This document shows, piece by piece, positions 1 through 64,000 of a stretch of DNA of 64,000 bases. This stretch comes from a virus. The notes beneath the pieces are model-generated. The model was not told where the DNA came from and ran no database searches. It worked only from the letters and a program-made list of their open reading frames with translations. Each line of letters starts with the position of its first letter. Position 1 is the stretch's first letter. The position numbers were made by a program, and so were the translations under genes. Location: the IMG/VR virus record IMGVR_UViG_3300009184_000001, positions 1 to 64,000 of that record, one strand, 5' to 3'.

Positions 1-1047
1 AGAATAACCAATAGAGTCAGCTGACACCTTGCCACCTTTCATCTTCCACAACAATGTTTGTGTTGTAACGATAACCGGAATGTTAAGCTTCTGAGCCACA
101 CGCTTCAACGCACGAGTAATATTAGTCAACGCCTGAGGTGTATTGGCATCGCCTGTCACCTGGTCCATCATCAAATAGACACCATCCACAAAAAGTACGT
201 CCGGCTTGAGTTGTTCTGCCTTAGCGACAAGAGAGTCTACTGTCAGGCCATTCACAGCGTCTACCAAGTGGAAAGGATGCTCAGTCTTCATATCATCATA
301 AAGCTTCAGAAGACGGTCCTCCTCAGTTGAGTTTAGTTTACCACGACGCATACGACCATTAGAAACGTGTGCACGCATTGAGTCATGACGTTGAGACTGC
401 TCATGGTTGTTCATCTCAAAAGACTGGAACATAGGCACCAGACCCGCTGCATGGACGTTTATAGCCATCTGTAGGGCAATCTGTGACTTACCAGTCTTTG
501 GTGGAGCAATAACAGTAATAAGTTGTCCGCCCTGCAAACCTGCAGTAGCCTCGTCAATCTTCATGAAGCCAGTAGGAACACCTAACATCTTGGCGTTCAC
601 TAGTTCCTCATACTCTGCCCAACGACGGTCAGGGTCTTTGCTGAGGTCCACGTGAGTAGTACCAATGACTCCCTGCTCGTTTACTAATGCAATCGCTTTG
701 GACATCTCTGTCAATGCTGACTCATGGTCATTGCTGTTCAGTGCAAGCACGACATCTTCAACACTATTACGAGTCAAAGTACGACGGCGAAACTCAACCA
801 TCTTGTCAATCAAATAGTCGAGGGTGTCCTCTACAACTAGAGTCTTGAAGTTTGGGAAGTTGTCGTTTACAGCTATGGCTGTAGGAACCTCACGATAATT
901 GGTGTAGTGTTCACGAACAAACTTCCACACACGGCGCAAGTCATCATCAACAATCCAATCGTCTTTGATTCCACGCTCCAGTACAGGGATGATATCCCTA
1001 TCAATAATAACTTTGCTAACTAAACGGTACTCGTTATCTGCTGCCAT
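1..1047 (-). CDS. DnaB-like replicative DNA helicase (partial, runs off left edge)
   Basis: The minus-strand frame is open from the ATG at 1047 to the window edge. It encodes an N-terminal helical DnaB-like domain followed by a RecA-type ATPase core. The Walker A stretch APPKTGKSQ lies at about residues 181-189 after LQGGQLITVI, and a Walker B-like LFVDGVYLM lies about 100 residues later, as in the DnaB/Twinkle family. Family role: hexameric unwinding of the replication fork, loaded by a DnaC-type ATPase, and a loader gene sits two genes upstream (1781-2509). A strong AGGAGGA Shine-Dalgarno sequence lies just before the ATG. The C-terminus is outside the window. Confidence 0.9.
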   Translation of the reverse strand, partial: MAADNEYRLVSKVIIDRDIIPVLERGIKDDWIVDDDLRRVWKFVREHYTNYREVPTAIAVNDNFPNFKTLVVEDTLDYLIDKMVEFRRRTLTRNSVEDVVLALNSNDHESALTEMSKAIALVNEQGVIGTTHVDLSKDPDRRWAEYEELVNAKMLGVPTGFMKIDEATAGLQGGQLITVIAPPKTGKSQIALQMAINVHAAGLVPMFQSFEMNNHEQSQRHDSMRAHVSNGRMRRGKLNSTEEDRLLKLYDDMKTEHPFHLVDAVNGLTVDSLVAKAEQLKPDVLFVDGVYLMMDQVTGDANTPQALTNITRALKRVAQKLNIPVIVTTQTLLWKMKGGKVSADSIGYS

Positions 1048-1056
1048 TTTATCCTC

Positions 1057-1473
1057 CTATAAGTTTTGTAATTCTATACCCCATGAACCGTATCTTGCAA
1101 CACGTCCTGGTAAATCTATAACGCCTTTTAAGTTACTGCGGTATGGTAACTCAGAAATAAAGTCATCAATATTGGCATATAACTCAGCATAATTAAACGG
1201 GTTTCCTCCCCGCCTGTCAAGTCTATCCATAATTGAATCAAGGTGCTCTTGGGTCCAGTCTTCTGTTTCAAAACCAGCTAGCTCCACTGAAAGCCCAAAT
1301 TTATTAGCCAGTATCCACAGCTGGGATAGTGACAGGTTATTTAGTTTAGAGACCTTGCGGCTAGTCGAAGACTTTAGAAACTTACGTGTTTCCTCTATCT
1401 CCGACTCAGCCACAACATCAATTAGTACTATGATACGTGGCGGAGTTTCATTAGAAATATCTCCGCCCTTCAT
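1057..1473 (-). CDS. hypothetical protein between helicase and SWIM protein
   Basis: 138 aa with no family I can name with confidence. A hydrophobic strand (IIVLIDVV) lies near the N-terminus, a helical middle has a SLSQLW stretch, and the C-terminal block LPGRVARYGSWGIEL looks conserved in style. Its start overlaps the stop of the upstream SWIM gene by one base, and it ends 9 bases before the helicase start, so it belongs to the replication operon. A replication or repair accessory role is inferred from position only. Confidence 0.7.
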   Translation of the reverse strand: MKGGDISNETPPRIIVLIDVVAESEIEETRKFLKSSTSRKVSKLNNLSLSQLWILANKFGLSVELAGFETEDWTQEHLDSIMDRLDRRGGNPFNYAELYANIDDFISELPYRSNLKGVIDLPGRVARYGSWGIELQNL

Positions 1474-1769
1474 TAGTAGATTACTTCAATCTTTGCATTG
1501 TTAATAATAAACTTGCGAAAAGACTCCGCATCATCCATTGCCTCTAGAACTTCGTTATCAGCAATCTCTTTTGAAATCTGGACTGCGTAATGCCCGCCAT
1601 TCTTTTTCATGTGGTTCTTAACAAACCTAGAGTGCTTACACCCATTGTTTGATGAAAAAGAGTTGCAATTACAACGGACATGGTCTGGTGAATCTTGACT
1701 AATTTCAACTTCATAAATCTTGAAAGTTGTTGGTTCTAGAAATATTTGAACTGTACGCCAGTTATTCAT
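1473..1769 (-). CDS. small SWIM-type zinc-finger protein
   Basis: 98 aa. Residues about 33-46 carry the pattern C-N-C, nine residues, C-K-H, which matches the SWIM zinc-binding signature CxCx(n)CxH. SWIM domains bind DNA or protein and occur in recombination and transposase-associated proteins. It lies in the replication operon, overlapping the next gene by one base, between the helicase-loader gene and the helicase. A role in replication or recombination is inferred from position. Confidence 0.7.
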   Translation of the reverse strand: MNNWRTVQIFLEPTTFKIYEVEISQDSPDHVRCNCNSFSSNNGCKHSRFVKNHMKKNGGHYAVQISKEIADNEVLEAMDDAESFRKFIINNAKIEVIY

Positions 1770-1780
1770 TGTATCTTCCT

Positions 1781-2509
1781 TTACTTTTTGTTTTTACGTA
1801 GGTCTTGACCGTCAATACGAACACGAGTAAAAGCCTCGTGAGCAAAGCTACCCATTGCTGCCCCGTATTGTGCTGTCCAATCTTCACGTTTTACGTTTGT
1901 CGTGATAATTGTTGGTAGAGCTTTATCATAACGGGAACGAAGAATCTCGTCAAATGAACTGTCGTTATAAGTAGAGCCGTATTCTTTTCCTAAGTCATCT
2001 AGAACTAGGACACGAACGTTTAGCCAGTCTTCTTTAGCACGGCCATGGAAACCCTCCATCTCACGGTACAGCTCCTTACGAAGTTCACCCTCTGCATCCA
2101 TGATTGCTTTCTTACGAGATAGAAACTCTGGAAAAGTCATGTAATAAATTGGGCGAGACTGCATACCGAAAGTCTCTGGGCTCATGGCTAGAGTCTCCCT
2201 GGCTTCATCCTCGTTCTCTGAAAGGTTGCGAACTAGCTCCATCAGAGCAACAACAGCATGTGTTGTCTTTCCTAGTCCTGGGCCACCGTCAAACAGTAGA
2301 CCGACACCTGTCATGCCTAGCCCACCAATTTGCTTGATAACCTTGCCTTCAAGGACTTGCTCTAACCAGATATCCACCTCTTCAGGAAACTCCCCTGTAG
2401 TTGCAATGATATCTGCTGGTTCCATGCCAATAAAACGGCGAGGAATGTTAGCACTGCGAAGTAGCCAGTGACGTTTAATTGGTTCGATTTGTGATATGTC
2501 GTATGTCAT
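1781..2509 (-). CDS. DnaC-like AAA+ helicase loader
   Basis: 242 aa AAA+ ATPase. Walker A is GGPGLGKTT (about residues 76-84), Walker B is VLVLDDLGKEYGS, and the sensor-1 region is PTIITTNVKREDW. An acidic-aromatic N-terminal part precedes the ATPase core as in DnaC/IstB-like loaders. Such proteins place the DnaB hexamer on single-stranded DNA, and a DnaB-like helicase is encoded two genes downstream on the same strand. The start overlaps the upstream gene stop by one base. Confidence 0.85.
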   Translation of the reverse strand: MTYDISQIEPIKRHWLLRSANIPRRFIGMEPADIIATTGEFPEEVDIWLEQVLEGKVIKQIGGLGMTGVGLLFDGGPGLGKTTHAVVALMELVRNLSENEDEARETLAMSPETFGMQSRPIYYMTFPEFLSRKKAIMDAEGELRKELYREMEGFHGRAKEDWLNVRVLVLDDLGKEYGSTYNDSSFDEILRSRYDKALPTIITTNVKREDWTAQYGAAMGSFAHEAFTRVRIDGQDLRKNKK

Positions 2510-3036
2510 TATTGCCTTCCTAATTTTGCTTCGTGACGTTCTAATGCTGCCTTACCAATGATAGTGTTGTCAAATACTTTTCCATCATTAGCTATTAAAT
2601 TACTATTATCTTCTTCAATGACTACTTGACTAGTTTGATTTAGCTTATTGACATTATTAGTTATAAAGACTAAGAAGATATTAATAGTTTTACTTGGTTG
2701 TCTTTTAACTGCTATTAAGTTTCTTTCATCACCTATAAACTTGTCAAGTAAATCAAGTTCCATAGTTGCAGTTATTCCAAAATCCTTACGATTCTTAGCT
2801 AGTAAGATAGTAAGAGTTTTAGTGTTTATCATATTTGGTATGCCACGAATCTTATCGTAGATACGCCAACTAAACTCACTTGCAACATCTGCAGGAGTCC
2901 AGTCCTCTTTTTCCCTTTGATGACGGGTTTTAGAACTCTTTTTACTTACTGGTATCTTCTTTTGGCCAGAAGGAATATCACCATCAAGTAATCCAAATCC
3001 TTTTATATCATCATCATCATCATTCCACCTATTCAC
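2509..3036 (-). CDS. hypothetical replication-operon protein (GTG start)
   Basis: 175 aa. The start is GTG, with an AGGAG Shine-Dalgarno about 5 bases before it. A run of GAT codons gives a DDDDD tract at residues 6-10, and a Ser/Lys-rich linker leads to a more ordered block (about 50-130) with alternating hydrophobic segments. It overlaps the loader gene by one base. A winged-helix initiator or DnaD-like role is possible because initiator, loader and helicase genes often cluster, but no decisive motif is visible. Confidence 0.6.
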   Translation of the reverse strand: MNRWNDDDDDIKGFGLLDGDIPSGQKKIPVSKKSSKTRHQREKEDWTPADVASEFSWRIYDKIRGIPNMINTKTLTILLAKNRKDFGITATMELDLLDKFIGDERNLIAVKRQPSKTINIFLVFITNNVNKLNQTSQVVIEEDNSNLIANDGKVFDNTIIGKAALERHEAKLGRQ

Positions 3037-3047
3037 CTATTCTCCTA

Positions 3048-3302
3048 TTAACGACGGGTTATAGGAGTAATAGTAACAGGCCTGTTTAATAAATGCAAGA
3101 CAGACAATGAAAAGAATGCAGAAGCTAACCCAATAACAATAAGTGGAAGCCCTGTAATACCCATAACCCAAGCTGCACCATAGGATAAAGGTAGTGTTAG
3201 AATCCGTTTCAACCAACGGTCAGTGCTCATAAATGAGCCAATAAATTCCAAGACATAGCCAGTAGCCATTCCTGAAATAATTACTAGAATTAAAGTGTTC
3301 AT
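3048..3302 (-). CDS. small membrane protein
   Basis: 84 aa with at least two hydrophobic spans, MNTLILVIISGMATGYVLEF at the N-terminus and GLPLIVIGLASAFFSLSVLH in the second half, and a basic C-terminus. No Shine-Dalgarno is obvious before the ATG. The upstream gap holds the perfect AT palindrome TACTATATAGTA, which could be a promoter or operator. Function unknown; it sits between the baseplate block and the replication genes. Confidence 0.6.
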   Translation of the reverse strand: MNTLILVIISGMATGYVLEFIGSFMSTDRWLKRILTLPLSYGAAWVMGITGLPLIVIGLASAFFSLSVLHLLNRPVTITPITRR

Positions 3303-3315
3303 ATACTATATAGTA

Positions 3316-5445
3316 CTATGAAATATTAGACAACGCAACATCTGTAAAACTTGTGCTTCCATAGAATGTGACATAGTATGGTGTACTAATAGGAAGGTAG
3401 TCTTCAATTGAGTCCATAAGATGAGCAATACGTAATGACAAGTTTGGGTAGTAAGCAGAAGGAGATGCATTTGTATCCCCAGTCCATGCTCCTCCAGAAA
3501 AGTCTCTTTCTCCATCAAAATAGTCTGTAGCAACTGAGCCAGGTTCAAGTTGAGCTGAGTCTAACACAAAGTCTTCACCCAGGGTAGAGGTGGTAACTTT
3601 TACTGTTAAAGTACTTGGTGCGTTAGTGCAACTAATTGACACTGAAAACCTTTGCCAAGTGTCTGTTAAACTTACTGTTTTACTTGAGATTTTTGTGCCG
3701 TCAGTTAAAACTAAAATAACATCTTGATTTCCAGAAATGCTCTTGGCGTAAATAGAGTACGTGTAAAATTTAGAGGTTAATAATTCACCAGTGTAACTAG
3801 TCTGTATAGTACCTAGATATGTGCCAGAAAAAGTTGCTGGAGTAGATATAGAAACCATATAGTTAGAACCAGGAGCAAGGTCCATGGTAGTATCTACAGT
3901 AATTGGGGTTAAGTTGGTAAATGTCCAGTTATTTGGAACGCTACTAGTACCAAGTTCAAAAGAAGGGTTTAAAATGTAGTTATATTTAGTAGGAGCCAAA
4001 GAGACTGTTACCCCACGAGGTTCAATGTAATTGGTGGGAGAAGTTGATGTTGTATACCCCGGAGCAGAGAGAGGGATTAGTTCAAACTGAACCATATCAA
4101 AATAATAGGTAGAGGTTCCAGTAGAGTCAAAATCAATTCTTATTGCCGCGTAAACTGCGTTATTAGGAGCTTCAGACGAATACCACTGTCTAGACCAACT
4201 AGTGCTAGTAGTTGAAGAGTACCCAAGAGAACTACTTGAAATAAACTTTCCTTGGTAAGTATACCATAGGATATTTAAAGTGATATTTGATGAACCTTGA
4301 ACATAGGTTGACACAGTGTAAGTACTGCCTGCAGTAACTGGAATTCCATTATTTATAGGGTTATTTGTTCCGTAACTAAGTGACTGAGAAGTTCCAGTTG
4401 TGTCTACTTTTAGACAATAAATAGAATCTAATGAGTTTAACTCTGTTGCGGTTGTTTTATCAGACGTTATTGTTAAAGTGACGCCATCTCCCGGTAACCA
4501 ACCGCCAATAGCCGAACTAGCAGTCCAGTCTTTAATATCAAACGTGCTATCTTCATGTGACAACATAAGATTTGCAGTTTCTGTAACTGTTGTGTTGTAC
4601 CCTGTAAGGTCTTTTGTAAATAACTTTAAACTGTTTAGTGTGCCTTTACCGCCATAAATAGTTAAAGCATCTCTTACTAGTCTTTTTTGGGCTTTGGTAG
4701 CTAGTTTGTTGTAAGCTTTAATACCAAGCTCAAAAGATTTAAGCTGAAGAATTTCTGGAGAAGAACCTGAGTTATTATTATCAGGGATAATTAATTTAGC
4801 AAAACTTAAGAACTCGTCAATAGTGAATGAAAATCCTTCAAAGAACTTAGAAATTAGTGAGTTTTGAACTTTACCTGTGTCATCTACGTATGAATACGAT
4901 GAGTTGGTTTCGTCTAATGGGGATACTGATTGACTAGTTAATACTTGTGGTAGATAAGATAAAAAACGTTGATGAGTAGTAGAGAAATCTATTTCGGAAT
5001 CTATAGACTTATCCCCCATGATTCCTTTGCCAACAAACACGCTTTTTACAGCGTTTGTTCCACTAGTAAGAGTGTGCTTAAAAGGGACAAGAGTTAGAGT
5101 TTCACCAACAGGCTCCCAATAGGCATCAGGTGCTCGTCTTAACCACGCTCTATAGTAGGCAAACCTTCCCTCAACCAAAGGAGTGTCTAAAATTCTGTCT
5201 CCGGTAGGAAAGCTATTTACAGCAGTTTCATAAATTATCTTTCCATCTTCAGCAGTTTCTGGGTAACCATCTTGATTTCTAGTAATTCTAAACTGAATAT
5301 AAGAACCAGTTGGTGCAGCATACTCTAAGTAAACTTGGTTGTAGTTTATAGCAGTAGCTACCATAGGACGAGCAGAATAGTCTAGCGGGCTACCGTCTCC
5401 ATAAAGAGTGCCATCATTATACTTAAAACTGTTATACAAAGCCAT
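3316..5445 (-). CDS. tail protein I-like baseplate/fibre protein with carbohydrate-binding modules
   Basis: 709 aa. The N-terminal ~290 residues look like the phage tail protein I (P2 gpI) group: a region starting at HQRFLSYLPQ, then LRRAPDAY-type and ELGIKAYNKLATKAQKRLV segments ending in a turn-rich GGKGTLNSL block. The C-terminal half is beta-rich and contains two CBM4/9-like modules, the second starting NYILNPSFELG with a later YYFDMVQFEL-type strand. These predict binding to host surface glycans at the baseplate periphery. It follows the OB-spike and J genes in order, as expected for a contractile-tail baseplate. AGGAGATAGC precedes the ATG. Confidence 0.75.
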   Translation of the reverse strand: MALYNSFKYNDGTLYGDGSPLDYSARPMVATAINYNQVYLEYAAPTGSYIQFRITRNQDGYPETAEDGKIIYETAVNSFPTGDRILDTPLVEGRFAYYRAWLRRAPDAYWEPVGETLTLVPFKHTLTSGTNAVKSVFVGKGIMGDKSIDSEIDFSTTHQRFLSYLPQVLTSQSVSPLDETNSSYSYVDDTGKVQNSLISKFFEGFSFTIDEFLSFAKLIIPDNNNSGSSPEILQLKSFELGIKAYNKLATKAQKRLVRDALTIYGGKGTLNSLKLFTKDLTGYNTTVTETANLMLSHEDSTFDIKDWTASSAIGGWLPGDGVTLTITSDKTTATELNSLDSIYCLKVDTTGTSQSLSYGTNNPINNGIPVTAGSTYTVSTYVQGSSNITLNILWYTYQGKFISSSSLGYSSTTSTSWSRQWYSSEAPNNAVYAAIRIDFDSTGTSTYYFDMVQFELIPLSAPGYTTSTSPTNYIEPRGVTVSLAPTKYNYILNPSFELGTSSVPNNWTFTNLTPITVDTTMDLAPGSNYMVSISTPATFSGTYLGTIQTSYTGELLTSKFYTYSIYAKSISGNQDVILVLTDGTKISSKTVSLTDTWQRFSVSISCTNAPSTLTVKVTTSTLGEDFVLDSAQLEPGSVATDYFDGERDFSGGAWTGDTNASPSAYYPNLSLRIAHLMDSIEDYLPISTPYYVTFYGSTSFTDVALSNIS

Positions 5446-5472
5446 GCTATCTCCTGTTTTTAATTTCTATTA

Positions 5473-6273
5473 TTATGCTATCTGCTGGACAGTTAGAATA
5501 AGGGCAGCAGTTGTTGGTCTAGCCGGGTTAGTGCCAGCAACGTAAGACTCTAAGCTAACCTTATTCGATTCTGCGCCCCATTGCAGTTCAAGATACTGTC
5601 CTGCTTTAAAACTCAGAAAGTAGTTCCATCCAATAATAGCGTGTCCATGAACCTGCCCGTGTGAAGCCGGAACAGCTGCAAAACCAGTGCTACCAACAAC
5701 ATGGCTACCGTCTATTGCTAACCAAACATAGATATCTTGATTTTGGTTATCAATATTTTGAAATTGTCCTGACCATTGAATATTATATATTCCGGAATTT
5801 TGAAAGTAAATTCTAGTTGTGTTTGTATTTGAGATGTAAATACCAGATGAATAGTCTGTGGTATCCCAAGGAAAAATTTGCTCTACATTTGGGTTAGTTA
5901 TTGCTTGCCTACCCATATATTGAAAAGCCCCATAATTTCCAGTAGAATTGCTAACAACAGGAGCTGTAACAACCTCATTAGTTGTAGTGGTTACTACTTC
6001 AGTACCAGTACTTTGTGCACCAAATGTACCTGCCCAAATAGGATAAGATGGGTCTCCACCTTCAAACATAACCCAAACACCTTGACCAACTTTTGGAATA
6101 TTAGTAGCTATTCCGGGCTTTTCAACAGGCCATGCCCACTCTGTGTGTTGGTCTGCTAGTATCTGTGGAACTTTAAGTTGTAAACGGTATAGGTTTAAAG
6201 GGTCGTCAGAATTGTGGACAACACCTCTGTAAACTCCATAAAACCTAGCATTACCGTAAACATCTTTAATCAT
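5473..6273 (-). CDS. baseplate spike protein: OB-fold (gp5/VgrG-like) plus C1q/TNF-like domain
   Basis: 266 aa. Residues about 10-85 (YRGVVHNSDDPLNLYRLQLK ... GQGVWVMFEGGDPSYPIWAG) fit the OB-fold of gp5/VgrG-type spike proteins. After a Thr/Val linker, residues about 130-266 form a jelly-roll-like region similar to C1q/TNF domains (GIYNIQWSGQFQN, WLAIDGSHV, AALILTVQQIA). There is no lysozyme domain. It overlaps the J-type gene by one base (TAATG). Role: central spike or hub tip. Confidence 0.75.
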   Translation of the reverse strand: MIKDVYGNARFYGVYRGVVHNSDDPLNLYRLQLKVPQILADQHTEWAWPVEKPGIATNIPKVGQGVWVMFEGGDPSYPIWAGTFGAQSTGTEVVTTTTNEVVTAPVVSNSTGNYGAFQYMGRQAITNPNVEQIFPWDTTDYSSGIYISNTNTTRIYFQNSGIYNIQWSGQFQNIDNQNQDIYVWLAIDGSHVVGSTGFAAVPASHGQVHGHAIIGWNYFLSFKAGQYLELQWGAESNKVSLESYVAGTNPARPTTAALILTVQQIA

Positions 6274-9200
6274 TATGCGGCTACAATCACACTTACTGCG
6301 TAACTTGTAACTGTTACTCCATCGCTAGCTGTAACGTTAATTACAATTGGGTTAAATACGTTTAGGCTATTAGAGACGTAACCAAGCGCAGTAAACCCAC
6401 TACCGCTAGAGCCAGAAGTATTGTTTACAGTAATTGAGCTACCTGAGTCAATTGCAGTAGGAGTAACAACTAGAGAAGTAGACGCACTTGGTACAGTTAC
6501 TTGGTAGTTATATACTCCAGAGTTAAATGTTTTAGACCAAGTAACTGGAGTTACAGTAGACCCACCAGTATTCTTAGCAACTATTGTAACACCTGATAAA
6601 GTAGAGACTGTAGACGCTTGAGTTAAAGTTATACCTGATTCTTGGAAAACAAATATTTCATCAGGAGTTCCAATTAAACTGTTTTTACCAGCCCCACCAT
6701 ATCTATATAGACCAGTTACTTTAACATTTCTAACTCCATCAACTTGACGCAGTTTAAACTCAACTTCTTCAGGAGTAATAACATCTGCAAATTGTAGATT
6801 ACTAAATGAAAAGTCATTAGTAATAGCTGTTTTAATGTTTGACTCAACTACCGCCCCTGAATACTGAGGCAATGCAGAATAAGTTACATTCACAAAAATG
6901 TCCGTATAGGTAGGGGCACTGTATGTAACTGTTGTTCCAATTGATTTTTTATCATTTAAAAAATTGGGTACAGTAGTTTTTAGTAAGTAGTCTAATTGAG
7001 TGTTGTTTTCAGAACCTATAATTCCAGGGTTAATGTCAGATAAACCAGACTGAATAGGAGCAATATAAACTGTAACATTGCTTCTATTGCTAGCAGTAGC
7101 GTTTGCTTTAGATACACCAGGCACAGTCAACGCAAGGTTGGCAAAGTCTTCTAGTGTAACCGCTCTATTAAGGCTTCTTAACGCTCTTGGAGTGTTATAC
7201 CGAATACTATCGTTTGTTTCTGGGTCTCCACCACCTTGGGCAGCCTGTGGGTTAGTTACCTTAATTACACTTCTTAGCCTTGCCTCAGTTTCAGTGCTAA
7301 GGCCTGGAATTTTTCCAAGAGAAGTTATAGTTCCTGCACTAACATTTCCAATAACTCCACCACCAGCATTGTAGACTGCTTTAATAGTTGATTCTGAAGT
7401 TGGGATAGAACCAGAAATTCCGTCACCAAAATTGACTACAACTTGGTTTTTAGAATTAATCGTAACATTAAAAACTTTGTCTCCAGCAGAATAGTCTCTA
7501 ATACTTTGAACTTGAGTCCATTGCTCAAAAACAGTTCCATTATCTACATAAACATTTACGCTAGTTGGGTTTACTTTAGTTTCCTTAAGAAGGAAAGACT
7601 GGTCTGCACTTCCATCAGATATACCAATTTTTTCACCAGTAATATCATATGAAACCGCAGAAATGTTCGCAGCGTTTTCTGCTCTAAGAGAAACGTCTTC
7701 ACCTTGAATAGCTAATACAGGAGAACTGGTGCCTTTATAAGGCACTACGGTATCACTTTGAGTGGTAAATACTAAGCTTGATGTAACACCTGCATCCGTA
7801 ACAGACGCTGTTACTTGAGTACCAGCAGGAACAGTGTCACTTCCATTACTAAGAATTTGGCCAATAGTAGCACCGCCACCACCTAAAATTGCAGGAAGTT
7901 CTGAATAATAAACAGTTCCTCCAGAGGTATAAGTTCCACCAATTTGGGCAACTGCAGTACCAGTCTGAGAAGCAACTGTTGAGTTGTATGCATTAGTTAC
8001 TTTAAATTGTTTACATAATACTGCTCCACCATTAGGTAAGCTATCTGCACCTCTAGAAGAGGTTGGAGCAGAAATTCTAAACTTATAGAGAGCAGCAGTT
8101 CCACCATTTACATAAGTGTCTGTAAAGTAAGCGTTTATTGTAAAGCTTTTTGTAGTAGGAGTGTTAATAATCTTAGCTTCAGAAATATTATACACAGAGC
8201 TGCTAACTCCATCTTTTGTACTATTAACTCCAGTAATAGTAACATACTGTCCAGAAGTAAGCCCGTGGTCAGTAGAGGTATTGTATGTTACTGTACCCGT
8301 AGAACCGGTACCAACCACTCCATTAATAGTAACGTTTGTAGTAGTTACGCTAGCAACATCAGCATCAGTGAAATTAAACCCTTGGTTTCGTGCTCCTGTA
8401 GGGTTTCCAACACTTGTGATGTTTACTACGTTAACGATATCTTTTACCGCGTATAACTTACTAGCGGTAAACTCAACGTATTGACTAGAACTGCTTCCAC
8501 CATAAGCTGCGTTACTAATTACGGCAACGTCATCTCTAACAGAAGCAATAGTTGCTCCAGTAAAGTTATACCCAACTCCAGCAGCGGCACCATTAATACC
8601 CGTGATGTTAACAACTTGACCAGCAACAAAATCGCTCCAAGCTGAAAAAGTTACTGTACCAGCATTAGCATTAAGAGCCGTAATTGAAGCGTTATTATCA
8701 GTAGACTCAACAGTAAATGTTGCTGGAACTCCAGCCTTTGCAGTGGTAGTGGAGGCAATCACCCATTTGCCGTTATAGTTATTACTTGAACCAGATACAA
8801 CTACATCTTTAATAGTTACTTTTTGTCCTGATACAGGGTTTAAAGAACCAATAGAAGTTACTGTAAATTTAGTTCCAGAGTTAGTAGCTGCACTAATTGC
8901 AGCTGAAGGTTGGTACCATATAACATTCTTACCAATATCGTTATAACCAACATACTTAACAGTAAATTTGCCATTGTATACGCTTGCGTCATAAGTTACG
9001 CTAGTTCCGGCTATCGTAGCGTTTATTTTAGTTGGAATACCAACAATGTTTATTGTATCACCAATAACAAACGTGTTGTCATTAGGAACAATCACTTTAG
9101 CTAGATTAGTGTATAGTGTTCCACTAATAGTGCCATTCTCAATAATGGCAGCACCAATTCCACCAGAATACCCAGAACTGTTACTAAACTGCAAATCAAC

Positions 9201-9503
9201 AACTGAACTAATGTAGTTTGCTGGATTATACCCGTACATTTTAGCCAAATTTAAAAGGCTTTCGCGTTGGGTAGCAGTCATAATGTACGACTCATTGGCA
9301 ATGCGGTCAATATAGTAGTTAATTAAATCGCCCATATAAGCAAAAGACTCGATAAGTGCTAGACCAAAATCAGAAGGGTCATTTCCCTGCCAGTTATTAT
9401 CAGTGCGTTCTTTTACCCTACTAATTAACTGAGTTCGTAGAGCGTAATAGTCTCTTCCTGTATAGTCTACAGATAAAGGGGTTTTGTTTGCTGGGGCGGT
9501 CAT
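6273..9503 (-). CDS. giant baseplate J-like wedge protein with inserted beta domains
   Basis: 1076 aa, far longer than usual J proteins. The N-terminus (VDYTGRDYYALRTQLISRVK ... ALIESFAYMGDLINYYIDRI) and the C-terminal third (FANLALTVPGVSKANA, VEFKLRQVDGVRNVKVTGLY) are typical Baseplate_J. Between them lie hundreds of residues of Ser/Thr/Gly-rich beta repeats with the phrase DHGLTSGQYVTITGVNST, and the very C-terminus resembles a cadherin-like beta-sandwich (SGVYNYQVTVPS ... VTASDGVTVTSYAVSVIV). It overlaps the gp25 gene by 4 bases. Confidence 0.85.
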   Translation of the reverse strand: MTAPANKTPLSVDYTGRDYYALRTQLISRVKERTDNNWQGNDPSDFGLALIESFAYMGDLINYYIDRIANESYIMTATQRESLLNLAKMYGYNPANYISSVVDLQFSNSSGYSGGIGAAIIENGTISGTLYTNLAKVIVPNDNTFVIGDTINIVGIPTKINATIAGTSVTYDASVYNGKFTVKYVGYNDIGKNVIWYQPSAAISAATNSGTKFTVTSIGSLNPVSGQKVTIKDVVVSGSSNNYNGKWVIASTTTAKAGVPATFTVESTDNNASITALNANAGTVTFSAWSDFVAGQVVNITGINGAAAGVGYNFTGATIASVRDDVAVISNAAYGGSSSSQYVEFTASKLYAVKDIVNVVNITSVGNPTGARNQGFNFTDADVASVTTTNVTINGVVGTGSTGTVTYNTSTDHGLTSGQYVTITGVNSTKDGVSSSVYNISEAKIINTPTTKSFTINAYFTDTYVNGGTAALYKFRISAPTSSRGADSLPNGGAVLCKQFKVTNAYNSTVASQTGTAVAQIGGTYTSGGTVYYSELPAILGGGGATIGQILSNGSDTVPAGTQVTASVTDAGVTSSLVFTTQSDTVVPYKGTSSPVLAIQGEDVSLRAENAANISAVSYDITGEKIGISDGSADQSFLLKETKVNPTSVNVYVDNGTVFEQWTQVQSIRDYSAGDKVFNVTINSKNQVVVNFGDGISGSIPTSESTIKAVYNAGGGVIGNVSAGTITSLGKIPGLSTETEARLRSVIKVTNPQAAQGGGDPETNDSIRYNTPRALRSLNRAVTLEDFANLALTVPGVSKANATASNRSNVTVYIAPIQSGLSDINPGIIGSENNTQLDYLLKTTVPNFLNDKKSIGTTVTYSAPTYTDIFVNVTYSALPQYSGAVVESNIKTAITNDFSFSNLQFADVITPEEVEFKLRQVDGVRNVKVTGLYRYGGAGKNSLIGTPDEIFVFQESGITLTQASTVSTLSGVTIVAKNTGGSTVTPVTWSKTFNSGVYNYQVTVPSASTSLVVTPTAIDSGSSITVNNTSGSSGSGFTALGYVSNSLNVFNPIVINVTASDGVTVTSYAVSVIVAA

Positions 9504-9913
9504 AGTATCTCCTCAAAAGGGGCGTTTGTATCTGAAACAGTAACAATGCCTACTTCAGTTGTGGCTTGTTCTTTATTAGGTAGCAAGTAAACAACAGTAA
9601 CAGTTAAGCTGTTTACATTTTCATCAAAAATAGGGTCAATTGAAGTTATTTCCAATAAAGGAAATTGTTCATGAAAAACTCTAGAAACTTCTTTTGTAAC
9701 AACATCAGTAGTAGAACTTATGGTGTCAAATAGAGAAGCGCCAATTTTTGTACCATAATTTGGGCGCATTACTCTTTCACTAATTCTAGTTCCAAGAGCA
9801 ATACGTACTCTATCTGCCCAAATTTCATTTTGAGTAGTAGCTAAAACCAGGTTTCCATTAGATAAAGACAAAGGTAATTTTAATGCCACTTCAGTTGTAC
9901 TTATTTGGGACAT
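9500..9913 (-). CDS. gp25-like baseplate wedge protein
   Basis: 137 aa. The block NEIWADRVRIALGTRISERVMRPNYGTKI is the hallmark of the GPW/gp25 family (T4 gp25, P2 gpW), whose members connect the baseplate wedge to the first sheath ring. Length is normal for the family. It sits immediately upstream of the J gene, the standard gene order in contractile tails. Confidence 0.9.
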   Translation of the reverse strand: MSQISTTEVALKLPLSLSNGNLVLATTQNEIWADRVRIALGTRISERVMRPNYGTKIGASLFDTISSTTDVVTKEVSRVFHEQFPLLEITSIDPIFDENVNSLTVTVVYLLPNKEQATTEVGIVTVSDTNAPFEEIL

Positions 9914-9914
9914 A

Positions 9915-11189
9915 TTATACTCCTACTGCTTTCCATTGTTGTGGAAGCTTTACAAATCCTTGACTTCCTTCTTTTATAATCATATCAGTAGATGATAGCT
10001 TTACGGTGTCCATGTTAAAGTATAGGCTTGAAATTCCACCATTTTGCAAAACATCCGCGTTAATTACCCCAACATTAGAGGCATCTCTAGTTCTAAATGA
10101 AGTCTGTACGGTGTCACCTAGGCCATCTGTTGCAATTTTTAACTCAATAACATAGTCTCCAATTTTGTGAAACATGTGCTTAGCCTCTTTAACCATCCAA
10201 AAACCATCAGTAAGGTTACCTGTTCCTGATATAAAAGTTGTTGAAAAAGGCCTGATTCGAGGGTCTCCTTGACCGTGTACCGTAGCAGGAAGATTAAATC
10301 TAGCAAGTTCAGCAGCACCTTTAGCTTCGACTAAAGCGGCTTCTGAGCTAGGAGCTACTCTGTCTGTTCTGTACTCAGAAAATAAAACATCAGTGTTTCT
10401 ATCACGTAAGTTAGTCCCAGTTATAGCCGGACTAGCTTGGGATAGGTACTGTTTGTTTGTTATTGGGTCAACACCACCAACATTTTTAATAGTTCTATAG
10501 TTGACACTATCTTCAATATTGTCTCCGCTAATTACAGTAAAACTGTCTAGAGTCCTATCCAATGCCTGAGTGTTAAAAGGTATTGTAGCGTCACCAATAC
10601 TAAGTATGGCTGCATTGCTAAACCCTAAGTCAATAAGTTTATCTAAGGGACGAAATATAAAGTTCATTCCATCAACAATTACCCCATAACCAATTCTTTT
10701 AGCCTGCTCAACAATCCACTCCCAGTAAGTTAAACCAGCTATTGTTAACTGTGGAAATTTTTGTGAAACATTATCCCCAATAAAATTAAACCCATACTCT
10801 TTAACAATTTCTTCTACAGCCTGGGGAATTGAGTAGTCTTTAAAAACTCTTGCAACTCTAGCCTTTAAAGGAAATGAGCTTCCAACACAAACAATAGTCA
10901 TAGAGTTCATTCTTTGAGGGGAGTTTCCTTTAGACACAGTTGATACGTAGCCTACCCAACTTTTAGACAAAGTGTCCTGGTTCCAAGAAAATTGAATAGG
11001 TAGACCAGTGTGCAGTGAGTCAAACCAAAGAGTGCTTTCTGCTGGGTACTCTAAAACCATGACGTCATGGGCGTATTGTTTTTGGTATAAATCGATTCTT
11101 CTAGGCTGAGCCGTTAAAGACGGCAAAGTAGGAAAGGTAATAGCTGTGTTTGTACCTCTCCTATACTTACCAACAAAAACATCAGACAC
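9915..11189 (-). CDS. baseplate hub protein (gp27/gpD-like)
   Basis: 424 aa. The beta-rich N-terminus (PLPI-type QFSWNQDTLSKSWVGYVSTV), a central segment YGFNFIGD ... QLTIAGLTYWEWIVEQAKRI, and the LDKLIDLGFSN block match the late-control D/gp27 hub family organisation. It lies between the LysM-like protein and gp25, as in P2-like and CIS clusters. Expected to form the trimeric hub that carries the spike. Its start overlaps the LysM-like gene by 8 bases. Confidence 0.75.
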   Translation of the reverse strand: MSDVFVGKYRRGTNTAITFPTLPSLTAQPRRIDLYQKQYAHDVMVLEYPAESTLWFDSLHTGLPIQFSWNQDTLSKSWVGYVSTVSKGNSPQRMNSMTIVCVGSSFPLKARVARVFKDYSIPQAVEEIVKEYGFNFIGDNVSQKFPQLTIAGLTYWEWIVEQAKRIGYGVIVDGMNFIFRPLDKLIDLGFSNAAILSIGDATIPFNTQALDRTLDSFTVISGDNIEDSVNYRTIKNVGGVDPITNKQYLSQASPAITGTNLRDRNTDVLFSEYRTDRVAPSSEAALVEAKGAAELARFNLPATVHGQGDPRIRPFSTTFISGTGNLTDGFWMVKEAKHMFHKIGDYVIELKIATDGLGDTVQTSFRTRDASNVGVINADVLQNGGISSLYFNMDTVKLSSTDMIIKEGSQGFVKLPQQWKAVGV

Positions 11190-11457
11190 TTGGAATCCTT
11201 ATTGTTGCTCCAATAGGAATAGAAAATGGGTCAATAATCTCTGGATTTGCATCCATTATTTTCCACCAAAACACAGGGCTACCTAAAAGTTGCTCAGAGA
11301 CAAGGTCAATCCTGTCTCCAGTAGTCCAAGTGTAATAGTAAAAAGTAAACTTGGCTTTTGGAAAAGTTCGGTATACACCTAATCGGTATGTTTGAGTTCT
11401 TGCATCCTGTGCTTTTATGATAGTGCCAGTGGCGTATCTACTATCGGTGTATATCAT
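11182..11457 (-). CDS. LysM-like tail protein (gpX/gp53-like)
   Basis: 91 aa. The C-terminal part TTGDRIDLVSEQLLGSPVFWWKIMDANPEIIDPFSIPIGATIRIP has the LysM layout: GDR-helix, W-K-I-x-x-A-N, then P-x-G-x-x-I-R-I-P. Such small LysM proteins act as hub or wedge connectors in contractile tails. It overlaps both neighbours slightly, indicating translational coupling. Confidence 0.8.
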   Translation of the reverse strand: MIYTDSRYATGTIIKAQDARTQTYRLGVYRTFPKAKFTFYYYTWTTGDRIDLVSEQLLGSPVFWWKIMDANPEIIDPFSIPIGATIRIPSV

Positions 11458-12683
11458 TAAATTCCTCCTCCGCCGCCATTGCCGCCTGGGTACTGCCCTG
11501 AAACAGGGTAGTCGGGGAGACGAGCAAAGGCGATATCAACTGTGCTGAACAATGGCACCATACGCTCATTAAAAATCATATGGTTAATATTTAAACTGTT
11601 TACAACTCCAAGATACCGAAGTGATTTACCTAAGTGAAGTTCTACTGGGATTGCTGGTAACCAGCCCATATCAGCTGTGTTTTCTCCGCGAAGGTAACTG
11701 CTCATTGTTGTCCCCATAAGAACTCTCAATAAGTATTCAAGGTCATACATAGTGCCTTTATTATAGATATCTTTTTCTTCTTGTTGATTGGCAGGTGCTT
11801 TAGCATACCTATCTCTGTTTTGCAGGTTACCGTACTCATCATAATACTGCATATCAAAAATACGATTAATAATGATTTGGAAAGATACAGAACCTTGCGA
11901 ACCAGAAACTCCCGCTAAGTTAAACATTTCAGTTCCAGAGGTAATCATAGTTACGTCTACGTTAGGTGAGGTGAAGTAACTCATCGCAACAGTTCCAGGG
12001 TTATATTGGAACTGGAACCCGTAGTTGTGTTTATCAAAATAGTCTGATGACTGAGCTTTATTTGAACCAGAGTTCCAAGCTTTTAATACCTGCTCAGAAG
12101 TAACAATCATACCTTTACTTCCAAGAACTGAAGTCCACAAATCACCAGCAGAGTGAACAACTGTAGGCTGGTTATGGGAGAGCATTAGTTTGTTTACAAA
12201 GTCTGTTCTATTGCTAAAATATGCTTCTTTTACAGAACTGGCATTATAAGACAAAGGAGTAAAGGTGCTTTTATTAATTGATTTATAAGCTCCAACTCCA
12301 TTTCCAGTAATCTTTTTAGCATCTGTTAACGCTTGAATTGCTGAAGAGGTTTTAGAGATTTCTTTACTAACACCCAACGCTATGTTTAAGGAAGAAAGCT
12401 TTCCAGATACGATATCTCTTTGACTTTGTAAACTTATAATTGATTGTTCTAATATATCAATTGATGATTGGGTTGTGTTATTGTTTTGAGCAGGGTCAGA
12501 GTCGTTCAGTGTTTTAAGCTGTGTTTTTTTATCTGCAATTAAAATATCAAAATCTTTAACTTGCCTTGTAAGGTTTGATATTTTATCAGAATAAGAAGTC
12601 AAAGCCGCTAATTCATTTACAGCAATTTGTTGGTCAGCCGCTGCTGCAATAGCTTTATCACGTGATGATGTTGCTGCCGCCAT
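11457..12683 (-). CDS. contractile-injection tube/hub adaptor protein with coiled-coil N-terminus
   Basis: 408 aa. The N-terminal ~110 residues form heptad-like coiled coil (ISNLTRQVKDFDILIADKK; SLQSQRDIVSGKLSSL). The C-terminal part begins FQFQYNPGTVAMSYFTSPN, the typical opening of CIS tube/hub adaptor proteins (Afp7 or gp53-like), and ends in a Gly-rich tail. It sits between the tape measure and the LysM protein, a conserved slot for tail tube-baseplate adaptors. Confidence 0.7.
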   Translation of the reverse strand: MAAATSSRDKAIAAAADQQIAVNELAALTSYSDKISNLTRQVKDFDILIADKKTQLKTLNDSDPAQNNNTTQSSIDILEQSIISLQSQRDIVSGKLSSLNIALGVSKEISKTSSAIQALTDAKKITGNGVGAYKSINKSTFTPLSYNASSVKEAYFSNRTDFVNKLMLSHNQPTVVHSAGDLWTSVLGSKGMIVTSEQVLKAWNSGSNKAQSSDYFDKHNYGFQFQYNPGTVAMSYFTSPNVDVTMITSGTEMFNLAGVSGSQGSVSFQIIINRIFDMQYYDEYGNLQNRDRYAKAPANQQEEKDIYNKGTMYDLEYLLRVLMGTTMSSYLRGENTADMGWLPAIPVELHLGKSLRYLGVVNSLNINHMIFNERMVPLFSTVDIAFARLPDYPVSGQYPGGNGGGGGI

Positions 12684-15301
12684 TACATACCTCCTGTGTT
12701 AGATAGAAGTGAATTATCGTCTAGGTACTGTTTTACTAGTTGAGCAAATTTAACAGCATCAGCAGAAGTTACATCTGGAACTTGTACAACGATACTTACG
12801 TTATTGCTAATGTTATTTTTTGCACCCCCAGAATCAGAAGTAAGTACGTTTCCAGTAACTGGGGTGTACTTAGTAGGGTCACCGCTCATAGCTTGATTCC
12901 AAGCCCCTGCACTCATACCAAGGTTTGCCGCCATAGCTTGAACTGAACCAAGAATTTTACTTGTATCTCCAGAATATAGGCCAGATAAAGTGTTCATAGC
13001 ATTAGTAATGTTTGAGGGTGTCCCACTCATTGCTTTAGCTCTGTCTACTGGACCGGCCACCGCACCCGAGGAGGAGGAAATAGGGGCGCCTGTTGAGTCT
13101 GGCTTTAAAGTCATTCCTTGGCTAGTACCGTTTACCAGACCGCTTAGTCCCATTCCACTACTTTGAATACTTCCCGCACTATCTGGGTTTACAGAGGTAC
13201 CCATACCACCAGCTGTTTGACGTCCTTTGCGAATTTCAAAGTGCAAGTGAGCTCCAGCAGGTCCAAGTGGTTCAGTACGACCTGAGTTTCCTGCTTTACC
13301 AATAACCTGCCCTTTACTAACAGGGTCATTTGCTTTTACTAATACCTGAGATAAATGTCCATAAATAGAAGTGTATTCACCATCTCCACCACTATGAACA
13401 ATAGTAATATAATTTCCAAGACTTCCTCCAGTAGAGTCTTGATTAGGGTGGTTATCAATTGCTATTAAAACAATGCCGTCAGCAACTGCTCTTACATCAT
13501 CTCCAATATTATAGTTATAGTCTGTTCCACCATGGGTGTGTTTTAACCCTTTTTCGTCTGTCCTTGTTGTACCTAATGCCTCGTTTACTTTGTGGCCACT
13601 TGCAACATACGATATGTCAAACAACCCTCTTCCACCGCCACCCCCAGTACCACCAGTTCCTACAGAGCGACCAGTTCCAACTGAGTTGTTATTGGTTGGA
13701 CCACCAAAACCACCTAGTAAAGTAGCTCCAGCAGAGCTTCCTAGAGCAGCACCCATGCTTGCACCCATGCTACCAGCAATGATTCCCATTTCAGTAAGCG
13801 CAGGAGCAGGGTTAAGTGCATCCATACCCATAAAGGCTTGACCAATACCAGCTAATCCTTTACTTGTAAAGTCAATAGCGGTGTTTACTCCACCAATAAG
13901 GCCCTTAGTAGTATTAGCACCAAACAATGTCTGAATCATTGCACTAGCTCCACCAAGAGCCTTAGACAAAGCCCCAGCAGTAGCATTTAAAGCCATCAGA
14001 GCGTTGCTAGCCTGATTAATTCCGCTAATGTAACTTGCTTGCGCACTATCCATTGCAGCCGTTGCAGAGGTATCTACAGCCATTTGTGATGCAAGTGGGT
14101 TTTTAGAAGCTAGCCCATTAGTTACATCTGTAGAAGAAGAAAGGTCGACTTTATTTCCACCAGTGGCTCTGTCTATCATGTACTGTTTAAACATTTGAGC
14201 ACCCTGCTTATCGCCACTAAAGAACGAGTCAATAGTTACGCCAAGAGAACCTCTACGAATAGACGACATAGTTTGTTCTTGGTTAGCTTGTCCTCGTCCA
14301 GCAGTAAGACGTTGCGCTAGTTCTTCAAAAATTTGTCCCTGAGTCTTTTCTTTACCAGTAGACAAATCAGCGGTGTAAATACCAAAATTCTGCAGCGCAC
14401 TTGCTGCGCCTTTAGCAGAAGTCAAACCTTCGATAGAGGCTGCTGCATCTTCATTTGAAATGTTCATATAACGAGCAGCGTTACCAATTGTGTTCATGGT
14501 TTGACCATAAACGTCTTGATTTGAAGACATACCACGAGAAGCTAAGTATTGAGCAACTTTTGCATCTGAACCTGGGGAAGTGATTGCAGACATTGCACTA
14601 AGTCTGCCAAATGTTTTTTGAGAAAGAGTCCCAGCGTTAGTACCACTATAGATACCCGCATTGTAGTACCCAGTTGCCCTACCCATTACTCCTTCAACTC
14701 CAGGAAGGAAAGTGTTAATAGCACCTTGCATACCCTGCATAAGTTTTACAGTGTCGGAAAGACCATACATGCTACTGGTAATGTTTGCTTGTGATTCTGG
14801 AGATAGTGCTGCAAATCTAGACTGTTTCATAACGTTTCCATTACGGTCTGTCATGGCATCTCCATTGCCATCATACATTGTCTGTGTTTTGCGGTTACTA
14901 ATGCCCTTCATACCAAGGTAGGCTCCTTGAGCCCTATCCTTCATTTTCTCCATTTTTTCTTCATTGGAGCGCTTAATTTCCTGCATTCTTTGGAACTGAC
15001 CTCCAAATGTGCCGTATCCAAGAGAAGAGTCATAGCCTCCGTGCATATTGACCACATCGGGTCTCTGCATTCCAAGTCTGTTCATCGCAGCTTTTGCAAA
15101 ACGACCTTGGCTCATGTTAGCTCTGGTGTTCATTGCAGCAGACATGTCTTTAGCAGAAGGCATACCGCCTCCGCCAGATTTGCCTTTAGAGCCTTCTCCA
15201 CCCATGTTAGAGTCAAACTGAGATGACTTCTTAACTAAGTTGTCAACAATCTTCTCAGCTTGTTTAAGCCTGGATACAAGGCCTTCTAAACTATCAGCCA
15301 T
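12683..15301 (-). CDS. tape measure protein with M23 metallopeptidase domain
   Basis: 872 aa. A long helical Ala/Gly/Met-rich body with hydrophobic patches (about residues 430-530) is typical of tape measures. An embedded LytM/M23 domain (about 565-700) has H-G-G-T-D-Y, then YGHLSQVLVK and AHLHFEIRKG, which carry the metal-binding His/Asp and HxH motifs. It would set tail length and cut peptidoglycan during DNA entry. AAGGA lies a few bases before the ATG. The short chaperone frame ends two bases upstream. Confidence 0.85.
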   Translation of the reverse strand: MADSLEGLVSRLKQAEKIVDNLVKKSSQFDSNMGGEGSKGKSGGGGMPSAKDMSAAMNTRANMSQGRFAKAAMNRLGMQRPDVVNMHGGYDSSLGYGTFGGQFQRMQEIKRSNEEKMEKMKDRAQGAYLGMKGISNRKTQTMYDGNGDAMTDRNGNVMKQSRFAALSPESQANITSSMYGLSDTVKLMQGMQGAINTFLPGVEGVMGRATGYYNAGIYSGTNAGTLSQKTFGRLSAMSAITSPGSDAKVAQYLASRGMSSNQDVYGQTMNTIGNAARYMNISNEDAAASIEGLTSAKGAASALQNFGIYTADLSTGKEKTQGQIFEELAQRLTAGRGQANQEQTMSSIRRGSLGVTIDSFFSGDKQGAQMFKQYMIDRATGGNKVDLSSSTDVTNGLASKNPLASQMAVDTSATAAMDSAQASYISGINQASNALMALNATAGALSKALGGASAMIQTLFGANTTKGLIGGVNTAIDFTSKGLAGIGQAFMGMDALNPAPALTEMGIIAGSMGASMGAALGSSAGATLLGGFGGPTNNNSVGTGRSVGTGGTGGGGGRGLFDISYVASGHKVNEALGTTRTDEKGLKHTHGGTDYNYNIGDDVRAVADGIVLIAIDNHPNQDSTGGSLGNYITIVHSGGDGEYTSIYGHLSQVLVKANDPVSKGQVIGKAGNSGRTEPLGPAGAHLHFEIRKGRQTAGGMGTSVNPDSAGSIQSSGMGLSGLVNGTSQGMTLKPDSTGAPISSSSGAVAGPVDRAKAMSGTPSNITNAMNTLSGLYSGDTSKILGSVQAMAANLGMSAGAWNQAMSGDPTKYTPVTGNVLTSDSGGAKNNISNNVSIVVQVPDVTSADAVKFAQLVKQYLDDNSLLSNTGGM

Positions 15302-15302
15302 A

Positions 15303-15434
15303 TTAAGTCCTTACTAACTTTCCAGCAGCCTTGGCCATTTCTAGCCAATTAGCTCTTTCCTTAGGAGTTAACTCTTTAATTTCATTCAGAGTCCACCCTG
15401 TAAAACTTACGGTTAATGCCATCCAATCTGACAT
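15303..15434 (-). CDS. second frame of tail-assembly chaperone (likely expressed by frameshift)
   Basis: 43 codons from an ATG at 15434, but the same frame is open further upstream past the stop of the preceding gene (15457), reading F-A-S-K-V-S-H-Y-Y-K-L-M-S-D-W. The peptide (SHYYKLMSDWMAL ... WTLNEIKELTPKERANWLEM) is the compact helical type of phage chaperone extension located just before a tape measure gene. No Shine-Dalgarno precedes the ATG, so expression as a +1 (or -2) frameshift extension of the 271-aa upstream product is more likely than independent initiation. Confidence 0.6.
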   Translation of the reverse strand: MSDWMALTVSFTGWTLNEIKELTPKERANWLEMAKAAGKLVRT

Positions 15435-15456
15435 TAACTTGTAGTAGTGCGATACT

Positions 15457-16272
15457 TTAGAAGCGAAACAAAGTTCCAAGATTAATTGGAACCACTACCT
15501 TTCCTTCACAGTCTGGACAATCAATAACAATGTCATCAAACTGTGGGCCAGGAATACGTTTTGCAATCTCATCACCAATTTTTTTACGGTCAACTAGTCC
15601 AATTGCTTGAACTTGAGCTTTACCCATAACAGGCTTGCCGTCAATTTCAAGAATAGTGTGCTGTAGCAGTGTTGTTGTTAATTCTGCGCCATTACGGTCA
15701 GTACTTGTTGCAAGTTCTTTTTGCACTACTCCCGTAGGAAGAGTAACTTCATACACACTTGATTTACCTTGAACAGTGAACACCCGGTCTACAATTGAAT
15801 CTACTAAAATCTTGACTTTAATATCACGGTCAACGTCTATTTCTACATCTTTAAAATCATCACAACCAACGCAATAGGTAGACACTTCAGTTACTTTACC
15901 AAAAGTAACTTTAAAAATTCCTAGCATAAGAGCATCACGGTCACCTGAAAGCAAAGAATCAAGAAGTGGTTCTGTTACTGGTAAATCACCAAGTTTAACT
16001 ACAGCACGATTTAGAATAGTATTAAAAGCTTTTCCAATGTTATTGGATTTGCCAATAACCTCTTCGTCTTTTCCATTTAGTTCACGAACTTCAGCGGTCC
16101 TGATGACCTCCCCAGCTGGAGTAATAAATCCAGCAGGGAGGTTCACCAAGGTGTCCGAAGGAGTGTTGATAATTAGTGGTGAAGTGTTTTGTGTTTCTGT
16201 GCTTTGCAGTACTTTGTTAATAAGGTCGTTATTAAGTTCAGCACCACTTGCAGTTTTCATATTGTTTTCCAT
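15457..16272 (-). CDS. T4 gp26-like baseplate/tail assembly chaperone with two CxxC pairs
   Basis: 271 aa. The body (RELNGKDEEVIGKSNNIGKA ... LLSGDRDALMLGIFKVTFG) resembles the T4_baseplate (gp26-type) family common just upstream of tape measures in contractile phages. Two CxxC pairs, CVGC at mid-protein and CPDC near the end, probably bind one zinc. It ends LGTLFRF-stop, 22 bases before the ATG of the next short frame. AAGGA precedes the start codon at proper spacing. Confidence 0.75.
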   Translation of the reverse strand: MENNMKTASGAELNNDLINKVLQSTETQNTSPLIINTPSDTLVNLPAGFITPAGEVIRTAEVRELNGKDEEVIGKSNNIGKAFNTILNRAVVKLGDLPVTEPLLDSLLSGDRDALMLGIFKVTFGKVTEVSTYCVGCDDFKDVEIDVDRDIKVKILVDSIVDRVFTVQGKSSVYEVTLPTGVVQKELATSTDRNGAELTTTLLQHTILEIDGKPVMGKAQVQAIGLVDRKKIGDEIAKRIPGPQFDDIVIDCPDCEGKVVVPINLGTLFRF

Positions 16273-16291
16273 ATAATTATCCTTTTTCTAT

Positions 16292-16924
16292 TTACTTAAA
16301 TTTTGCAGCAGAGCCACCGGCTGTTAGGTCAGTGCCCCAGTTCATGTCGAAACCTTCATGAACAAGAGTCATCTGCTCTACAAACAAAGCGTTGTCACCA
16401 GCGTTTAGGTCAGAGTAAGCAACAGCTGTTGGCCAGCAGTTGTACACCTGGAAACGTGCTGAAACGTGGTCCTTGTAGTTAGCAGTAGTTAGCTCTAGGT
16501 TGTTTCCACCAGAACCGGCAATTGGGTGGGTTAGCACTTCAATTTCCAAGTCACAGCGGAAGTTTTCACCCTGCTGAGAAGTGGTGCCGTTTTGAACGGT
16601 AGCAAACAACTTGCGCATCCAGTCCCAGTGCTGTGAGGTACCTAGTACGACACCACGCTGCAATGTGATTGGTGAGAAGGTTGTCTGACCAGGAATCTGG
16701 TGAACAGTGGTGTTGTAGCCACCCTCACGGTAAGGGATGCTGTCAGTAGTTACTGACAAACCCGATACAGAAGTGAAGCCGACAGTCACCTTTGGGGTTT
16801 TCAACCAAGAACCGCCACCTGCGTTGCCACCAGTAAGTGGCTTGAAGGTAACCAGGAACCTAAAGTTTCTGATTGGGTCGGTCTCAAGAGTTGAACGGTT
16901 GTTGATAATAGTTGGTCCAGCCAT
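16292..16924 (-). CDS. tail tube protein (gp19-like)
   Basis: 210 aa. The opening DPIRNFRFLVTF, the segment VSGLSVTTDSIPYREGGYN, and W-D-W-M-R-K-L-F followed by a C-terminal NCWPTAVAYSDLNAGDN block match the phage T4 gp19 tube family. It polymerises into the inner tail tube. It directly follows the sheath gene in transcription order, the standard arrangement. Confidence 0.9.
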   Translation of the reverse strand: MAGPTIINNRSTLETDPIRNFRFLVTFKPLTGGNAGGGSWLKTPKVTVGFTSVSGLSVTTDSIPYREGGYNTTVHQIPGQTTFSPITLQRGVVLGTSQHWDWMRKLFATVQNGTTSQQGENFRCDLEIEVLTHPIAGSGGNNLELTTANYKDHVSARFQVYNCWPTAVAYSDLNAGDNALFVEQMTLVHEGFDMNWGTDLTAGGSAAKFK

Positions 16925-16942
16925 TTATTATTTCTCCTTTGG

Positions 16943-19432
16943 TTATTCTGCAGTCTTTTGACTGAGGTTAATGACAACAAATTCTGCAGGGTATTCAAGA
17001 GCCACACCAATTTCAATGTGAACCTCACCAGCCTGAATGCTTGCTGTGGTGTTATTTTCTGCATCACACTTGATGTAGAAAGATTGTTCTGGAGTAGTTC
17101 CACGTAGACCACCCTGATTGCGGTAATCATTTAGGAATACACCAAGAACAGTAATGAGACGTGCCCATAGGGTTTCAGTGTTGTTTTCAAATAGCGCAAA
17201 GATAGATAGGTCATTTAGACGCTTTTCAATGTACGACAATGAACGACGCATGTTAATGTAACGGTTTGCACTACCATCTTGTAGCAGAGTACGTCCACCC
17301 ATTACAACTACACCAGCACCTGGAATATTACGAATAGCGTTAACTACATTTTTTCCTGAGGTCAACCCTGCGGCACTCATTCCAGAGTTTAGTTGGTCAA
17401 GTTCTGACGGGCTAAATGCACGCTCAAGAGCAATTGCATCTTTAATAACGGCGTTAATACCAGCAGCTACCTTGAATGCACCAACACGACGGTCAGTAGC
17501 AAGGTATAGACCAGCTACAGCACCAGAAGGGCCCATCTTACGTACAGCGTTACCAGACTTACCTAGTGGGTCTTTAATATAGACCTGTGGGTAATATACT
17601 GCAGAACGGCTGCTTGCATTTAGGTCACCAGCTTGACCCAAAGCTGCATCAACAGTTAGGTCAGGTGCAGTTTCAATTACAACAAAGTGTCTCTTGCTAG
17701 AATTGTCAGTTTCGCTCCAAGACTGAAGAGCCTTGTAAACTTCCTTGGCAATACCCCAACCACTTCCAGTGTCAAATGATGCAGTTCCAGCATTCAAACC
17801 AAGAGCATTTGTAGCATTTCCAATATCTACAGTTCCACCAGAAACTCCACCAACAGTAAATGTAAATGGACTAGTAGTAGTAACTGCAGTGGTAGTTAGA
17901 TTAGCATTTAGGAAAGTCAAGCTTGGTACAGTAAACGCTAACACGGCTCCAGCCAATGGGGTAATTCCAGTAGAAGTCGTAGTACTTAATTCAAATGTTG
18001 TTGCATTTGGAATTTTAGCAATAGTTGTTCCAGTAGGTAATGCACCAGTACCACTTGAAACTGTAACACCCATACCTACACGCAGTACGTCAGTTGAGCT
18101 TACCGTTACTGTTGTAGTTACTACGCTTCCAACGGTTACGTTAGCTGATGTTCCGTTTCCAACACCACCACCATTAGTAAGACCGCTGAAAGTCAGAGTT
18201 GCAGCAGCTAGGTCAAGCGTTGGAGCCTTGTCCAAAACAAACGATGTAGCGTTTGTAATGCTAGCAATCTTTGTATTAATTGGAAGAGTACCAGTACCGC
18301 TAATAGTAACAGTCATACCAACACTAAGAGGGTAAGTTGAACCAGTAACAGTAACTGTAGTTCCTAAGTTAGTAGTTGTACCAGTTCCAACACCAGTAGT
18401 AACAACTGAAGTAGGAGCAGTCAAACCACTAATACTTAGTAGTTCTCCAGCTAGGAATGGATGTGCAGTTGCAGTTGTAAACTTAGCAGTTTTAGCTGTG
18501 TTATCGTAGAACACGCTAATTGGGGTAGCAATCTTACCAACAGTAGTATCAGCAACACGGCCAACAACGTCTGGAAGGAAGAATACCAAAGGCTGGTCAA
18601 TGTTTTCAAACTCCTTGAATACAGAACAGTCAGAAACTGCAAAAGTACCTGGTGTTAGAGATGCAGGGTTGTAAACAGTGTTACCAGTGTAATCTGCATA
18701 CACAAAGTCAACATCAGGGTTAGGAGCACCTGATAGAACAATAGTGTCTGTTTGCGGAATGTTTAGTACGTTTTTTGCAACAACATAGTTTACCTTAGGT
18801 GAAATTACAGCACCAGAAGTATCGTATTCAGTTTCAATTCCTTCAAGAATCTTAATGTAATCAGAACCAAATGCCAACACTGTAGGAGCGTAGTCTCCAG
18901 AAAGTGCATCATGGAAAATAACGCCGTTAAACTGCTCTACAATAACGTCATCAGTAATGCTGTTAGTAGTAGGGGTGTTTGCATCGTAATAAACACTAAT
19001 GTCATAGTATCCAGCAAGACGCACGGCTTTTGAAGCAACGATAGCTACACGGATGTTGTTTCCATCTAGACCACGGTGCTTAGCTGCGATAGTGCAGAGA
19101 GTACCTGAAGCAGGTGTTCCAGTACCCGTAAAGGTAACAGCACTTTTTGCCACTTTCTTTGAAGAAGAAGGGAAAATACGCTTTACATAAAGCTCAGTTC
19201 CACCATTCTTAAAGAATGAACCAACGCTAAAAGTCGCTGGGTATTTTGCATTGTAACCACCAAATATGTTAGTAAAGTCATACCATGACGTTACCTTTGT
19301 AATCTGGTCTGAGCCACGCTCAAATGCTGCAATTACAGCACCTGCGGCGTTAGCCGTTGCAGCTATGTTTGCTGGTGCTGCAGCCAGTGGAAGTTCATTG
19401 ATGAACACTCCAGGACGATTATATGTCGCCAT
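16943..19432 (-). CDS. tail sheath protein with large beta-repeat insertion
   Basis: 829 aa. The N-terminus YNRPGVFINELP and the C-terminal domain (AAGLTSGKNVVNAIRNIPG, MGGRTLL, YINMRRSLSYIEKRL, FYIKCDAENNT) are unmistakable sheath motifs; the C-terminal strands interlock sheath rings. Residues about 300-545 are a Thr/Val/Gly-rich insertion with two similar ~85-residue units (LSVGMTVTISGTGTLP and LRVGMGVTVSSGTGALP), predicted to protrude as surface domains. This makes it much longer than typical sheaths. Confidence 0.93.
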   Translation of the reverse strand: MATYNRPGVFINELPLAAAPANIAATANAAGAVIAAFERGSDQITKVTSWYDFTNIFGGYNAKYPATFSVGSFFKNGGTELYVKRIFPSSSKKVAKSAVTFTGTGTPASGTLCTIAAKHRGLDGNNIRVAIVASKAVRLAGYYDISVYYDANTPTTNSITDDVIVEQFNGVIFHDALSGDYAPTVLAFGSDYIKILEGIETEYDTSGAVISPKVNYVVAKNVLNIPQTDTIVLSGAPNPDVDFVYADYTGNTVYNPASLTPGTFAVSDCSVFKEFENIDQPLVFFLPDVVGRVADTTVGKIATPISVFYDNTAKTAKFTTATAHPFLAGELLSISGLTAPTSVVTTGVGTGTTTNLGTTVTVTGSTYPLSVGMTVTISGTGTLPINTKIASITNATSFVLDKAPTLDLAAATLTFSGLTNGGGVGNGTSANVTVGSVVTTTVTVSSTDVLRVGMGVTVSSGTGALPTGTTIAKIPNATTFELSTTTSTGITPLAGAVLAFTVPSLTFLNANLTTTAVTTTSPFTFTVGGVSGGTVDIGNATNALGLNAGTASFDTGSGWGIAKEVYKALQSWSETDNSSKRHFVVIETAPDLTVDAALGQAGDLNASSRSAVYYPQVYIKDPLGKSGNAVRKMGPSGAVAGLYLATDRRVGAFKVAAGINAVIKDAIALERAFSPSELDQLNSGMSAAGLTSGKNVVNAIRNIPGAGVVVMGGRTLLQDGSANRYINMRRSLSYIEKRLNDLSIFALFENNTETLWARLITVLGVFLNDYRNQGGLRGTTPEQSFYIKCDAENNTTASIQAGEVHIEIGVALEYPAEFVVINLSQKTAE

Positions 19433-19458
19433 TGTTTCTCCTTAACTAGATGATTATT

Positions 19459-20142
19459 TCAGGGGGTTCCAGATTGTTTCGATATAGTAAACATGTCAAT
19501 ATTATCCCAGTCCACAGAAGTATTTGTGCCTGTAGGAGGATTGACAGTAACTGATTGCACCTTATAGAGTTGACGGAATAGCCCTTGTACAACCTCGGAG
19601 GAGACTCGTACAGAGACTGAATTAATGAACAAGCGTTTTGCTTGTTCAGTTACGTCACGTTTGGCGACGTTCATGACATCTAGGCGTCTCATAGTAATAG
19701 TGTTAGTGGTGACATCACCGACAGTAACACTCTTTTCTGGGATTTCTAGATAGCCAAATCTAAGTGGGAACTTCTGTGTTAGAAGTTGCGCCAGTATTGC
19801 TCGGTCATGGCGAGGATGACGAGCATATGTTGTAATTTGATAGTCAATATAAACTGGGATAGGAATATCCACCACGAAGTCTTGAGTTACTGGGTCAATT
19901 CCATCAGGAGTTAGATAGTTTGGGTTTACTAGTCCACGCATTTCGCGTTCAGCATCCCGCTGAATGTCAACCATATCAATGGTTACATAAGGAAAAGCTT
20001 GGTTACGAATTTCTTGGTCTGGTTGGCCAAACCAAACACCTACAGGACGAGGAACATCCTGGCCGTCTGACTTTTGGTCAGCTACAGTCATACCTTGAAG
20101 CTTTATACGAAGGGCTTCATCTTCAGCAAGGATAAAGGTCAT
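19459..20142 (-). CDS. tail completion/terminator-like neck protein
   Basis: 227 aa. The block RPVGVWFGQPDQEIRNQAFP followed by YVTIDMVDIQRD and VYIDYQITTYARHPRHDR is characteristic of phage neck/tail terminator proteins placed directly before the sheath gene. Expected to cap the tail and join it to the head. It overlaps the next upstream gene by 4 bases. Confidence 0.65.
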   Translation of the reverse strand: MTFILAEDEALRIKLQGMTVADQKSDGQDVPRPVGVWFGQPDQEIRNQAFPYVTIDMVDIQRDAEREMRGLVNPNYLTPDGIDPVTQDFVVDIPIPVYIDYQITTYARHPRHDRAILAQLLTQKFPLRFGYLEIPEKSVTVGDVTTNTITMRRLDVMNVAKRDVTEQAKRLFINSVSVRVSSEVVQGLFRQLYKVQSVTVNPPTGTNTSVDWDNIDMFTISKQSGTP

Positions 20143-20444
20143 TTGTTGGCCTTTTCTATACGGTCGTTAAAAAGAATGGCAAACACTTTGCCAAATTCAG
20201 AATTCATATTACCGAATCTACGAAGAGTACCTTTATTATTGCCCTGGTATTCTAGGTCAAACACCTGGCTACGGTAGTAGGCGCTATCAATTTTATAAGA
20301 TTTATTACCAGGTTTTACAGTAAGAGAACTGGCAATATTAGCTGGCCAACCTTGATTTTGGGTGTAGACACGCACCTGCTTAGTTAATTCTTTAACTAAG
20401 TCCTTTTTGGCTGCTTCGAATGCGGGCTTTAAATAGTCTAACAC
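20139..20444 (-). CDS. small neck/head-tail joining protein
   Basis: 101 aa, basic, with an N-terminal amphipathic helix (AFEAAKKDLVKELTKQVRVY) and a later YRSQVFDLEYQGNNKG strand region. It overlaps both neighbours (4 bases and 1 base), so it is tightly coupled to the tail terminator gene. By size and position it is a head-tail or tail completion protein; no family-specific residue is recognised. Confidence 0.6.
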   Translation of the reverse strand: MLDYLKPAFEAAKKDLVKELTKQVRVYTQNQGWPANIASSLTVKPGNKSYKIDSAYYRSQVFDLEYQGNNKGTLRRFGNMNSEFGKVFAILFNDRIEKANK

Positions 20445-20641
20445 TACTGCTTCTTACCTGTATGGGATTGCGGTCTTTCGAATTTATCGTTCATGTAGCC
20501 TGAGCTAAGCATACCCATGAGTACATCGTGGCGAAGGTTTGGGTTCAATCCGTTAGCTCCTTGAGTAAACTCTTGTATCTCTTGGAATGCTAAATATTGA
20601 TTTACCTTCGTCCACCAGGGTTTAAATTCTGGAGAAGACAT
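20444..20641 (-). CDS. small structural-operon protein
   Basis: 65 aa (EFKPWWTKVNQYLAFQEIQE ... ERPQSHTGKKQ). It is the first gene after the terminator at 20.71-20.74 kb and so the first gene of the tail transcription unit. The start is ATG at 20641, with an AAAGGAT Shine-Dalgarno about 8 bases upstream. Function unknown. Confidence 0.6.
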   Translation of the reverse strand: MSSPEFKPWWTKVNQYLAFQEIQEFTQGANGLNPNLRHDVLMGMLSSGYMNDKFERPQSHTGKKQ

Positions 20642-20678
20642 CGCAAAATCCTTTACAGGCGCAAACTACATAAGTAGA

Positions 20679-20705
20679 TAGGTTCCGCACGGTTCCTATA
20701 GTATA
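20679..20705 (-). promoter_or_regulatory. candidate promoter/operator of the tail operon
   Basis: On the minus strand a -10-like TATACT (20700-20705) is followed by two direct GGAACC hexamers spaced by 4 bases, flanked by ATAGG/CCTAT arms. It lies between the terminator and the first tail gene. No good -35 is present, so it would need a phage-modified polymerase or an activator. Tentative. Confidence 0.35.
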
Positions 20706-20707
20706 AG

Positions 20708-20738
20708 GATAAAGAAAAACCCTGACGTTGTCAGGGTT
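20708..20738 (-). terminator. rho-independent terminator, minus strand
   Basis: The stem AACCCTGAC / GTCAGGGTT (20718-20738, 9 bp, loop AAC on the minus strand) is followed by TTTCTTT. It ends the transcription unit of the small basic proteins and fibre genes, upstream of the tail genes. Confidence 0.85.
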
Positions 20739-20746
20739 AATCTAAA

Positions 20747-20759
20747 TGTTTGTGTTGGG
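20747..20759 (-). repeat. oriented 13-nt motif, copy 1 (CCCAACACAAACA)
   Basis: It lies on the minus (transcribed) strand between the stop of the 56-aa gene and the terminator hairpin. It is one of seven copies in the window, all in the sense orientation. Confidence 0.7.
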
Positions 20760-20760
20760 A

Positions 20761-20931
20761 TTACATCTTCTTCTTTGCTTTACAAGCGGCACACTTGCCA
20801 CAAGAACAGTTTTTAGCAGAAGTTTTCTTACCCTTAGCGGCGGTAATAATATCGCCTCTAGTAATCTTTTTCTTATCTCCTGACATAGCAGCAAGGTTCA
20901 TCTGCTTTGGGGTCATTTTCTTATCAGCCAT
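20761..20931 (-). CDS. small lysine-rich protein with CSCGKCAAC zinc motif
   Basis: 56 aa. The ATG at 20931 reads MADKKMTPKQMNLAAM and the frame ends ...CSCGKCAACKAKKKM. A C-terminal cluster of four cysteines (CxCxxCxxC) with Lys-rich flanks suggests a metal or nucleic-acid binding mini-protein. It is the last gene of the small basic protein cluster before the terminator. The same CSCG-C-AC pattern recurs in the 42-aa gene at 21149-21277. Confidence 0.65.
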   Translation of the reverse strand: MADKKMTPKQMNLAAMSGDKKKITRGDIITAAKGKKTSAKNCSCGKCAACKAKKKM

Positions 20932-20933
20932 TG

Positions 20934-21149
20934 TTACTTCTTCTTTCCTTTAATACGGGCTGCTAGAGCCTTATCCTTTTTGATATCTTCCTTCTTGGAA
21001 GGCTTCTTAGCATCCATCTTTTTATCGGCTGCTTCAAACTTCTTCTTCTGAGCTGGAGTCATGCCCTTTTCGAGCTTCTTGTCCTGCTTTTCATCAGCCT
21101 TTGAGCCAATCCATGGTGGCATCTTTTTGCCAGATTTCTTCTTTTCCAT
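20934..21149 (-). CDS. small lysine-rich protein
   Basis: 71 aa, about a third Lys, with a KLEKGMTPAQKKKFEAADKK segment likely to be one charged helix. It overlaps the upstream 42-aa gene by one base. Unknown function; a nucleic-acid binding or virion-packaged role is possible from charge alone. Confidence 0.6.
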   Translation of the reverse strand: MEKKKSGKKMPPWIGSKADEKQDKKLEKGMTPAQKKKFEAADKKMDAKKPSKKEDIKKDKALAARIKGKKK

Positions 21150-21277
21150 TATTTCTTTCCTTTTGCTTTAGTCATTGAATGCTTCGTACGAGTTGTTAGG
21201 GTTTGTTTACGTTTCATAGCAGGATTTTTTGCAGTCTTGCACGCTGGGCAGACTCCACATGAACATGATTTAGCCAT
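21149..21277 (-). CDS. 42-aa lysine-rich protein with N-terminal CSCGVCPAC
   Basis: ATG at 21277, MAKS then CSCGVCPAC, followed by a basic tail ending KAKGKK. The CxCxxCxxC cluster mirrors the C-terminal one of the 56-aa protein at 20761, though at the opposite end of the chain. It overlaps the downstream gene by 1 base and the upstream gene by 8, so it is clearly part of a translationally coupled series. Confidence 0.6.
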   Translation of the reverse strand: MAKSCSCGVCPACKTAKNPAMKRKQTLTTRTKHSMTKAKGKK

Positions 21278-21428
21278 TTCTAACCCCATAGTTTGAAGGC
21301 ACGTTCTTAGCTTTCATAGGCTTATTAGTAGGTACTTTACCTTTGCTGTGCTCTTTAACAGCCTTTGGACCTTTTCCAATTTGCTTAGGTTTTTTACTTT
21401 CAACCTTTTTGACTGGTATCTTAGCCAT
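21270..21428 (-). CDS. 52-aa lysine-rich protein
   Basis: ATG at 21428, MAKIPVKKVESKKPKQIGKG, ending NVPSNYGVRNG. It overlaps its neighbours by 1 and 8 bases. The 8-base overlap ATGGCTAA is the same junction type seen across this cluster. Basic, probably unstructured; function unknown. Confidence 0.55.
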   Translation of the reverse strand: MAKIPVKKVESKKPKQIGKGPKAVKEHSKGKVPTNKPMKAKNVPSNYGVRNG

Positions 21429-21736
21429 TACTTCTTCTTCTTTCCTTCATTAGCTTTACGGATAGAAGCAGCCTTCTTCCGTGCGTCAGCCTTAGATGAT
21501 GCTCCCCAGGCCTGTAAGGACAGTAGGAGGCGTGTAGGCTCTCCGTTGGGTTTGTGCTCAGGTCCAGGATTACCCGCCATACGGGCCAGGAAAGAGGCTC
21601 TACGAGGGTTGTTTCCAGCCTTCACTGGAGCTTTAAGATTATGTCCACCTGCCTTTGCAGATGCTCGTCCCTTGGCGTTTAGTCCACCTTTAGGGTTCTT
21701 GCCTTCTTTACGTGTCCATGCTGGAGTTTTAGCCAC
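21428..21736 (-). CDS. DUF6321-like basic protein
   Basis: 102 aa. The string PAWTRKEGKNPKGGLNAKGR followed by GNNPRRASFLARMAGNPGP and a C-terminal LLLSLQAWGASSKADARKKA is, to my recollection, the pattern of the DUF6321 family found in aquatic phage genomes. Function unknown. It overlaps its neighbours by 1 and 8 bases. Confidence 0.65.
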   Translation of the reverse strand: MAKTPAWTRKEGKNPKGGLNAKGRASAKAGGHNLKAPVKAGNNPRRASFLARMAGNPGPEHKPNGEPTRLLLSLQAWGASSKADARKKAASIRKANEGKKKK

Positions 21737-21947
21737 GGGTTACCTTCTTTGCTGTAGTCTTTGTAGTTCTAGGAGCTAGTCTTTCCTCAAGTTTTGCCTT
21801 TTCAACTTCATGCTTAGCCGCTAAGGCTGCTCTTGAAAGGTCAGGAATCTTGCTCTTATTTGCTTGTGCCATTTGTAAATACCCTGTCTTACCTGAAACA
21901 ATATCTGGGTGAATTGGTGCTGGTTCTATTTTAGTAGAATTTGCCAT
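21729..21947 (-). CDS. small basic protein
   Basis: 72 aa. The first half is neutral (IEPAPIHPDIVSGKTGYLQM), followed by a charged helix (AALAAKHEVEKAKLEERL) and a basic Thr/Lys tail. It is coupled to its neighbours by 8-base and 1-base overlaps. Function unknown. Confidence 0.55.
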   Translation of the reverse strand: MANSTKIEPAPIHPDIVSGKTGYLQMAQANKSKIPDLSRAALAAKHEVEKAKLEERLAPRTTKTTAKKVTRG

Positions 21948-22231
21948 TATTTACCCGCTCTACGTTTGTTTTCTTTAGCTACATTTTTCTTGTGGCTCAT
22001 AGCTTTTAGGTTAGACATGCGGTCATCGCCCTTGCGACCTTTGTTATTTTTATGGTCAACATCTGTGTCTTTACTAAGTTTACCATGCTTTTCTTCGTAA
22101 TCTGCACGAGCCTTATTCTTGCTTGTGGTGTGCCATTTACCGTCTTTGCCTTTAGTCTTGTAAACGTAAATAGGGCGGCCACCATTAGCCGCTGAGCCTT
22201 TGTATGGACCAAATCTCTTAGTCTCTGCCAT
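21947..22231 (-). CDS. small HNH-like protein
   Basis: 94 aa. The C-terminal half DVDHKNNKGRKGDDRMSNLK ... SHKKNVAKENKRR follows the HNH layout (D-H-K-N, then N-L, then H-K-K-N) seen in phage HNH_3-type nucleases, but there are no zinc cysteines. The N-terminal part (GGRPIYVYKTKGKDGKWH) resembles a small beta domain. It could be a nicking nuclease or a DNA-binding relic. It sits within the lysine-rich cluster. Confidence 0.6.
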   Translation of the reverse strand: MAETKRFGPYKGSAANGGRPIYVYKTKGKDGKWHTTSKNKARADYEEKHGKLSKDTDVDHKNNKGRKGDDRMSNLKAMSHKKNVAKENKRRAGK

Positions 22232-22467
22232 TATCTATACCTTGCTGCTTTTTCCGCAACCTTCTTAGGCTGAGCAACAAACTGCTTACCTTTTTTGTTG
22301 CCTTTAGCTTTGGCCCTGTTAGTAGCTTTTTTCTCAGCAGGAGTCAGGCTTTCCCACGCTTTCTTAGGAAGGTAGCGTTTTTTACCCTTAGACGGCTTAC
22401 CATCTGAGGTTCCCCATTCTTCCTTAGTCCACTTATCTAGGGACTGCTGGGACTTTGATTTAGCCAT
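22231..22467 (-). CDS. DUF5872-like basic protein
   Basis: 78 aa from the internal ATG at 22467 (MAKSKSQQSLDKW), chosen because the longer frame overlaps the next gene heavily. The KWTKEEWGTSDGKPSKGKK ... YLPKKAWESLTPAEKKATNR pattern matches, from memory, the DUF5872 group of small phage/marine proteins. Function unknown. Confidence 0.65.
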   Translation of the reverse strand: MAKSKSQQSLDKWTKEEWGTSDGKPSKGKKRYLPKKAWESLTPAEKKATNRAKAKGNKKGKQFVAQPKKVAEKAARYR

Positions 22468-22771
22468 TACGTTTATCCAAAATGTTATCTTTAACTCCCT
22501 TAATAACACCGGGGATTAAGCCTTTATAATAAGACATAAACATCTGTCCTGTAGTAGCTCCAGCTGTCTTTGCAAACTGAGTGGCGTTAAGAAGGGCCGC
22601 ATGTCTTGGCTTAAGGCCTTCGATTTCTTTATCAACAATCATCTGACGAAGAACAGACGGTTGACTGCTGTCTTTTGCTACTGTATTAATTCTTTTATTA
22701 GCACGGACAGTTTCATACCCAAGTGCCTTGGCAGCGCCTTTTACAGCATTTTGTGGTTTTGATTTAGCCAT
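22460..22771 (-). CDS. small basic protein with C-terminal hydrophobic stretch
   Basis: 103 aa. The N-terminus MAKSKPQNAVKGAAKALGYE is followed by a helical middle and a C-terminal segment TGQMFMSYYKGLIPGVIKGV that is amphipathic or weakly hydrophobic. It is coupled to its neighbours by an 8-base and a 1-base overlap. Function unknown. Confidence 0.55.
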   Translation of the reverse strand: MAKSKPQNAVKGAAKALGYETVRANKRINTVAKDSSQPSVLRQMIVDKEIEGLKPRHAALLNATQFAKTAGATTGQMFMSYYKGLIPGVIKGVKDNILDKRNG

Positions 22772-22962
22772 TAGTTCTTGTAGCCTCCGCCAGCTTTCTT
22801 GTATTCAGCCGCTAGAAGTTGAGCCTTACGGGCAGACCACTCACCTGGGTCTCCGCCCTTAGAGCCAGCTTTAATTCTGTTAAATATTGTTTTACGCAAT
22901 CCAGGCTTAGTGTAGTTGCCAGCTTCATTTACTTTAGATTTAGTTTTTTTCTTTTCAGCCAT
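22771..22962 (-). CDS. small basic protein of the NYTKPxLR / GxWSARKAQ type
   Basis: 63 aa. GNYTKPGLRKTIFNRIKAGS then GGDPGEWSARKAQLLAAEYK and KAGGGY form a compact recurring pattern that I recognise from aquatic phage proteins, with no assigned function. Part of the coupled cluster. Confidence 0.6.
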   Translation of the reverse strand: MAEKKKTKSKVNEAGNYTKPGLRKTIFNRIKAGSKGGDPGEWSARKAQLLAAEYKKAGGGYKN

Positions 22963-23177
22963 TACTTAACCTCCGGGTGTTCTTTGTGAAATTTCTTAGT
23001 GGCTTTTACGCCTTGTTTAACAGTTCTAGAGCCAGCAAGCTTAGTAAGATTCATACGTTGTTTTTTACCAGTTTTACTGTTTTGTTCGACAATAATGTCT
23101 CCCTTTTTACCAGCACCACGGTCTTCTTTTTTCTTAGTGACTTTGTGCTTTTTACCGCCAGCAATTACTTTAGTCAT
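22962..23177 (-). CDS. small lysine-rich protein
   Basis: 71 aa, strongly basic (KKHKVTKKKEDRGAGKKGD ... KATKKFHKEHPEVK). It overlaps the next upstream gene by 8 bases. A DNA- or RNA-binding role is plausible from charge only. Confidence 0.55.
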   Translation of the reverse strand: MTKVIAGGKKHKVTKKKEDRGAGKKGDIIVEQNSKTGKKQRMNLTKLAGSRTVKQGVKATKKFHKEHPEVK

Positions 23178-23295
23178 TATTTTTTACCTTCCCTGGAAGT
23201 TTCTTTCCTTTAGGTGTTGCAGCTTCAAATTCCTTAGCCATCTTAGGTTTATTGGCGTACATCCATGCACGTTGGGCTTGAGATAGAAAAGGCAT
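23170..23295 (-). CDS. 41-aa FxSxAQRxxM-type protein
   Basis: Start chosen at the ATG at 23295 (MPFLSQAQRAWMYANKPKMA), because F-x-S-x-A-Q-R-x-x-M-x-A-N-x-P followed by E-A-A-T-P-K-G-K-K-L-P is a common small phage protein pattern. A longer upstream frame is unlikely. Its ATG starts one base after the stop of the 41-aa gene at 23297-23422. Function unknown. Confidence 0.6.
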   Translation of the reverse strand: MPFLSQAQRAWMYANKPKMAKEFEAATPKGKKLPGKVKNND

Positions 23296-23296
23296 A

Positions 23297-23422
23297 CTAC
23301 CAGCTGCTAAGAGCAGTACGCTTCCAAGTATTGGTTGCAACACAAACGTATAGAAACCCAGATACACCTGCTCGAACTAGGCGTGGGTCTTTTTTACTTG
23401 CTGCTTTTTTCTTTTCAGTCAT
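23297..23422 (-). CDS. 41-aa protein, possibly truncated (KKDPRLVRAGVSG type)
   Basis: ATG at 23422, MTEKKKAASKKDPRLVRAGV, then SGF and an unusual ending to a TAG at 23297. The opening resembles longer small phage proteins beginning DPRLxRAGVSGF, so the rest may have been lost or replaced here. It overlaps the beta-helix fibre gene by one base. Either a short real gene or a decayed one. Confidence 0.45.
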   Translation of the reverse strand: MTEKKKAASKKDPRLVRAGVSGFLYVCVATNTWKRTALSSW

Positions 23423-24435
23423 TATGCGTTTCCTAACGTAGTTACTGTTCCTGATGAGCCTCGGTACTTGAGAGCACCAGCCTCAACGAAAAGGATTCCT
23501 CCACCTGTTAAGTTAGCAGAAGGTGCTGTTCCATTTTGCATAAGAAGTCTATCTGCGTTTACATATTGGAAGTAGTCAACAGACCCTGTAGAACCACCAG
23601 TTCCTGATAGTGCTACTAGAGTTGAGTTTGGCTTATCGAACACGCAGTTAAATATTGAGTAAAAACCATTTAGTACAACTGGGGCAACAGTAGTTAATGT
23701 TGAAGCCAAAAATTGAGAGTTGGCTAAGGTAATAACGCTTGAAGCAGCCGATGTAACGGCGTTGGTCACTGCGGCACTTACAACAGAATCTACAATACTC
23801 AGTGCTCCTGCAGTTAGAACAGGGGCAACGGTGACAGCACTTTTTACAATCACATTTGCACTAGCGTTATTGACGGTTATGAAGTTTGGATTACCACCAA
23901 AGATAGCGACTAAACCAGACCCAGTGATGCTTGCGGCAGCAAAGTCACATAGGCGAGCAACAACGTAAGCAGCATTGCTGGTTTTTGTAAAAGTTCCAGA
24001 GACCTCGCAGTTTAGGATGTTAACGTTTCCCGTACCAGTCGGCGTATTCACAGTTAAGTTTGTCATTTTTATGCCAGAAATAGTGCACCCAGTATTTGTG
24101 CTCAAAGTTCCATAAAGTACAATGTTTCCACCAATAAGACCAGGTCCAGTTATGGTTGTGAACTGAGTAGTTATTGATGGGTTTTCAGTGTAACCTCCTG
24201 GGTGAACAATAATTGTTTTACGGCTTGAAGTAACTAAAGTCAACGCTTTAGTAATAGAAGCGACTGGGGTTAGTAGGTCACCATTACCAGTGGTGTCATT
24301 TCCGTCTACTTGGCTAACATGGATTTCGGCGTCGTAGCCAGAAAAAGGGTTAGCACGAGCGTCTAGATAGTCTAAAGCGGTGTTTAGGGTTTCTCCCCAA
24401 GAGGTTTGCCCAATAGTAGGTTTAACTAGTGCCAT
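23422..24435 (-). CDS. beta-helix fibre/adhesin protein
   Basis: 337 aa. The N-terminus (KPTIGQTSWGETLNTALDYL) is a typical fibre anchor. The middle has repeated short beta strands (VDGNDTTGNGDLLTPVASIT then KTIIVHPGGYTE, ITGPGLIGGNIVLYG) like right-handed beta-helix tailspikes. The C-terminus (GGGILFVEAGALKYRGSSGT) is shared with the 541-aa and 546-aa proteins in this locus. Confidence 0.7.
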   Translation of the reverse strand: MALVKPTIGQTSWGETLNTALDYLDARANPFSGYDAEIHVSQVDGNDTTGNGDLLTPVASITKALTLVTSSRKTIIVHPGGYTENPSITTQFTTITGPGLIGGNIVLYGTLSTNTGCTISGIKMTNLTVNTPTGTGNVNILNCEVSGTFTKTSNAAYVVARLCDFAAASITGSGLVAIFGGNPNFITVNNASANVIVKSAVTVAPVLTAGALSIVDSVVSAAVTNAVTSAASSVITLANSQFLASTLTTVAPVVLNGFYSIFNCVFDKPNSTLVALSGTGGSTGSVDYFQYVNADRLLMQNGTAPSANLTGGGILFVEAGALKYRGSSGTVTTLGNA

Positions 24436-24437
24436 CT

Positions 24438-25040
24438 TTACTTTCCGTAATTGTCAGAGCCATAGGTGGATACCCCATAGCCGTAGGTTCTAAAGTCAGG
24501 TACAGACACCGAAGCGTATGTCTGGAACTGTGGGTCATTAACAAGTTCATCTGGGTTTAACTGGTTGCAGTCAACTGTAAGAACTGCATAGTTGTATCCA
24601 AAAGAACCTCGAGGGAGTACTCGTGTAGGAACAAACACTTCTCCTCTAAATATAATTCTATCTTTAATATGTCCATTTGAATCGGTAATTAAAGAAGGTA
24701 GAAGACGCTGAGCATCACCGATGTTAATAACTAGGCGAAGAGTATCTGTAACATAGAAGCCTCGTTGGTTCATAATATTAGTACCACGAACAAACTGTGC
24801 CATAACTGCAGGCATTTTAAATGGAAGCATCCATCGTTTACCTTTACCAGGAGTAGATGAAGACACATCGTAAATAGGGTCTACAATGTCAGTGTAGTTG
24901 TCATCAAGATAGTAATCTTGCCATCTAAACCAGTCAACCTCAACACCAACAGTGCCACCAAGGTCTTCGGCAATGCCTTCATACATAGACTTACTTTCGT
25001 AGTCTAAGTTAAATCTTCCTTGGAGTTTAGCACCTCTCAT
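24438..25040 (-). CDS. structural protein, putative neck/tail completion component
   Basis: 200 aa from the ATG at 25040 (MRGAKLQGRFNLDYESKSMY), which overlaps the upstream stop as TAATG; the longer frame to 25121 would run into the upstream gene. Mixed alpha/beta with IFRGEVFVPTRVLPRGSFG and AVLTVDCNQLNPDEL strands. Its position between fibre genes is unusual, and it may be a fibre-attachment or neck protein. Confidence 0.55.
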   Translation of the reverse strand: MRGAKLQGRFNLDYESKSMYEGIAEDLGGTVGVEVDWFRWQDYYLDDNYTDIVDPIYDVSSSTPGKGKRWMLPFKMPAVMAQFVRGTNIMNQRGFYVTDTLRLVINIGDAQRLLPSLITDSNGHIKDRIIFRGEVFVPTRVLPRGSFGYNYAVLTVDCNQLNPDELVNDPQFQTYASVSVPDFRTYGYGVSTYGSDNYGK

Positions 25041-26158
25041 TAGGCCCACGCACCAATGCCAGTTACAGTTGAAGAACCAACTGGAGTTACTTTTATCCAA
25101 GAAGCCTGAAGAATTGACCAAGAAGTGGCGTTTACAGTGCTTAATTTAATTTGTGGGGTAAATGTTACAGCAGAACTTGTAACTATTAATGCTTTTACAG
25201 TGATAATAGCTGTCTGGCTTGTTGCTGATGTAGAAGTAACTGCGTTAGAGCTTCCTGATGTAAACACAGTGTTGCTGGTAGTTCCTCCGCTAGAACCAAT
25301 AGCACCAGAAGTAAACCCTGACATTGTTGCCCCTGTAGAAGTAATGCTTATTTGATTAGCCGCTGTGTTATTAGAAGCAAGATAAGCCGTGACATTCATT
25401 TCAACTTCATAAGTAGTACTAGCCGCTAAAGGAAGCCCCTTACCAAATATAGATTGTGCGGTGGTGTTTACAGTTAATGAATATGGGCTAGCGTTTCCTA
25501 CTAGAGTGTAAAAGTGGACCGCAGGTAAAATTCCTCTTCCACTTGTAGCGCTTACATCTGGAGTAAATAGTGCAGTAGTACCAATATAGTCAACAGAACC
25601 TCCAACAGCTGGGCTTAAAGCCGGTCCTTGGTTAAAAGTCAAAGGTGCAATAGAACTCGTTCCAGCAGTAAGTTTTACTCCAGATAATGTTGGTCCAGTA
25701 CTAAATACAAGAACACCAGTTGAGTTAAATCCAGTTTCATCTGAAATAACACCAGCAAGTTCTGAAGAGGTAGTAGCTGCATGAACGCTTAGCTTATCCG
25801 TTGTAACTACAAGAGTTTTGCTTGTAGGAATAGTAGTTCCATTAATAGTTCCAGTAGTCATATTACCTAGAGTATTACTGACTAGGACTCCGTATAGACC
25901 AGCTTCAATATTCTTAAGACGGGCACCCAAACCATCATTAGAGTACCAGTTACTGATAGAGGTGCTAAAAGTACCGTTACCCCAGTCACTCTTAACTACA
26001 CCTACATTAGCAACGCCATTAGAAGTGGTTGTAATTCCACCTAATTGGCGTTCTATTTCGGTAATCTCTGTGTATGCTGTGTTAATATCGTCAGCAATAA
26101 CTTTGTCTATGTTATTTCGTTTAAATGTAAACGACTTAATACTTGATGGATAACCCAT
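25040..26158 (-). CDS. fibre protein with N-terminal anchor and C1q-like C-terminus
   Basis: 372 aa. A charged helical N-terminus (SFTFKRNNIDKVIADDINTA) precedes a Thr/Ser/Gly-rich beta region. The C-terminal ~150 residues (FYTLVGNASPYSLTVNTTAQ ... YEVEMNVTAYLASNN) look like a jelly roll of C1q/TNF type. Predicted receptor-binding fibre. The upstream gap (26159-26256) shows no other gene. Confidence 0.6.
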   Translation of the reverse strand: MGYPSSIKSFTFKRNNIDKVIADDINTAYTEITEIERQLGGITTTSNGVANVGVVKSDWGNGTFSTSISNWYSNDGLGARLKNIEAGLYGVLVSNTLGNMTTGTINGTTIPTSKTLVVTTDKLSVHAATTSSELAGVISDETGFNSTGVLVFSTGPTLSGVKLTAGTSSIAPLTFNQGPALSPAVGGSVDYIGTTALFTPDVSATSGRGILPAVHFYTLVGNASPYSLTVNTTAQSIFGKGLPLAASTTYEVEMNVTAYLASNNTAANQISITSTGATMSGFTSGAIGSSGGTTSNTVFTSGSSNAVTSTSATSQTAIITVKALIVTSSAVTFTPQIKLSTVNATSWSILQASWIKVTPVGSSTVTGIGAWA

Positions 26159-26256
26159 TATAATCTCCTAAAGTCTTCTCTTCAATTGTAGGGCTTTACT
26201 TACTTAGATAGAGCCTGAACTAAGTTAAATCCTATCCGCTAATCATCCGTGCAGGG

Positions 26257-26742
26257 TTACGGTGTTGCTGTCGCACCTAGAACTACTGAAACATCATCAA
26301 TATTGAACTGACCGATAAAGATGTCTGTTGGATAAATTGCGACTACTATCTGTGTTGAAGTTGCTAAAACATTCTCAAATTTAAAATACTGCCAATCAGT
26401 AGATGTACCTAAAAGACTTGTTGTCGTTGAACTGCCTAAAAAGTCAATTTGATATGTTCTTGGTAAATCTGCATTTCTTAGCCAAAAGGATAAAGAATAC
26501 CTTTGTCCAATAGTCAAACTTGTATCTTGAAAATAGTACGCATATGGGCTGTTTTCTCCATCAAAAGAAGTATTTAAACTTGCGGGGCTTGACCTAAAAA
26601 CACTTGTATCTCTAACAGGATTAGTTGAATTTATCCAACCATTAAGGTTTACAGAAAAACTTGGATTAGTAACAAGGTTTGTCGGGGCAGGTGTAGACCC
26701 AGCCTTCACACTGCCAATCAATCCTGCGACAACGCCACTCAT
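26257..26742 (-). CDS. secreted-style carbohydrate-binding module protein
   Basis: 161 aa. After a short linker, NLVTNPSFSVNLNGWINSTN ... RYSLSFWLRN and the closing FNIDDVSVVLG form a complete CBM4/9-like beta sandwich. A single-module adhesin, probably a fibre tip or decoration binding host polysaccharide. It overlaps the next upstream gene by one base. Confidence 0.65.
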   Translation of the reverse strand: MSGVVAGLIGSVKAGSTPAPTNLVTNPSFSVNLNGWINSTNPVRDTSVFRSSPASLNTSFDGENSPYAYYFQDTSLTIGQRYSLSFWLRNADLPRTYQIDFLGSSTTTSLLGTSTDWQYFKFENVLATSTQIVVAIYPTDIFIGQFNIDDVSVVLGATATP

Positions 26743-28367
26743 TAAGTTAATCCATTTCCGCTAATTATCCAGGACGTTGAAGTAATCTTTACAGCAGTAG
26801 CCATACCAAAAGGTGCAAGAGTTCTCGAACCTGTAGTTCCTGGTCCTGCTAAATACATTGTATCAGATGTAATAGCAATAGTCATTGTTGCACCAGAACC
26901 AGCAATAAATGTAAGTGTTGTACCAATTGGTAGAGCAAGGTTAACGTTTGAGTCAATAGTAACTGTACGGGTAGCAGAAGCATAGATATGCTTACCTGCA
27001 TCAGCAGCAACAATTGTATATGCACTAGTAGTTGTAGCATTTTGTGGAAGTCCCATATAACCAAGGCCAGTGGCTGCTGATGTAGTTGTTCCAGGCGGAG
27101 TAGTTCCATCTGAGTTTACTATAGATGCGGCTGACCCAGTCGGTCCACGATACTTTAAAATACCTGCATCAACGTGAAGAACTCCACCACCAACAGTATT
27201 GTTTGGTTGTGTTGCTACGCTTTGCATAACTAAATGCCCCATAGTGGCGTTTGGGAGGATTGTAGTTGTCGGAGTTGAACCTAAAGTCCAAGCATTTGAA
27301 CATCGCCAAATACCTGTGCCAACCATAATTCCGCTAGGGTCTACATATAGTAAACTTGTTCCAGTACTAGTTTGCCACTGTTGGAGGTAATTTCCTCCAG
27401 AACCAAAAGATGACGAGTTACGAATTATAAGGCCAGTAGTTAAGTTGGAGCTTGCAGTAATACTTAATTGGGCGTGCAAAGAAATAGAAGGCGTACCTGC
27501 TGCTGTTCCTGAAGCGGCTGAGGCGTAAGATATGCTGTATGGAAGAGAATTGCTAACTGCCGTTACTGGAACAAAAACACCGGTACCAGTGTTATAGGTA
27601 GTTACTCCTGTAAAACCGTTAACAGAAACTAAATCACCGACAGCCATATTTGAGCTATTTACTAAATTTATTGTCGCTGTTCCGGCAGTTCCTGATGGGC
27701 TAATTACATAGTTTCCACCGCTACCAGATGCGCTTGCAAATGTATTTGCACCTGTTGCAGTTGCCGTAAATGAATACTGCGAACCTGCTACAACTTGTAG
27801 AGGGTTTGTAACAGTTACAGCACCATTATAAGTTCCGCCTGTAATGCTTGCTAATGTAACTGTTTGACCAGCAGCAAATGGCTGAACAGAGTTAGAGACA
27901 GTAATTGTTGCTGTTGTTGAGGATAGTTGAACAGCCGTTAAAACTACACCAACTGTTAGGTTAGTCGATGATGTAGTCAAAGGTGCGGTTGAGCCGCTAT
28001 ATATTTTACCTGTAGCGTTACGACCACCCAGAATAGTCGAAGAAGAGTTCTGGTATTGTACAAGGTCAGCAGTTTGGTTAGCAAATCCACCAATGACAGC
28101 GGATATATTTCCCACTTTTGTAGAGGCAACTTGAAATTGATTGGCATTAGTGATAGCAACATTGCCTACTGCAAGGTTACCTGCAGTGGAGATTGAACCA
28201 TTTTGAGAAATACGGGCGACGTTGGAGTTATTGACTTTAAACTCTATAATATTTGAAGTTGAACTTGTAGGAACATTTAATGTCAAAGGGATTATGCTTG
28301 TAGATTCAGCACTTATTGTGTTTCCACCAACAGTAAACGCGTATGAAGTTAATATAGTTTTTGCCAT
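26742..28367 (-). CDS. fibre protein with repeat modules and shared C-terminal cap
   Basis: 541 aa. Beta-rich Thr/Ser repeats, a central GGTYNGAVTVTNP / VSVNGFTGVTTYNTGTG region like the inserts in the sheath, then GGGVLHVDAGILKYRGPTGS (shared cap) and a final TIDSNVNLALPIGTTLTFIA block common in tail fibres. Predicted adhesin. Confidence 0.65.
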   Translation of the reverse strand: MAKTILTSYAFTVGGNTISAESTSIIPLTLNVPTSSTSNIIEFKVNNSNVARISQNGSISTAGNLAVGNVAITNANQFQVASTKVGNISAVIGGFANQTADLVQYQNSSSTILGGRNATGKIYSGSTAPLTTSSTNLTVGVVLTAVQLSSTTATITVSNSVQPFAAGQTVTLASITGGTYNGAVTVTNPLQVVAGSQYSFTATATGANTFASASGSGGNYVISPSGTAGTATINLVNSSNMAVGDLVSVNGFTGVTTYNTGTGVFVPVTAVSNSLPYSISYASAASGTAAGTPSISLHAQLSITASSNLTTGLIIRNSSSFGSGGNYLQQWQTSTGTSLLYVDPSGIMVGTGIWRCSNAWTLGSTPTTTILPNATMGHLVMQSVATQPNNTVGGGVLHVDAGILKYRGPTGSAASIVNSDGTTPPGTTTSAATGLGYMGLPQNATTTSAYTIVAADAGKHIYASATRTVTIDSNVNLALPIGTTLTFIAGSGATMTIAITSDTMYLAGPGTTGSRTLAPFGMATAVKITSTSWIISGNGLT

Positions 28368-28376
28368 GAGTTAATC

Positions 28377-29789
28377 TTAACCTATAATTACATATTGATA
28401 GCCATTTAAAGAAACTCCCGATGGAGTAAAAGTAGTAATACCGTTGGCGGTAGCAACATCTACCTCTACCTGTATACCGCTAGAGTCAAACACTTGAGCA
28501 ACTACTAGTCCCCAACCATGGTTCACAGTTACAGCAGCACCAACAGCAGGAGTTCCGCTAAAAGTACCAGTTGCTTTACGTCCTGAAGTAGTAGTGATAG
28601 AAGCTGCGTAAGGAGTAGTAGTAGTAGTTCCTGTAGCAAGAGCAGTAAATGGTACGGATGCGTAAGTTGTTGAAGTTACACGCCCATAAGTGTCAACAGT
28701 CTGAGATTGGATAACTGTTCCAGAACCAGCGTTACCAGTTGTTGTTGGGTTAACAAGAGCAAGGTCAATGTCATGTGCGTTTATAACAATACGAGAAGTG
28801 CTTGCAGTTCCAACGTCCAACTGGTTAGGGTTATTTCCGTTGGTAACAAGACCTAGACCAGCAAGAGTAGAAGACGCTCCAGAAAATTGTGACCAAGTAA
28901 CAGGTGAAGTGCCAACAGTTGTTACAACTGATGTTTGAATAAACCCATTTCCACCGTTATTAGTACCAGAGATAACGTATGTCAAATCACCTTGCCCTAG
29001 TTCTGGAGGTGAGTTGTTGTCGTTTGCACGAGTAAACACAAAAGAGGTAGTAGTTCCAACTGTACCTACAGAAGTGACTGTGTAGATACCATTTGCAACG
29101 TTAGCACCTGCTCCAGTAATTGCGCTTGTTTCATCTTTAATAAGAACACGGTCACCAGCATTAAGAGACTGTCCATCAATAGTAATAGCAGTCCAGTTAG
29201 TGGAAGTAGCAACCGTAAGGGTTGCACCCACTCCAGATGTTTCATTGCTATAGGTTTTGGTAATGGTGCCACCAACAAGGTTTCCGGTAGTCCCTAGCGC
29301 ACCTGTAGTTGCGTACTTAACAGCATCATGAGAGTTAACTCCAGAAGCAATACCATCGACATAAGCTTTAGTAGCAGCATCTTGTGCGTTAGATGGGTTT
29401 TTAAGACCAGTAATCTTGTTTCCAGTAATACCATCGGTGCTTCCTAGGTCGATAGCACCAGTCATGTTTCCGCCAGACAGTGGCAAAGCTGCGTTTGCTA
29501 GGTCATACGCAACTTTAACAGCAGTGGCAGATGCCCCAATAGTAGAGCTCGTAGTAGTAGCACTATCGGTAAGCGTTTTGCCTACCTGAGCCCAAGTATT
29601 TGCAGGACTTCCAGAAGAACCAGTAAATATATAAAGAACACCATTGTAAGAGGAAAGTTGGCCAATAACAGCCGTTCCCGAACCATTAGGGTTAGTAGTA
29701 CCAGTAGGTACTGAGCCCCATGCCTGAATCTTAGCATTAAGTAGGACGTTATTATTTAGATTAATGTCCGTTAAATACGATTTTGCCAT
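28377..29789 (-). CDS. tail fibre protein
   Basis: 470 aa. The N-terminus MAKSYLTDINLNNNVLLNAK and the phrase LPLSGGNMTGAIDLGSTDGI then LKNPSNAQDAATKAYVDG are classic tail fibre repeat motifs. The C-terminus (AAVTVNHGWGLVVAQVFDSS) resembles the C-terminal pattern of the 115-aa protein next door. Expected to bind the host surface. Confidence 0.75.
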   Translation of the reverse strand: MAKSYLTDINLNNNVLLNAKIQAWGSVPTGTTNPNGSGTAVIGQLSSYNGVLYIFTGSSGSPANTWAQVGKTLTDSATTTSSTIGASATAVKVAYDLANAALPLSGGNMTGAIDLGSTDGITGNKITGLKNPSNAQDAATKAYVDGIASGVNSHDAVKYATTGALGTTGNLVGGTITKTYSNETSGVGATLTVATSTNWTAITIDGQSLNAGDRVLIKDETSAITGAGANVANGIYTVTSVGTVGTTTSFVFTRANDNNSPPELGQGDLTYVISGTNNGGNGFIQTSVVTTVGTSPVTWSQFSGASSTLAGLGLVTNGNNPNQLDVGTASTSRIVINAHDIDLALVNPTTTGNAGSGTVIQSQTVDTYGRVTSTTYASVPFTALATGTTTTTPYAASITTTSGRKATGTFSGTPAVGAAVTVNHGWGLVVAQVFDSSGIQVEVDVATANGITTFTPSGVSLNGYQYVIIG

Positions 29790-29798
29790 TGTTTTTCC

Positions 29799-30146
29799 TT
29801 AGGATAGATAAGCAGTTCCATACACTGCTTCGGAGAAAGTTAGAGTTAAGGAGTTGTTATCATTGTACAAAATTTGCCCATAACATTCATTGCCAACAGA
29901 ATCTAAGATAGTTATATTAGGGTTGAAGCCTAAGTTATGGTTAATAATCCAAATAGTTCTAGCGTCTTGTGGGGTGTAAGTGAATGATTGACCAGAAGGC
30001 CCCTGAGGTCCTTGAGGTCCAGTAGGACCTACTATTTGTGTAGTGACTACAACGTCCCAAGTGGTACCTGTCCACTTCCAAACACGACTTCCTAAAGTAA
30101 ATGTTTGATTTACTGTAGGAGAATTAGGAAAGTCTATTGCTGTCAT
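29799..30146 (-). CDS. short collagen-like fibre protein
   Basis: 115 aa. A short G-x-x repeat (GPTGPQGPQGPSGQ, about residues 40-53) separates an N-terminal domain (NSPTVNQTFTLGSRVWKWTG) from a C-terminal beta domain. Collagen-like repeats form trimeric stalks in phage fibres. It overlaps its upstream neighbour by one base. Confidence 0.7.
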   Translation of the reverse strand: MTAIDFPNSPTVNQTFTLGSRVWKWTGTTWDVVVTTQIVGPTGPQGPQGPSGQSFTYTPQDARTIWIINHNLGFNPNITILDSVGNECYGQILYNDNNSLTLTFSEAVYGTAYLS

Positions 30147-31786
30147 TATGCTGGTCCTAATATAGTTACGGTTCCTGATGAACCTCGATACTTTAAAGCT
30201 CCACCCTCAACATACAGAATACCACCATCAGTAGGGTTTGATGTTGGGGCTGTTGTTACATTTCCCATAAATGTAACTCCTTGACCGCCACCATATGAAC
30301 CTACAGCAGAGTTAAGAAACACATTTCGAGAAGTACTAACACCCATCGAGGTTTGACCACCAGAACCAATAATCCCACCTGCAGCCAAAGTTAGTTGCTG
30401 AACTAACATTGCTCCAGCAGAACTTATATTTACTAATACTGTTCCAGCAGAGTTCTGCCATTCCTGTAAGTTAGCAGATTGTGATGAAGCACCACGAACT
30501 ACTACTCCAGTATTTGCAGCAGAAGTTGTTAAAAAATAGGCTTGAGTGTTTGCTATAGCAGTCGCAGTGCCATTAGAAAAAACTCCTCCAGAAGTAATTT
30601 GAAAGTTGCTACCTACAATGCTTGGCGCACGAAGTTGACCAGTATAAGCTACGCTTGATAGCACAGTTCCAGCAGAATCCTGCCATTGTTGTAAATCGGC
30701 AGATTGACCATTTACGCCCCTAGCAACTATGGCTTTTTCAGTTGGATATGCACTGGCCGCAGCAAACGCCGTATCGCTTATAGATAAGCCATATGTTCTT
30801 ACGCGCATTTGACCAAAATTATTTACAGCAGTAGGTATACCACCAGTAGACTCTTGCCATTCTTGTAAGTTTGCAGTCTGAGAAGCAACTCCTTGAATTA
30901 CAAGCCCTTTGTTAGTAGCAGTTCCTGAGCCAATAGAAACAGCAGTAGATGAAAAACCTGAATTTAGGCCACCAAGTGCTGCACCATTTTTGCTTACAAA
31001 AAATCCATTTCCACCAATAAAAGTTTGAACTGTTCCGTCCGACTGCTGCCATTCTTGCAAGTTTGCAGACTGCGAAACAGCACCTCTAATAATTGTTTTA
31101 GAAGTTGCCAAAGGAAGAACAATATTTAAAGGTATTGACGATGAACCCGATGCCCCAACGCCAAGATAAGCAATGTTTGTAATGCCGCTTGTAAAAGTAA
31201 ACCCTGAGCCTGGTGCTTTAGAAATTGTGGCATCACCAAGGTTTAATGTGCCGGTACCAGAAATATTTACACTTAATGTTCCAGTCATAGACTGGTTTCC
31301 TGTGAATGAGTTATTACTATCAAGATTTGCTTTACCATTCAAAGCTGTAACTAAACCTGTAATTTGTGTTTGTGCCAGCGTTAGACCTGTTTGGTCTATT
31401 CCAATATTTGCTGCTGTACTAGTACCTGTGTTGGTTATAGGAGAAGTTACAGAAACAACCCCGGTAGCTCCAGTATCTCCCTTGTCACCTGTGTCACCTT
31501 TGCCAGCAAAAGTACCCGGTATTCCTTGAGGACCTTGAGGCCCCTGTGGCCCTGTAGGGCCAGTAGGACCTAAATAACTAGTAGATGTCTCAATCCAGTA
31601 AGAATCATAGTAAAAGTAAAGTTGTGCGGTCGATGACTTAAACCAAAGTTCACCATTTACCAAATTTCCTGTTGGGGCAGTTTCAGAAATTGTGTATCTG
31701 CCAGTTTCACCTTGAGGTCCTTGCTTACCAACAACAGCGTACTCCCATTGCGCTGTGGTAGGATTATAAAATTTTAAGGTACTCAT
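30146..31786 (-). CDS. collagen-like fibre protein with repeated NLQEWQ modules
   Basis: 546 aa. The N-terminus MSTLKFYNPTTAQWEYAV is shared in style with two other genes here (488 aa and 56 aa). Two collagen-like G-x-x tracts (about residues 72-110) follow. The body carries at least five copies of A-N/D-L-Q-E/Q-W-Q spaced ~50-60 residues apart, and the C-terminus is GGILYVEGGALKYRGSSGT. A repeat-built shaft and adhesin. Confidence 0.7.
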   Translation of the reverse strand: MSTLKFYNPTTAQWEYAVVGKQGPQGETGRYTISETAPTGNLVNGELWFKSSTAQLYFYYDSYWIETSTSYLGPTGPTGPQGPQGPQGIPGTFAGKGDTGDKGDTGATGVVSVTSPITNTGTSTAANIGIDQTGLTLAQTQITGLVTALNGKANLDSNNSFTGNQSMTGTLSVNISGTGTLNLGDATISKAPGSGFTFTSGITNIAYLGVGASGSSSIPLNIVLPLATSKTIIRGAVSQSANLQEWQQSDGTVQTFIGGNGFFVSKNGAALGGLNSGFSSTAVSIGSGTATNKGLVIQGVASQTANLQEWQESTGGIPTAVNNFGQMRVRTYGLSISDTAFAAASAYPTEKAIVARGVNGQSADLQQWQDSAGTVLSSVAYTGQLRAPSIVGSNFQITSGGVFSNGTATAIANTQAYFLTTSAANTGVVVRGASSQSANLQEWQNSAGTVLVNISSAGAMLVQQLTLAAGGIIGSGGQTSMGVSTSRNVFLNSAVGSYGGGQGVTFMGNVTTAPTSNPTDGGILYVEGGALKYRGSSGTVTILGPA

Positions 31787-31811
31787 TTAAGACTCCTATA
31801 TAAAATACTCA

Positions 31812-33413
31812 TTAAGACAACCTAAAGAACCAAGGAGAAGCTATACCTAAAGCGCTTGAAGATGCTACGATATCAGTTGTTGCTACTTGTTGAGTTATTT
31901 GTGGGAGGTATGTTGCACTAGATAAGTTTCCATTGGCATTTGGCCATATAGCAAGAGATGGGACTGTTGGAGTACCTCCCCAGTTTACAACCATGCCTAC
32001 TGCGTATGTTGTTCCTGCGGTCAGCGTAGTTGATGGAATAGTGAAATCATATAATAGAGTTGTTCCACCTACAAATGGATAATTCTGCCATGCTGAAGTA
32101 GCAATTGGTGTAGTAGTCGAACCGCTAACGCTAAACAATGCTGCTTTAGCAGCTGCAATTTGGCTTAGTGTGATGACACCAGATACTGTACCAGTATTAG
32201 GAAGGTCTAAAGTTATTGTTAAATTGTTAGAGCTAACTGAAACAATTTTTGCACCCGATGCAATTCCAGCACCTGAAACTCCATTGTTAGGAAATGGTAG
32301 TCCTGCACTCCAAATAGTGTTTGTCATGGTAATAGTGTAAGCTCCCTGTACACCCGATGAAAGGTTGGAGCTAATTGTTAGCACTCCAGATACTGTACCA
32401 GTGTTAGGAGTGTCCAAAGTAAGCACTAAACCATTAACATTTGTAATTTTTGCACCTGTTGCAATTCCAGTACCAGAAATTGTAGCTCCAACTGTAGGTG
32501 TAGTTCCGTTAGACCATTGAGTGTTTAGCATAGTAACAGTGCTTGCACCTTGCGCACCTGATGAACCATTAGAGCTAATTGTAATAGTTCCAGAGACTCT
32601 TCCAGTATGAGGAGTGTCTACAGTAATTATTAAACCAACAGATGCAATAATTTTTGCACCTGCTGCAATTCCAGTACCAGAAATTGTAGCACCGACTAGA
32701 GGGGTTCCTGAGCCCCATGAAGTAGTGTTGTTTACCATAGTAATAGTATCTCCACCAATTGAACCTGATGAACCACCACTGTTAGTGCTTGTACTTACTG
32801 AAATACCGGTCTCTCTTGAAAGACTTGTAGTAGGTGCAGACCAGTTGCCTACGGATGCATTGCTAACATAATTTGAAATTTTTGTAACTGTGATGTCTTG
32901 TTCGGGAGTAAAAAAGAATGTTCTTAGAGAGCCACTAACAACGGCTAAGGTAGAGGTAGCAAATAGTCTTGGAGGGACGTCTAATGTAGTAGTGCCTTGG
33001 TAAAACTTTGCACGTTGTTGAGTTAAAGTTGAAGCAATACCGGAAATTTTTGATGGGGCAATGGCTGCAGTAGAAGAAATATCAGCATCAACAATAGTTG
33101 TAGCGGATAGAACATCAGAACCATTTGATTTAACTACACCAGCAGTAGAACCAAATGTAGTCTTACCAGTTCCACCATTAGCAACAGCAACAGTCCCAGT
33201 AACATTAGTAGCGGTTGCTGCGGAAATAGTGCCAGTAAGTTTTGAGCCATCAGTTGCATAAGTCAAACTAGTCCAAGTACTGGAGCCAGTACCGATTTTA
33301 AACTTTCCTGTGTTACTTTCAAACCCAACCTCACCAGCAGCTAGGGTAGGGTTAATTGTGGTCCAATTTGCGTCTGTATCCCTTCGGACCTGAATTTGTG
33401 TAATTTGTGCCAT
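31812..33413 (-). CDS. fibre protein with Mtd-like N-terminus and triplicated beta module
   Basis: 533 aa. The N-terminus (QVRRDTDANWTTINPTLAAG ... GFESNTGKFKIGTGSSTWTS) matches the small N-terminal domain seen in Mtd-type tropism proteins. The middle has three tandem ~60-residue units ending T-V-S-G-V-L-T-I-S-S. The C-terminal part is a further beta domain. Predicted receptor-binding. Confidence 0.65.
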   Translation of the reverse strand: MAQITQIQVRRDTDANWTTINPTLAAGEVGFESNTGKFKIGTGSSTWTSLTYATDGSKLTGTISAATATNVTGTVAVANGGTGKTTFGSTAGVVKSNGSDVLSATTIVDADISSTAAIAPSKISGIASTLTQQRAKFYQGTTTLDVPPRLFATSTLAVVSGSLRTFFFTPEQDITVTKISNYVSNASVGNWSAPTTSLSRETGISVSTSTNSGGSSGSIGGDTITMVNNTTSWGSGTPLVGATISGTGIAAGAKIIASVGLIITVDTPHTGRVSGTITISSNGSSGAQGASTVTMLNTQWSNGTTPTVGATISGTGIATGAKITNVNGLVLTLDTPNTGTVSGVLTISSNLSSGVQGAYTITMTNTIWSAGLPFPNNGVSGAGIASGAKIVSVSSNNLTITLDLPNTGTVSGVITLSQIAAAKAALFSVSGSTTTPIATSAWQNYPFVGGTTLLYDFTIPSTTLTAGTTYAVGMVVNWGGTPTVPSLAIWPNANGNLSSATYLPQITQQVATTDIVASSSALGIASPWFFRLS

Positions 33414-34879
33414 TATTGACTCCTTGTATAATTCTTGATAATATCGAAAACTCTATTAAACATTCTAGCAGCATAATACTTATTGCCGGCAGCATTTAGG
33501 TGGTAATCAGCACCAGAAACATAAATTTGACCATTGCCTAAAGTTCCTGTTGAAGTTGAATCTGTGTATGTTCCAGTAACCCATCCTTCACCATAAATAT
33601 TTACTGCGCCAATAACGTTAGGTGCAGCCAGTGCAGCTGAATATACAGTTGAAGCATTAAGTGAGTAGTTTGAGCCAGATAGCGCGTTTGAGCCACGTGT
33701 AAAAACAATTACTTTAGTATTAGGTAAGTTAGTTGCAATATAATTGTAAACATAAGTTGCATGTGCGCTCAGCTGATAGGTAGACCCGGTATACCCGTCA
33801 TCATTGGTAGTTCCAAGGAATATGACAAGGTCAGGGTTAATAGTCGTCAATATAGATAGACGTGTAGGGGCACACCAGTTGCCTCCACCAGCAGTAGCGT
33901 CTGTTACATAACCAAGAATTGGGTCCACGTTTGTTCCACGTACATACCCAGTTCCACCGATGGAAACATTGTGATAGTCCGCGTTTATCATCTCACCAAA
34001 CTGTATAGACAACTGGTCAGATGTGTTAGTCGCCCCTCCTTGGTAGCCGTCTAACCAAGACCCATCAAATAGAGCAACTTTTAAAAGGTTTTGCTCGACT
34101 GGGTAGATAGTCTCAGTGGCATCTTTCAAACCAATTCCACCGAAATCTGCTTGAGTCAACATAATTCGTATACGACGTTGGTCAGTAGATGGTAGCTCTA
34201 CATTGTAGTAATTATTCACATTATAACTAGTAGTCGGTCTTACTGCTGAATCAGTAGTAGGAACGCCATTTATCCATACCCAAATTTGAACAGCGTTGGT
34301 TCCAAGAGAGTTATAAAGGACATCAAAATTACTACCGTAGTAATCAAACTCAACCCAAAAGGTTTTAGCTCCACCATAATTAGTATTGCGATAGCAGGGT
34401 GTACCGTTAGCGTTTATAATAACGCTTGAAGTTAACCCCCGGAAATAAAATTTGCCGCTATCGTAAGCATAGCGGGTAGCTCCAGAGATTGCGGTATTGC
34501 TAGTACTGGAAATTAGTGAAGGGTCAGCAGTAGGAAAAGCTTTAAGTGGGCCAGTAGCTCTAGCAAGAAAACCATCAAACTTAGACTTTATAGCAGAACT
34601 GCCTTTAGCATCGTAGTTACTAGTTAAAGACACTGCACCAGTAAGGCCGTCAACAGATGACACACCTGTTGTAATAGCTTGCCATTGGGTGTCATAATCT
34701 GTGTTAGACCTTTTAACTAGTGCTTGTCCTGTAGTTCCACCTGCGACAACTCCTACACCAACTGCGCCTGTTGGGCCTGTAAGGCCAATATCGCCTTTTT
34801 CTCCCTTGTCGCCCTTAACACCTTGAGCAAGATATTTCCAAGTTCCTGAAGTAGTGTCATAATATTTTATTGCGCTCAT
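33413..34879 (-). CDS. collagen-like fibre protein with SGNH/GDSL esterase domain
   Basis: 488 aa. The N-terminus MSAIKYYDTTSGTWKYLA is followed by a collagen-like tract (VKGDKGEKGDIGLTGPTGA). From about residue 265 an SGNH hydrolase is visible: FDGSW in place of block I, a GGTGYVRG segment, LGTTNDDG as the G-x-x-N block III, and DYHLNAAG as the D-x-x-H block V. Likely removes O-acetyl groups from host glycans during adsorption. Confidence 0.75.
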   Translation of the reverse strand: MSAIKYYDTTSGTWKYLAQGVKGDKGEKGDIGLTGPTGAVGVGVVAGGTTGQALVKRSNTDYDTQWQAITTGVSSVDGLTGAVSLTSNYDAKGSSAIKSKFDGFLARATGPLKAFPTADPSLISSTSNTAISGATRYAYDSGKFYFRGLTSSVIINANGTPCYRNTNYGGAKTFWVEFDYYGSNFDVLYNSLGTNAVQIWVWINGVPTTDSAVRPTTSYNVNNYYNVELPSTDQRRIRIMLTQADFGGIGLKDATETIYPVEQNLLKVALFDGSWLDGYQGGATNTSDQLSIQFGEMINADYHNVSIGGTGYVRGTNVDPILGYVTDATAGGGNWCAPTRLSILTTINPDLVIFLGTTNDDGYTGSTYQLSAHATYVYNYIATNLPNTKVIVFTRGSNALSGSNYSLNASTVYSAALAAPNVIGAVNIYGEGWVTGTYTDSTSTGTLGNGQIYVSGADYHLNAAGNKYYAARMFNRVFDIIKNYTRSQ

Positions 34880-35046
34880 GCAGAACCCCCGTCAATAGCA
34901 TTTATATACGTTACATCGTTTGGGTCTACCCAAAGTTGTGAAATGTCTGTTGGAGCTGACGTAGAAATTTTTACATTGTTTTGTTGGGTTAATGTCAGTG
35001 AAACCCATTGTTGAGTAGGTACATCCCAAATTTTTAAGGCTGTCAT
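34876..35046 (-). CDS. 56-aa fibre accessory protein
   Basis: ATG at 35046, MTALKIWDVPTQQWVSLT, then STSAPTDISQLWVDPNDV and a C-terminal IDGGSA. It resembles only the N-terminal anchor of the 488- and 546-aa fibres, so it could be a shortened fibre or an anchor subunit. It overlaps the downstream fibre gene by ATGA and the upstream gene by 4 bases. Confidence 0.55.
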   Translation of the reverse strand: MTALKIWDVPTQQWVSLTLTQQNNVKISTSAPTDISQLWVDPNDVTYINAIDGGSA

Positions 35047-35618
35047 GCTGAACCCCCCGATATTGTGCCGCCGTAAACAGTCGCACCAGTTATATTGATA
35101 GTTCCACTTAAAGTTGGGTTATTAAGGTCAGCAAGAGCTACTGCGTATCCTAGAGAAGTCCATGGTGTAGAGCCGTTACCAATCTTAAATTTGCGAGTAT
35201 CTAACTCAAACCCAAATTCACCAGCATCTAAGATTGGGTTAACAGATGTCCATACTGAAGAATTTCCACGTCTAGTTCTCATAGAACTTAATTGCCCTGC
35301 AGGTGTTCCGCCATCAAAAACTGCAACTTGCGCTAAAGTAGTTGAGGTATCAGCCCACAACTGTGCGTGACTTGGAGGTGTATCCGAAATTATAATACCA
35401 GCAGGAGAAGAAGATATTTCAGTACCAATATCGTCTGTATCTACCCACAGAACTTTAGTGTCTGAAGGAGCGTTTGGCTGAGCTAGGATTCCAGGCAATC
35501 CATTAGGGCCTCGTTGTCCTGGGACACCTGGCAGCAAAGTAATATCAATTACTTGATTAGCTTCCTCGTTTGGTTGAAGAAGCGTTATATCTTTTTCTGG
35601 TAAAGGTAAAGGGGCCAT
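35043..35618 (-). CDS. short fibre protein with collagen-like segment and Mtd-like domain
   Basis: 191 aa. Short collagen-like segment LPGVPGQRGPNGLPG (about residues 29-43), then SSVWTSVNPILDAGEFGFEL ... KFKIGNGSTPWTSLGYA, nearly the same block as in the 533-aa fibre. It is the first fibre gene transcribed from the head side, ending in a GGTISGGSA tail. Confidence 0.6.
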   Translation of the reverse strand: MAPLPLPEKDITLLQPNEEANQVIDITLLPGVPGQRGPNGLPGILAQPNAPSDTKVLWVDTDDIGTEISSSPAGIIISDTPPSHAQLWADTSTTLAQVAVFDGGTPAGQLSSMRTRRGNSSVWTSVNPILDAGEFGFELDTRKFKIGNGSTPWTSLGYAVALADLNNPTLSGTINITGATVYGGTISGGSA

Positions 35619-36916
35619 TATATAATCACCGTACTAGAACGAGCAGTAAAGAAATTCCCGCCTTTGATTTCGGTAACATCACCGGTAAAGTCATCTACTG
35701 TAGAAAGAGACCAGTAAGCACGTTCTGCCAGTCTAAGTGTCTGGTCCTTAGTAAACGACATTGTAAAGGTGTAATCTTTAGAAACGTTTGTTTCTACTTG
35801 CGCAGCTAAACCAGTTAATGACAAGACAGTTGTAGAAGTACCAGTAACAGTAAAAGTTGTGCCAGTAGGAGTGGCGTTACCAATAGTGTACACACCGTCT
35901 ACTGTGCTGTCTACACCAGTAATAACTACTGAGTTTCCTGTGGTCAAACCATGAGCAGCACTGGTAGTAATTGTGATAGTTCTATTTCCTGAAACTCTAG
36001 CTGCATTAGTGATTGTATCAATACCAGGAGCGTTTACAGAAAGAGTAAAGTCTTGAATTGCAAGTGCTGAGCCACGTTGGTTTAATAGTTTTGCTGTGAA
36101 TGACTTACCAGCAAAGTTGTCTATAATATCTAGTGAGGTACTGAACGAACGTCCTTGGTAGGCAGTAAACTCTCCACCATCAGTAGGCCAAGCAGTTGGC
36201 TTATCTCCATAGGTAGAGTGCTGGTCTGCAACTCTTTGTGGGAATGAACGGTCATCGACTTCTTGAGGCTTGTAAACAGGAATTAAACGTCCGGTAGCCT
36301 TAGAGATTCTGCGAAGACTAAATACGTCAATTTTATATAAGCCAACGCCTAATTGAACACAGAGTTCACGGTATTGGGTTTGACGAGTTTGAACCATCTC
36401 CATAAGCTGACGGAAACGTTCTGAACGAGGGATAGTAACCCCATCTGGAGCTTGGATGTCAATATCAAACGAGGCATCAGTGGCTAAAGTATAAAGAGCA
36501 ATAGTGGTAGCGTAAATAGCTACAGGGTATTCTTCAATAAAAGGAAGAGTAGAAATATCCATTTTACGGCCCAAGGAGTCTGTGTGTCCCGCAGAATGTT
36601 GGGTAATGGCGTCATTAACAATAGTAGTTAGTTCTGCTCCAGTAAAATAACGGTAATAGTTTCCGCTAACAGTAACTTCAGTCATGTCAGCCAGCACATC
36701 TGCTGTAACTAAAATACCAGTAGATTCTTCAACATAACTAGTAGAACTAATGTCGGTAGTTCCTGCATATACTATAACAGTAGTTGCATCTAAAGGAGCA
36801 TAGTGTAGTTTAAAACGGTTGGTTGTACCATCTGCAACGAACTTGGTTACGAAAGTTTTTCCAGCGTCGCCAAGTTCAAGGCGAACTCTGTCAATAAGGC
36901 TAGAAGTAGTAGCCAT
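35618..36916 (-). CDS. head-tail connector protein with inserted beta domain
   Basis: 432 aa. Start ATG at 36916 (SD GGAGG about 4 bases upstream); an alternative TTG lies just before it. The helical N-terminus (SLIDRVRLELGDAGKTFV ... FRQLMEMVQTRQTQYRELCV) fits a gp6-type connector. The C-terminal half holds a beta domain with AHGLTTGNSVVITGVDSTVD, the same phrase as in the J protein. It lies between the fibre locus and the capsid. Confidence 0.6.
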   Translation of the reverse strand: MATTSSLIDRVRLELGDAGKTFVTKFVADGTTNRFKLHYAPLDATTVIVYAGTTDISSTSYVEESTGILVTADVLADMTEVTVSGNYYRYFTGAELTTIVNDAITQHSAGHTDSLGRKMDISTLPFIEEYPVAIYATTIALYTLATDASFDIDIQAPDGVTIPRSERFRQLMEMVQTRQTQYRELCVQLGVGLYKIDVFSLRRISKATGRLIPVYKPQEVDDRSFPQRVADQHSTYGDKPTAWPTDGGEFTAYQGRSFSTSLDIIDNFAGKSFTAKLLNQRGSALAIQDFTLSVNAPGIDTITNAARVSGNRTITITTSAAHGLTTGNSVVITGVDSTVDGVYTIGNATPTGTTFTVTGTSTTVLSLTGLAAQVETNVSKDYTFTMSFTKDQTLRLAERAYWSLSTVDDFTGDVTEIKGGNFFTARSSTVII

Positions 36917-36977
36917 CAATCCTCCAAAGTCTTATATAACTATGTTCTCTTAAAAGTGTATAAAATTCATGGTAAAA

Positions 36978-37019
36978 GTCCGCCCTGCTGGTGAGGAGGG
37001 CGGGACCAGCAGGACGGAC
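36978..37019 (-). terminator. terminator after capsid-region unit, minus strand
   Basis: 14-bp stem with one mismatch: arm GTCCGCCCTGCTGG (36978-36991) pairs with CCAGCAGGACGGAC (37006-37019), 14-base loop. Read on the minus strand it is followed by TTTTACC. It separates the capsid unit from the connector gene. Confidence 0.75.
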
Positions 37020-37035
37020 AGATTGGGGAGGCGTA

Positions 37036-37404
37036 CTACTGACGCCAGACGTAACCAAGTTCTTCTAGATACTGTGCAAGAGCACGTGGTACCGAGTAGC
37101 GAACTCCAGCTTTAAAAGTATAGGAGTTTCCAACACCATAAGTCATATCTTCGATATCGTGGTGTGTACGGATAACAACCTTGTCGTTATTTACTGAGAC
37201 TCCAACTTCTTCAATTTCATCAATTAAAAGAGGTTGACTTGGATTCAATGGGTCAAACACATCATTCTCAAGGCTGATAGCCTCTGCCTGACGTGAAATG
37301 GAAATTTCATCTTTACGAGCAGCTAGTTCAGCTGCATTACGCTTTGCAGCATCTTCTGCTGCGCGTCCTGTTGTGTCCTGTGGACTAGTGGGTTTATTTG
37401 CCAC
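37036..37404 (-). CDS. small head protein (GTG start)
   Basis: 122 aa starting at a GTG (37404) with AAGGAG about 9 bases before it. An Ala/Lys/Asp-rich helical first half (AAEDAAKRNAAELAARKDEI) precedes a beta-rich C-terminus (TYGVGNSYTFKAGVRYSVPR). It directly follows the capsid gene, so a capsid-associated or head completion role is likely. Confidence 0.6.
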   Translation of the reverse strand: MANKPTSPQDTTGRAAEDAAKRNAAELAARKDEISISRQAEAISLENDVFDPLNPSQPLLIDEIEEVGVSVNNDKVVIRTHHDIEDMTYGVGNSYTFKAGVRYSVPRALAQYLEELGYVWRQ

Positions 37405-37432
37405 GATATTATTCTCCTTGTTATTTGTTTAT

Positions 37433-37465
37433 TTGTTTGTGTTGGGGGGCCCCGAAAGGCCCCCC
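37433..37465 (-). repeat. oriented 13-nt motif copy 2 with adjacent GGGGGGCC hairpin
   Basis: The hairpin GGGGGGCC (37444-37451) / GGCCCCCC (37458-37465) is followed on the minus strand by CCCAACACAAACA and then a purine-poor leader to the next gene's AAGGAG. No T-run follows the hairpin, so it is not a simple terminator. The motif is discussed in the findings. Confidence 0.65.
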
Positions 37466-37484
37466 TCGACGAAGGGTTTGGCTA

Positions 37485-38642
37485 TTAGTTGGTGTAAACC
37501 TTGTTGATAGCCTGGTCTGTGATGATACCTAGACCCCAGATGGCGTACCATGCTAGTGCGTGCTCACGACCAAAGTCTAGAACACCACCATCACGAAGCT
37601 CAACTGGAAGAGCGATTGCGTGACCAAATGCGTTGTCACCAATCATGATTGACTCGTATACATCCTTTGCAGGAGTAGTACCAGTCGAACCACCAGCAGG
37701 GTTAGGTGAAGCTGACCCAGTAGGGTTACCACCTGAACCAGGAGCAGTGTTAGCCTTAACAGCACCATTAGCGTATTCATACTGGTTGCTTGGAGCACCA
37801 GTTACAGAGGTGTAGTCAACAGCAGTAGACTGAGCAAGTAGCTTAACCTGAGTAGTCTCGATGAAGACTACGTCGTATAGACGACCAATCTCACCTAGCA
37901 TGAAGTTACCTGGAGCAGCGTACTTGGTTACTTCGATGAACTCTGGGTTCGAGCGAAGGTCACGAGACTGCTTAGGGTGGATGAACATAACGTAAGTCTC
38001 ACCAATTCTAGGAATGTTCTTAGAAGCAAGGGTAAGAGCTGAGTCCTTGATAGCACCAGTTGTCAACTTAAAACCACCAGTTAGTTCAGACAGGTTAGCT
38101 GCCAACTTACCTTCGTTGTAGTTAGCAAATCCGCTAGAAGTATCTGCGGAACCGTCAGCTTTCAATGTACGGTCATAACCAAAGGTCGCTGAAGTAGCAG
38201 CCGATAGTGTGTTGCGAGCCTGTACGTCAAGGTACTGTGCCATGTGGCGACCTAGCAAACGAGATGCAGAAGCCATGATGTCGTCGAACGAAGCGTTCAG
38301 TAGCAGTTCTGAAACTGCAACTGCGTAGCCGTGCTCTGCAACGGTGATAGCAATCTGCTCTGCGGTTAGAGCGTTGGTTGACATACGGACACCTTCAGTT
38401 AGTGGAGTTGGGTCCACGCTGAAGTTTTTGTAACGAAGGAAGTTAACACGCAGACCTGGTGAAACACCAAGCTCTGTCTTCTTAACTGCAAACTGCTCAA
38501 AACGAAGAATAGGCATCGCCTGGAACAGAATTTCCTTCGACCAGATGGTTTGAATAGCCTGTGAAAGCTGGCTATTTGAACCTGAATATGCGGTAGGCGC
38601 AGTAGCTAATGCCTGCGTACCTGTAACAGCAGAACCTGCCAT
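37485..38642 (-). CDS. major capsid protein
   Basis: 385 aa. HK97-fold style with features of the N4 gp56 group: AIQTIWSKEILFQAMPILRF, TPLTEGVRMSTNALTAEQIA, HGYAVAVSELLLNASFDDIM, and VMFIHPKQSRDLRSNPEF. The gene follows the scaffold gene and precedes a small head protein, the usual place for the capsid gene. No protease is apparent nearby. Confidence 0.85.
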   Translation of the reverse strand: MAGSAVTGTQALATAPTAYSGSNSQLSQAIQTIWSKEILFQAMPILRFEQFAVKKTELGVSPGLRVNFLRYKNFSVDPTPLTEGVRMSTNALTAEQIAITVAEHGYAVAVSELLLNASFDDIMASASRLLGRHMAQYLDVQARNTLSAATSATFGYDRTLKADGSADTSSGFANYNEGKLAANLSELTGGFKLTTGAIKDSALTLASKNIPRIGETYVMFIHPKQSRDLRSNPEFIEVTKYAAPGNFMLGEIGRLYDVVFIETTQVKLLAQSTAVDYTSVTGAPSNQYEYANGAVKANTAPGSGGNPTGSASPNPAGGSTGTTPAKDVYESIMIGDNAFGHAIALPVELRDGGVLDFGREHALAWYAIWGLGIITDQAINKVYTN

Positions 38643-38743
38643 TTTTTGCTCCTTTCAGAAGCGGTCGTTAGATTATTGTTTTAGGGGTGTTGCGGATTAT
38701 ATGGCTGTTATGAAACTTTTATAACAACGCATAACTTCCATAT

Positions 38744-39499
38744 TTATCCAAAGAGCCCTTGTCCACTGTTTTTACCTGAGCCAAGTAACTTAGCTCTATT
38801 CTTCGCATAGTCTGCCATTGACATGTTATTAATGTCATTAGGTGAATACGTACGTGAGTCCGAGTCGTTGTCGAGGGGTCCGGAAGCCGGGCTCGTAATA
38901 CGAGTTCCAGCCATTTCCTTGCGGCTCTGCTGTGCAACTTGCGCAACAGAATCGAAGATTTTCGCAGAGCGTTCTTTAAGACCAAGGATGCTCTGCTCAA
39001 TTTCATCCTTAGAATTACCAGAAATTAGGTCAACTAGTTCTGGAATAATATTATCGCGTTCTGTTTCCATACGCTGTTGGCGGTATGCCGATAGTTCCTG
39101 AAACTCACGCTCACGTTCAAGAAGAGCAAATGCCTTCTCACGTTCTTGGCGTTCAGAGTTAAGCTTTTCAGCCCACTCCTGCTCTTTAACCGCAAGTAGG
39201 TCACGAACTTCAAGTTCAGCCTCTTCTTGCTTCTTACGTTCTGCTACGGCCTGTGCTTCACGTGCTGCACGTTGTGCCTTACGTTCTGCGTCCTTAGCGT
39301 CACGCTCTTGCTTTTCATTACGAAGACTAGCAAGTTCTTCTTGTAGCTTCTCTACCTGAGGGTATAGCTTAGCCTTCTCCTGAGCACGCGCCTTTGCAAT
39401 ATCATCGGCACTGAACTGGTTCTGCACTGCTACCTCCTCAGCAAAAGCTGCATTAGTAATTGATTCAGTAGATTCTACTACTTCTAGGTTTTCATCCAT
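38744..39499 (-). CDS. capsid scaffolding protein
   Basis: 251 aa, acidic and strongly helical: a long Glu/Lys/Arg/Gln coiled coil (residues about 45-150, with KLQEELASLRNEKQERDAK) and a disordered C-terminus ending SGKNSGQGLFG. Composition, size and position between portal and capsid fit a scaffold that is removed before packaging. Confidence 0.8.
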   Translation of the reverse strand: MDENLEVVESTESITNAAFAEEVAVQNQFSADDIAKARAQEKAKLYPQVEKLQEELASLRNEKQERDAKDAERKAQRAAREAQAVAERKKQEEAELEVRDLLAVKEQEWAEKLNSERQEREKAFALLEREREFQELSAYRQQRMETERDNIIPELVDLISGNSKDEIEQSILGLKERSAKIFDSVAQVAQQSRKEMAGTRITSPASGPLDNDSDSRTYSPNDINNMSMADYAKNRAKLLGSGKNSGQGLFG

Positions 39500-39572
39500 T
39501 ATTATTCTCTTTTCATTCTCTTGGTCGTTTTCCGTATTAATGCCACATGACCTTGTCAGTCGTACTTATTAA

Positions 39573-39598
39573 GTAACATCATAATTATATTTTGTTAC
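39573..39598 (-). promoter_or_regulatory. candidate promoter with flanking inverted repeat upstream of scaffold gene
   Basis: A perfect TATAAT (39584-39589, minus strand) lies between GTAACA (39573-39578) and TGTTAC (39593-39598), an inverted repeat with a 14-base spacer. It lies in the 128-base gap between portal and scaffold. No good -35 is present, so any promoter would be unusual or regulated. Confidence 0.35.
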
Positions 39599-39627
39599 CT
39601 AATTAAATAATGCCTTAAACTAAAGCA

Positions 39628-41358
39628 TTAATCTTTGTCAACTTGTCTGCGTGCTGGAATTTGTGTTCCATACGCTCCAGCTACCAAAGAATTCCTTATT
39701 TCATCTTCACCCTGCAACTGCTCTTGAGCTACTGCTTGGTCTTCCTCTGCGGCTACTCCTGAGCCTTGAGGGCCTAGTTGACCGTCACCTAGTAAGTCTC
39801 CATTGCCCATCATCATTGGGTCCATAGGAGTAGCAGTGCCGTCAGGGCCTACCATCATTCCAGTTAAGTCCATAAGCTGCTTAGTAATTTGAGCCTTAAC
39901 AAGGTTAAGTGCACCTTCAGACTTAGCGTCCTCAATAAGTTCAGAACGAATCTCCTGCAGCTTTTCTTCAGGGAATTCTTCACCCAGAGCACGCAAAGCG
40001 CCTTCTTTAGACTCAAGACCCATAGACATTTTTTGCTGAAGTTCGTTCAACATAACAATCTTGTCTAGTGGTAGAGGCGGTTCAAAGTGAACATAGTTGC
40101 TGTATGTAATTGGGTCGTTAGGGTCAAGCTGAGGAAGTTGACCCTCTTTAATTGGCCCATCCTCTTCAGGATTATAAACCATAGTTTCTGGTTCTTTAAT
40201 AGCAAGGTTAAGAATAACAAGCTGGTTAATCTTTTCAATACCTTTACCGTATTGTGTGCTCTTCTGTGACCAACGGTTCATCAAAGGCTGGAACTGGATA
40301 GAAAGCGCAACACCGGAGGTATTCGAAATAGGCTGTGCTTGACCCAATGCAGACTCTGGAATGTTCATCATTTCGTGCATGGAGCGCTTTAATGTTTCAA
40401 GGTATTGTAGAGCACCCTGAATACCTGCACCGCCGCCTTCAAGGTTAAACACCTGGGCGTCTTTAGGTAGACCACCCCAAACCTTCTTAGCACCCTTTTC
40501 AAGGTTAGAAGCCTTAGCACCAACGATTACTGTAACAGGTGCAGCATGGTAGTTAATGATATCCGCGATGTCTGTAGAAATTTCGTTATATGCACGGTTG
40601 ATAGTAATGATATCGTGGGCATCAGCAAGGCCCCATGGAGAACCAGATACAGGGATGTTTGGGATATGTACTACAGGAATCATTCCCAGTGGGTTTGGGC
40701 GAGAGTCAATCAACTCATCATTAACGTATTCTTCAATGATGTCATCAGTAAGAATTTCAGTGTAAGTAAAGACCTGACGAGTTCCTTCTAGAGATGTGCC
40801 CCAGAAACGGTACTTCTGCTTAAATCTAAGCAATCTTTCGCGGTCGTGAGGATGGAACTCAGGGAAACAGAAAGCAGGGTTTAATGGAAGAATGCGTACG
40901 CGGCCAGGGTGGAAACGGCCAATGGTATCTTCCCAGGCTTCTTCGTAAGCTACTTTAACAAAGCAGTCACCAGTGATTCCACCAGTCTGTGCCATTTCAA
41001 ATAGGATACGTTGCTTATTGTTATCAAGTTCCCAAACACGTTCTAGACGGTCAGGAATAATAGCTTCAGTTGCTTTAGGGGAGCGAAAGTGCACTCCATT
41101 ACCAAAAGTAAATCTTGCTAGGTAATCAATGAAAGCACGGTAGTAATTTACCGAAATCTGCATTTCGCCTTGCTCACGGCGGTAACCCCAGTGATGCCCG
41201 AGGTACATCGCCCAGTTGAGCGAGTAACGGTTTAGACGAGGACCGTGAACCTCAAACTCTTCATCAGCAAGTTCTACAAGACCCAGAGGGGAGATGCTGA
41301 TTGTAAGGTCAGAAGAGGAAGCTCTATAGCTTGGTGGTGAAAAGTCTAAGAATGACAC
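39628..41358 (-). CDS. portal protein
   Basis: 576 aa. The body contains HHWGYRREQGEMQISVNYYR, the RAFIDYLARFTFGNG segment, a central NRAYNEISTDIADIINYHAA helix, VIVGAKASNLEKGAKKVWGG, and a C-terminal low-complexity Gln/Glu region. These fit SPP1-gp6-type portals. It sits right after the packaging genes in transcription order and forms the ring through which DNA enters the head. Confidence 0.85.
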   Translation of the reverse strand: MSFLDFSPPSYRASSSDLTISISPLGLVELADEEFEVHGPRLNRYSLNWAMYLGHHWGYRREQGEMQISVNYYRAFIDYLARFTFGNGVHFRSPKATEAIIPDRLERVWELDNNKQRILFEMAQTGGITGDCFVKVAYEEAWEDTIGRFHPGRVRILPLNPAFCFPEFHPHDRERLLRFKQKYRFWGTSLEGTRQVFTYTEILTDDIIEEYVNDELIDSRPNPLGMIPVVHIPNIPVSGSPWGLADAHDIITINRAYNEISTDIADIINYHAAPVTVIVGAKASNLEKGAKKVWGGLPKDAQVFNLEGGGAGIQGALQYLETLKRSMHEMMNIPESALGQAQPISNTSGVALSIQFQPLMNRWSQKSTQYGKGIEKINQLVILNLAIKEPETMVYNPEEDGPIKEGQLPQLDPNDPITYSNYVHFEPPLPLDKIVMLNELQQKMSMGLESKEGALRALGEEFPEEKLQEIRSELIEDAKSEGALNLVKAQITKQLMDLTGMMVGPDGTATPMDPMMMGNGDLLGDGQLGPQGSGVAAEEDQAVAQEQLQGEDEIRNSLVAGAYGTQIPARRQVDKD

Positions 41359-41600
41359 TACTTATCGTCCTTATCTTTACCCCGGTTGCGTGCCAGGACT
41401 TCTCTGCGGTGCTCTATAACCCTCTTCATTAGAGACTTACGTTCTGCAAGTTTTGCACTATCTTCAAACCTTCCGCCAAGTTCTAGGTAACGTTGGTGTA
41501 CCCAGTGGCTTGCTCCTGGAGAAGGATAGATTCTGTACTTAGCTTTAGCTTGGCCTACCACCATAGCGTAAAGCTTTTCATTCAAAGGTACCTCTGCCAT
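41358..41600 (-). CDS. small protein of the AKxKYxxYPSxxAxxWxxxxY type
   Basis: 80 aa. KAKYRIYPSPGASHWVHQRY resembles the KAKxKFDVYPSAYANxW pattern common in phage small proteins near portals. It overlaps the portal gene by one base (TAATG-type junction), suggesting coupling. Function unknown. Confidence 0.6.
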   Translation of the reverse strand: MAEVPLNEKLYAMVVGQAKAKYRIYPSPGASHWVHQRYLELGGRFEDSAKLAERKSLMKRVIEHRREVLARNRGKDKDDK

Positions 41601-41659
41601 AATTCTCCTCTAATCGAAGACACCCCGCCCTTGCGGGCAGGGGTCCATCGAAGCCCTAA

Positions 41660-42055
41660 TTAGTCCTGAACAACTGTTGCGTTAAGACGCATCATGCGTC
41701 CGCCCGAAACAACCTTGGTCTCTACAACCTGTTCAGCATTGTTTGAGAATGAGCCATGAGCAAATTCTCCTAGGAATGTTGGTGCCTCTGCCCAAGAAGC
41801 TGAACCTACGTGAGCACGCTCACCCATAGTTTCTTCAGCAGTCTTAGTGTGTACTGGTGCATTACGGTTTGGACGACCAGGAGCAGCAGCAAAGCCGCTC
41901 ATGATTCCAGTCTGAAACTCAGTTGGGACGTCAGTATCTGTAGCAAGACCTTCTTCAAAACGAAGAGGGCCACGACGCTCAGGGTTACCTGACATCTTCA
42001 TTTCATAGCCTTGAGGTGCGCGTTCAGGGAACTGTGGTTGTGGGGCGATACCCAT
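41660..42055 (-). CDS. head-module structural protein
   Basis: 131 aa from the ATG at 42055, chosen because AAAGGAGT lies about 6 bases upstream; the longer start at 42100 adds an unlikely hydrophobic peptide. Neutral, Gly/Pro-rich N-terminus (APQPQFPERAPQGYEMKMSG) and a beta-like C-terminus ending MMRLNATVVQD. Position between terminase and portal suggests a head or packaging accessory. Confidence 0.55.
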   Translation of the reverse strand: MGIAPQPQFPERAPQGYEMKMSGNPERRGPLRFEEGLATDTDVPTEFQTGIMSGFAAAPGRPNRNAPVHTKTAEETMGERAHVGSASWAEAPTFLGEFAHGSFSNNAEQVVETKVVSGGRMMRLNATVVQD

Positions 42056-42149
42056 GGGAACTCCTTTAAAGTTAAATTGGAAAGGAACTAGTATTTCCAA
42101 TATCTAGTTTGTCTGTTTTATCGAAATATTTCATAGTCAACTCAGATTT

Positions 42150-43811
42150 TTAGAAAAAAGCTGAATTTGATACTTCAATCTCTGGCATTACTAGTGACTG
42201 GGTTAGAGAACAAGCAATAGCTAAAGAGTCTACAAAGTCATCGTGGGCGTAGGATTCATCCGGAGCTTCGACTACAAAGTTTGGTCCTTTATATTTTATT
42301 TCAACATCTGTCATTTGTTGTATAAAACGTTTATGTACTCTTAGTCTACGTGTTTTTGCGTGGTTTGGGTAGCTAAGCGAACGTCTTTGTATTAAAGCTT
42401 GTAAATGTTTAAATCTTTTAGATTGTTCGCTCTGGCTAGAGGTTAAAGGGAATACATCTGAACGGCCTAATAATAGTTTAAGACGTTGGGCTACTGCGTC
42501 ACCAACACCATTGGCGTCTACTCCAACTGCAAGTACATCATAGTTAGAAAGGAAGTTTACTATTTGGAAGTATTGTTCTTCCCAGTCATCGCCTTGTATT
42601 TCAAGCCAGTTAAGGATTCGGTGGTCAAAATAGCCAAACTCATCGGGCCTGTCCCAGTCCACCCAGACAACTGTGACAACAGTGGAGTCCATTTTTCGAG
42701 CAGGGTCGATTCCGACCACAACAGGGGTTTTATGCCATGTCTTGACGAGCTCTTGAGATGTGTCACCAAGCTCATCCAATAAGGTAGTCGTAACAAACAT
42801 GCCTCGTTCAAGTAGCCATTTGCAGTTGTACGACATCTGGAACTCATCAGAATCTTCTCCAATTCTTAACATCTCTTGTTTAATAAACGTTTTATAGTTT
42901 GTGTTGACTTTAGATACATCTCTCCAGTCCCATTGGAAATGGTTCTGTCTTCTGCCTCGTTCAGTCTGTAATCTTTTATTTAGTTGAATCGCTTTATAGA
43001 AGTTGTTCTTAGAAGTTGTTGGGGTACCAGTCTTAACCATGATACCTGCGTAATACGCTAGCATAGGGGCAATAGACTTAGAAACAACAAAGTCATCAGC
43101 TTCTTGGCACTCATCAATAACGATAAGATGGAACGACTTAGATTCAATCTTAGCTCTAGGGTTAGCAGTCATCATTGTTATGCTACTGCCTGAGTTCTTT
43201 AGGCGTACCATTCTTGTTACACCACCAATTTTAGCAGCCTGGTCGTCAATCTCTGGGTCACCCAAAAGCTCTTGGGCACGTTCAGAAGTTAACCTACTAA
43301 CAGTTCTACCAAATAATGTTTCTGCCTGGCCTTCAGTAGGAGCAAACAATCCAACCCAAATACCATTTTTATATTTGTCTAACAACTCTGGGTAAAGTAT
43401 AGATAGCTTTGGAAGAAGCACCATAAGTGTGGATACTGTGTTAGCAATAGTTTCTGACTTACCAGACTGACGAGATGCTAGAGCGGTAATCTCATCACCC
43501 TTACCAATTAAGACAGACTCAATAATTCTTCTAGCTAATGGTTGCTGGTAATCATGAAGAGCATATCCTACTAGGCCTTCCATAAAGAGCATGATTTTAT
43601 CTACTAATCGGTCGATAAAGTCTTGAGAAAAGACATCTTCTTCTTTTTCGTCTTCTTCTTCATCTTCTTCAAGAGCCTCTAGATTACGATAAAACTCTGG
43701 GTCAATTTCTTCAAACTGAACTTCTTCATTGTCGTAGTCAATTTCTGGGTCTAAGTCCCATGCCGAGGAGTCAAACTCTTGTTCTTCTTCGTACTCTTCT
43801 TCGGAGTTCAT
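42150..43811 (-). CDS. terminase large subunit
   Basis: 553 aa. An acidic N-terminal tail (about residues 1-65) precedes the ATPase domain with Walker A ASRQSGKSET and Walker B HLIVIDECQEA. The nuclease part shows three acidic sites: VVGIDPARKMDST, LAVGVDANGVGDA and AHDDFVDSLAIACSL. It packages DNA through the portal and cuts it. No separate small terminase is obvious; the 77-aa gene directly upstream is a candidate. Confidence 0.9.
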   Translation of the reverse strand: MNSEEEYEEEQEFDSSAWDLDPEIDYDNEEVQFEEIDPEFYRNLEALEEDEEEDEKEEDVFSQDFIDRLVDKIMLFMEGLVGYALHDYQQPLARRIIESVLIGKGDEITALASRQSGKSETIANTVSTLMVLLPKLSILYPELLDKYKNGIWVGLFAPTEGQAETLFGRTVSRLTSERAQELLGDPEIDDQAAKIGGVTRMVRLKNSGSSITMMTANPRAKIESKSFHLIVIDECQEADDFVVSKSIAPMLAYYAGIMVKTGTPTTSKNNFYKAIQLNKRLQTERGRRQNHFQWDWRDVSKVNTNYKTFIKQEMLRIGEDSDEFQMSYNCKWLLERGMFVTTTLLDELGDTSQELVKTWHKTPVVVGIDPARKMDSTVVTVVWVDWDRPDEFGYFDHRILNWLEIQGDDWEEQYFQIVNFLSNYDVLAVGVDANGVGDAVAQRLKLLLGRSDVFPLTSSQSEQSKRFKHLQALIQRRSLSYPNHAKTRRLRVHKRFIQQMTDVEIKYKGPNFVVEAPDESYAHDDFVDSLAIACSLTQSLVMPEIEVSNSAFF

Positions 43812-44045
43812 CTATGCCCTTGTTTGTAGTTCTTTAATAATTGCAATAAGTGCCTCTGCACCTAACAGAGCTTCATCAAGAGAGTCTTGGCTTTTATTGC
43901 GCTGGTAGTGGGTTATTTCTTTTCCAATAACAAATAGTGCGTTCTCAACCCACATAACTAAATCAAGCGTCCCAATCCCAGATACCCTTTTCTGCAGTTT
44001 GCTGCTTGGCTGGTGTCCAGCCTTTTTCCTCTTGAAAATCTTCAT
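43812..44045 (-). CDS. small protein adjacent to terminase (possible small subunit or accessory)
   Basis: 77 aa, 1 base from the large terminase start. Basic N-terminus (MKIFKRKKAGHQPSSKLQKR) and a helical C-terminus (LLGAEALIAIIKELQTR). Its first 83 bases overlap the end of the 108-aa gene at 43963-44289; a later start (MWVEN at 43955) would remove the overlap but lacks a Shine-Dalgarno. Small terminase function is only a positional guess. Confidence 0.5.
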   Translation of the reverse strand: MKIFKRKKAGHQPSSKLQKRVSGIGTLDLVMWVENALFVIGKEITHYQRNKSQDSLDEALLGAEALIAIIKELQTRA

Positions 44046-44289
44046 CAGTTAGTACCCGTCCTTGTATAGCGTTATTTAGTGCCGACTCTTCGTCTATTTG
44101 TTTTCCAGTCCACATACCAAAGACTACTGCCTTATGAAAGGGTAGTCTAAAGATTAATGGAGTTGCTGTACGGAATGGCTCTTTAATTTCTTGAGTCCAT
44201 CCACGTACTACTAGTTTATACCCCCATTTTACAGGAAAGTCTATAAACTGTATAAATCTTTTAGTTCCGATGTCGTGTGTCCGAGGCAT
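43963..44289 (-). CDS. hypothetical protein in packaging module
   Basis: 108 aa from the ATG at 44289 (MPRTHDIGTKRFIQFIDFPV), favoured by AAGGA a few bases upstream and a clean 7-base gap to the upstream gene; a longer start at 44355 overlaps it. The C-terminus has NNAIQGRVLTDEDFQEEKGW and a W-D-W-D-A end. No recognised family. Confidence 0.55.
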   Translation of the reverse strand: MPRTHDIGTKRFIQFIDFPVKWGYKLVVRGWTQEIKEPFRTATPLIFRLPFHKAVVFGMWTGKQIDEESALNNAIQGRVLTDEDFQEEKGWTPAKQQTAEKGIWDWDA

Positions 44290-44296
44290 GTATTCC

Positions 44297-45268
44297 TTAT
44301 GGTCGTCTAGCTCTTCCTGCGTTTTTGTTTGGGTTATACCCCGCTTTTTTAGCAAGTTTATTTAAATCTCGTTTACGTTTAGCCCTAGTGTTTTGACCAG
44401 AACCTATTGATGGTTTACCAGTAGCTTGGTTAACTGTAGCAGTTTTATTTCTGTAATAAATCTGTGATGTTCTAGCAATTTTATATAAGAACTCTTGAGC
44501 AGTTGGGCTTAAGTTACTCATATCAGCAGGGCCGTGTTTGTAAGATAGAAGTTTACCGTCTATAGCTTGCCCACCGTTTTTAGTTTTACGGTTAAGCATT
44601 GGGCCTTTTGAAAAAGAGTCATGAAACTCAATCCAAACAGAAGGTGGTACATCATAATAATTATAGAAGGTTCCGTCACGAAACACAACTGTTAGTACAC
44701 CTGTATCTGTATCTTGGTTATAATCGTAACCAGCGGCTACTGTTCTAGGGCGTCTCCAGTTTGTTGTTGAGGTAGGAATGTCAGCTAAAGCTGAGGCTGC
44801 AGCCGGGGTTCCCTTGTATGTCCAACCTGACCTTTTACCCTGTGTTCTTTCTGGGGTTTCATACCCCGAACCTAGATAGGAATCTGCTGTAATACCTCGT
44901 TTATACAAAAGATTTTCAGTACTATTTTCTCCAAATTTAAAGAACTCATCTCCAAGACCGGAAAGCTCTGCAACTTGTGCTCTATTTTTAAATTGATTAT
45001 TATTTATATTAAAAATAGCTCGTTGAATTTCAGCTTGTCTAGAAGCTGTTGTTGAAGAAGCTAGACCCCCAAGAAAACCACGTTCATCATACTCTTCCCC
45101 AGCTAAACCTAAAGCTTCTCTTCGAGTATCAACATCCATAAACTCAGACACTTGACGCATGACTGTTTCACTAGCACCAAGCTGTTTACCTACCGGGTCA
45201 AATGCTTGAACGCCTGAACTCCGCAAGGCAAATTGGCCTAGGTTACTAGAGTTCAGGCGTTCAGCCAT
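44297..45268 (-). CDS. KTSC-domain protein
   Basis: 323 aa. The segment VAAGYDYNQDTDTGVLTVVFRDGTFYNYYDVP then VWIEFHDSFSKGPMLNR (residues about 175-235) has the layout of a KTSC domain. The C-terminus is basic (KRKRDLNKLAKKAGYNP). KTSC proteins occur in phages and conjugative elements, with unclear function. It lies between a decoration-type gene and the packaging genes. Confidence 0.6.
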   Translation of the reverse strand: MAERLNSSNLGQFALRSSGVQAFDPVGKQLGASETVMRQVSEFMDVDTRREALGLAGEEYDERGFLGGLASSTTASRQAEIQRAIFNINNNQFKNRAQVAELSGLGDEFFKFGENSTENLLYKRGITADSYLGSGYETPERTQGKRSGWTYKGTPAAASALADIPTSTTNWRRPRTVAAGYDYNQDTDTGVLTVVFRDGTFYNYYDVPPSVWIEFHDSFSKGPMLNRKTKNGGQAIDGKLLSYKHGPADMSNLSPTAQEFLYKIARTSQIYYRNKTATVNQATGKPSIGSGQNTRAKRKRDLNKLAKKAGYNPNKNAGRARRP

Positions 45269-45286
45269 TTTAAATTCCTTTAACTA

Positions 45287-46321
45287 TTAAGCCCAAGGAG
45301 TGATAGTGATTGCGGCTCCAGGAGCGGTACTTGCAGTCTCTGCAGCAATGCTCTGAGTCTTTACAGTTCCAGTAGCACCAGTTAGCTGGTTAGTTGCAGT
45401 TAGGCTTGCTGTGTTAGTAGCTGTACCAAATGCTGCGGAGCTAGTAATGGTTACGTAACCAGTACCAGAACCAGTTACAGTCCAAGTACCTACTACAGCA
45501 GCTGGAACAGAGTTACCAGAAGCAATAGTAATCTTAGTGTTTAGTAGGTAAGCAGTGTCTGCGCTAGCCGCGTAAATGTTGGCCGAGCTAGGCGTGGTTA
45601 CATCAACACGGGTAATTGTCTTAGCGGTGTTTGTTGCAGCAGTCGCAGTGGTAATAGTGTTAACTTCACCCTTTAGGCCACTTCTGATAGTTCCGGTAGA
45701 GTTAATATTTGCTGTGTCAGCAACAGTAAATGCTGCAGAGCTAGTAATAGTTACATAACCAGTTCCGTTACCAGCCACAGTCCACTCACCAAGAACGTAA
45801 GAAGGAACCTTAGTTGAACCTAGGGTACCAGCTACGATTGTAATCTTACTGTTAATTGGGTAAGTAGTATCTGCGTTTAGTGCGTAAATGTTAGCGCTAC
45901 TAGTGGTTGTTACGTTAACACGGGTAATGTCAGCAAATAGCTTGACGAAACCAGCATCTTCAAGTGCATCAATAGCAAGAGCAGTTGTCTTACCAAGAAC
46001 TAGTGGGACCTTGATGTAGTCAATTGTAGTGCTAGTGTCGGCACCACGGGTTCCCTGGTAGAATCCGTAGCTGTCTTTTGCTCCGATTTCATACAAAGGG
46101 TAACCATTGTAAGCTCCAACAACAGTATTGTGAACGCTTACAGTTGGGTCAAGTAGGGTGGACGGGAAAATGTTTCCGCTGTTTGTTGGGTTATCCTGAC
46201 GGTCATCGTTAGGCTGCATAGGGAAATTACCCCATACAAAGTCAACTTGAACGTTTGATTTGTCATCCAATGAATGACCATTATTATTTGTTGTGGCTCC
46301 AAGGCCGTTAACAATTGGCAT
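45287..46321 (-). CDS. head decoration/structural protein with duplicated beta module
   Basis: 344 aa from the ATG at 46321 (MPIVNGLGATTNNNGHSLDD), with GGAAGA about 8 bases upstream. Two ~85-residue units repeat (ITRVNVTTTSSANIYALNA ... TGYVTITSSAAFTVADTAN and ITRVDVTTPSSANIYAASA ... TGYVTITSSAAFGTATNTA). These Ig-like tandem domains suggest a capsid decoration protein. Confidence 0.55.
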   Translation of the reverse strand: MPIVNGLGATTNNNGHSLDDKSNVQVDFVWGNFPMQPNDDRQDNPTNSGNIFPSTLLDPTVSVHNTVVGAYNGYPLYEIGAKDSYGFYQGTRGADTSTTIDYIKVPLVLGKTTALAIDALEDAGFVKLFADITRVNVTTTSSANIYALNADTTYPINSKITIVAGTLGSTKVPSYVLGEWTVAGNGTGYVTITSSAAFTVADTANINSTGTIRSGLKGEVNTITTATAATNTAKTITRVDVTTPSSANIYAASADTAYLLNTKITIASGNSVPAAVVGTWTVTGSGTGYVTITSSAAFGTATNTASLTATNQLTGATGTVKTQSIAAETASTAPGAAITITPWA

Positions 46322-46323
46322 TT

Positions 46324-46566
46324 TTATTCTTCTTCCTGATTGCAATCATGAGTGTATAGTTCATCCTCGTAGAGAATGTCGCCACAGTATTTACAACGAA
46401 ACATGCGGACATCATCTAGTGCTTCGTGTAAGGAGTCGGAGTTTGGGAGCTCATCTTCTGCCCTGGGATTCTGCGCGAAAATCTCAGGAGGAAATGGTCC
46501 CCGAGGACTTGAGTAGCCACTAGGGACGGGGTGTCCCTGAACAGCGAACTTACGAATGAGAGGCAT
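46324..46566 (-). CDS. small zinc-finger protein
   Basis: 80 aa. The C-terminal DVRMFRCKYCGDILYEDELYTHDCNQ holds a C-x2-C ... H-x-C zinc site. The N-terminus is Pro-rich (VPSGYSSPRGPFPPEIFAQN). It ends two bases before the decoration gene start. Function unknown. Confidence 0.6.
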   Translation of the reverse strand: MPLIRKFAVQGHPVPSGYSSPRGPFPPEIFAQNPRAEDELPNSDSLHEALDDVRMFRCKYCGDILYEDELYTHDCNQEEE

Positions 46567-46630
46567 TTACCCAACCTTCTTTAAGTCTAATACTAGAGTG
46601 CACCATTTTAGCATATTTTTCAGTCTAAAT

Positions 46631-47140
46631 TTAAACGGCTTGAATAAACGGTTTTGAAGTGTCTGGCAAATCATTTTGGAATGTAGTACCAAGTTGTCCG
46701 CCTCTAGGAACATAGTACTTAGTTATTGGTGCTGGATATTTTTTAGTAGGGGATTGGTTTGTTGGCTCAATAGCTTGAATAGCACGATTACCCGGTTGAA
46801 GCAATTGTTGGCGGGATAACGCTGAGTTATACGCTAAGTGCCTTGCTTTCCAAGCACTATAATTACTTTTTTGACTATTGGTTGGCCTATTAGAAAGAAT
46901 GCTCATATCAGCATTGTGTCTAGAAAAAACGTTGTTAGTTTCTAAAGTTGCTAGTGGACGGGCTTTACGAGTAGCGTCCATTTTTTCTTGCATTACTTGA
47001 GACATTGGCTTAGTAGGTCTACTGCTTACCCAGTTTTTAAACTGTTTAGAATTTTTAATACTAGAAAGAGAGTTTTTTCCTTTTAATTTCCCTGTAGCAG
47101 TTGCAAGATGGTAACCTACTGTTTTAGGTGAACTAGCCAT
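46631..47140 (-). CDS. hypothetical basic protein in lysis/structural region
   Basis: 169 aa, basic and Ser/Asn/Gln-rich with few hydrophobics (SKQFKNWVSSRPTKPMSQVM ... SALSRQQLLQPGNRAIQAIE). It overlaps the upstream membrane protein by 8 bases. No recognised family; likely disordered or virion-associated. Confidence 0.5.
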   Translation of the reverse strand: MASSPKTVGYHLATATGKLKGKNSLSSIKNSKQFKNWVSSRPTKPMSQVMQEKMDATRKARPLATLETNNVFSRHNADMSILSNRPTNSQKSNYSAWKARHLAYNSALSRQQLLQPGNRAIQAIEPTNQSPTKKYPAPITKYYVPRGGQLGTTFQNDLPDTSKPFIQAV

Positions 47141-47480
47141 TTATTTTACCCTCAATATTATCAAAGCGGTTGTTTCCCTCATCAAGTCTAGCATCAATTT
47201 GTTCTAGCTTCTTTTCAACTCGAGTGATAGCGTCTTTCATGGAAGAGCCGCCGTTACGCTTCAACTCACCGTCAATACGGTTTAAGCGCTCCATTACACC
47301 TGGCACGGCGGAACGACCAGGTGTTGCCGGTTCTCCAGCCCAATCTCTGTGGAAATCATCCCAGGCATCCATAGCAGCGTGTACACGGTCGCATACCGGC
47401 TTTAGAAGCCTCCAAAGCAATCCGAGTGCAGTTCCGACTGTTATGACGCCTGCGGCCCAATAAAAGACAATTTGGTCCAT
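47133..47480 (-). CDS. membrane protein with coiled-coil tail (DUF2746-like)
   Basis: 115 aa. One N-terminal membrane span (IVFYWAAGVITVGTALGLLW) is followed by a short linker and a C-terminal helix with heptad pattern (MKDAITRVEKKLEQIDARLD). This matches the style of small phage membrane proteins near lysins (DUF2746-like). It could act as a holin accessory or superinfection protein. Confidence 0.6.
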   Translation of the reverse strand: MDQIVFYWAAGVITVGTALGLLWRLLKPVCDRVHAAMDAWDDFHRDWAGEPATPGRSAVPGVMERLNRIDGELKRNGGSSMKDAITRVEKKLEQIDARLDEGNNRFDNIEGKING

Positions 47481-47481
47481 A

Positions 47482-47598
47482 TTACTTTATCCCCTTTTTT
47501 ACTCGATAGCCCCCGCCAAATCCTTCTCCAATAGGACGCCCAGGACCAGCCCACGAAATTTGTGAGCTAAGTGCTGGATGTCCTATGGAGCCTTGCAT
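47482..47598 (-). CDS. 38-aa glycine-rich protein
   Basis: ATG at 47598, MQGSIGHPALSSQISWAG, then RPIGEGFGGGYRVKKG. It fills the gap between the M23 lysin and the membrane gene, ending one base before it. The Shine-Dalgarno is weak, so expression may depend on coupling to the M23 gene. Small but plausible. Confidence 0.4.
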   Translation of the reverse strand: MQGSIGHPALSSQISWAGPGRPIGEGFGGGYRVKKGIK

Positions 47599-47599
47599 T

Positions 47600-48058
47600 T
47601 TACTTAAATAGCTTTAGTGGGTCTACTAGACGCTCAAATGGAAGTAAGTGTGCTTCTACACCTGAAAAGTCTTTACCCATAGTAGCGACAGTCATATGTA
47701 GATGAGCGCCTGTTGAGGCTGAGCCTGATGGGGTGTTCTTGCCACCACCAACTAGTCCTAGAACAGTTTGTCCACCAACAACCTTGTCACCCTTTTTTAG
47801 GGTTGGCTTTTCAGCTAGGTGAGCGTAAAGAACCCAGTGCTTAGCATCTTTTGATGAGTGGACAATAATCCAACCTAGAACGTCAGTCCATTCAACAAGA
47901 CCGACAGTTCCATCACAGATAGCTTTGATTGGGCTCTTTTCTTTTGGTGCCCAGTCCTGCCCGCGGTGTGGTCTACCATTGCGGTATGGAGCTAAGTTAC
48001 CGAGCTCATCTCCTCTAAGTTTTTTATCAAATGGTTCATGGTATACAAGTTCAGACAT
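47600..48058 (-). CDS. M23 family endopeptidase (endolysin candidate)
   Basis: 152 aa single-domain LytM/M23 metallopeptidase. H-R-G-Q-D-W (His/Asp zinc ligands) is near residue 32, a catalytic-type YAHLAEKPTL follows, and TGAHLHMTV gives the HxH motif. No signal peptide. Cleaves peptide cross-links of peptidoglycan. It lies beside holin-like genes, consistent with the lysis module. Confidence 0.8.
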   Translation of the reverse strand: MSELVYHEPFDKKLRGDELGNLAPYRNGRPHRGQDWAPKEKSPIKAICDGTVGLVEWTDVLGWIIVHSSKDAKHWVLYAHLAEKPTLKKGDKVVGGQTVLGLVGGGKNTPSGSASTGAHLHMTVATMGKDFSGVEAHLLPFERLVDPLKLFK

Positions 48059-48089
48059 GTTTGTCCTTTCGGGGTTATGTATCTATTGT

Positions 48090-48263
48090 CTATGATTTTT
48101 GTTTTAGTTTCCGCTTATACGTAGAAATAAAGCCTCTTTGGTATGCTATACACTCATTTGCGGTGTACTTACGAGTACTATTCGCGGTGTGTTCACGCCA
48201 ACTTATTAGTGCCAATTCTACCAACTCTTTATGTTTTGGCATATTTGGGTTACGTTTAAACAC
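48090..48263 (-). CDS. 57-aa hypothetical protein (GTG start)
   Basis: Frame from GTG at 48263, which overlaps the upstream TAG as TAGTG, with AGAGGA just before. Reads VFKRNPNMPKHKELVELALI, then SWREHTANSTRKYTANECIA and a basic end. An internal ATG at 48242 is an alternative. Helical, basic; function unknown. Confidence 0.5.
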   Translation of the reverse strand: MFKRNPNMPKHKELVELALISWREHTANSTRKYTANECIAYQRGFISTYKRKLKQKS

Positions 48264-48517
48264 TAGTCCTCTTTTTTAACATTTTTTAGCTGAACAGACT
48301 GCTGGAAAGCAGCGTTGATTTCAGCGTTAGATAATTTACCATCTTCTAGGAAAGCAATAGACAAGCGTTCAATAACCTTGGCTACAGCAAGAATACCGCC
48401 AACAAGAGCGGCAGTAGCAGGAGCAACGCCCCCAAGGGAACCAGCACCGATAACACCAAGAGCGGACGCAACAAATGTTGCCAAAATTCTGAGAAGAACA
48501 TTTCCAGTAAGTTTCAT
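48263..48517 (-). CDS. holin-like membrane protein
   Basis: 84 aa. Two hydrophobic stretches (LLRILATFVASALGVIGAGS and APATAALVGGILAVAKVIER) with Gly/Ala zipper character, and a charged C-terminus ending KKED. Size, topology and position beside the M23 endopeptidase are typical of phage holins that open the membrane at lysis. Confidence 0.65.
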   Translation of the reverse strand: MKLTGNVLLRILATFVASALGVIGAGSLGGVAPATAALVGGILAVAKVIERLSIAFLEDGKLSNAEINAAFQQSVQLKNVKKED

Positions 48518-48610
48518 TTAGTACCTCTAACTAATATAAAGATGTTACAGATTGTAAGTGTATTAGTAAAGGAATTGTATTTTCTATATTAAGAATACAA
48601 AAAAAGTTTG

Positions 48611-48952
48611 TTAATTACTTGGCATACCATTCAAACCAGACGGATTTCCAGTTTCTACGTCACTAACACCAGCATCTCTAGCTAATCCTTGAGCTCCCTG
48701 CTGTACTGCACTTAGATTAGAGCCAGGCAACAATGTAGAAGGGTCATAGTTAGTTTGCCCCGACACCATGTAAGGCCACTGATTAAAAGCATAGTTACTT
48801 GGAGTTTGTTCTCCACGAGTTTGCTGTTGAAGTTCATACGGCTGTGTGCCACTAGTCATTTTAAGATTATCATCAAGATACTGACCAATGTCTGTTGCTT
48901 GGCCAGCATACATTCCTTTAGTTCTTTTAGAAAGTTTTGATTGAGATGGCAT
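48611..48952 (-). CDS. hypothetical protein, Gln/Ser/Asn-rich
   Basis: 113 aa, low hydrophobicity, starting MPSQSKLSKRTKGMYAGQAT and continuing with polar repeats (TRGEQTPSNYAFNQWPYMVS). It overlaps its upstream neighbour by one base. The gap to the next gene downstream (48518-48610) is AT-rich with a TTGTATT/AATACAA inverted repeat. Function unknown. Confidence 0.5.
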   Translation of the reverse strand: MPSQSKLSKRTKGMYAGQATDIGQYLDDNLKMTSGTQPYELQQQTRGEQTPSNYAFNQWPYMVSGQTNYDPSTLLPGSNLSAVQQGAQGLARDAGVSDVETGNPSGLNGMPSN

Positions 48953-49161
48953 TATTGCCTTCCAGTATATTGGGCTTCTGTTGCTCCAGTGGATTTACCT
49001 GGAGCCATTCCCTCAAACTTTTTACCTTGACCACTGTCTCCATCATATTTGGTGTCATCCTTCATTGCTACACCATCATCCCCCATTGAGCCGTTTTTAG
49101 TACTGGTAAATGGTTTGTCATCAAAGTCTTTACTTTGTACACTTCTGCAACCAGAACACAT
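48952..49161 (-). CDS. small Asp/Lys/Gly-rich protein with N-terminal CxxC
   Basis: 69 aa. MCSGCRSVQSKDFDDKPFTS starts with a C-x2-C pair and continues as a disordered acidic segment ending ATEAQYTGRQ. First gene after the terminator at 49.2 kb. Function unknown; possibly a virion protein of the structural unit. Confidence 0.5.
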   Translation of the reverse strand: MCSGCRSVQSKDFDDKPFTSTKNGSMGDDGVAMKDDTKYDGDSGQGKKFEGMAPGKSTGATEAQYTGRQ

Positions 49162-49208
49162 GCCTAATTCCCTTACTATTCAATATAAACAGTATGACAG
49201 AAACAGAA

Positions 49209-49236
49209 AGCCCCGCCAGTCTAAACCAGCGGGGCT
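49209..49236 (-). terminator. terminator after NlpC/P60 gene, minus strand
   Basis: The stem AGCCCCGC (49209-49216) / GCGGGGCT (49229-49236) with a 12-base loop is followed on the minus strand by TTTCTGTTTCTG. It ends the unit transcribed from about 50.5-49.2 kb. Confidence 0.8.
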
Positions 49237-49241
49237 ACTGC

Positions 49242-49781
49242 TTATAGAGTTTTGATTACTCTCACAAACCTTATCTGACTCTTTTTATAGTCTGATAAAG
49301 GTTGAACTATCGTAGACTGTGTTCCACGATGTGCATTAATCATTTTTCCATTTCCGATGTAAATGGCGGCATGATAGAAGTTAGTGCTGCCATTGTAAGC
49401 AAACACTACAATGTCTCCAACTTTAGGGTTAGAAACTCTAGCTCCAATATGTGCTTGGGCATCTGCCGAGTGTGGTAATACTATACCAAATTGTTTATAA
49501 GTCCAGCGTACTAGACCTGAACAGTCCCATCCACGGGGACTGGCACCTGAGAATACATAGGATGTACGTCCTACGCGAGTCTTCAGATACTTTACTACAT
49601 GAGCCATTTGAACAGAATTACGTTTAATCTTTTGTATTTGGATTAAACCCGTTTTTAATGACTGCTCTTTTACTTGGTGTTGCTGTACTGCCTTTGTGTT
49701 TTCAATCTGAGCTATTGCCGCAGAAGCGGAGCAACCAGCGAGAGTTAAAAGAACGCTGGCTATTATTACGTACTTTTTCAT
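49242..49781 (-). CDS. NlpC/P60 lipoprotein endopeptidase
   Basis: 179 aa. The N-terminus MKKYVIIASVLLTLAGCSAS is a lipoprotein signal with lipobox L-A-G-C. The C-terminal ~110 residues are an NlpC/P60 cysteine peptidase: catalytic Cys in WDCSGLVRW, His in FYHAAIYIG, and NAHR as the third polar residue. It would be secreted and lipid-anchored and cut cell-wall peptides. Use of a lipobox by a phage lysin-like protein is uncommon and could point to cell-wall remodelling rather than lysis. Confidence 0.8.
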   Translation of the reverse strand: MKKYVIIASVLLTLAGCSASAAIAQIENTKAVQQHQVKEQSLKTGLIQIQKIKRNSVQMAHVVKYLKTRVGRTSYVFSGASPRGWDCSGLVRWTYKQFGIVLPHSADAQAHIGARVSNPKVGDIVVFAYNGSTNFYHAAIYIGNGKMINAHRGTQSTIVQPLSDYKKSQIRFVRVIKTL

Positions 49782-49873
49782 TTAGCGACCTTACCTTTCA
49801 TTGCTTTAGTACTGGGGTCGTTTATTGTCGAAGTGACATTCTCTATTAAGTTATAAAAACACCCTAGCACAGA

Positions 49874-49886
49874 TGTTTGTGTTGGG
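49874..49886 (-). repeat. oriented 13-nt motif copy 3 (CCCAACACAAACA)
   Basis: Minus strand, in the 111-base gap between the peptidase gene (49893) and the NlpC/P60 gene, followed by a CTGTGCTAGGG segment. Confidence 0.7.
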
Positions 49887-49892
49887 CAACTA

Positions 49893-50228
49893 TTAACTAG
49901 TTAGGTAGTCTAAAAGCTCGGGGTTGTCTTTTAGTACCATTAAAAGGGTTTCTTCGTACATTCCAATGAAGTAATGCTCTGTTTCTTCAAAGGTTAGCTT
50001 AGGATTCATTTTACTTCCTGTAAAAAAAGTAAATCTAATAGCATGTAGAATCTCGTGCATTAGCACTTGCTTCTTACGGGTTGTGGCTGCATCTATATCA
50101 ATAATAATCATGTTACGACGTTCTAGTGTATACCCGTAGTTATCCTCATACAACATGCCATCTTCTTTAGAACTGTGTTCTACTATGTCCCATATCTGAG
50201 TACCAATAAGTAACGTTTCTGGAATCAC
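49893..50228 (-). CDS. small zinc metallopeptidase (ImmA/IrrE-style)
   Basis: 111 aa. Contains LMHEILHAIRF, an H-E-x-x-H zinc site, in a short protein with IDIDAATTRKKQVLMHE before it and acidic helices after. Such phage proteins resemble the ImmA/IrrE gluzincin group. A role in cleaving a repressor is possible. Start ATG at 50228 overlaps the next upstream stop as ATGA. Confidence 0.65.
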   Translation of the reverse strand: MIPETLLIGTQIWDIVEHSSKEDGMLYEDNYGYTLERRNMIIIDIDAATTRKKQVLMHEILHAIRFTFFTGSKMNPKLTFEETEHYFIGMYEETLLMVLKDNPELLDYLTS

Positions 50229-50398
50229 CTGTCAGACCCCCATCCTGAGCCTTTAAAGGTGAGTGACGGTGCTGAGAAGACACGAGTCATCTCTTTCTTG
50301 CACTCTAAACATTCTGGAACTATACGTTGCTCTGATATGGTTACAACGTGACTAACAGTAGTCTCACAAGTTTCACATTTGTACTGATAAGTAGGCAT
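50225..50398 (-). CDS. FmdB-family zinc-ribbon protein
   Basis: 57 aa. MPTYQYKCETCE opens with an FmdB-type zinc ribbon (Y-x-C-x-x-C), with a second pair CLEC about 20 residues later, and ends in SAPSLTFKGSGW, the closing pattern of FmdB-like proteins. These small proteins occur widely in phages and bacteria as putative regulatory or metal-binding modules. Confidence 0.8.
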   Translation of the reverse strand: MPTYQYKCETCETTVSHVVTISEQRIVPECLECKKEMTRVFSAPSLTFKGSGWGSDR

Positions 50399-50400
50399 TG

Positions 50401-50502
50401 TTAAGCCTTAACTAATTTACGTTTGATTGGGTCAAATACTTTTGGAGACTTCTTAAAAGCCTTCCCACTATTTCTTTTATCGTTACGGGCACCTTTTGCC
50501 AT
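50401..50502 (-). CDS. 33-aa lysine-rich protein
   Basis: ATG at 50502 (MAKGARNDKRNSGKAFKKSP), preceded by AGGAGAATAAA. Basic and short, ending KRKLVKA. It is the first gene downstream of the tRNA on the same transcript. Function unknown. Confidence 0.5.
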   Translation of the reverse strand: MAKGARNDKRNSGKAFKKSPKVFDPIKRKLVKA

Positions 50503-50528
50503 TTTATTCTCCTATCTGTTATTGTTCG

Positions 50529-50599
50529 CTGATTCTGTAGGAGTCGAACCTACGCTAACGGTGTTGGAGACCGCTGTGCTACCGTAACACTTAGAACCA
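50529..50599 (-). tRNA. tRNA-Trp (anticodon CCA)
   Basis: Cloverleaf read on the minus strand, 71 nt: acceptor TGGTTCT pairs with AGAATCA (one wobble); D-stem GTGT/GCAC; anticodon stem GCGGT/ACCGT with loop CTCCAAC giving CCA; T-arm GTAGG-TTCGACT-CCTAC. The 3' CCA is not encoded. Boundaries come from hand folding. Confidence 0.9.
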
Positions 50600-50817
50600 T
50601 TAGTGCAACTACTCCCAAGGACGAAACAATGGGCGGAGTTATCCACGGCTAGTTGCCATACCGTGGCAGTGGACCAGCACAGAATTGAACTGTGGTCTTA
50701 CAGAGTCCTACTGGAGGCTTTGTTCTGCAATCGACACCATTTCTAGCCCTTGTGCCAGGATGATTGCCACTAGGCTCACGCGAGAACATACGGTGCTCCT
50801 GGCGAACACACGCTCTT
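50600..50817 (-). ncRNA. structured non-coding RNA region upstream of the tRNA
   Basis: About 215 bases with no open frame, between a consensus promoter and the tRNA-Trp. On the minus strand the 7-bp arms GCCAGGA/TCCTGGC, the 6-bp arms GCAATC/GATTGC and CCACGG/CCGTGG, and a T-arm-like CACAG-TTCAATT-CTGTG can all be drawn. The T-arm is canonical, but I could not fit a full tRNA around it, so it may be a decayed tRNA or part of a different RNA. Confidence 0.5.
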
Positions 50818-50823
50818 GTAATT

Positions 50824-50851
50824 AGTATACACCAAAATTACTTGATGTCAA
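50824..50851 (-). promoter_or_regulatory. sigma-70-type promoter for the RNA/tRNA unit
   Basis: On the minus strand TTGACA (50846-50851) and TATACT (50824-50829) are separated by 16 bases. The promoter overlaps the last codons of the Hsp20 gene and points into the structured RNA and tRNA. Confidence 0.8.
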
Positions 50852-51371
50852 TTACCTTAGGTTTCTTTTCTTCAGGAAGCTCTTTCTTAAAAGTAATTAC
50901 TAGTAGTCCATTATCTAGTTCAGCACTTGTTACTACCCAGTACTCAGCAATAGCAAGAGATAGAGTAAAGTCTCTAGTAGCTATACCTTGATATAGTACT
51001 TCTCCTTTAGCCTTACTCTCCTTGTTACCTTGAATAGTAATAGTAGAGTCTTTAACAGTAACAGTAATTTCTTTTTTACTAAAACCAGCAACAGCTACAT
51101 TGAGTAGGTTAGTTTCATCATCCAATTGAACAATGTCGTATGGGGGATAGGTTGGTTTATTTGAGGTAATTTCCTTGAGTTGGTCAAGGATAGGTGACCA
51201 GCCAATAGATAGACGGTCTAGACGAGGGAATAGGTCAGCAATGGTAATAACCTTAGGCTTCTCTGATTGCCACTTCTTATAACTATCTTCGTGGATATTT
51301 GGACCCCAGGGAGTATAAGGTGGTTTTTTGTTTTTATCCCATGGGTCATTTGAATATGGTTGTATATGCAT
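50838..51371 (-). CDS. small heat-shock protein (Hsp20/alpha-crystallin family)
   Basis: 177 aa. The C-terminal alpha-crystallin domain reads YDIVQLDDETNLLNVAVAGF, KKEITVTVKDSTITIQGNKE, GVATRDFTL-type GIATRDFTLSLAI, and ELDNGLLVITFKKELPEEKK with the PKVIDIK tail. It matches the sHsp group found in large aquatic phages, proposed to assist virion protein folding. SD AAGGAG lies 6-7 bases before the ATG inside a tiny hairpin, and a consensus promoter lies 100 bases upstream. Confidence 0.9.
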   Translation of the reverse strand: MHIQPYSNDPWDKNKKPPYTPWGPNIHEDSYKKWQSEKPKVITIADLFPRLDRLSIGWSPILDQLKEITSNKPTYPPYDIVQLDDETNLLNVAVAGFSKKEITVTVKDSTITIQGNKESKAKGEVLYQGIATRDFTLSLAIAEYWVVTSAELDNGLLVITFKKELPEEKKPKVIDIK

Positions 51372-51461
51372 TTTGTCTCCTTAGACGACAACTGTGCTAC
51401 GATACCATTTTCACAAACTGTCCGAAGCACAGTATTAATTTACGACACCCAATTGGCGTGT
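51372..51461 (-). promoter_or_regulatory. folded 5' leader of the Hsp20 gene
   Basis: Minus-strand leader of about 90 bases. Arms ACTGTGCT (51426-51433) and AGCACAGT (51391-51398) form an 8-bp stem. The Shine-Dalgarno AAGG is the loop of a 4-bp hairpin GTCT/AGAC (51375-51386). GACAC...GTGTC arms lie near the 5' end. Temperature- or ligand-controlled translation is possible, but not shown. Confidence 0.45.
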
Positions 51462-51469
51462 CTATATTT

Positions 51470-51498
51470 ATATTATATATTTAATGACTATTTGTCAA
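51470..51498 (-). promoter_or_regulatory. sigma-70-type promoter for the Hsp20 gene
   Basis: Minus strand: TTGACA (51493-51498), a 17-base spacer, and TAATAT (51470-51475). Near-consensus. It lies between the 65-aa gene and the Hsp20 gene and starts the unit that runs into the folded leader. Confidence 0.85.
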
Positions 51499-51507
51499 GT
51501 TTAACTA

Positions 51508-51705
51508 TTATCTAAATCCTGGATTAGCTTTATGCCATGCTTCAACTACTTTAGACACATGGTCTTCTTGTTCTATCTTAGGCGCTTCTGACAGCTGCTG
51601 AGACACGACAGGGTGAGCTTCTTCCCTCTTCTTAGGAGTTTCTGGCCATGAACCTGTACGTTCATAGTGCTCTTTACGAGCCCAGTAGGCTGCATCTCTA
51701 GCCAT
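51508..51705 (-). CDS. 65-aa hypothetical protein at the divergence point
   Basis: First minus-strand gene at the divergent junction, with AAGGA before the ATG. Starts MARDAAYWARKEHYERTGSW (an aromatic helix) and ends in VVEAWHKANPGFR, a weak pattern of small phage proteins. The 51706-51830 gap has a TTGACA on the minus strand, but with a 20-base spacing to the nearest -10-like site, so it is not a clear promoter. Function unknown. Confidence 0.55.
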   Translation of the reverse strand: MARDAAYWARKEHYERTGSWPETPKKREEAHPVVSQQLSEAPKIEQEDHVSKVVEAWHKANPGFR

Positions 51706-51830
51706 AGCTATCCTTGTTCAACAACGAGAGGCTTTTTTACGGCCCCGCCACTTTTTTAAGTCTTAATTAGTTTATACCTTAATGTCTATGATAGTATGTC
51801 AAAATAAAGATATAAGATAAAGGATTGAAT

Positions 51831-52181
51831 ATGTCTAAGAAAAACCCAAAAGCTACTATGCAGAGCTTAAAGAGTCGTCTAGTATCCCACCCATTAGCTT
51901 TAGGTGTTGCTGGAGCTATGGCTGCTGGTGGAGGAAACCGTGTTGGTGAACCTGCAAACAACTTTGTTGGAGATTTTGCTCAGCCTTATTTTGATATGAT
52001 TAGTGCTCACCCTAATGGTGCTCCTGCAGCTGGTGCTGCTATTGGTGCCGGAGTTGGTGTAATTAGTGCTTTGGTAGCACAGCGTCGTGATGCTAAAGCT
52101 TATCACCAACAGCAGAATGTTGCTGCTAGAACTGCCAGCTTAAATCCTCATATCACTAGAAACTACAAAAACCCTAAGTAA
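51831..52181 (+). CDS. small protein with glycine-zipper-like hydrophobic segments
   Basis: 116 aa from the ATG at 51831; AAAGGA is 6 bases upstream, so the earlier TTG at 51825 is unlikely. Hydrophobic Gly/Ala stretches (PLALGVAGAMAAGGG and GAAIGAGVGVISALVAQRRD) may be membrane-inserting. First plus-strand gene after the divergent gap. Function unknown. Confidence 0.6.
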   Translation: MSKKNPKATMQSLKSRLVSHPLALGVAGAMAAGGGNRVGEPANNFVGDFAQPYFDMISAHPNGAPAAGAAIGAGVGVISALVAQRRDAKAYHQQQNVAARTASLNPHITRNYKNPK

Positions 52182-52203
52182 TCCTTAAAACGCCCCTGCC
52201 ATT

Positions 52204-52491
52204 ATGAATCCTTATACACAGGACATGTCTTGCCCCGGGGGATGTGGGCAATCTATAACCTATAATAAAAGCAAAGACACCTGGTCTCATGCAGGTCTAC
52301 ACGATAGTTCTTGTCCATTTCATCAATATGAACCTATGGACCACAGACATGTATTAAATATTAGGTGGGGTAGACTTAAATTCAATGACCAGGGTGAAAT
52401 TGAAGAGGTAAAAAGGGAACCTAAGCCTGTTCCTGAGCCCAAATTAGCTGATGTAATCAGTCTGGCTCAATATCGTAAGAAAAAATCTTAA
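52204..52491 (+). CDS. small Cys/His-rich protein
   Basis: 95 aa. Cys/His residues in CPGGCGQ near the start, and later SSCPFHQ and DHRH, suggest one zinc site; the C-terminus is basic (LAQYRKKKS). The Shine-Dalgarno is weak, and an internal ATG (52228) is possible. Function unknown. Confidence 0.5.
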   Translation: MNPYTQDMSCPGGCGQSITYNKSKDTWSHAGLHDSSCPFHQYEPMDHRHVLNIRWGRLKFNDQGEIEEVKREPKPVPEPKLADVISLAQYRKKKS

Positions 52492-52498
52492 AAAACAC

Positions 52499-52527
52499 TT
52501 GACAAGCTCTTAACTAGGCTATAGATT
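52499..52527 (+). promoter_or_regulatory. sigma-70-type promoter, plus strand
   Basis: TTGACA (52499-52504), 17-base spacer, TAGATT (52522-52527). The expected start site (about 52534) coincides with an ATG, so the message could be leaderless. It would feed the HNH gene and the structured region that follows. Confidence 0.75.
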
Positions 52528-52533
52528 AGCCGT

Positions 52534-52620
52534 ATGAAGTTAATTGAGCAGTTTTATCTCCCATCAATGAAACACTCTCTACGGGCCTCACAAGGGCTTA
52601 CAGGGGCATTCTATGCCTAG
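52534..52620 (+). CDS. possible leaderless 28-aa ORF
   Basis: The ATG at 52534 lies at the predicted transcription start, frame MKLIEQFYLPSMKHSLRASQ, TAG at 52618-52620, overlapping the HNH start codon (52613). No Shine-Dalgarno, as expected for a leaderless start. It could couple translation to the HNH gene. Expression is uncertain. Confidence 0.35.
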   Translation: MKLIEQFYLPSMKHSLRASQGLTGAFYA

Positions 52621-53119
52621 ACCGACACCGCCATGTGGAACTAGGGCCGGATATCGTCTTCATGTTAGGGTGCAGGGGCGTCCTAAGGATGAATGTGAGC
52701 TATGTTACAACGCTGAACTACAGTACTGGCGTGACAAAAGAAACCCAAACCATCCAGATTACCGTGGAAAAGAAATAAACAAAATAAGAAGGCGGGCTAC
52801 GTTCCTCAAAAAACATGGCCTACCTAAGATTAACTACCGGATACGCAATGAAACCCTAGAAAAACGTAATCCACGTAAATGGGGCTGGGAGCACTACACT
52901 ACAGAGATGATAATAGAGCGTTGGGGCATCATTTGCTATCTTTGCAGTGAAGAGATAGACTTAGAGCTATCAAGGACAAGTCTAGAAGGTCTCCACCTAG
53001 ACCATGTCATACCAATATCAAAGAAAGGCTGCGATATCATCGATAATATAAAACCCACACATGCACGCTGCAACCTCGCCAAATCAGACAAAATGTGGCT
53101 AAATGGCGAACTCGTTTAG
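52613..53119 (+). CDS. HNH endonuclease
   Basis: 168 aa. Central catalytic block: ICYLCSEEI, then LHLDHVIPIS and NIKPTHARCNLAKSDK, giving the CxxC, H-D-H and N-H-x-x-C spacing of HNH nucleases. The N-terminal third (CELCYNAELQYWRDKRNPNH) adds another CxxC and basic residues for DNA binding. Typical of phage free-standing homing or restriction-like nucleases. SD AGGGG about 7 bases upstream of the ATG. Confidence 0.85.
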   Translation: MPRPTPPCGTRAGYRLHVRVQGRPKDECELCYNAELQYWRDKRNPNHPDYRGKEINKIRRRATFLKKHGLPKINYRIRNETLEKRNPRKWGWEHYTTEMIIERWGIICYLCSEEIDLELSRTSLEGLHLDHVIPISKKGCDIIDNIKPTHARCNLAKSDKMWLNGELV

Positions 53120-53488
53120 GCTACTGCTTAATATTAAAAGAGCTCAACCGTGTTTTTCACCTGGCGATAATATATCCTGCTTGCGTTAGGGTTGTCCCAA
53201 AATTACCGTTATCCTAACACCATCATAAATAGTGATGGCACACTACTTATGTGAATAAGGTTTCGTGCTACCTATGGCGTGTAATTCCTATTTATAGGCA
53301 TAACCCTTAGTAATACGGCTAAGGGTTATGCTCATAAAGTAATCGCTGACTATCTCCCCTTATTGCTACGGCACGGCTTATTCATTAGGGTTATCTCCCC
53401 TAATGTGTGAACTGTGCCGTAGTTAGGTGCAGTAAACGCTATAACAACCGTTATAGTGAAACCCTTTACGCTTAGGAGCGTGATAGCG
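53120..53488 (+). other. structured non-coding region with nested inverted repeats
   Basis: 369 bases without a gene. Perfect arms: GCATAACCCTTAG/CTAAGGGTTATGC (53298-53331, 13 bp), CTACGGCAC/GTGCCGTAG (53366-53422) enclosing CATTAGGG/CCCTAATG, CCATCA/TGATGG, CTATAAC/GTTATAG, and GTTAGG/CCTAAC. A TTAGGGTT-type word recurs in several. It may be a structured leader of the next gene or an origin-like region. Confidence 0.55.
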
Positions 53489-54100
53489 ATGAACACTACA
53501 ACATCGCAAACAGTATTAGTTGCTGACTCAACTGACGTAACTGGCAACGATGTGCCAGTATCCCTGTTTGAACGTGCCCTTGGTACGTTCACTGGTGACG
53601 GTGTTGGCTCTATCTTCAGGACTATTCCTGAATTAGAGCGACTAGTCCTTACTGAAATGGTGGCTCGACTAGAGTCCACTATGGAAGTAAACGGCGTAAC
53701 ATTCACCGTATCAGAAGCGCGTAGTTCCTTTAAGGCACTACACGTTCAGGGTGTCAAGACAGGCAAGCGAACCTGTGAGCAACTCCCAACTTGGGCAAAG
53801 AAGTCTGATGCCCCAGAGACAGAGTACGCAGAGACCATCATAGATAAAGAAATCTATGACATCTTCACAGTTGAGCGTGGCTTCATTGACGTAAAGTCAA
53901 ACGAAGAGGGTGTCCGTGACTATGTAGGTGTTCCTTGCCTGCTTAGAGGAGCAGATGCTCGCCTGTACAACGCCATTGACGAGTTCATTGGTGAACTTGG
54001 TATGGGCAGAAGCCGTCGTGGCAACAAGGGGTACTGGTCAGAGTATGACTTGGACGAGTTGGTCGCCGAGATGAAAGCCAGAATAGCTGAAATTAGCTAA
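53489..54100 (+). CDS. hypothetical early protein
   Basis: 203 aa from the ATG at 53489 (MNTTTSQTVLVADSTDVTGN); an upstream GTG frame is less likely. AGGAG is about 10 bases upstream. The middle has a NGVTFTVSEARSSFKALHVQ beta segment, and the C-terminus an acidic helix (DELVAEMKARIAEI). It lies between two structured non-coding regions. No recognised family. Confidence 0.65.
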   Translation: MNTTTSQTVLVADSTDVTGNDVPVSLFERALGTFTGDGVGSIFRTIPELERLVLTEMVARLESTMEVNGVTFTVSEARSSFKALHVQGVKTGKRTCEQLPTWAKKSDAPETEYAETIIDKEIYDIFTVERGFIDVKSNEEGVRDYVGVPCLLRGADARLYNAIDEFIGELGMGRSRRGNKGYWSEYDLDELVAEMKARIAEIS

Positions 54101-54364
54101 TCTGGCTACTGCTCAACACACGGGCAGGCTAAGTGAGTCTATCACCAGACTTACGAAGCCTGCCCGTTGCTGTTATCAAGTAAGACGTCGAGCAACGTCT
54201 ATAAATAATGCAGAAGTTACGCACGCTCTATGCTCCTAACTGCTAGGGAAAGTTAGGCGGGAAAGCCAGTGTTATTCCGATAAGGCAGTCAGCCCTAGAG
54301 ACACTTTAGGTGTAGGTGTGCAAAGCCCCTCTAGGGCACGCTCATTATAGAAAGGAGCCAAACT
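54101..54364 (+). other. structured leader with mutually exclusive stems
   Basis: 264 bases without a gene. Perfect ACGGGCAGGCT/AGCCTGCCCGT (54120-54167) and AGACGT/ACGTCT (54183-54200), then GCTAGGG, CCCTAGAG and CTCTAGGG in series: the middle block can pair with either side, a switch-like layout. The region ends with AAAGGAG just before the 73-aa gene ATG at 54365. Confidence 0.55.
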
Positions 54365-54586
54365 ATGGCTAAGAGCAAGTATGTCTTTGGAAATGCTTAC
54401 TATAGCAAAGCCCTAGCTATGAAAGATTACTATTATCATAGGGCAAAAGCAGTGAAGTGGTGGTGCGAGACATTTAACTCAGCACCAACTGTAAGGTCTG
54501 ATAGAAGAACCTTACGTAAAGCAAAACAAGTCACTAACTGGGACTTGTCAACAATGAATCTCTGGGAAGGAGAGCAGTATGTGTAA
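54365..54586 (+). CDS. 73-aa aromatic/basic protein
   Basis: ATG at 54365 after AAAGGAG. Starts MAKSKYVFGNAYYSKALAMK with a run of Tyr/Lys (DYYYHRAKAVKWW) and ends EGEQYV. It overlaps the next gene by 8 bases. Basic helix with many aromatics; DNA- or RNA-binding is possible, function unknown. Its leader carries the switch-like fold. Confidence 0.55.
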   Translation: MAKSKYVFGNAYYSKALAMKDYYYHRAKAVKWWCETFNSAPTVRSDRRTLRKAKQVTNWDLSTMNLWEGEQYV

Positions 54587-54872
54587 ACACACAGAGATAA
54601 TAACAGCAAGCCGTAATGCTGTTGTAGCCCTAAGGGCTAAAGTCCAAAGAAAACTACTTGTATTAGAGAACCCTTTTACAAGCGGCTCTGTAATAGGAGA
54701 GTTCTCTAGGCAAGAGAATGCCTATGACTTTCTCCTTATGGAAATAGAAGAGGTTGGCTGTAAGTCCTGTAAATATGATGCTCTAGACCCTGGTAGAAAG
54801 AGTAACTACCTTAGGTTTCTAGATGATTATGTTACACACTTTGCTAATGGTAAGTGTGAAGACTGTGAGTAA
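54579..54872 (+). CDS. 97-aa protein with CxxC pair and CEDCE tail
   Basis: Starts MCKHTEIITASRNAVVALRA, has CKSCKYD at mid-length and ends CEDCE; the four cysteines could form one zinc ribbon. It overlaps the 73-aa gene by 8 bases. Function unknown. Confidence 0.6.
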   Translation: MCKHTEIITASRNAVVALRAKVQRKLLVLENPFTSGSVIGEFSRQENAYDFLLMEIEEVGCKSCKYDALDPGRKSNYLRFLDDYVTHFANGKCEDCE

Positions 54873-54879
54873 GTCTTTC

Positions 54880-55245
54880 TCATAGAAGCAAGGATAGTAT
54901 TTGGGTTATCTATCCTCTAAGTCTTCTCTATATCTCTACAAATAAGACCCCCGTAGAGATGAATAAAGGGGGCAAGTCGTCCTAGTAGCGCACTCCAAGT
55001 GGCATTCCCCTAGAAATACGCAGGGTGAGTAAGGTTCGAATCCTTACAGTGTGTGAAAGGCTCTCTCTATATAATAAGTCCCCCATAGAGAGCAGTAAAA
55101 GGGGGCAAAGCCCCCTTAGACCCCCGTACAAGGGCGTTCTAAGGGTAACCAAAGGGGCTTGGCTACGACCAAGGCAAGCACAACCGCTGGCGGTAGCTGT
55201 CTTCTCTAGAAGTAGTCAAGCCCCTCAACCTATATGAAAGGTAGG
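54880..55245 (+). ncRNA. structured RNA region with two H-type pseudoknots and a tRNA-like T-arm
   Basis: Copy A (54932-54972): stem ATCTCTAC/GTAGAGAT with CCCCC in the loop and GGGGG downstream. Copy B (55063-55105): CTCTCTAT/ATAGAGAG with the same CCCCC/GGGGG arrangement. Between them lies TAAGG-TTCGAAT-CCTTA (55030-55046) with acceptor-like arms GCGCACT/AGTGTGT (54988-55054). The 3' part adds CCCTTAG/CTAAGGG, GGGGCTTG/CAAGCCCC and GCTAC/GTAGC. Hand-drawn; a real RNA is likely, its function unknown. Confidence 0.6.
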
Positions 55246-55251
55246 TAAGCA

Positions 55252-55437
55252 ATGACTAAATCAGTCAAGCAAGCAACACCTGTTACACCTGTTACACCAG
55301 CTAACACTAGCAAGCGAGCAATCGCTAGGCTCAAAGTTAGAGAAGCAAAGCACGGTGCAGAATGTCTTTACTGTGATGGTAGTGACCACAACCGTAAGCA
55401 AGTGTGGGATGCTGAAACACACAGTTGGGTAAAATAA
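55252..55437 (+). CDS. 61-aa basic protein with CxxC
   Basis: ATG at 55252 just after the structured region (SD AAAGG upstream). N-terminal imperfect ACACCTGTT repeats encode a VTPVTPA stretch. Then a basic helix and CLYCDGSDHNRK, a C-x2-C ... H mini zinc motif. Overlaps the next gene as TAATG. Confidence 0.55.
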   Translation: MTKSVKQATPVTPVTPANTSKRAIARLKVREAKHGAECLYCDGSDHNRKQVWDAETHSWVK

Positions 55438-55580
55438 TGACTGAGCACAATCAATATTATGTAAAGTTCAAGCCATTTGATATAGCCGTAGCCCTAAAAG
55501 GTAACGCTGTGCCTAATGGTTGGGTAAGGATAAGCCATAGTATGTGGCTTATGTTAGTAGCACTAAAGACAAGGAGATAA
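55437..55580 (+). CDS. 47-aa hypothetical protein
   Basis: ATG at 55437 (MTEHNQYYVKFKPFDIAVAL), TAA at 55580. Starts within the preceding stop (TAATG). Basic/aromatic, ending MLVALKTRR. Function unknown. Confidence 0.45.
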   Translation: MTEHNQYYVKFKPFDIAVALKGNAVPNGWVRISHSMWLMLVALKTRR

Positions 55581-55582
55581 CA

Positions 55583-55738
55583 GTGCAACTTATATGTAAT
55601 GAGTGCGACTTCAATAGAGTCGCTAAATATAGACAGAGTGCTAAGCGTTTCTTGCGAATGTTTCACGTGGAACATTGGCACTACGCACAGTTGATTAGCT
55701 GTTCACAAGCATTCCGTAACAAGCCAAGGGGTATGTAA
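55583..55738 (+). CDS. 51-aa zinc-finger-like protein (GTG start)
   Basis: GTG at 55583, preceded by AAGGAG at about 7 bases; MQLICNECDFNRVAKYRQSA then FHVEHWHYAQ. A C-x2-C pair plus clustered His suggests zinc binding. The previously available ATG frame at 55544 lacks this Shine-Dalgarno. Overlaps the next gene as TAATG. Confidence 0.5.
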   Translation: MQLICNECDFNRVAKYRQSAKRFLRMFHVEHWHYAQLISCSQAFRNKPRGM

Positions 55739-55956
55739 TGGCTATGTGTAGGAAGTGTGACTCCGAGGGTCACAAGACTAAGGCAGAGTTCGCAATAATT
55801 GTGAAACGAGCCCTGCATACATACAAAGATAACAACCAAGTAGATAGGTCATTTTTTGTAGATGTAAGTCCACGTATCAAGGCGTATCTATGCCAACCCT
55901 GCCTGAAATACACAAAAGAAACCGAAGTAGTTCAGTTTGATACTGAAGTGCTCTAA
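55738..55956 (+). CDS. 72-aa zinc-ribbon protein (two CxxC)
   Basis: MAMCRKCDSEGHKTK opens with C-x2-C and CQPCLKY follows near residue 53, forming a likely zinc ribbon. Between lies a VKRALHTYKDNNQVDRSFFV helical part. It continues the run of Cys-rich mini-proteins. Function unknown. Confidence 0.55.
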   Translation: MAMCRKCDSEGHKTKAEFAIIVKRALHTYKDNNQVDRSFFVDVSPRIKAYLCQPCLKYTKETEVVQFDTEVL

Positions 55957-55970
55957 CAAAGGAGATAACA

Positions 55971-56153
55971 ATGGCTAGTTCGCTAACCGAATTACAGTAT
56001 AGGCAAGGCACACTCACTAATAGATTAGAGAGATTGCTAAGCTTACAATCTATGATGGCTAACCCTGACAAGCGTTTAGAGAATGATATAAGACTGACAC
56101 GCTTGTCCCTAGATGATGTGAGGAAACAAATTGCCAACAGAAACAATCGCTAG
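55971..56153 (+). CDS. 60-aa helical protein
   Basis: MASSLTELQYRQGTLTNRLE ... LTRLSLDDVRKQIANRNNR, two probable helices, basic, with AAGGAG upstream. It overlaps the HTH gene start. Function unknown; short coiled-coil style adaptor possible. Confidence 0.5.
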   Translation: MASSLTELQYRQGTLTNRLERLLSLQSMMANPDKRLENDIRLTRLSLDDVRKQIANRNNR

Positions 56154-56454
56154 TATTGCCAGCCAGCCTAGCCAACACAAACAAACTAAGTGGGTCACAA
56201 CCACTAAAGATTACCCAACATATAGTCTTACAGCACAGATGGGTAGAACCATCAGACGACTTCGTACAAACCAAGATAAAACATTACGACAACTTGCTGA
56301 CACAAGTTATATAGCATTGTCTTTCTTGGCTGAAGTAGAAACAGGTAAAAAGAACGCTAGTCCACATACTGTTGAAAGCATATGCATAGGGCTAGGAATA
56401 ACAACGCTAGAGTTCATGCAAGAACTCTGCGTAACAATAGAAAAAGGATGGTAA
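56131..56454 (+). CDS. XRE-type helix-turn-helix regulator
   Basis: 107 aa. TTG start at 56131, with AGGAAACAAA directly before. The HTH domain lies at about residues 35-95: GRTIRRLRTNQDKTLRQLAD, then ALSFLAEVETGKKNASPHTV and ESICIGLGITTLEFM. Classic Cro/CI/XRE style, likely a DNA-binding repressor or activator. The N-terminal stretch overlaps one copy of the 13-nt motif (56172-56184), so the real start could be downstream. Candidate binder of that motif. Confidence 0.75.
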   Translation: MPTETIASIASQPSQHKQTKWVTTTKDYPTYSLTAQMGRTIRRLRTNQDKTLRQLADTSYIALSFLAEVETGKKNASPHTVESICIGLGITTLEFMQELCVTIEKGW

Positions 56455-56456
56455 CA

Positions 56457-56756
56457 ATGGCTTATATAAATAGGTCCCCGCATCATTTGCACTATGACCC
56501 ATCAAATGATGAGTCAAAAAAATATGCTATGGAAAAAGCAAAACAATCATTCCTACAAGCATTAATAGATGGGCTTGAAACTAGGCAGTACACTTGGGAA
56601 GTTATAGGCGACCCAGACCTTGACCGTGTTCATCTAATCTCTTGTAAAAATGAGCAAGGAGCAAAAGAGTTTGCTAGCAAAGGGCTAGTAAATGGTGCAT
56701 CACTTGGTGCACTAATTGAATCACGAGTGTTGAAGTTGGAGGATTTCAATGAGTAA
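56457..56756 (+). CDS. 99-aa hypothetical protein
   Basis: ATG at 56457 (MAYINRSPHHLHYDPSNDES), with AAGGATGG upstream. The middle KQSFLQALIDGLETRQYTWE and the C-terminal VHLISCKNEQGAKEFASKGL are a compact mixed fold. It overlaps the next gene by 8 bases. Function unknown. Confidence 0.55.
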   Translation: MAYINRSPHHLHYDPSNDESKKYAMEKAKQSFLQALIDGLETRQYTWEVIGDPDLDRVHLISCKNEQGAKEFASKGLVNGASLGALIESRVLKLEDFNE

Positions 56757-56919
56757 AAATATAGATATACCTAGAAAGCTATACTATCGCCTGATGTTCT
56801 GGCACCAGTTAGCCAAGTTTATATATATGCTACACCGTAAGGCTAAGTGGAGAGAAGACTTAGTTGGCATCAAAATCCATAACAACAATAACAAACAACT
56901 GAAAGAAGCAAGCAAATGA
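56749..56919 (+). CDS. 56-aa membrane-leaning protein
   Basis: ATG at 56749 (MSKNIDIPRKLYYRLMFWHQ), then FIYMLHRKAKWRED. An N-terminal amphipathic or membrane-associated helix, then a basic polar tail (NNNNKQLKEASK). Overlaps its neighbours by 8 and 4 bases. Function unknown. Confidence 0.5.
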   Translation: MSKNIDIPRKLYYRLMFWHQLAKFIYMLHRKAKWREDLVGIKIHNNNNKQLKEASK

Positions 56920-57182
56920 CACTAGCAGAACAATACCGTAATGTAATCGCTGACCTAGAACAGGACATTGGTTATGAAGAGAGTGCACAAGAGACAGCAC
57001 TTAGTGTGCTCAAAGGCAGACTACACGAGATAGAGAACGTGTTGCCTGACCTGTTCAACGAAGACATTGACAAGATGTTTAGTTGGATACCTGAAGTGTT
57101 TGAAGAGACACCTACCACTCAAATTGTCGATGAGTTGAATGCTAGATTTAGTAAGTTCTCTCAAGAAGACGACAACAAATAA
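56916..57182 (+). CDS. 88-aa acidic helical protein
   Basis: MTLAEQYRNVIADLEQDIGY ... FSKFSQEDDNK, strongly acidic with several helices, overlapping the upstream gene by ATGA. Acidic early phage proteins often act as DNA mimics or adaptors, but no motif supports that here. Confidence 0.5.
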   Translation: MTLAEQYRNVIADLEQDIGYEESAQETALSVLKGRLHEIENVLPDLFNEDIDKMFSWIPEVFEETPTTQIVDELNARFSKFSQEDDNK

Positions 57183-57237
57183 GATTCTTTTAGCAATTCC
57201 GCTAACAGATAGCTATAACAAATAGAAAGGCACCACA

Positions 57238-57645
57238 ATGGCAGTAACAACAAGTATCCGAGTAGATACACAAGCAGCAAAGGCTAAACTTCAGGCTCGT
57301 CTTGACGACCACAAGAAAGCATTTGCTGCATACAATAAGGCAGTTGAAAAGTATGAAACTGACCTTGATAAATGGGCACTAAAGGTAATTAAGCACAAGG
57401 ATGCTATTAAAGTATCTGTAGGTCACGGTAACTCAGTAGGTGTAGAAGTTCCTCAGTCTATGCGAGACAGTAAGCCAGTTCATCCAAGGGAGATTGACTT
57501 TGCTGGTATGTTGAACTACCGTAGTTCATACAACTCACCAAGTGATGTAGAGGCCATTGAGAATGCCTTAGGTATTCTTGGGATTGCTATTGATGCAACA
57601 ATTAACGTCAATGCAATCAAAGGTGTTGGCTCATTCCTTAAGTAG
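57238..57645 (+). CDS. 135-aa protein with coiled coil
   Basis: ATG at 57238, GAAAGG before. The N-terminal half is a coiled coil (TQAAKAKLQARLDDHKKAFA), then SVGHGNSVGVEVPQSMRDSK and VEAIENALGILGIAIDATIN. It ends immediately before the large structured region. Function unknown. Confidence 0.6.
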   Translation: MAVTTSIRVDTQAAKAKLQARLDDHKKAFAAYNKAVEKYETDLDKWALKVIKHKDAIKVSVGHGNSVGVEVPQSMRDSKPVHPREIDFAGMLNYRSSYNSPSDVEAIENALGILGIAIDATINVNAIKGVGSFLK

Positions 57646-57660
57646 TATGTAAGGAAATGG

Positions 57661-58234
57661 CACTAGGAGCAGAGATGTTCCTAGTGTCTAACCTTTACAT
57701 AAAGTAAAGGACGTAGTGCCTGTCTAGAACCAAGAGCTAAGATGCAATAGGACAAAAAGCATCCACTAGCCCCATCAAAGTAAGGGAAATTCCCCCAAAC
57801 GTGGACAGAGTCGATTAGGTTGTATGAGCATTTGTAACTCTAGAACTAGACAGGCACTACAAATTAAGAATTCTATGTAGCAATACATAGCATCTGGAGT
57901 GGGCGGCCAGTAAAAAGAAAACCCTATGTCGGTGCAAGACCGAACTTCTATGCTGTGGCGAACATAGTCGGAGTTGCTGTGGTTTTAATAGTAGTTGAGT
58001 TAGCGATTGCTGAGTGCGTTACTACTGGTCATTGTCCACTTAGTTTGACTAAGAATAATACGTAAGACGAACTCACATCAAGCCCCCTGTTACACTGTCA
58101 CACAATGAGTTTATATAACTAGTGCTGATGTAGCAGGGGGCTTGCTTATAACACAGAGCGGCTAGCCCGACACAAACACCTAGCCCATAAGTTTCCGTAG
58201 CAATACGGTTTGCTATTAGCAACCCCGCTAATAG
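57661..58234 (+). ncRNA. large structured non-coding RNA candidate
   Basis: About 570 bases with no gene. Perfect arms: CACTAGGA/TCCTAGTG, CCTTTAC/GTAAAGG, GTAGTGCCTGTCTAG/CTAGACAGGCACTAC (57713-57860, 15 bp), GATGC/GCATC, CTATGTA-gcaa-TACATAG (GNRA loop), CTATGT/ACATAG, AGTAGT/ACTACT, CTTAGT/ACTAAG, AAGCCCCCTG/CAGGGGGCTT (58080-58143), CCGTA-gcaa-TACGG (GNRA), GCTATTAGC/GCTAATAGC. The multi-stem, GNRA-rich style is that of large ornate phage RNAs such as GOLLD or ROOL. Also carries a 13-nt motif copy. Confidence 0.6.
58167..58178 (+). repeat. oriented motif copy 5 (CCGACACAAACA)
   Basis: Loop of the GGCTAG/CTAGCC hairpin near the 3' end of the large structured region, plus (transcribed) strand. 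Confidence 0.65.
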
Positions 58235-58263
58235 CCAAATATATATAGAAAGGTTGATGTCCT

Positions 58264-58638
58264 ATGGATAACAACGTGCCTAAGATTACTCAAGATAATC
58301 TACCTAATGATAGCTATTTCATTGTAAGAATGTGTGTTCATTGTCAGGATATTACAGACACTATAGCAGTACCATTTCATATGCCATTCCCTAGTGTACG
58401 AATTGCTAAAGCAATGATGCTAGGAATGATTGAAGATGCTATAGATGACGACAAGTCAGTGAACTTTACTGATGGAGTTGTACACATGACAGATGATGAG
58501 GGTGAGCAACACAAGTACATTCAGGCTATCATCCACATCACCAACAAGATTGTTTGGCGTCCAGGTGACGACGAGCAGATAGACTCTAAGTTCAACGACA
58601 TCATTGGTGCTCTTGACTTAGATACCCCAACCGAATAG
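58264..58638 (+). CDS. hypothetical protein upstream of MoxR-type ATPase
   Basis: 124 aa. ATG at 58264, AAAGG upstream. KITQDNLPNDSYFIVRMCVH opening, a middle KAMMLGMIEDAIDDDKSVNF segment and an acidic end (DIIGALDLDTPTE). It directly precedes the AAA+ gene, with an 11-base gap. Function unknown; possible partner of the MoxR/VWA pair. Confidence 0.6.
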   Translation: MDNNVPKITQDNLPNDSYFIVRMCVHCQDITDTIAVPFHMPFPSVRIAKAMMLGMIEDAIDDDKSVNFTDGVVHMTDDEGEQHKYIQAIIHITNKIVWRPGDDEQIDSKFNDIIGALDLDTPTE

Positions 58639-58649
58639 AAAGGCAACAA

Positions 58650-59984
58650 ATGTACGCAGCTATGATGAAGTGCCAAACTTCTACAGGAGATGTACGCACA
58701 GTCGCAGTAGTTCCTACTACTGATGATGTACGTATCTTCTCACGATTAGGAGAGGGGCGTGGTCGTGCTGGTGCTTGGCTAGAAGGAGATGTACTCATTG
58801 AACAAAATGAGTTACTTATTGGAAGCCCAGTATCACTCAAGACTACTCCGTCAGAAGACAGAGTAATCAACTCTACTATCACACCGTCAATGTTCTTGGT
58901 GAAGTTAGGCAAGAAATTGCCTGAAAGCAGCACACCTAGTTCAACGTCAGCACTAGAAGAGTTTCAATCTCTACTAGAGCAGGCATTGAATGACCCAAGT
59001 TCATTGTCTGTATATGAGCAAGCAATTGTTCATACACAAGCCACACCACAGCCAGTGGTGCAACAGCAGGTAGCAAGCCCGTTGCCTGTTCAACCCGAGA
59101 TGTCTAAGGAGACACCTATGGAATACTCACAACCCCTACCAGCATCAAGCAACAGCCACAGTGTATTGCTTGTGCCAGAAATCAAGCCACACTTCACTAG
59201 GACATTCGATGAACTAGACGAAGTAACTATCCTTGATTCAGCACGAGCAAGAAAAAAGACTGTGCTTATCACAGGTCCCGCTGGTACAGGCAAGACTAGT
59301 TGTGCTTACAACTATGCCGCAGTCAATCATCTACCATTCGTAGTTATTGAAGGCACACGACAGATTGACGAGACCAAGGTTCATGGTCGCTTCATTCCTA
59401 CTGGTGTTGGTAACAGCACTGCTTGGAAGTACAGTCAGTTCGTTACTGCTATCCAGCAACCGTCAGTAATCCTTATCAACGAGTTGAGTCGTATGCCTGC
59501 CAAAGCAGCCGACTTGTTCCTTCGTGTACTCAATGAGCGAGAACTAATCATTGACCAACTCAATGAGGTTATCAAGGTGCACCCTGAGTGTCTGTTCATT
59601 GTAGACCAGAACACAGGTACTGGCTATGCTGTTACAGCACAAGACAAGGCATTGCTTGACAGAATGCAACCTAAGATGGAGTTTGATTACGACATCAAGC
59701 TTGAGTCTAAGTTCATCAAGTCCGAGTCATTGCTGTTGTTTGCACAGTCTATTCGTGAAGCAGCGACTATGACTGACCAGTTCACAACACCTATGTCGCC
59801 TCGTATCCTGCTTGACTTCGTAGACAATGCTAAGCACCTCAACTTAGCATTCGCTGTGCGTTCATTGCTCAACAACTTCCCTAAGGATGATGGTGAGCGT
59901 GAAGCAGTCAAGATGACTCTAGACTCCAACATTGACGCTATTGCGTCAGAGTTGGGTGTAGAACTAGGCAGTTACTCAGCCTAG
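58650..59984 (+). CDS. MoxR/CobS-type AAA+ ATPase
   Basis: 444 aa. N-terminal ~190 residues are polar and linker-like (many Pro/Gln). The AAA+ core follows: Walker A GPAGTGKTS (residues 209-217), Walker B VILINELSRMPAKA, and RVLNERELIIDQLNE with sensor residues. This is the MoxR/CobS clade, which partners a VWA protein; the next gene encodes one. In bacteria such pairs insert metals or remodel complexes. Confidence 0.85.
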   Translation: MYAAMMKCQTSTGDVRTVAVVPTTDDVRIFSRLGEGRGRAGAWLEGDVLIEQNELLIGSPVSLKTTPSEDRVINSTITPSMFLVKLGKKLPESSTPSSTSALEEFQSLLEQALNDPSSLSVYEQAIVHTQATPQPVVQQQVASPLPVQPEMSKETPMEYSQPLPASSNSHSVLLVPEIKPHFTRTFDELDEVTILDSARARKKTVLITGPAGTGKTSCAYNYAAVNHLPFVVIEGTRQIDETKVHGRFIPTGVGNSTAWKYSQFVTAIQQPSVILINELSRMPAKAADLFLRVLNERELIIDQLNEVIKVHPECLFIVDQNTGTGYAVTAQDKALLDRMQPKMEFDYDIKLESKFIKSESLLLFAQSIREAATMTDQFTTPMSPRILLDFVDNAKHLNLAFAVRSLLNNFPKDDGEREAVKMTLDSNIDAIASELGVELGSYSA

Positions 59985-59999
59985 TCCCTCAAGTCTTAT

Positions 60000-60060
60000 G
60001 TAGCACAGTCGCGTTGGCTAGTCGGCTAGCCGACACAAACATCTAGCGTGACTGTGCTAC
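60000..60060 (+). repeat. long hairpin enclosing 13-nt motif copy 6
   Basis: GTAGCACAGTCGCG (60000-60013) pairs with CGTGACTGTGCTAC (60047-60060), 14 bp with one wobble. Inside lie the perfect palindrome GTCGGCTAGCCGAC (60021-60034) and GCCGACACAAACA. It sits between the ATPase and VWA genes; the remaining gap to 60091 has no gene. Confidence 0.65.
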
Positions 60061-60091
60061 CTAAGCACCAATACAATACAAGGAGAAATAT

Positions 60092-62029
60092 ATGCAAATA
60101 ATACCTAACGGTTACAATCCCCTTGAACTTGACAGTGATAAATATATTGCTGTCAATACCGACGTTGAAGACCTGAATGCTGAGCGTGCTGAGCGTATGA
60201 CGAGAGTCATATCTAAGTTCTCTAGTGCGATTACATCCCGGGTTGTCAATGTGTCTGTAGTAAATGACAAGCAGGTCAACCTGCCTAGTGCAGACGCTAC
60301 AGCGTGGTCAGATGCTGAGAACATCTGGTTCAATATAGACAAGTTAGGTGACCTCAATGACCCCGACACTGCGTTAGCAATCAAGGGTGTCAGTCTTCAC
60401 GAATTAGGTCACATACAACTAACACCTCGTGCTGGTAGCAATCTAGTCAAGTGGGTTCGCGGTAACAACTTTGAGCGTGCATTCAATATACTCGAAGACC
60501 AACGCACCGAGTTGTTCTTGTCTACTAAGTACAGTAACGTAAAGCACTGGTTCACAGCAGCAGTTACTAAGTATCTTATAGACAATCCACAAGCAATACC
60601 TAATGCGTTCCCACTCATACACGGTAGGTCATTCTTACCAGCAGAGTTGCGTCAAGCAATTCGTAGTGCGTATGCCAATCAATCTATAGCCAATCAGTTG
60701 GCTAGTATTATTGACAGGTACACAGTACTCAATCTATCTGACAGTGTTAGTATCCCTATAGCACAGCAGTTGATTAGAGAGTTCCACGAGTTGATTGCTT
60801 CAACTGGTCAAGGTTGGTCAGATGTACCTAACCCAGACAAGAATGGCAGTGGCGCAATTATGAAGTCATCAGAGAAGTCTAAGCCTATGAACAAAGCAGG
60901 TCAAGACCGTATCATTGACAAGATAAACAAAGAGCGTGGCAATCAGCAGTCTAATCCTAGTGGTGACGAAGAGGGTGAAGAGTATGAGCCTAGTGACGAG
61001 CCTAGTGATGAGCCCGGTGAAGATGGTGAGGGTGAGTCTAGTGACGGTGATGCACCTAAGCAACATCAACTTCCACAGTCTGACGGTAACCCCGGCAAGC
61101 AAGCAGGCGAAGGTGTTGAAGGTGCTACTAACAACGTTACACAGGTAGCACAGAAACATCTCAACAATGCTAAGCAGATATTGCGTGAAGACCTACAAGA
61201 TATGGTAGCCCAGTTCAATGGTGAGTCTTCACTTACTAGCAAGCATCAGAAAACACCAGAGCGTAGTTATTATGAGCGTGAGGTAGCTGTGCCTGTAGAC
61301 GTTGTTACTCAAGTCAAGTCATTCGTTAATCAACTAGAACTGATACGTGCTGAGCATGACCCAGGTTGGAAGCGTAGAGTTAGTGCTGGTAAGTTAAATG
61401 TTTATCGTTATATGACTGGTGCTGAGCCTGACGAAGTGTTTGACCTATGGGATGAGGGTCGTGAAGATGTTGTAGACATTGAGACCGTTGTCCTGCTAGA
61501 TAACTCAGGCTCTATGGGTTGGACTATTGACTCAGCACACGATTCTATGTGGGCTATCAAGCGTGCTATGGATAAGATAGGTGCTTCTACTACAGTAGTT
61601 ACTTTTGCTGATGATGCTCGTATATTGTACGGTGCCAATCAAAAAGCCAAGGTTACTAAAGCGTATGTAGGCGTAGCAGGTGGTACTAATCCTAAGCAAG
61701 CCGTTGACTATGCTAAGTACATTCTTGCTAACAGTGAGCGTGCTATCAAGATACTTATCGTCATCACTGATGGTGAATGGTGGAACTCAGAAGAGCAAGA
61801 TAGAATCATAAGTCAGATGCGTAAGGCTGGTGTTATTACAGCCCTAGGTTATATTGACCCTCGTGGTGCTTGGTCTGAAGAAAACAGGCAGAGGTTTGCT
61901 GATGATAGAAAACAGCAGGTCAATGGTCACGGTGCTGAGATTGTTGTAGCGTTAGACAACGGCAACTCACTGCTAAATCTTGCCAAAGCATTGGTCAAGG
62001 CTGGCATCAAACGTAACTTATCTAAGTAA
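60092..62029 (+). CDS. CobT-like VWA-domain protein with HELGH metalloprotease-like motif
   Basis: 645 aa. N-terminal part has HELGH (residues 103-107) in SLHELGHIQLT, a zinc-site pattern. A long acidic low-complexity segment (about 290-330, GDEEGEEYEPSDEPSDEPGE) resembles that of CobT. The C-terminal VWA domain (about 455-640) has the MIDAS DNSGSMG, GGTNP and ITDGEW. It follows the MoxR-type ATPase, forming a CobS/CobT-like pair. Confidence 0.8.
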   Translation: MQIIPNGYNPLELDSDKYIAVNTDVEDLNAERAERMTRVISKFSSAITSRVVNVSVVNDKQVNLPSADATAWSDAENIWFNIDKLGDLNDPDTALAIKGVSLHELGHIQLTPRAGSNLVKWVRGNNFERAFNILEDQRTELFLSTKYSNVKHWFTAAVTKYLIDNPQAIPNAFPLIHGRSFLPAELRQAIRSAYANQSIANQLASIIDRYTVLNLSDSVSIPIAQQLIREFHELIASTGQGWSDVPNPDKNGSGAIMKSSEKSKPMNKAGQDRIIDKINKERGNQQSNPSGDEEGEEYEPSDEPSDEPGEDGEGESSDGDAPKQHQLPQSDGNPGKQAGEGVEGATNNVTQVAQKHLNNAKQILREDLQDMVAQFNGESSLTSKHQKTPERSYYEREVAVPVDVVTQVKSFVNQLELIRAEHDPGWKRRVSAGKLNVYRYMTGAEPDEVFDLWDEGREDVVDIETVVLLDNSGSMGWTIDSAHDSMWAIKRAMDKIGASTTVVTFADDARILYGANQKAKVTKAYVGVAGGTNPKQAVDYAKYILANSERAIKILIVITDGEWWNSEEQDRIISQMRKAGVITALGYIDPRGAWSEENRQRFADDRKQQVNGHGAEIVVALDNGNSLLNLAKALVKAGIKRNLSK

Positions 62030-62041
62030 GGAGATAATAGA

Positions 62042-62806
62042 ATGGGTTACTGGATTAATCATAATATAAGGGCTGAAGGTAGTAAGGAAGATATAGAAGC
62101 GTTAGCATCTAAACTTACTCAACGTCGCCCTAAGTCATTGAATGATGAAGGAGATATAGTATGGAGTGAAGAAGAGTTTTCATTTTATAATATAATCTCT
62201 CCACCGGAAGAGATGATAAAGTCTGGAGAATGGTGGGAAGAAGAGGGCAATCAATGGAAACAACAACACTGGCAATGTTATGATGCACCTGCTGAAGAGT
62301 TTGATGTGTTTACGCCTTTTGGAAGTAATAACAGTAATACACGTATGCTTACCATACGTATTGATACTAAATACGATTGGCCAGTAGATATATTCCATGA
62401 GTTAATACGTCAATATCCTTCCATAAAATTTAGTATATGGTCTGAAGGTGAAGAGTCTGAAGCAATTCATATTACAGGTGTTCAAGGCTCATATAGTCAA
62501 GTAGACTATCCATCACCTAACTCTCACGCTGACTGGGAAAGCCGTGGTGATATAGATAGTTGTTGGTGTGGTAGTTATGATAACCCTGATGACTGGTATG
62601 AAGACTGCCCTAGAGATGACCCTAAAACATACAAGGTAGTAGTAACACATACCCATTATGTCAAAGCACTTTCTATGAAGGATGCTGCACTTGCAGTAGA
62701 AGCATACGATAATAACTTTAATATGCCAGAGGATACAGAGATGGTTAAATATAGTATCATACCTAATGTACTTGCTGAACTAGTAGATAAAGAGGAGGTG
62801 AAATAA
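62042..62806 (+). CDS. Api92/DUF1281-like protein
   Basis: 254 aa. Opens MGYWINHNIRAEGSKEDIEA (ferredoxin-like strand-helix), then WEEEGNQWKQQHWQCYDAPA and VFTPFGSNN and a TYKVVVTHTHYVKALSMKDA C-terminal unit. The opening and W-rich centre resemble the Api92/DUF1281 family. Function unknown; part of the early gene block. Confidence 0.5.
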   Translation: MGYWINHNIRAEGSKEDIEALASKLTQRRPKSLNDEGDIVWSEEEFSFYNIISPPEEMIKSGEWWEEEGNQWKQQHWQCYDAPAEEFDVFTPFGSNNSNTRMLTIRIDTKYDWPVDIFHELIRQYPSIKFSIWSEGEESEAIHITGVQGSYSQVDYPSPNSHADWESRGDIDSCWCGSYDNPDDWYEDCPRDDPKTYKVVVTHTHYVKALSMKDAALAVEAYDNNFNMPEDTEMVKYSIIPNVLAELVDKEEVK

Positions 62807-62998
62807 ATGATAGAAGATGAAAAAGAAGCAATGGCTGTTGTCCGTGCGTTACTTACAGCACGAACAATATATAGCAAAATGGTTTCTGATGCTTCAGAGG
62901 TGCTTGATAAAGAAGACATCGATAGAGCAACAGAAGACACAGAAATACTTACTAAAGTAATTGTCAAATTATTAGGTAAAGACCCAGACGTACAGTAG
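62807..62998 (+). CDS. 63-aa acidic helical protein
   Basis: MIEDEKEAMAVVRALLTART ... VIVKLLGKDPDVQ; SD GAGGAGG upstream. Helical, mixed charge, short. Function unknown. Confidence 0.55.
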   Translation: MIEDEKEAMAVVRALLTARTIYSKMVSDASEVLDKEDIDRATEDTEILTKVIVKLLGKDPDVQ

Positions 62999-63008
62999 TA
63001 TATACACA

Positions 63009-63059
63009 GGCTGACCTAGTCGGTAGTGGGCTAGGTCAGCCCAACACAAACAAACTAAG
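63009..63059 (+). repeat. 11-bp hairpin plus 13-nt motif copy 7
   Basis: GGCTGACCTAG / CTAGGTCAGCC (perfect 11 bp) is followed directly by CAACACAAACAAACTAAG, then the AAGGAG of the next gene. CCAACACAAACAAACTAAG (63041-63059) is identical to 56172-56190. Confidence 0.7.
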
Positions 63060-63068
63060 GAGCAACAA

Positions 63069-63434
63069 ATGGAAAAAGTACTAAGCATTACAACTGACAA
63101 CTCAGTTGAGATAAAAGAAGTAGACAGCATTGAATACGAAACATTATATGAAGCAGTCAATGGTTTAGTTGAGTTAGTTAGTATCAACGAAGACATTGAT
63201 ATGTGGTTAAACGAAGAAGGTAAACTGATTGGTCTTGAACCTAATGTTCTAGCAACCCTATTGTTTAACAAGGCGTTTAGTCAAAAGGATGTTATTATGG
63301 GCAACATCATTATTACAGGTGGAGCAGATGACGAAGGTAACACAGTAGGGCTATCAGATGCATCAATTATAGATATCTTTGCTATGCTACAAGACGCCAT
63401 CGACGAAGCAGTTAACTACACAGACAATGACTGA
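63069..63434 (+). CDS. 121-aa hypothetical protein
   Basis: ATG at 63069 with AAGGAG 6-7 bases before. Acidic mixed fold (KVLSITTDNSVEIKEVDSIE ... IIITGGADDEGNTVGLSDAS). It overlaps the next gene by 8 bases. The preceding intergenic hairpin (63009-63041) ends in a 13-nt motif copy. Confidence 0.6.
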   Translation: MEKVLSITTDNSVEIKEVDSIEYETLYEAVNGLVELVSINEDIDMWLNEEGKLIGLEPNVLATLLFNKAFSQKDVIMGNIIITGGADDEGNTVGLSDASIIDIFAMLQDAIDEAVNYTDND

Positions 63435-63591
63435 TGTAGATACAACAAGGGTGTGCGGTTATTGCTATACCAAAAACCACGATAGATGTCGTCCAGTAAT
63501 TAAATGGTATGACAAAGAGTGGTATTGCTATTGTAAATGCCAAACTAAAGAAGGAGAAACAAATGAACACGATATACTGCCCGAGCTGTGA
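63427..63591 (+). CDS. 54-aa Cys-rich protein
   Basis: ATG at 63427 (MTDVDTTRVCGYCYTKNHDR), then CYCKCQTKEG. Six Cys plus His suggest one or two zinc sites. Overlaps the upstream gene by 8 bases (ATGACTGA junction) and the next by about 29. Function unknown. Confidence 0.55.
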   Translation: MTDVDTTRVCGYCYTKNHDRCRPVIKWYDKEWYCYCKCQTKEGETNEHDILPEL

Positions 63592-63697
63592 TGAGCCTAC
63601 AACTCAATCAGCACTAGACAAATGGGAAATGTGTTACAACTGCGAAAAGCAAATGTGTCCAGAGTGTAGTCAACCATTCTGTGACCACGACCAGTAA
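63563..63697 (+). CDS. 44-aa zinc-ribbon protein
   Basis: ATG at 63563 (MNTIYCPSCDEPTTQS) with AAGGAG upstream. CPSC, CYNC and CPECSQPFC give at least two CxxC pairs. A compact double zinc ribbon. Function unknown. Confidence 0.55.
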   Translation: MNTIYCPSCDEPTTQSALDKWEMCYNCEKQMCPECSQPFCDHDQ

Positions 63698-63707
63698 AGG
63701 GAAACAA

Positions 63708-63845
63708 ATGAGTAATGATTATATGGAGCCAACCACTTGTGATTGGTGTAGCAAAGTATATGAACTATCGGAAGGTGGGTATACAATGGGGGATAAGTTA
63801 TGCCCTGAATGTGTAAACACAATGGAAGAAACGAGATACGAATGA
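63708..63845 (+). CDS. 45-aa zinc-ribbon protein
   Basis: ATG at 63708 after AAAGGGAAACAA. MSNDYMEPTTCDWCSKVYEL then KLCPECVNTMEE. Two CxxC pairs, one zinc ribbon. Overlaps the next gene as ATGA. Function unknown. Confidence 0.5.
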   Translation: MSNDYMEPTTCDWCSKVYELSEGGYTMGDKLCPECVNTMEETRYE

Positions 63846-63931
63846 AGTGTGAACATAACCTAGTACATATTTACAAAAGACATGAGTGTGATGGGTGTTG
63901 TGCTCAAGTTATATTAAAGGAGGGAAAATGA
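63842..63931 (+). CDS. 29-aa Cys/His mini-protein
   Basis: ATG at 63842, MKCEHNLVHIYKRHECDGCC then AQVILKEGK. Overlaps both neighbours by 4 bases. Cys/His pairs suggest zinc binding; the small size makes it uncertain. Confidence 0.4.
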   Translation: MKCEHNLVHIYKRHECDGCCAQVILKEGK

Positions 63932-64000
63932 GTGTAATAGAACGTAGTAAACGATTGGTAGTAAGGCGTCACTGGTACCACAAAGGACAACAAGCTGAGC
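63928..64000 (+). CDS. partial gene at right edge
   Basis: ATG at 63928 after AAAGGAGGG, reading MSVIERSKRLVVRRHWYHKG, and open to the window edge. Basic. Function unknown. Confidence 0.45.
   Translation, partial: MSVIERSKRLVVRRHWYHKGQQAE

Follow-up and report, generated by a model that had tools for sequence, protein, structure and literature searches.

What is an RNA locus in which two H-type pseudoknots surround a tRNA-like T-arm, and which of its parts recur in related phages? The locus lies in the window, a 64,000-nt stretch of DNA that makes part of a 94.4-kb virus record in which terminase, portal, major head protein and tail sheath are present. Annotated phages gave no BLAST match to the locus, to a 24-kb stretch or to two relatives; a terminase search led to a large phage group, with most complete records of about 90–95 kb, and the group consists of uncultured viruses of bacteria. 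The locus was found again through DNA similarity in G001/L101 and through the pattern of pseudoknot plus hairpin in L275, L278 and L279 (L276 is a near-identical contig). Several records bear two handles (G001/L101, L282/G043, and G040, which is L275), and L030 belongs to G002.

Two pseudoknots and a tRNA-like segment

The locus has the following features (window coordinates).

54891..54916, + strand: 5′ flanking hairpin GGATAG...CTATCC, from folding and alignment, common to L101, L278 and L279
54932..54972, + strand: pseudoknot A, the duplicate copy, in the window phage and a near-identical twin only (stem 1 54932-54939/54953-54960, C5 54948-54952, G5 54968-54972)
54988..55054, + strand: tRNA-like segment without D-arm; acceptor GCGCACT/AGTGTGT (possible, 7 bp with two G-U, 54988-54994/55048-55054), short arm CCCT..AGGG, T-arm GTAAGGTTCGAATCCTTAC (55029-55047)
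55063..55105, + strand: pseudoknot B, the conserved and presumably ancestral copy (stem 1 55063-55070/55085-55092, C5 55080-55084, G5 55101-55105)
55099..55117, + strand: hairpin P2, AAGGGGGC-AAA-GCCCCCTT, rival of pseudoknot stem 2 for G5; core pairing GGGGGC/GCCCCC (55101-55106/55110-55115)
55113..55145, + strand: hairpin P3, CCCTTAGACCCCC...GGG-CGT-TCTAAGGG (also written CCCTTAGACCCC...GGGG-CGT-TCTAAGGG), with a conserved CGT bulge; fold z -4.0
55153..55225, + strand: hairpin P4, long stem AGGGGCTTGGCTAC/GTAGTCAAGCCCCT, with A-U, G-U and G-C versions in relatives
55229..55247, + strand: P5, ACCTATATGAAAGGTAGGT, possibly a hairpin that contains the Shine-Dalgarno sequence of the next gene (ATG 55252), kept in L101, L275, L278 and L279
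55252..55437, + strand: downstream ORF of 61 aa from no known family; relatives have other genes after the element

The sequence-only reading had described two H-type pseudoknots with compensatory changes in stem 1. Sequence and coordinates are as it described them, and both copies beat shuffled sequences: the best pseudoknot score, compared with dinucleotide shuffles of the copy's own upstream 70 nt, gave p = 0.002 for A and likewise for B, and the pseudoknot descriptor had 0–1 matches per strand in shuffled 64 kb. As direct repeats of 32 nt, the copies share 81% identity and are 132 nt apart, and two stem-1 pairs are indeed altered on both sides (A-T to C-G and C-G to T-A) with pairing retained.

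A single pseudoknot, followed directly by hairpin P2, with neither a second copy nor a tRNA-like piece, was observed in L101, L275, L278 and L279. It corresponds to copy B (ATAGAGAG CAGTAAA in L101, L278 and L279); in L275 stem 1 is different throughout, yet nine perfect pairs are retained. Breakage of stem 1 or of the CCCCC/GGGGG pairing in homologues was looked for, and both were unbroken in all six close copies: stem 1 is retained (7–9 bp, 6/6) although its arms differ, stem 2 does not vary, and the shuffle test gave p values of 0.000–0.010 in every copy. As stem 2 and most of P2 are invariant, neither yields covariation evidence in its own right; it is stem 1, kept despite its changed arms, by which the predicted pseudoknot is supported in the close group. 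The pseudoknot is weaker in L282, G005 and G008 (p 0.07–0.12), which have in common AAAG before the C-rich arm; G004, G006, G037 and the two G044 copies lack a convincing one, P2-P3 alone being clearly retained there.

The claim that pseudoknots flank a T-arm is true for the window and fails in the relatives, with their one pseudoknot and no T-arm there. Judged from the sequences compared, pseudoknot A with the T-arm is an insertion or duplication present only in the window phage and its twin, so that two pseudoknots around a T-arm do not make a conserved unit. The twin contig is 99.985% identical to the window over 13 kb, with two differences, and has the same layout; given this contig the layout is probably real, the twin being no independent evidence. 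Besides the twin, the first scan with the pseudoknot pattern gave only chance matches in coding sequence. In the window, copy A and the tRNA-like segment follow the conserved 5′ flank and precede copy B; for copy A, which has no P2 partner, the pseudoknot is the only option.

The tRNA-like segment has a fold z of only -0.28. It was rejected as a tRNA: it has a T-arm and acceptor but no D-arm cloverleaf, and ARAGORN and RF00005 gave no match. The combination of pseudoknots with a T-arm resembles tmRNA; still, the locus has no tag frame and no tmRNA 5′ end, ARAGORN and RF00023 did not match it, and a tmRNA was rejected as well. Another D-armless tRNA-like sequence was seen in L101 at 5820-5880 (GCCCC..GGTAGGTTCGAGTCTTACC GGGGC), with a 10-nt loop and placed elsewhere than the one in the window.

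Two pseudoknots in one phage RNA bring to mind type III toxin–antitoxin systems, with tandem pseudoknots neutralising a ToxN-like nuclease; phage mimicry of ToxI is documented by the pseudo-ToxI of phage PhiTE (PMC3475682). The H-type pseudoknots of ToxI, however, are 36-nt head-to-tail repeats, while the window copies are 132 nt apart and relatives have one, and the ten ORFs near the locus showed in Pfam no toxin-like family and no ToxN-family match. Spacing, single copy in relatives and the lack of a toxin among these ORFs largely refute an antitoxin or its mimic, which we regard as highly improbable.

The P2-P3 core in related phages

By sequence comparison, the best and most widely conserved part of the element is P2-P3, of about 50 nt. 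It was found at 13 places in 12 phage records (near-identical twins omitted from the count), between putative early genes that differ each time. A covariance model was built from four sequences, and whole records were searched with the 50-nt P2-P3 model. The model alone found six places, namely G004, G005, G006, G008 and the second G044 copy (E 3e-5 or better), and G037 (E 8.7e-9); P2-P3 of L282/G043 was found by the P3 pattern. G044 carries two copies of P2-P3, 1 kb apart, and the window genome one. A P3-like hairpin in L281 and L283 was seen by pattern only, the best model match in L281 being weak (E 0.008), and both records were left out. In bacterial genomes the strict form of the P3 pattern had no match and the loose form had 14, of which the P2-P3 model, at E 0.01, listed none among those searched.

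In the fitted alignment of 12 of the 13 places, 94.8% of cells are paired versus 91.8% after shuffling, figures that we take as support and not as proof: the structure guided the fitting of the alignment, and the motif itself had served to find several of the sequences. Two pairs vary on both sides in this alignment, and sliding the partners destroys the pairing; at the P3 pair 31-127, U-A is replaced by A-U and by G-U. GGGCGT at the P3 bulge is retained in every copy, and the unpaired letters of P3 are conserved like its stems. The CT-rich upstream tract is unsafe as conserved RNA: in G008 and G037 it belongs to the final part of the upstream reading frame.

No Rfam family matches the P2-P3 locus (a hit to Ocean-VII reached 17.9 bits, far under its gathering threshold of 53.5), which agrees with the earlier remark that no described family was known with this exact layout. 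P2-P3 is a new RNA motif with no Rfam entry.

One could suppose that the locus holds plain intergenic hairpins whose role is to stabilise or punctuate mRNA and which do not switch, and that the pseudoknot is a by-product of a CT-rich sequence with G/C runs. Phage contigs often contain G5/C5 hairpins (the pattern TAAA..GGGGGC..GCCCCC gave at least 120 unrelated hairpins, none of them new with a pseudoknot), and invariant stem 2 is uninformative; but the 9-bp complementarity of the divergent L275 arms, the A versus B compensatory changes and the conserved unpaired letters of P3 make this very unlikely.

Alternative folds and possible role

The G5 run after TAAA has two possible partners, C5 of the stem-1 loop, giving the pseudoknot, and GCCCCC three bases on, giving P2; G5 of pseudoknot B is thus also the 5′ arm of P2. 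This competition was proposed from the letters of the window, and the option is kept in five out of five copies that have both features. The end of P2 is the start of P3, and the final CCC of P2 has an alternative partner, GGG at the P3 end. Because of the shared G5 and the P2/P3 overlap, the pseudoknot with long P3 should exclude P2 with short P3. Rough energies are -9.1 kcal/mol for the stem 2 duplex plus -18 to -23 kcal/mol for long P3, and -13.7 kcal/mol for P2 plus -9 to -13.5 kcal/mol for short P3; by these simple estimates, made with no pseudoknot model, the two states may be close once the pseudoknot penalty is paid. Given the records in which the pseudoknot is not convincing (G004, G006, G037 and G044), the switch cannot be general; if real, it belongs to the close subgroup. 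The shared G-run makes the idea testable by a few paired mutations.

The genes on either side of P2-P3 differ from phage to phage; a search of related records for the flanking ORFs of the window found them in G001 alone, if at all. From P3 to the next start codon there are 16–26 nt in L282, G004, G005, G006, G008 and G037, and 101–215 nt in the window group, where P4 and the Shine-Dalgarno hairpin lie between. In G037 the stop codon of the preceding frame is followed at once by P2, and in G008 the upstream frame, by sequence, runs up to P2. From the strand opposite to the structural genes and the small uncharacterised genes we infer that the operon is early.

We tentatively favour the view, with a probability of about 45% including the mechanism proposed below, that the element is a structured RNA that lies between cistrons of a phage early operon and acts in cis. 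Varying flanking genes and a next start close after P3 fit an autonomous cis element, and two copies in the G044 record suit it too. A conserved motif amid changing genes, with conserved unpaired letters, may point to a specific partner such as polymerase, ribosome or nuclease. Against this reading stand the lack of a U-tract after P2 or P3, the invariance of stem 2, and the + strand promoter and terminator search, which gave nothing beyond chance.

In the proposed mechanism the pseudoknot (C5 with G5) would form first during transcription. If it holds, the C-run of P2 would stay free and P3 would zip to full length; if it fails, P2 would form and P3 would be shortened. One of the states would act on passing RNA polymerase or on transcript processing, with expression of downstream early genes as the outcome, as for HK022 put. 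Pseudoknot A and the tRNA-like insertion would be a secondary elaboration, possibly an RNase P-type processing signal or a passenger.

The put RNAs of HK022 (putL and putR) are two adjoining stem-loops of about 70 nt, bulged, that act in cis in early phage transcripts (PMC9378689). P2-P3 likewise comprises two adjoining stem-loops with a bulge in an apparently early region, a generic feature that proves little alone. HK022 has two put copies, each downstream of an early promoter, and put antitermination goes through the zinc-binding domain of the RNA polymerase beta' subunit; here two copies were seen only in G044, and one in the window genome. Unlike put, P2-P3 has an upstream pseudoknot and stands just before start codons. 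Judged by its described structure, put may serve as the nearest working analogue, with no membership claimed, and either put-like antitermination or processing is a plausible mechanism by analogy. That the element is a bistable, protein-free RNA antiterminator unrelated to put, whose pseudoknot chooses the hairpin state and so times early genes in a large phage group, we consider doubtful.

In phage T7 early genes are separated by RNase III hairpins. A processing site for RNase III or another nuclease between early genes would agree with an intercistronic hairpin that has a conserved one-sided CGT bulge and stands directly upstream of the next ribosome-binding site; still, at about 12 pairs with the bulge P3 is a short stem, and the conservation of its sequence is stricter than nuclease sites require. 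We think this explanation unlikely.

The inserts that vary between phages, the tRNA-like one in the window and others, about 100 nt long, that L278 and L279 carry at a second site, between P3 and P4, could also mean a trans-acting, multi-domain noncoding RNA, released from the early transcript, with neighbour ORFs incidental. GOLLD and ROOL are structured phage RNAs of this style; they contain pseudoknots, and their variable linkers can include tRNA-like parts, in GOLLD sometimes tRNAs (PMC12286853). The window locus shares with them pseudoknots and variable inserts between conserved domains, it is retained while both flanking genes change, and other strongly folded regions (e.g. 57646-58263) are nearby. 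On the other hand, its core is far smaller and placed between small genes, the Rfam covariance models of GOLLD and ROOL did not match, P2-P3 precedes a start codon by 16–26 nt in six phages, the Shine-Dalgarno hairpin follows in the window group, and G044 has two copies. A trans-acting RNA is a possible explanation, if a rather improbable one. For the cis-acting element that we favour, a defined length of 50–130 nt suits a reporter test.

Other structured RNAs in the window and in related phages

An upstream stem with the loop word CCAGRT, then TGTTATCARGT, was observed at window positions 54104-54182 and in L101, L278, L279, L275, L282, G004 and G037; it precedes P2-P3 in the same order in several phages, and the region 54100-54365 has a fold z of -4.9. 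Two long hairpins (z -6.2) lie at 53120-53455, where a gap separates an HNH endonuclease gene from the ORF that follows. A non-coding stretch of 618 nt (57646-58263, fold z -10.5) with no Rfam match of note is about 71% homologous to L101 8936-9597, and 20 of its 145 predicted pairs are changed on both sides with pairing kept.

Six phages carry an 81-nt RNA whose 5′ and 3′ ends resemble those of a tmRNA; it has the alanine signal, a G3-U70 pair, but neither a tag frame nor pseudoknots. It occurs in the window (50669-50749, - strand), G006 (1555-1635), G040 (L275; 5272-5352, - strand), G014, G017 and G008. ARAGORN and Rfam made no call for it. In all rows of the alignment the acceptor, the T-arm and the inner hairpin are paired, with many compensatory changes; the counts include as a seventh row L332, a plain tRNA-Met. 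Phage DS6A has a tag-less tmRNA that inhibits the host tmRNA (PMC11915505), and by analogy the 81-nt RNAs look like new members of this kind. A full tmRNA gene, with the tag ATQNAYALAA, was seen in G002 (L030 54-344).
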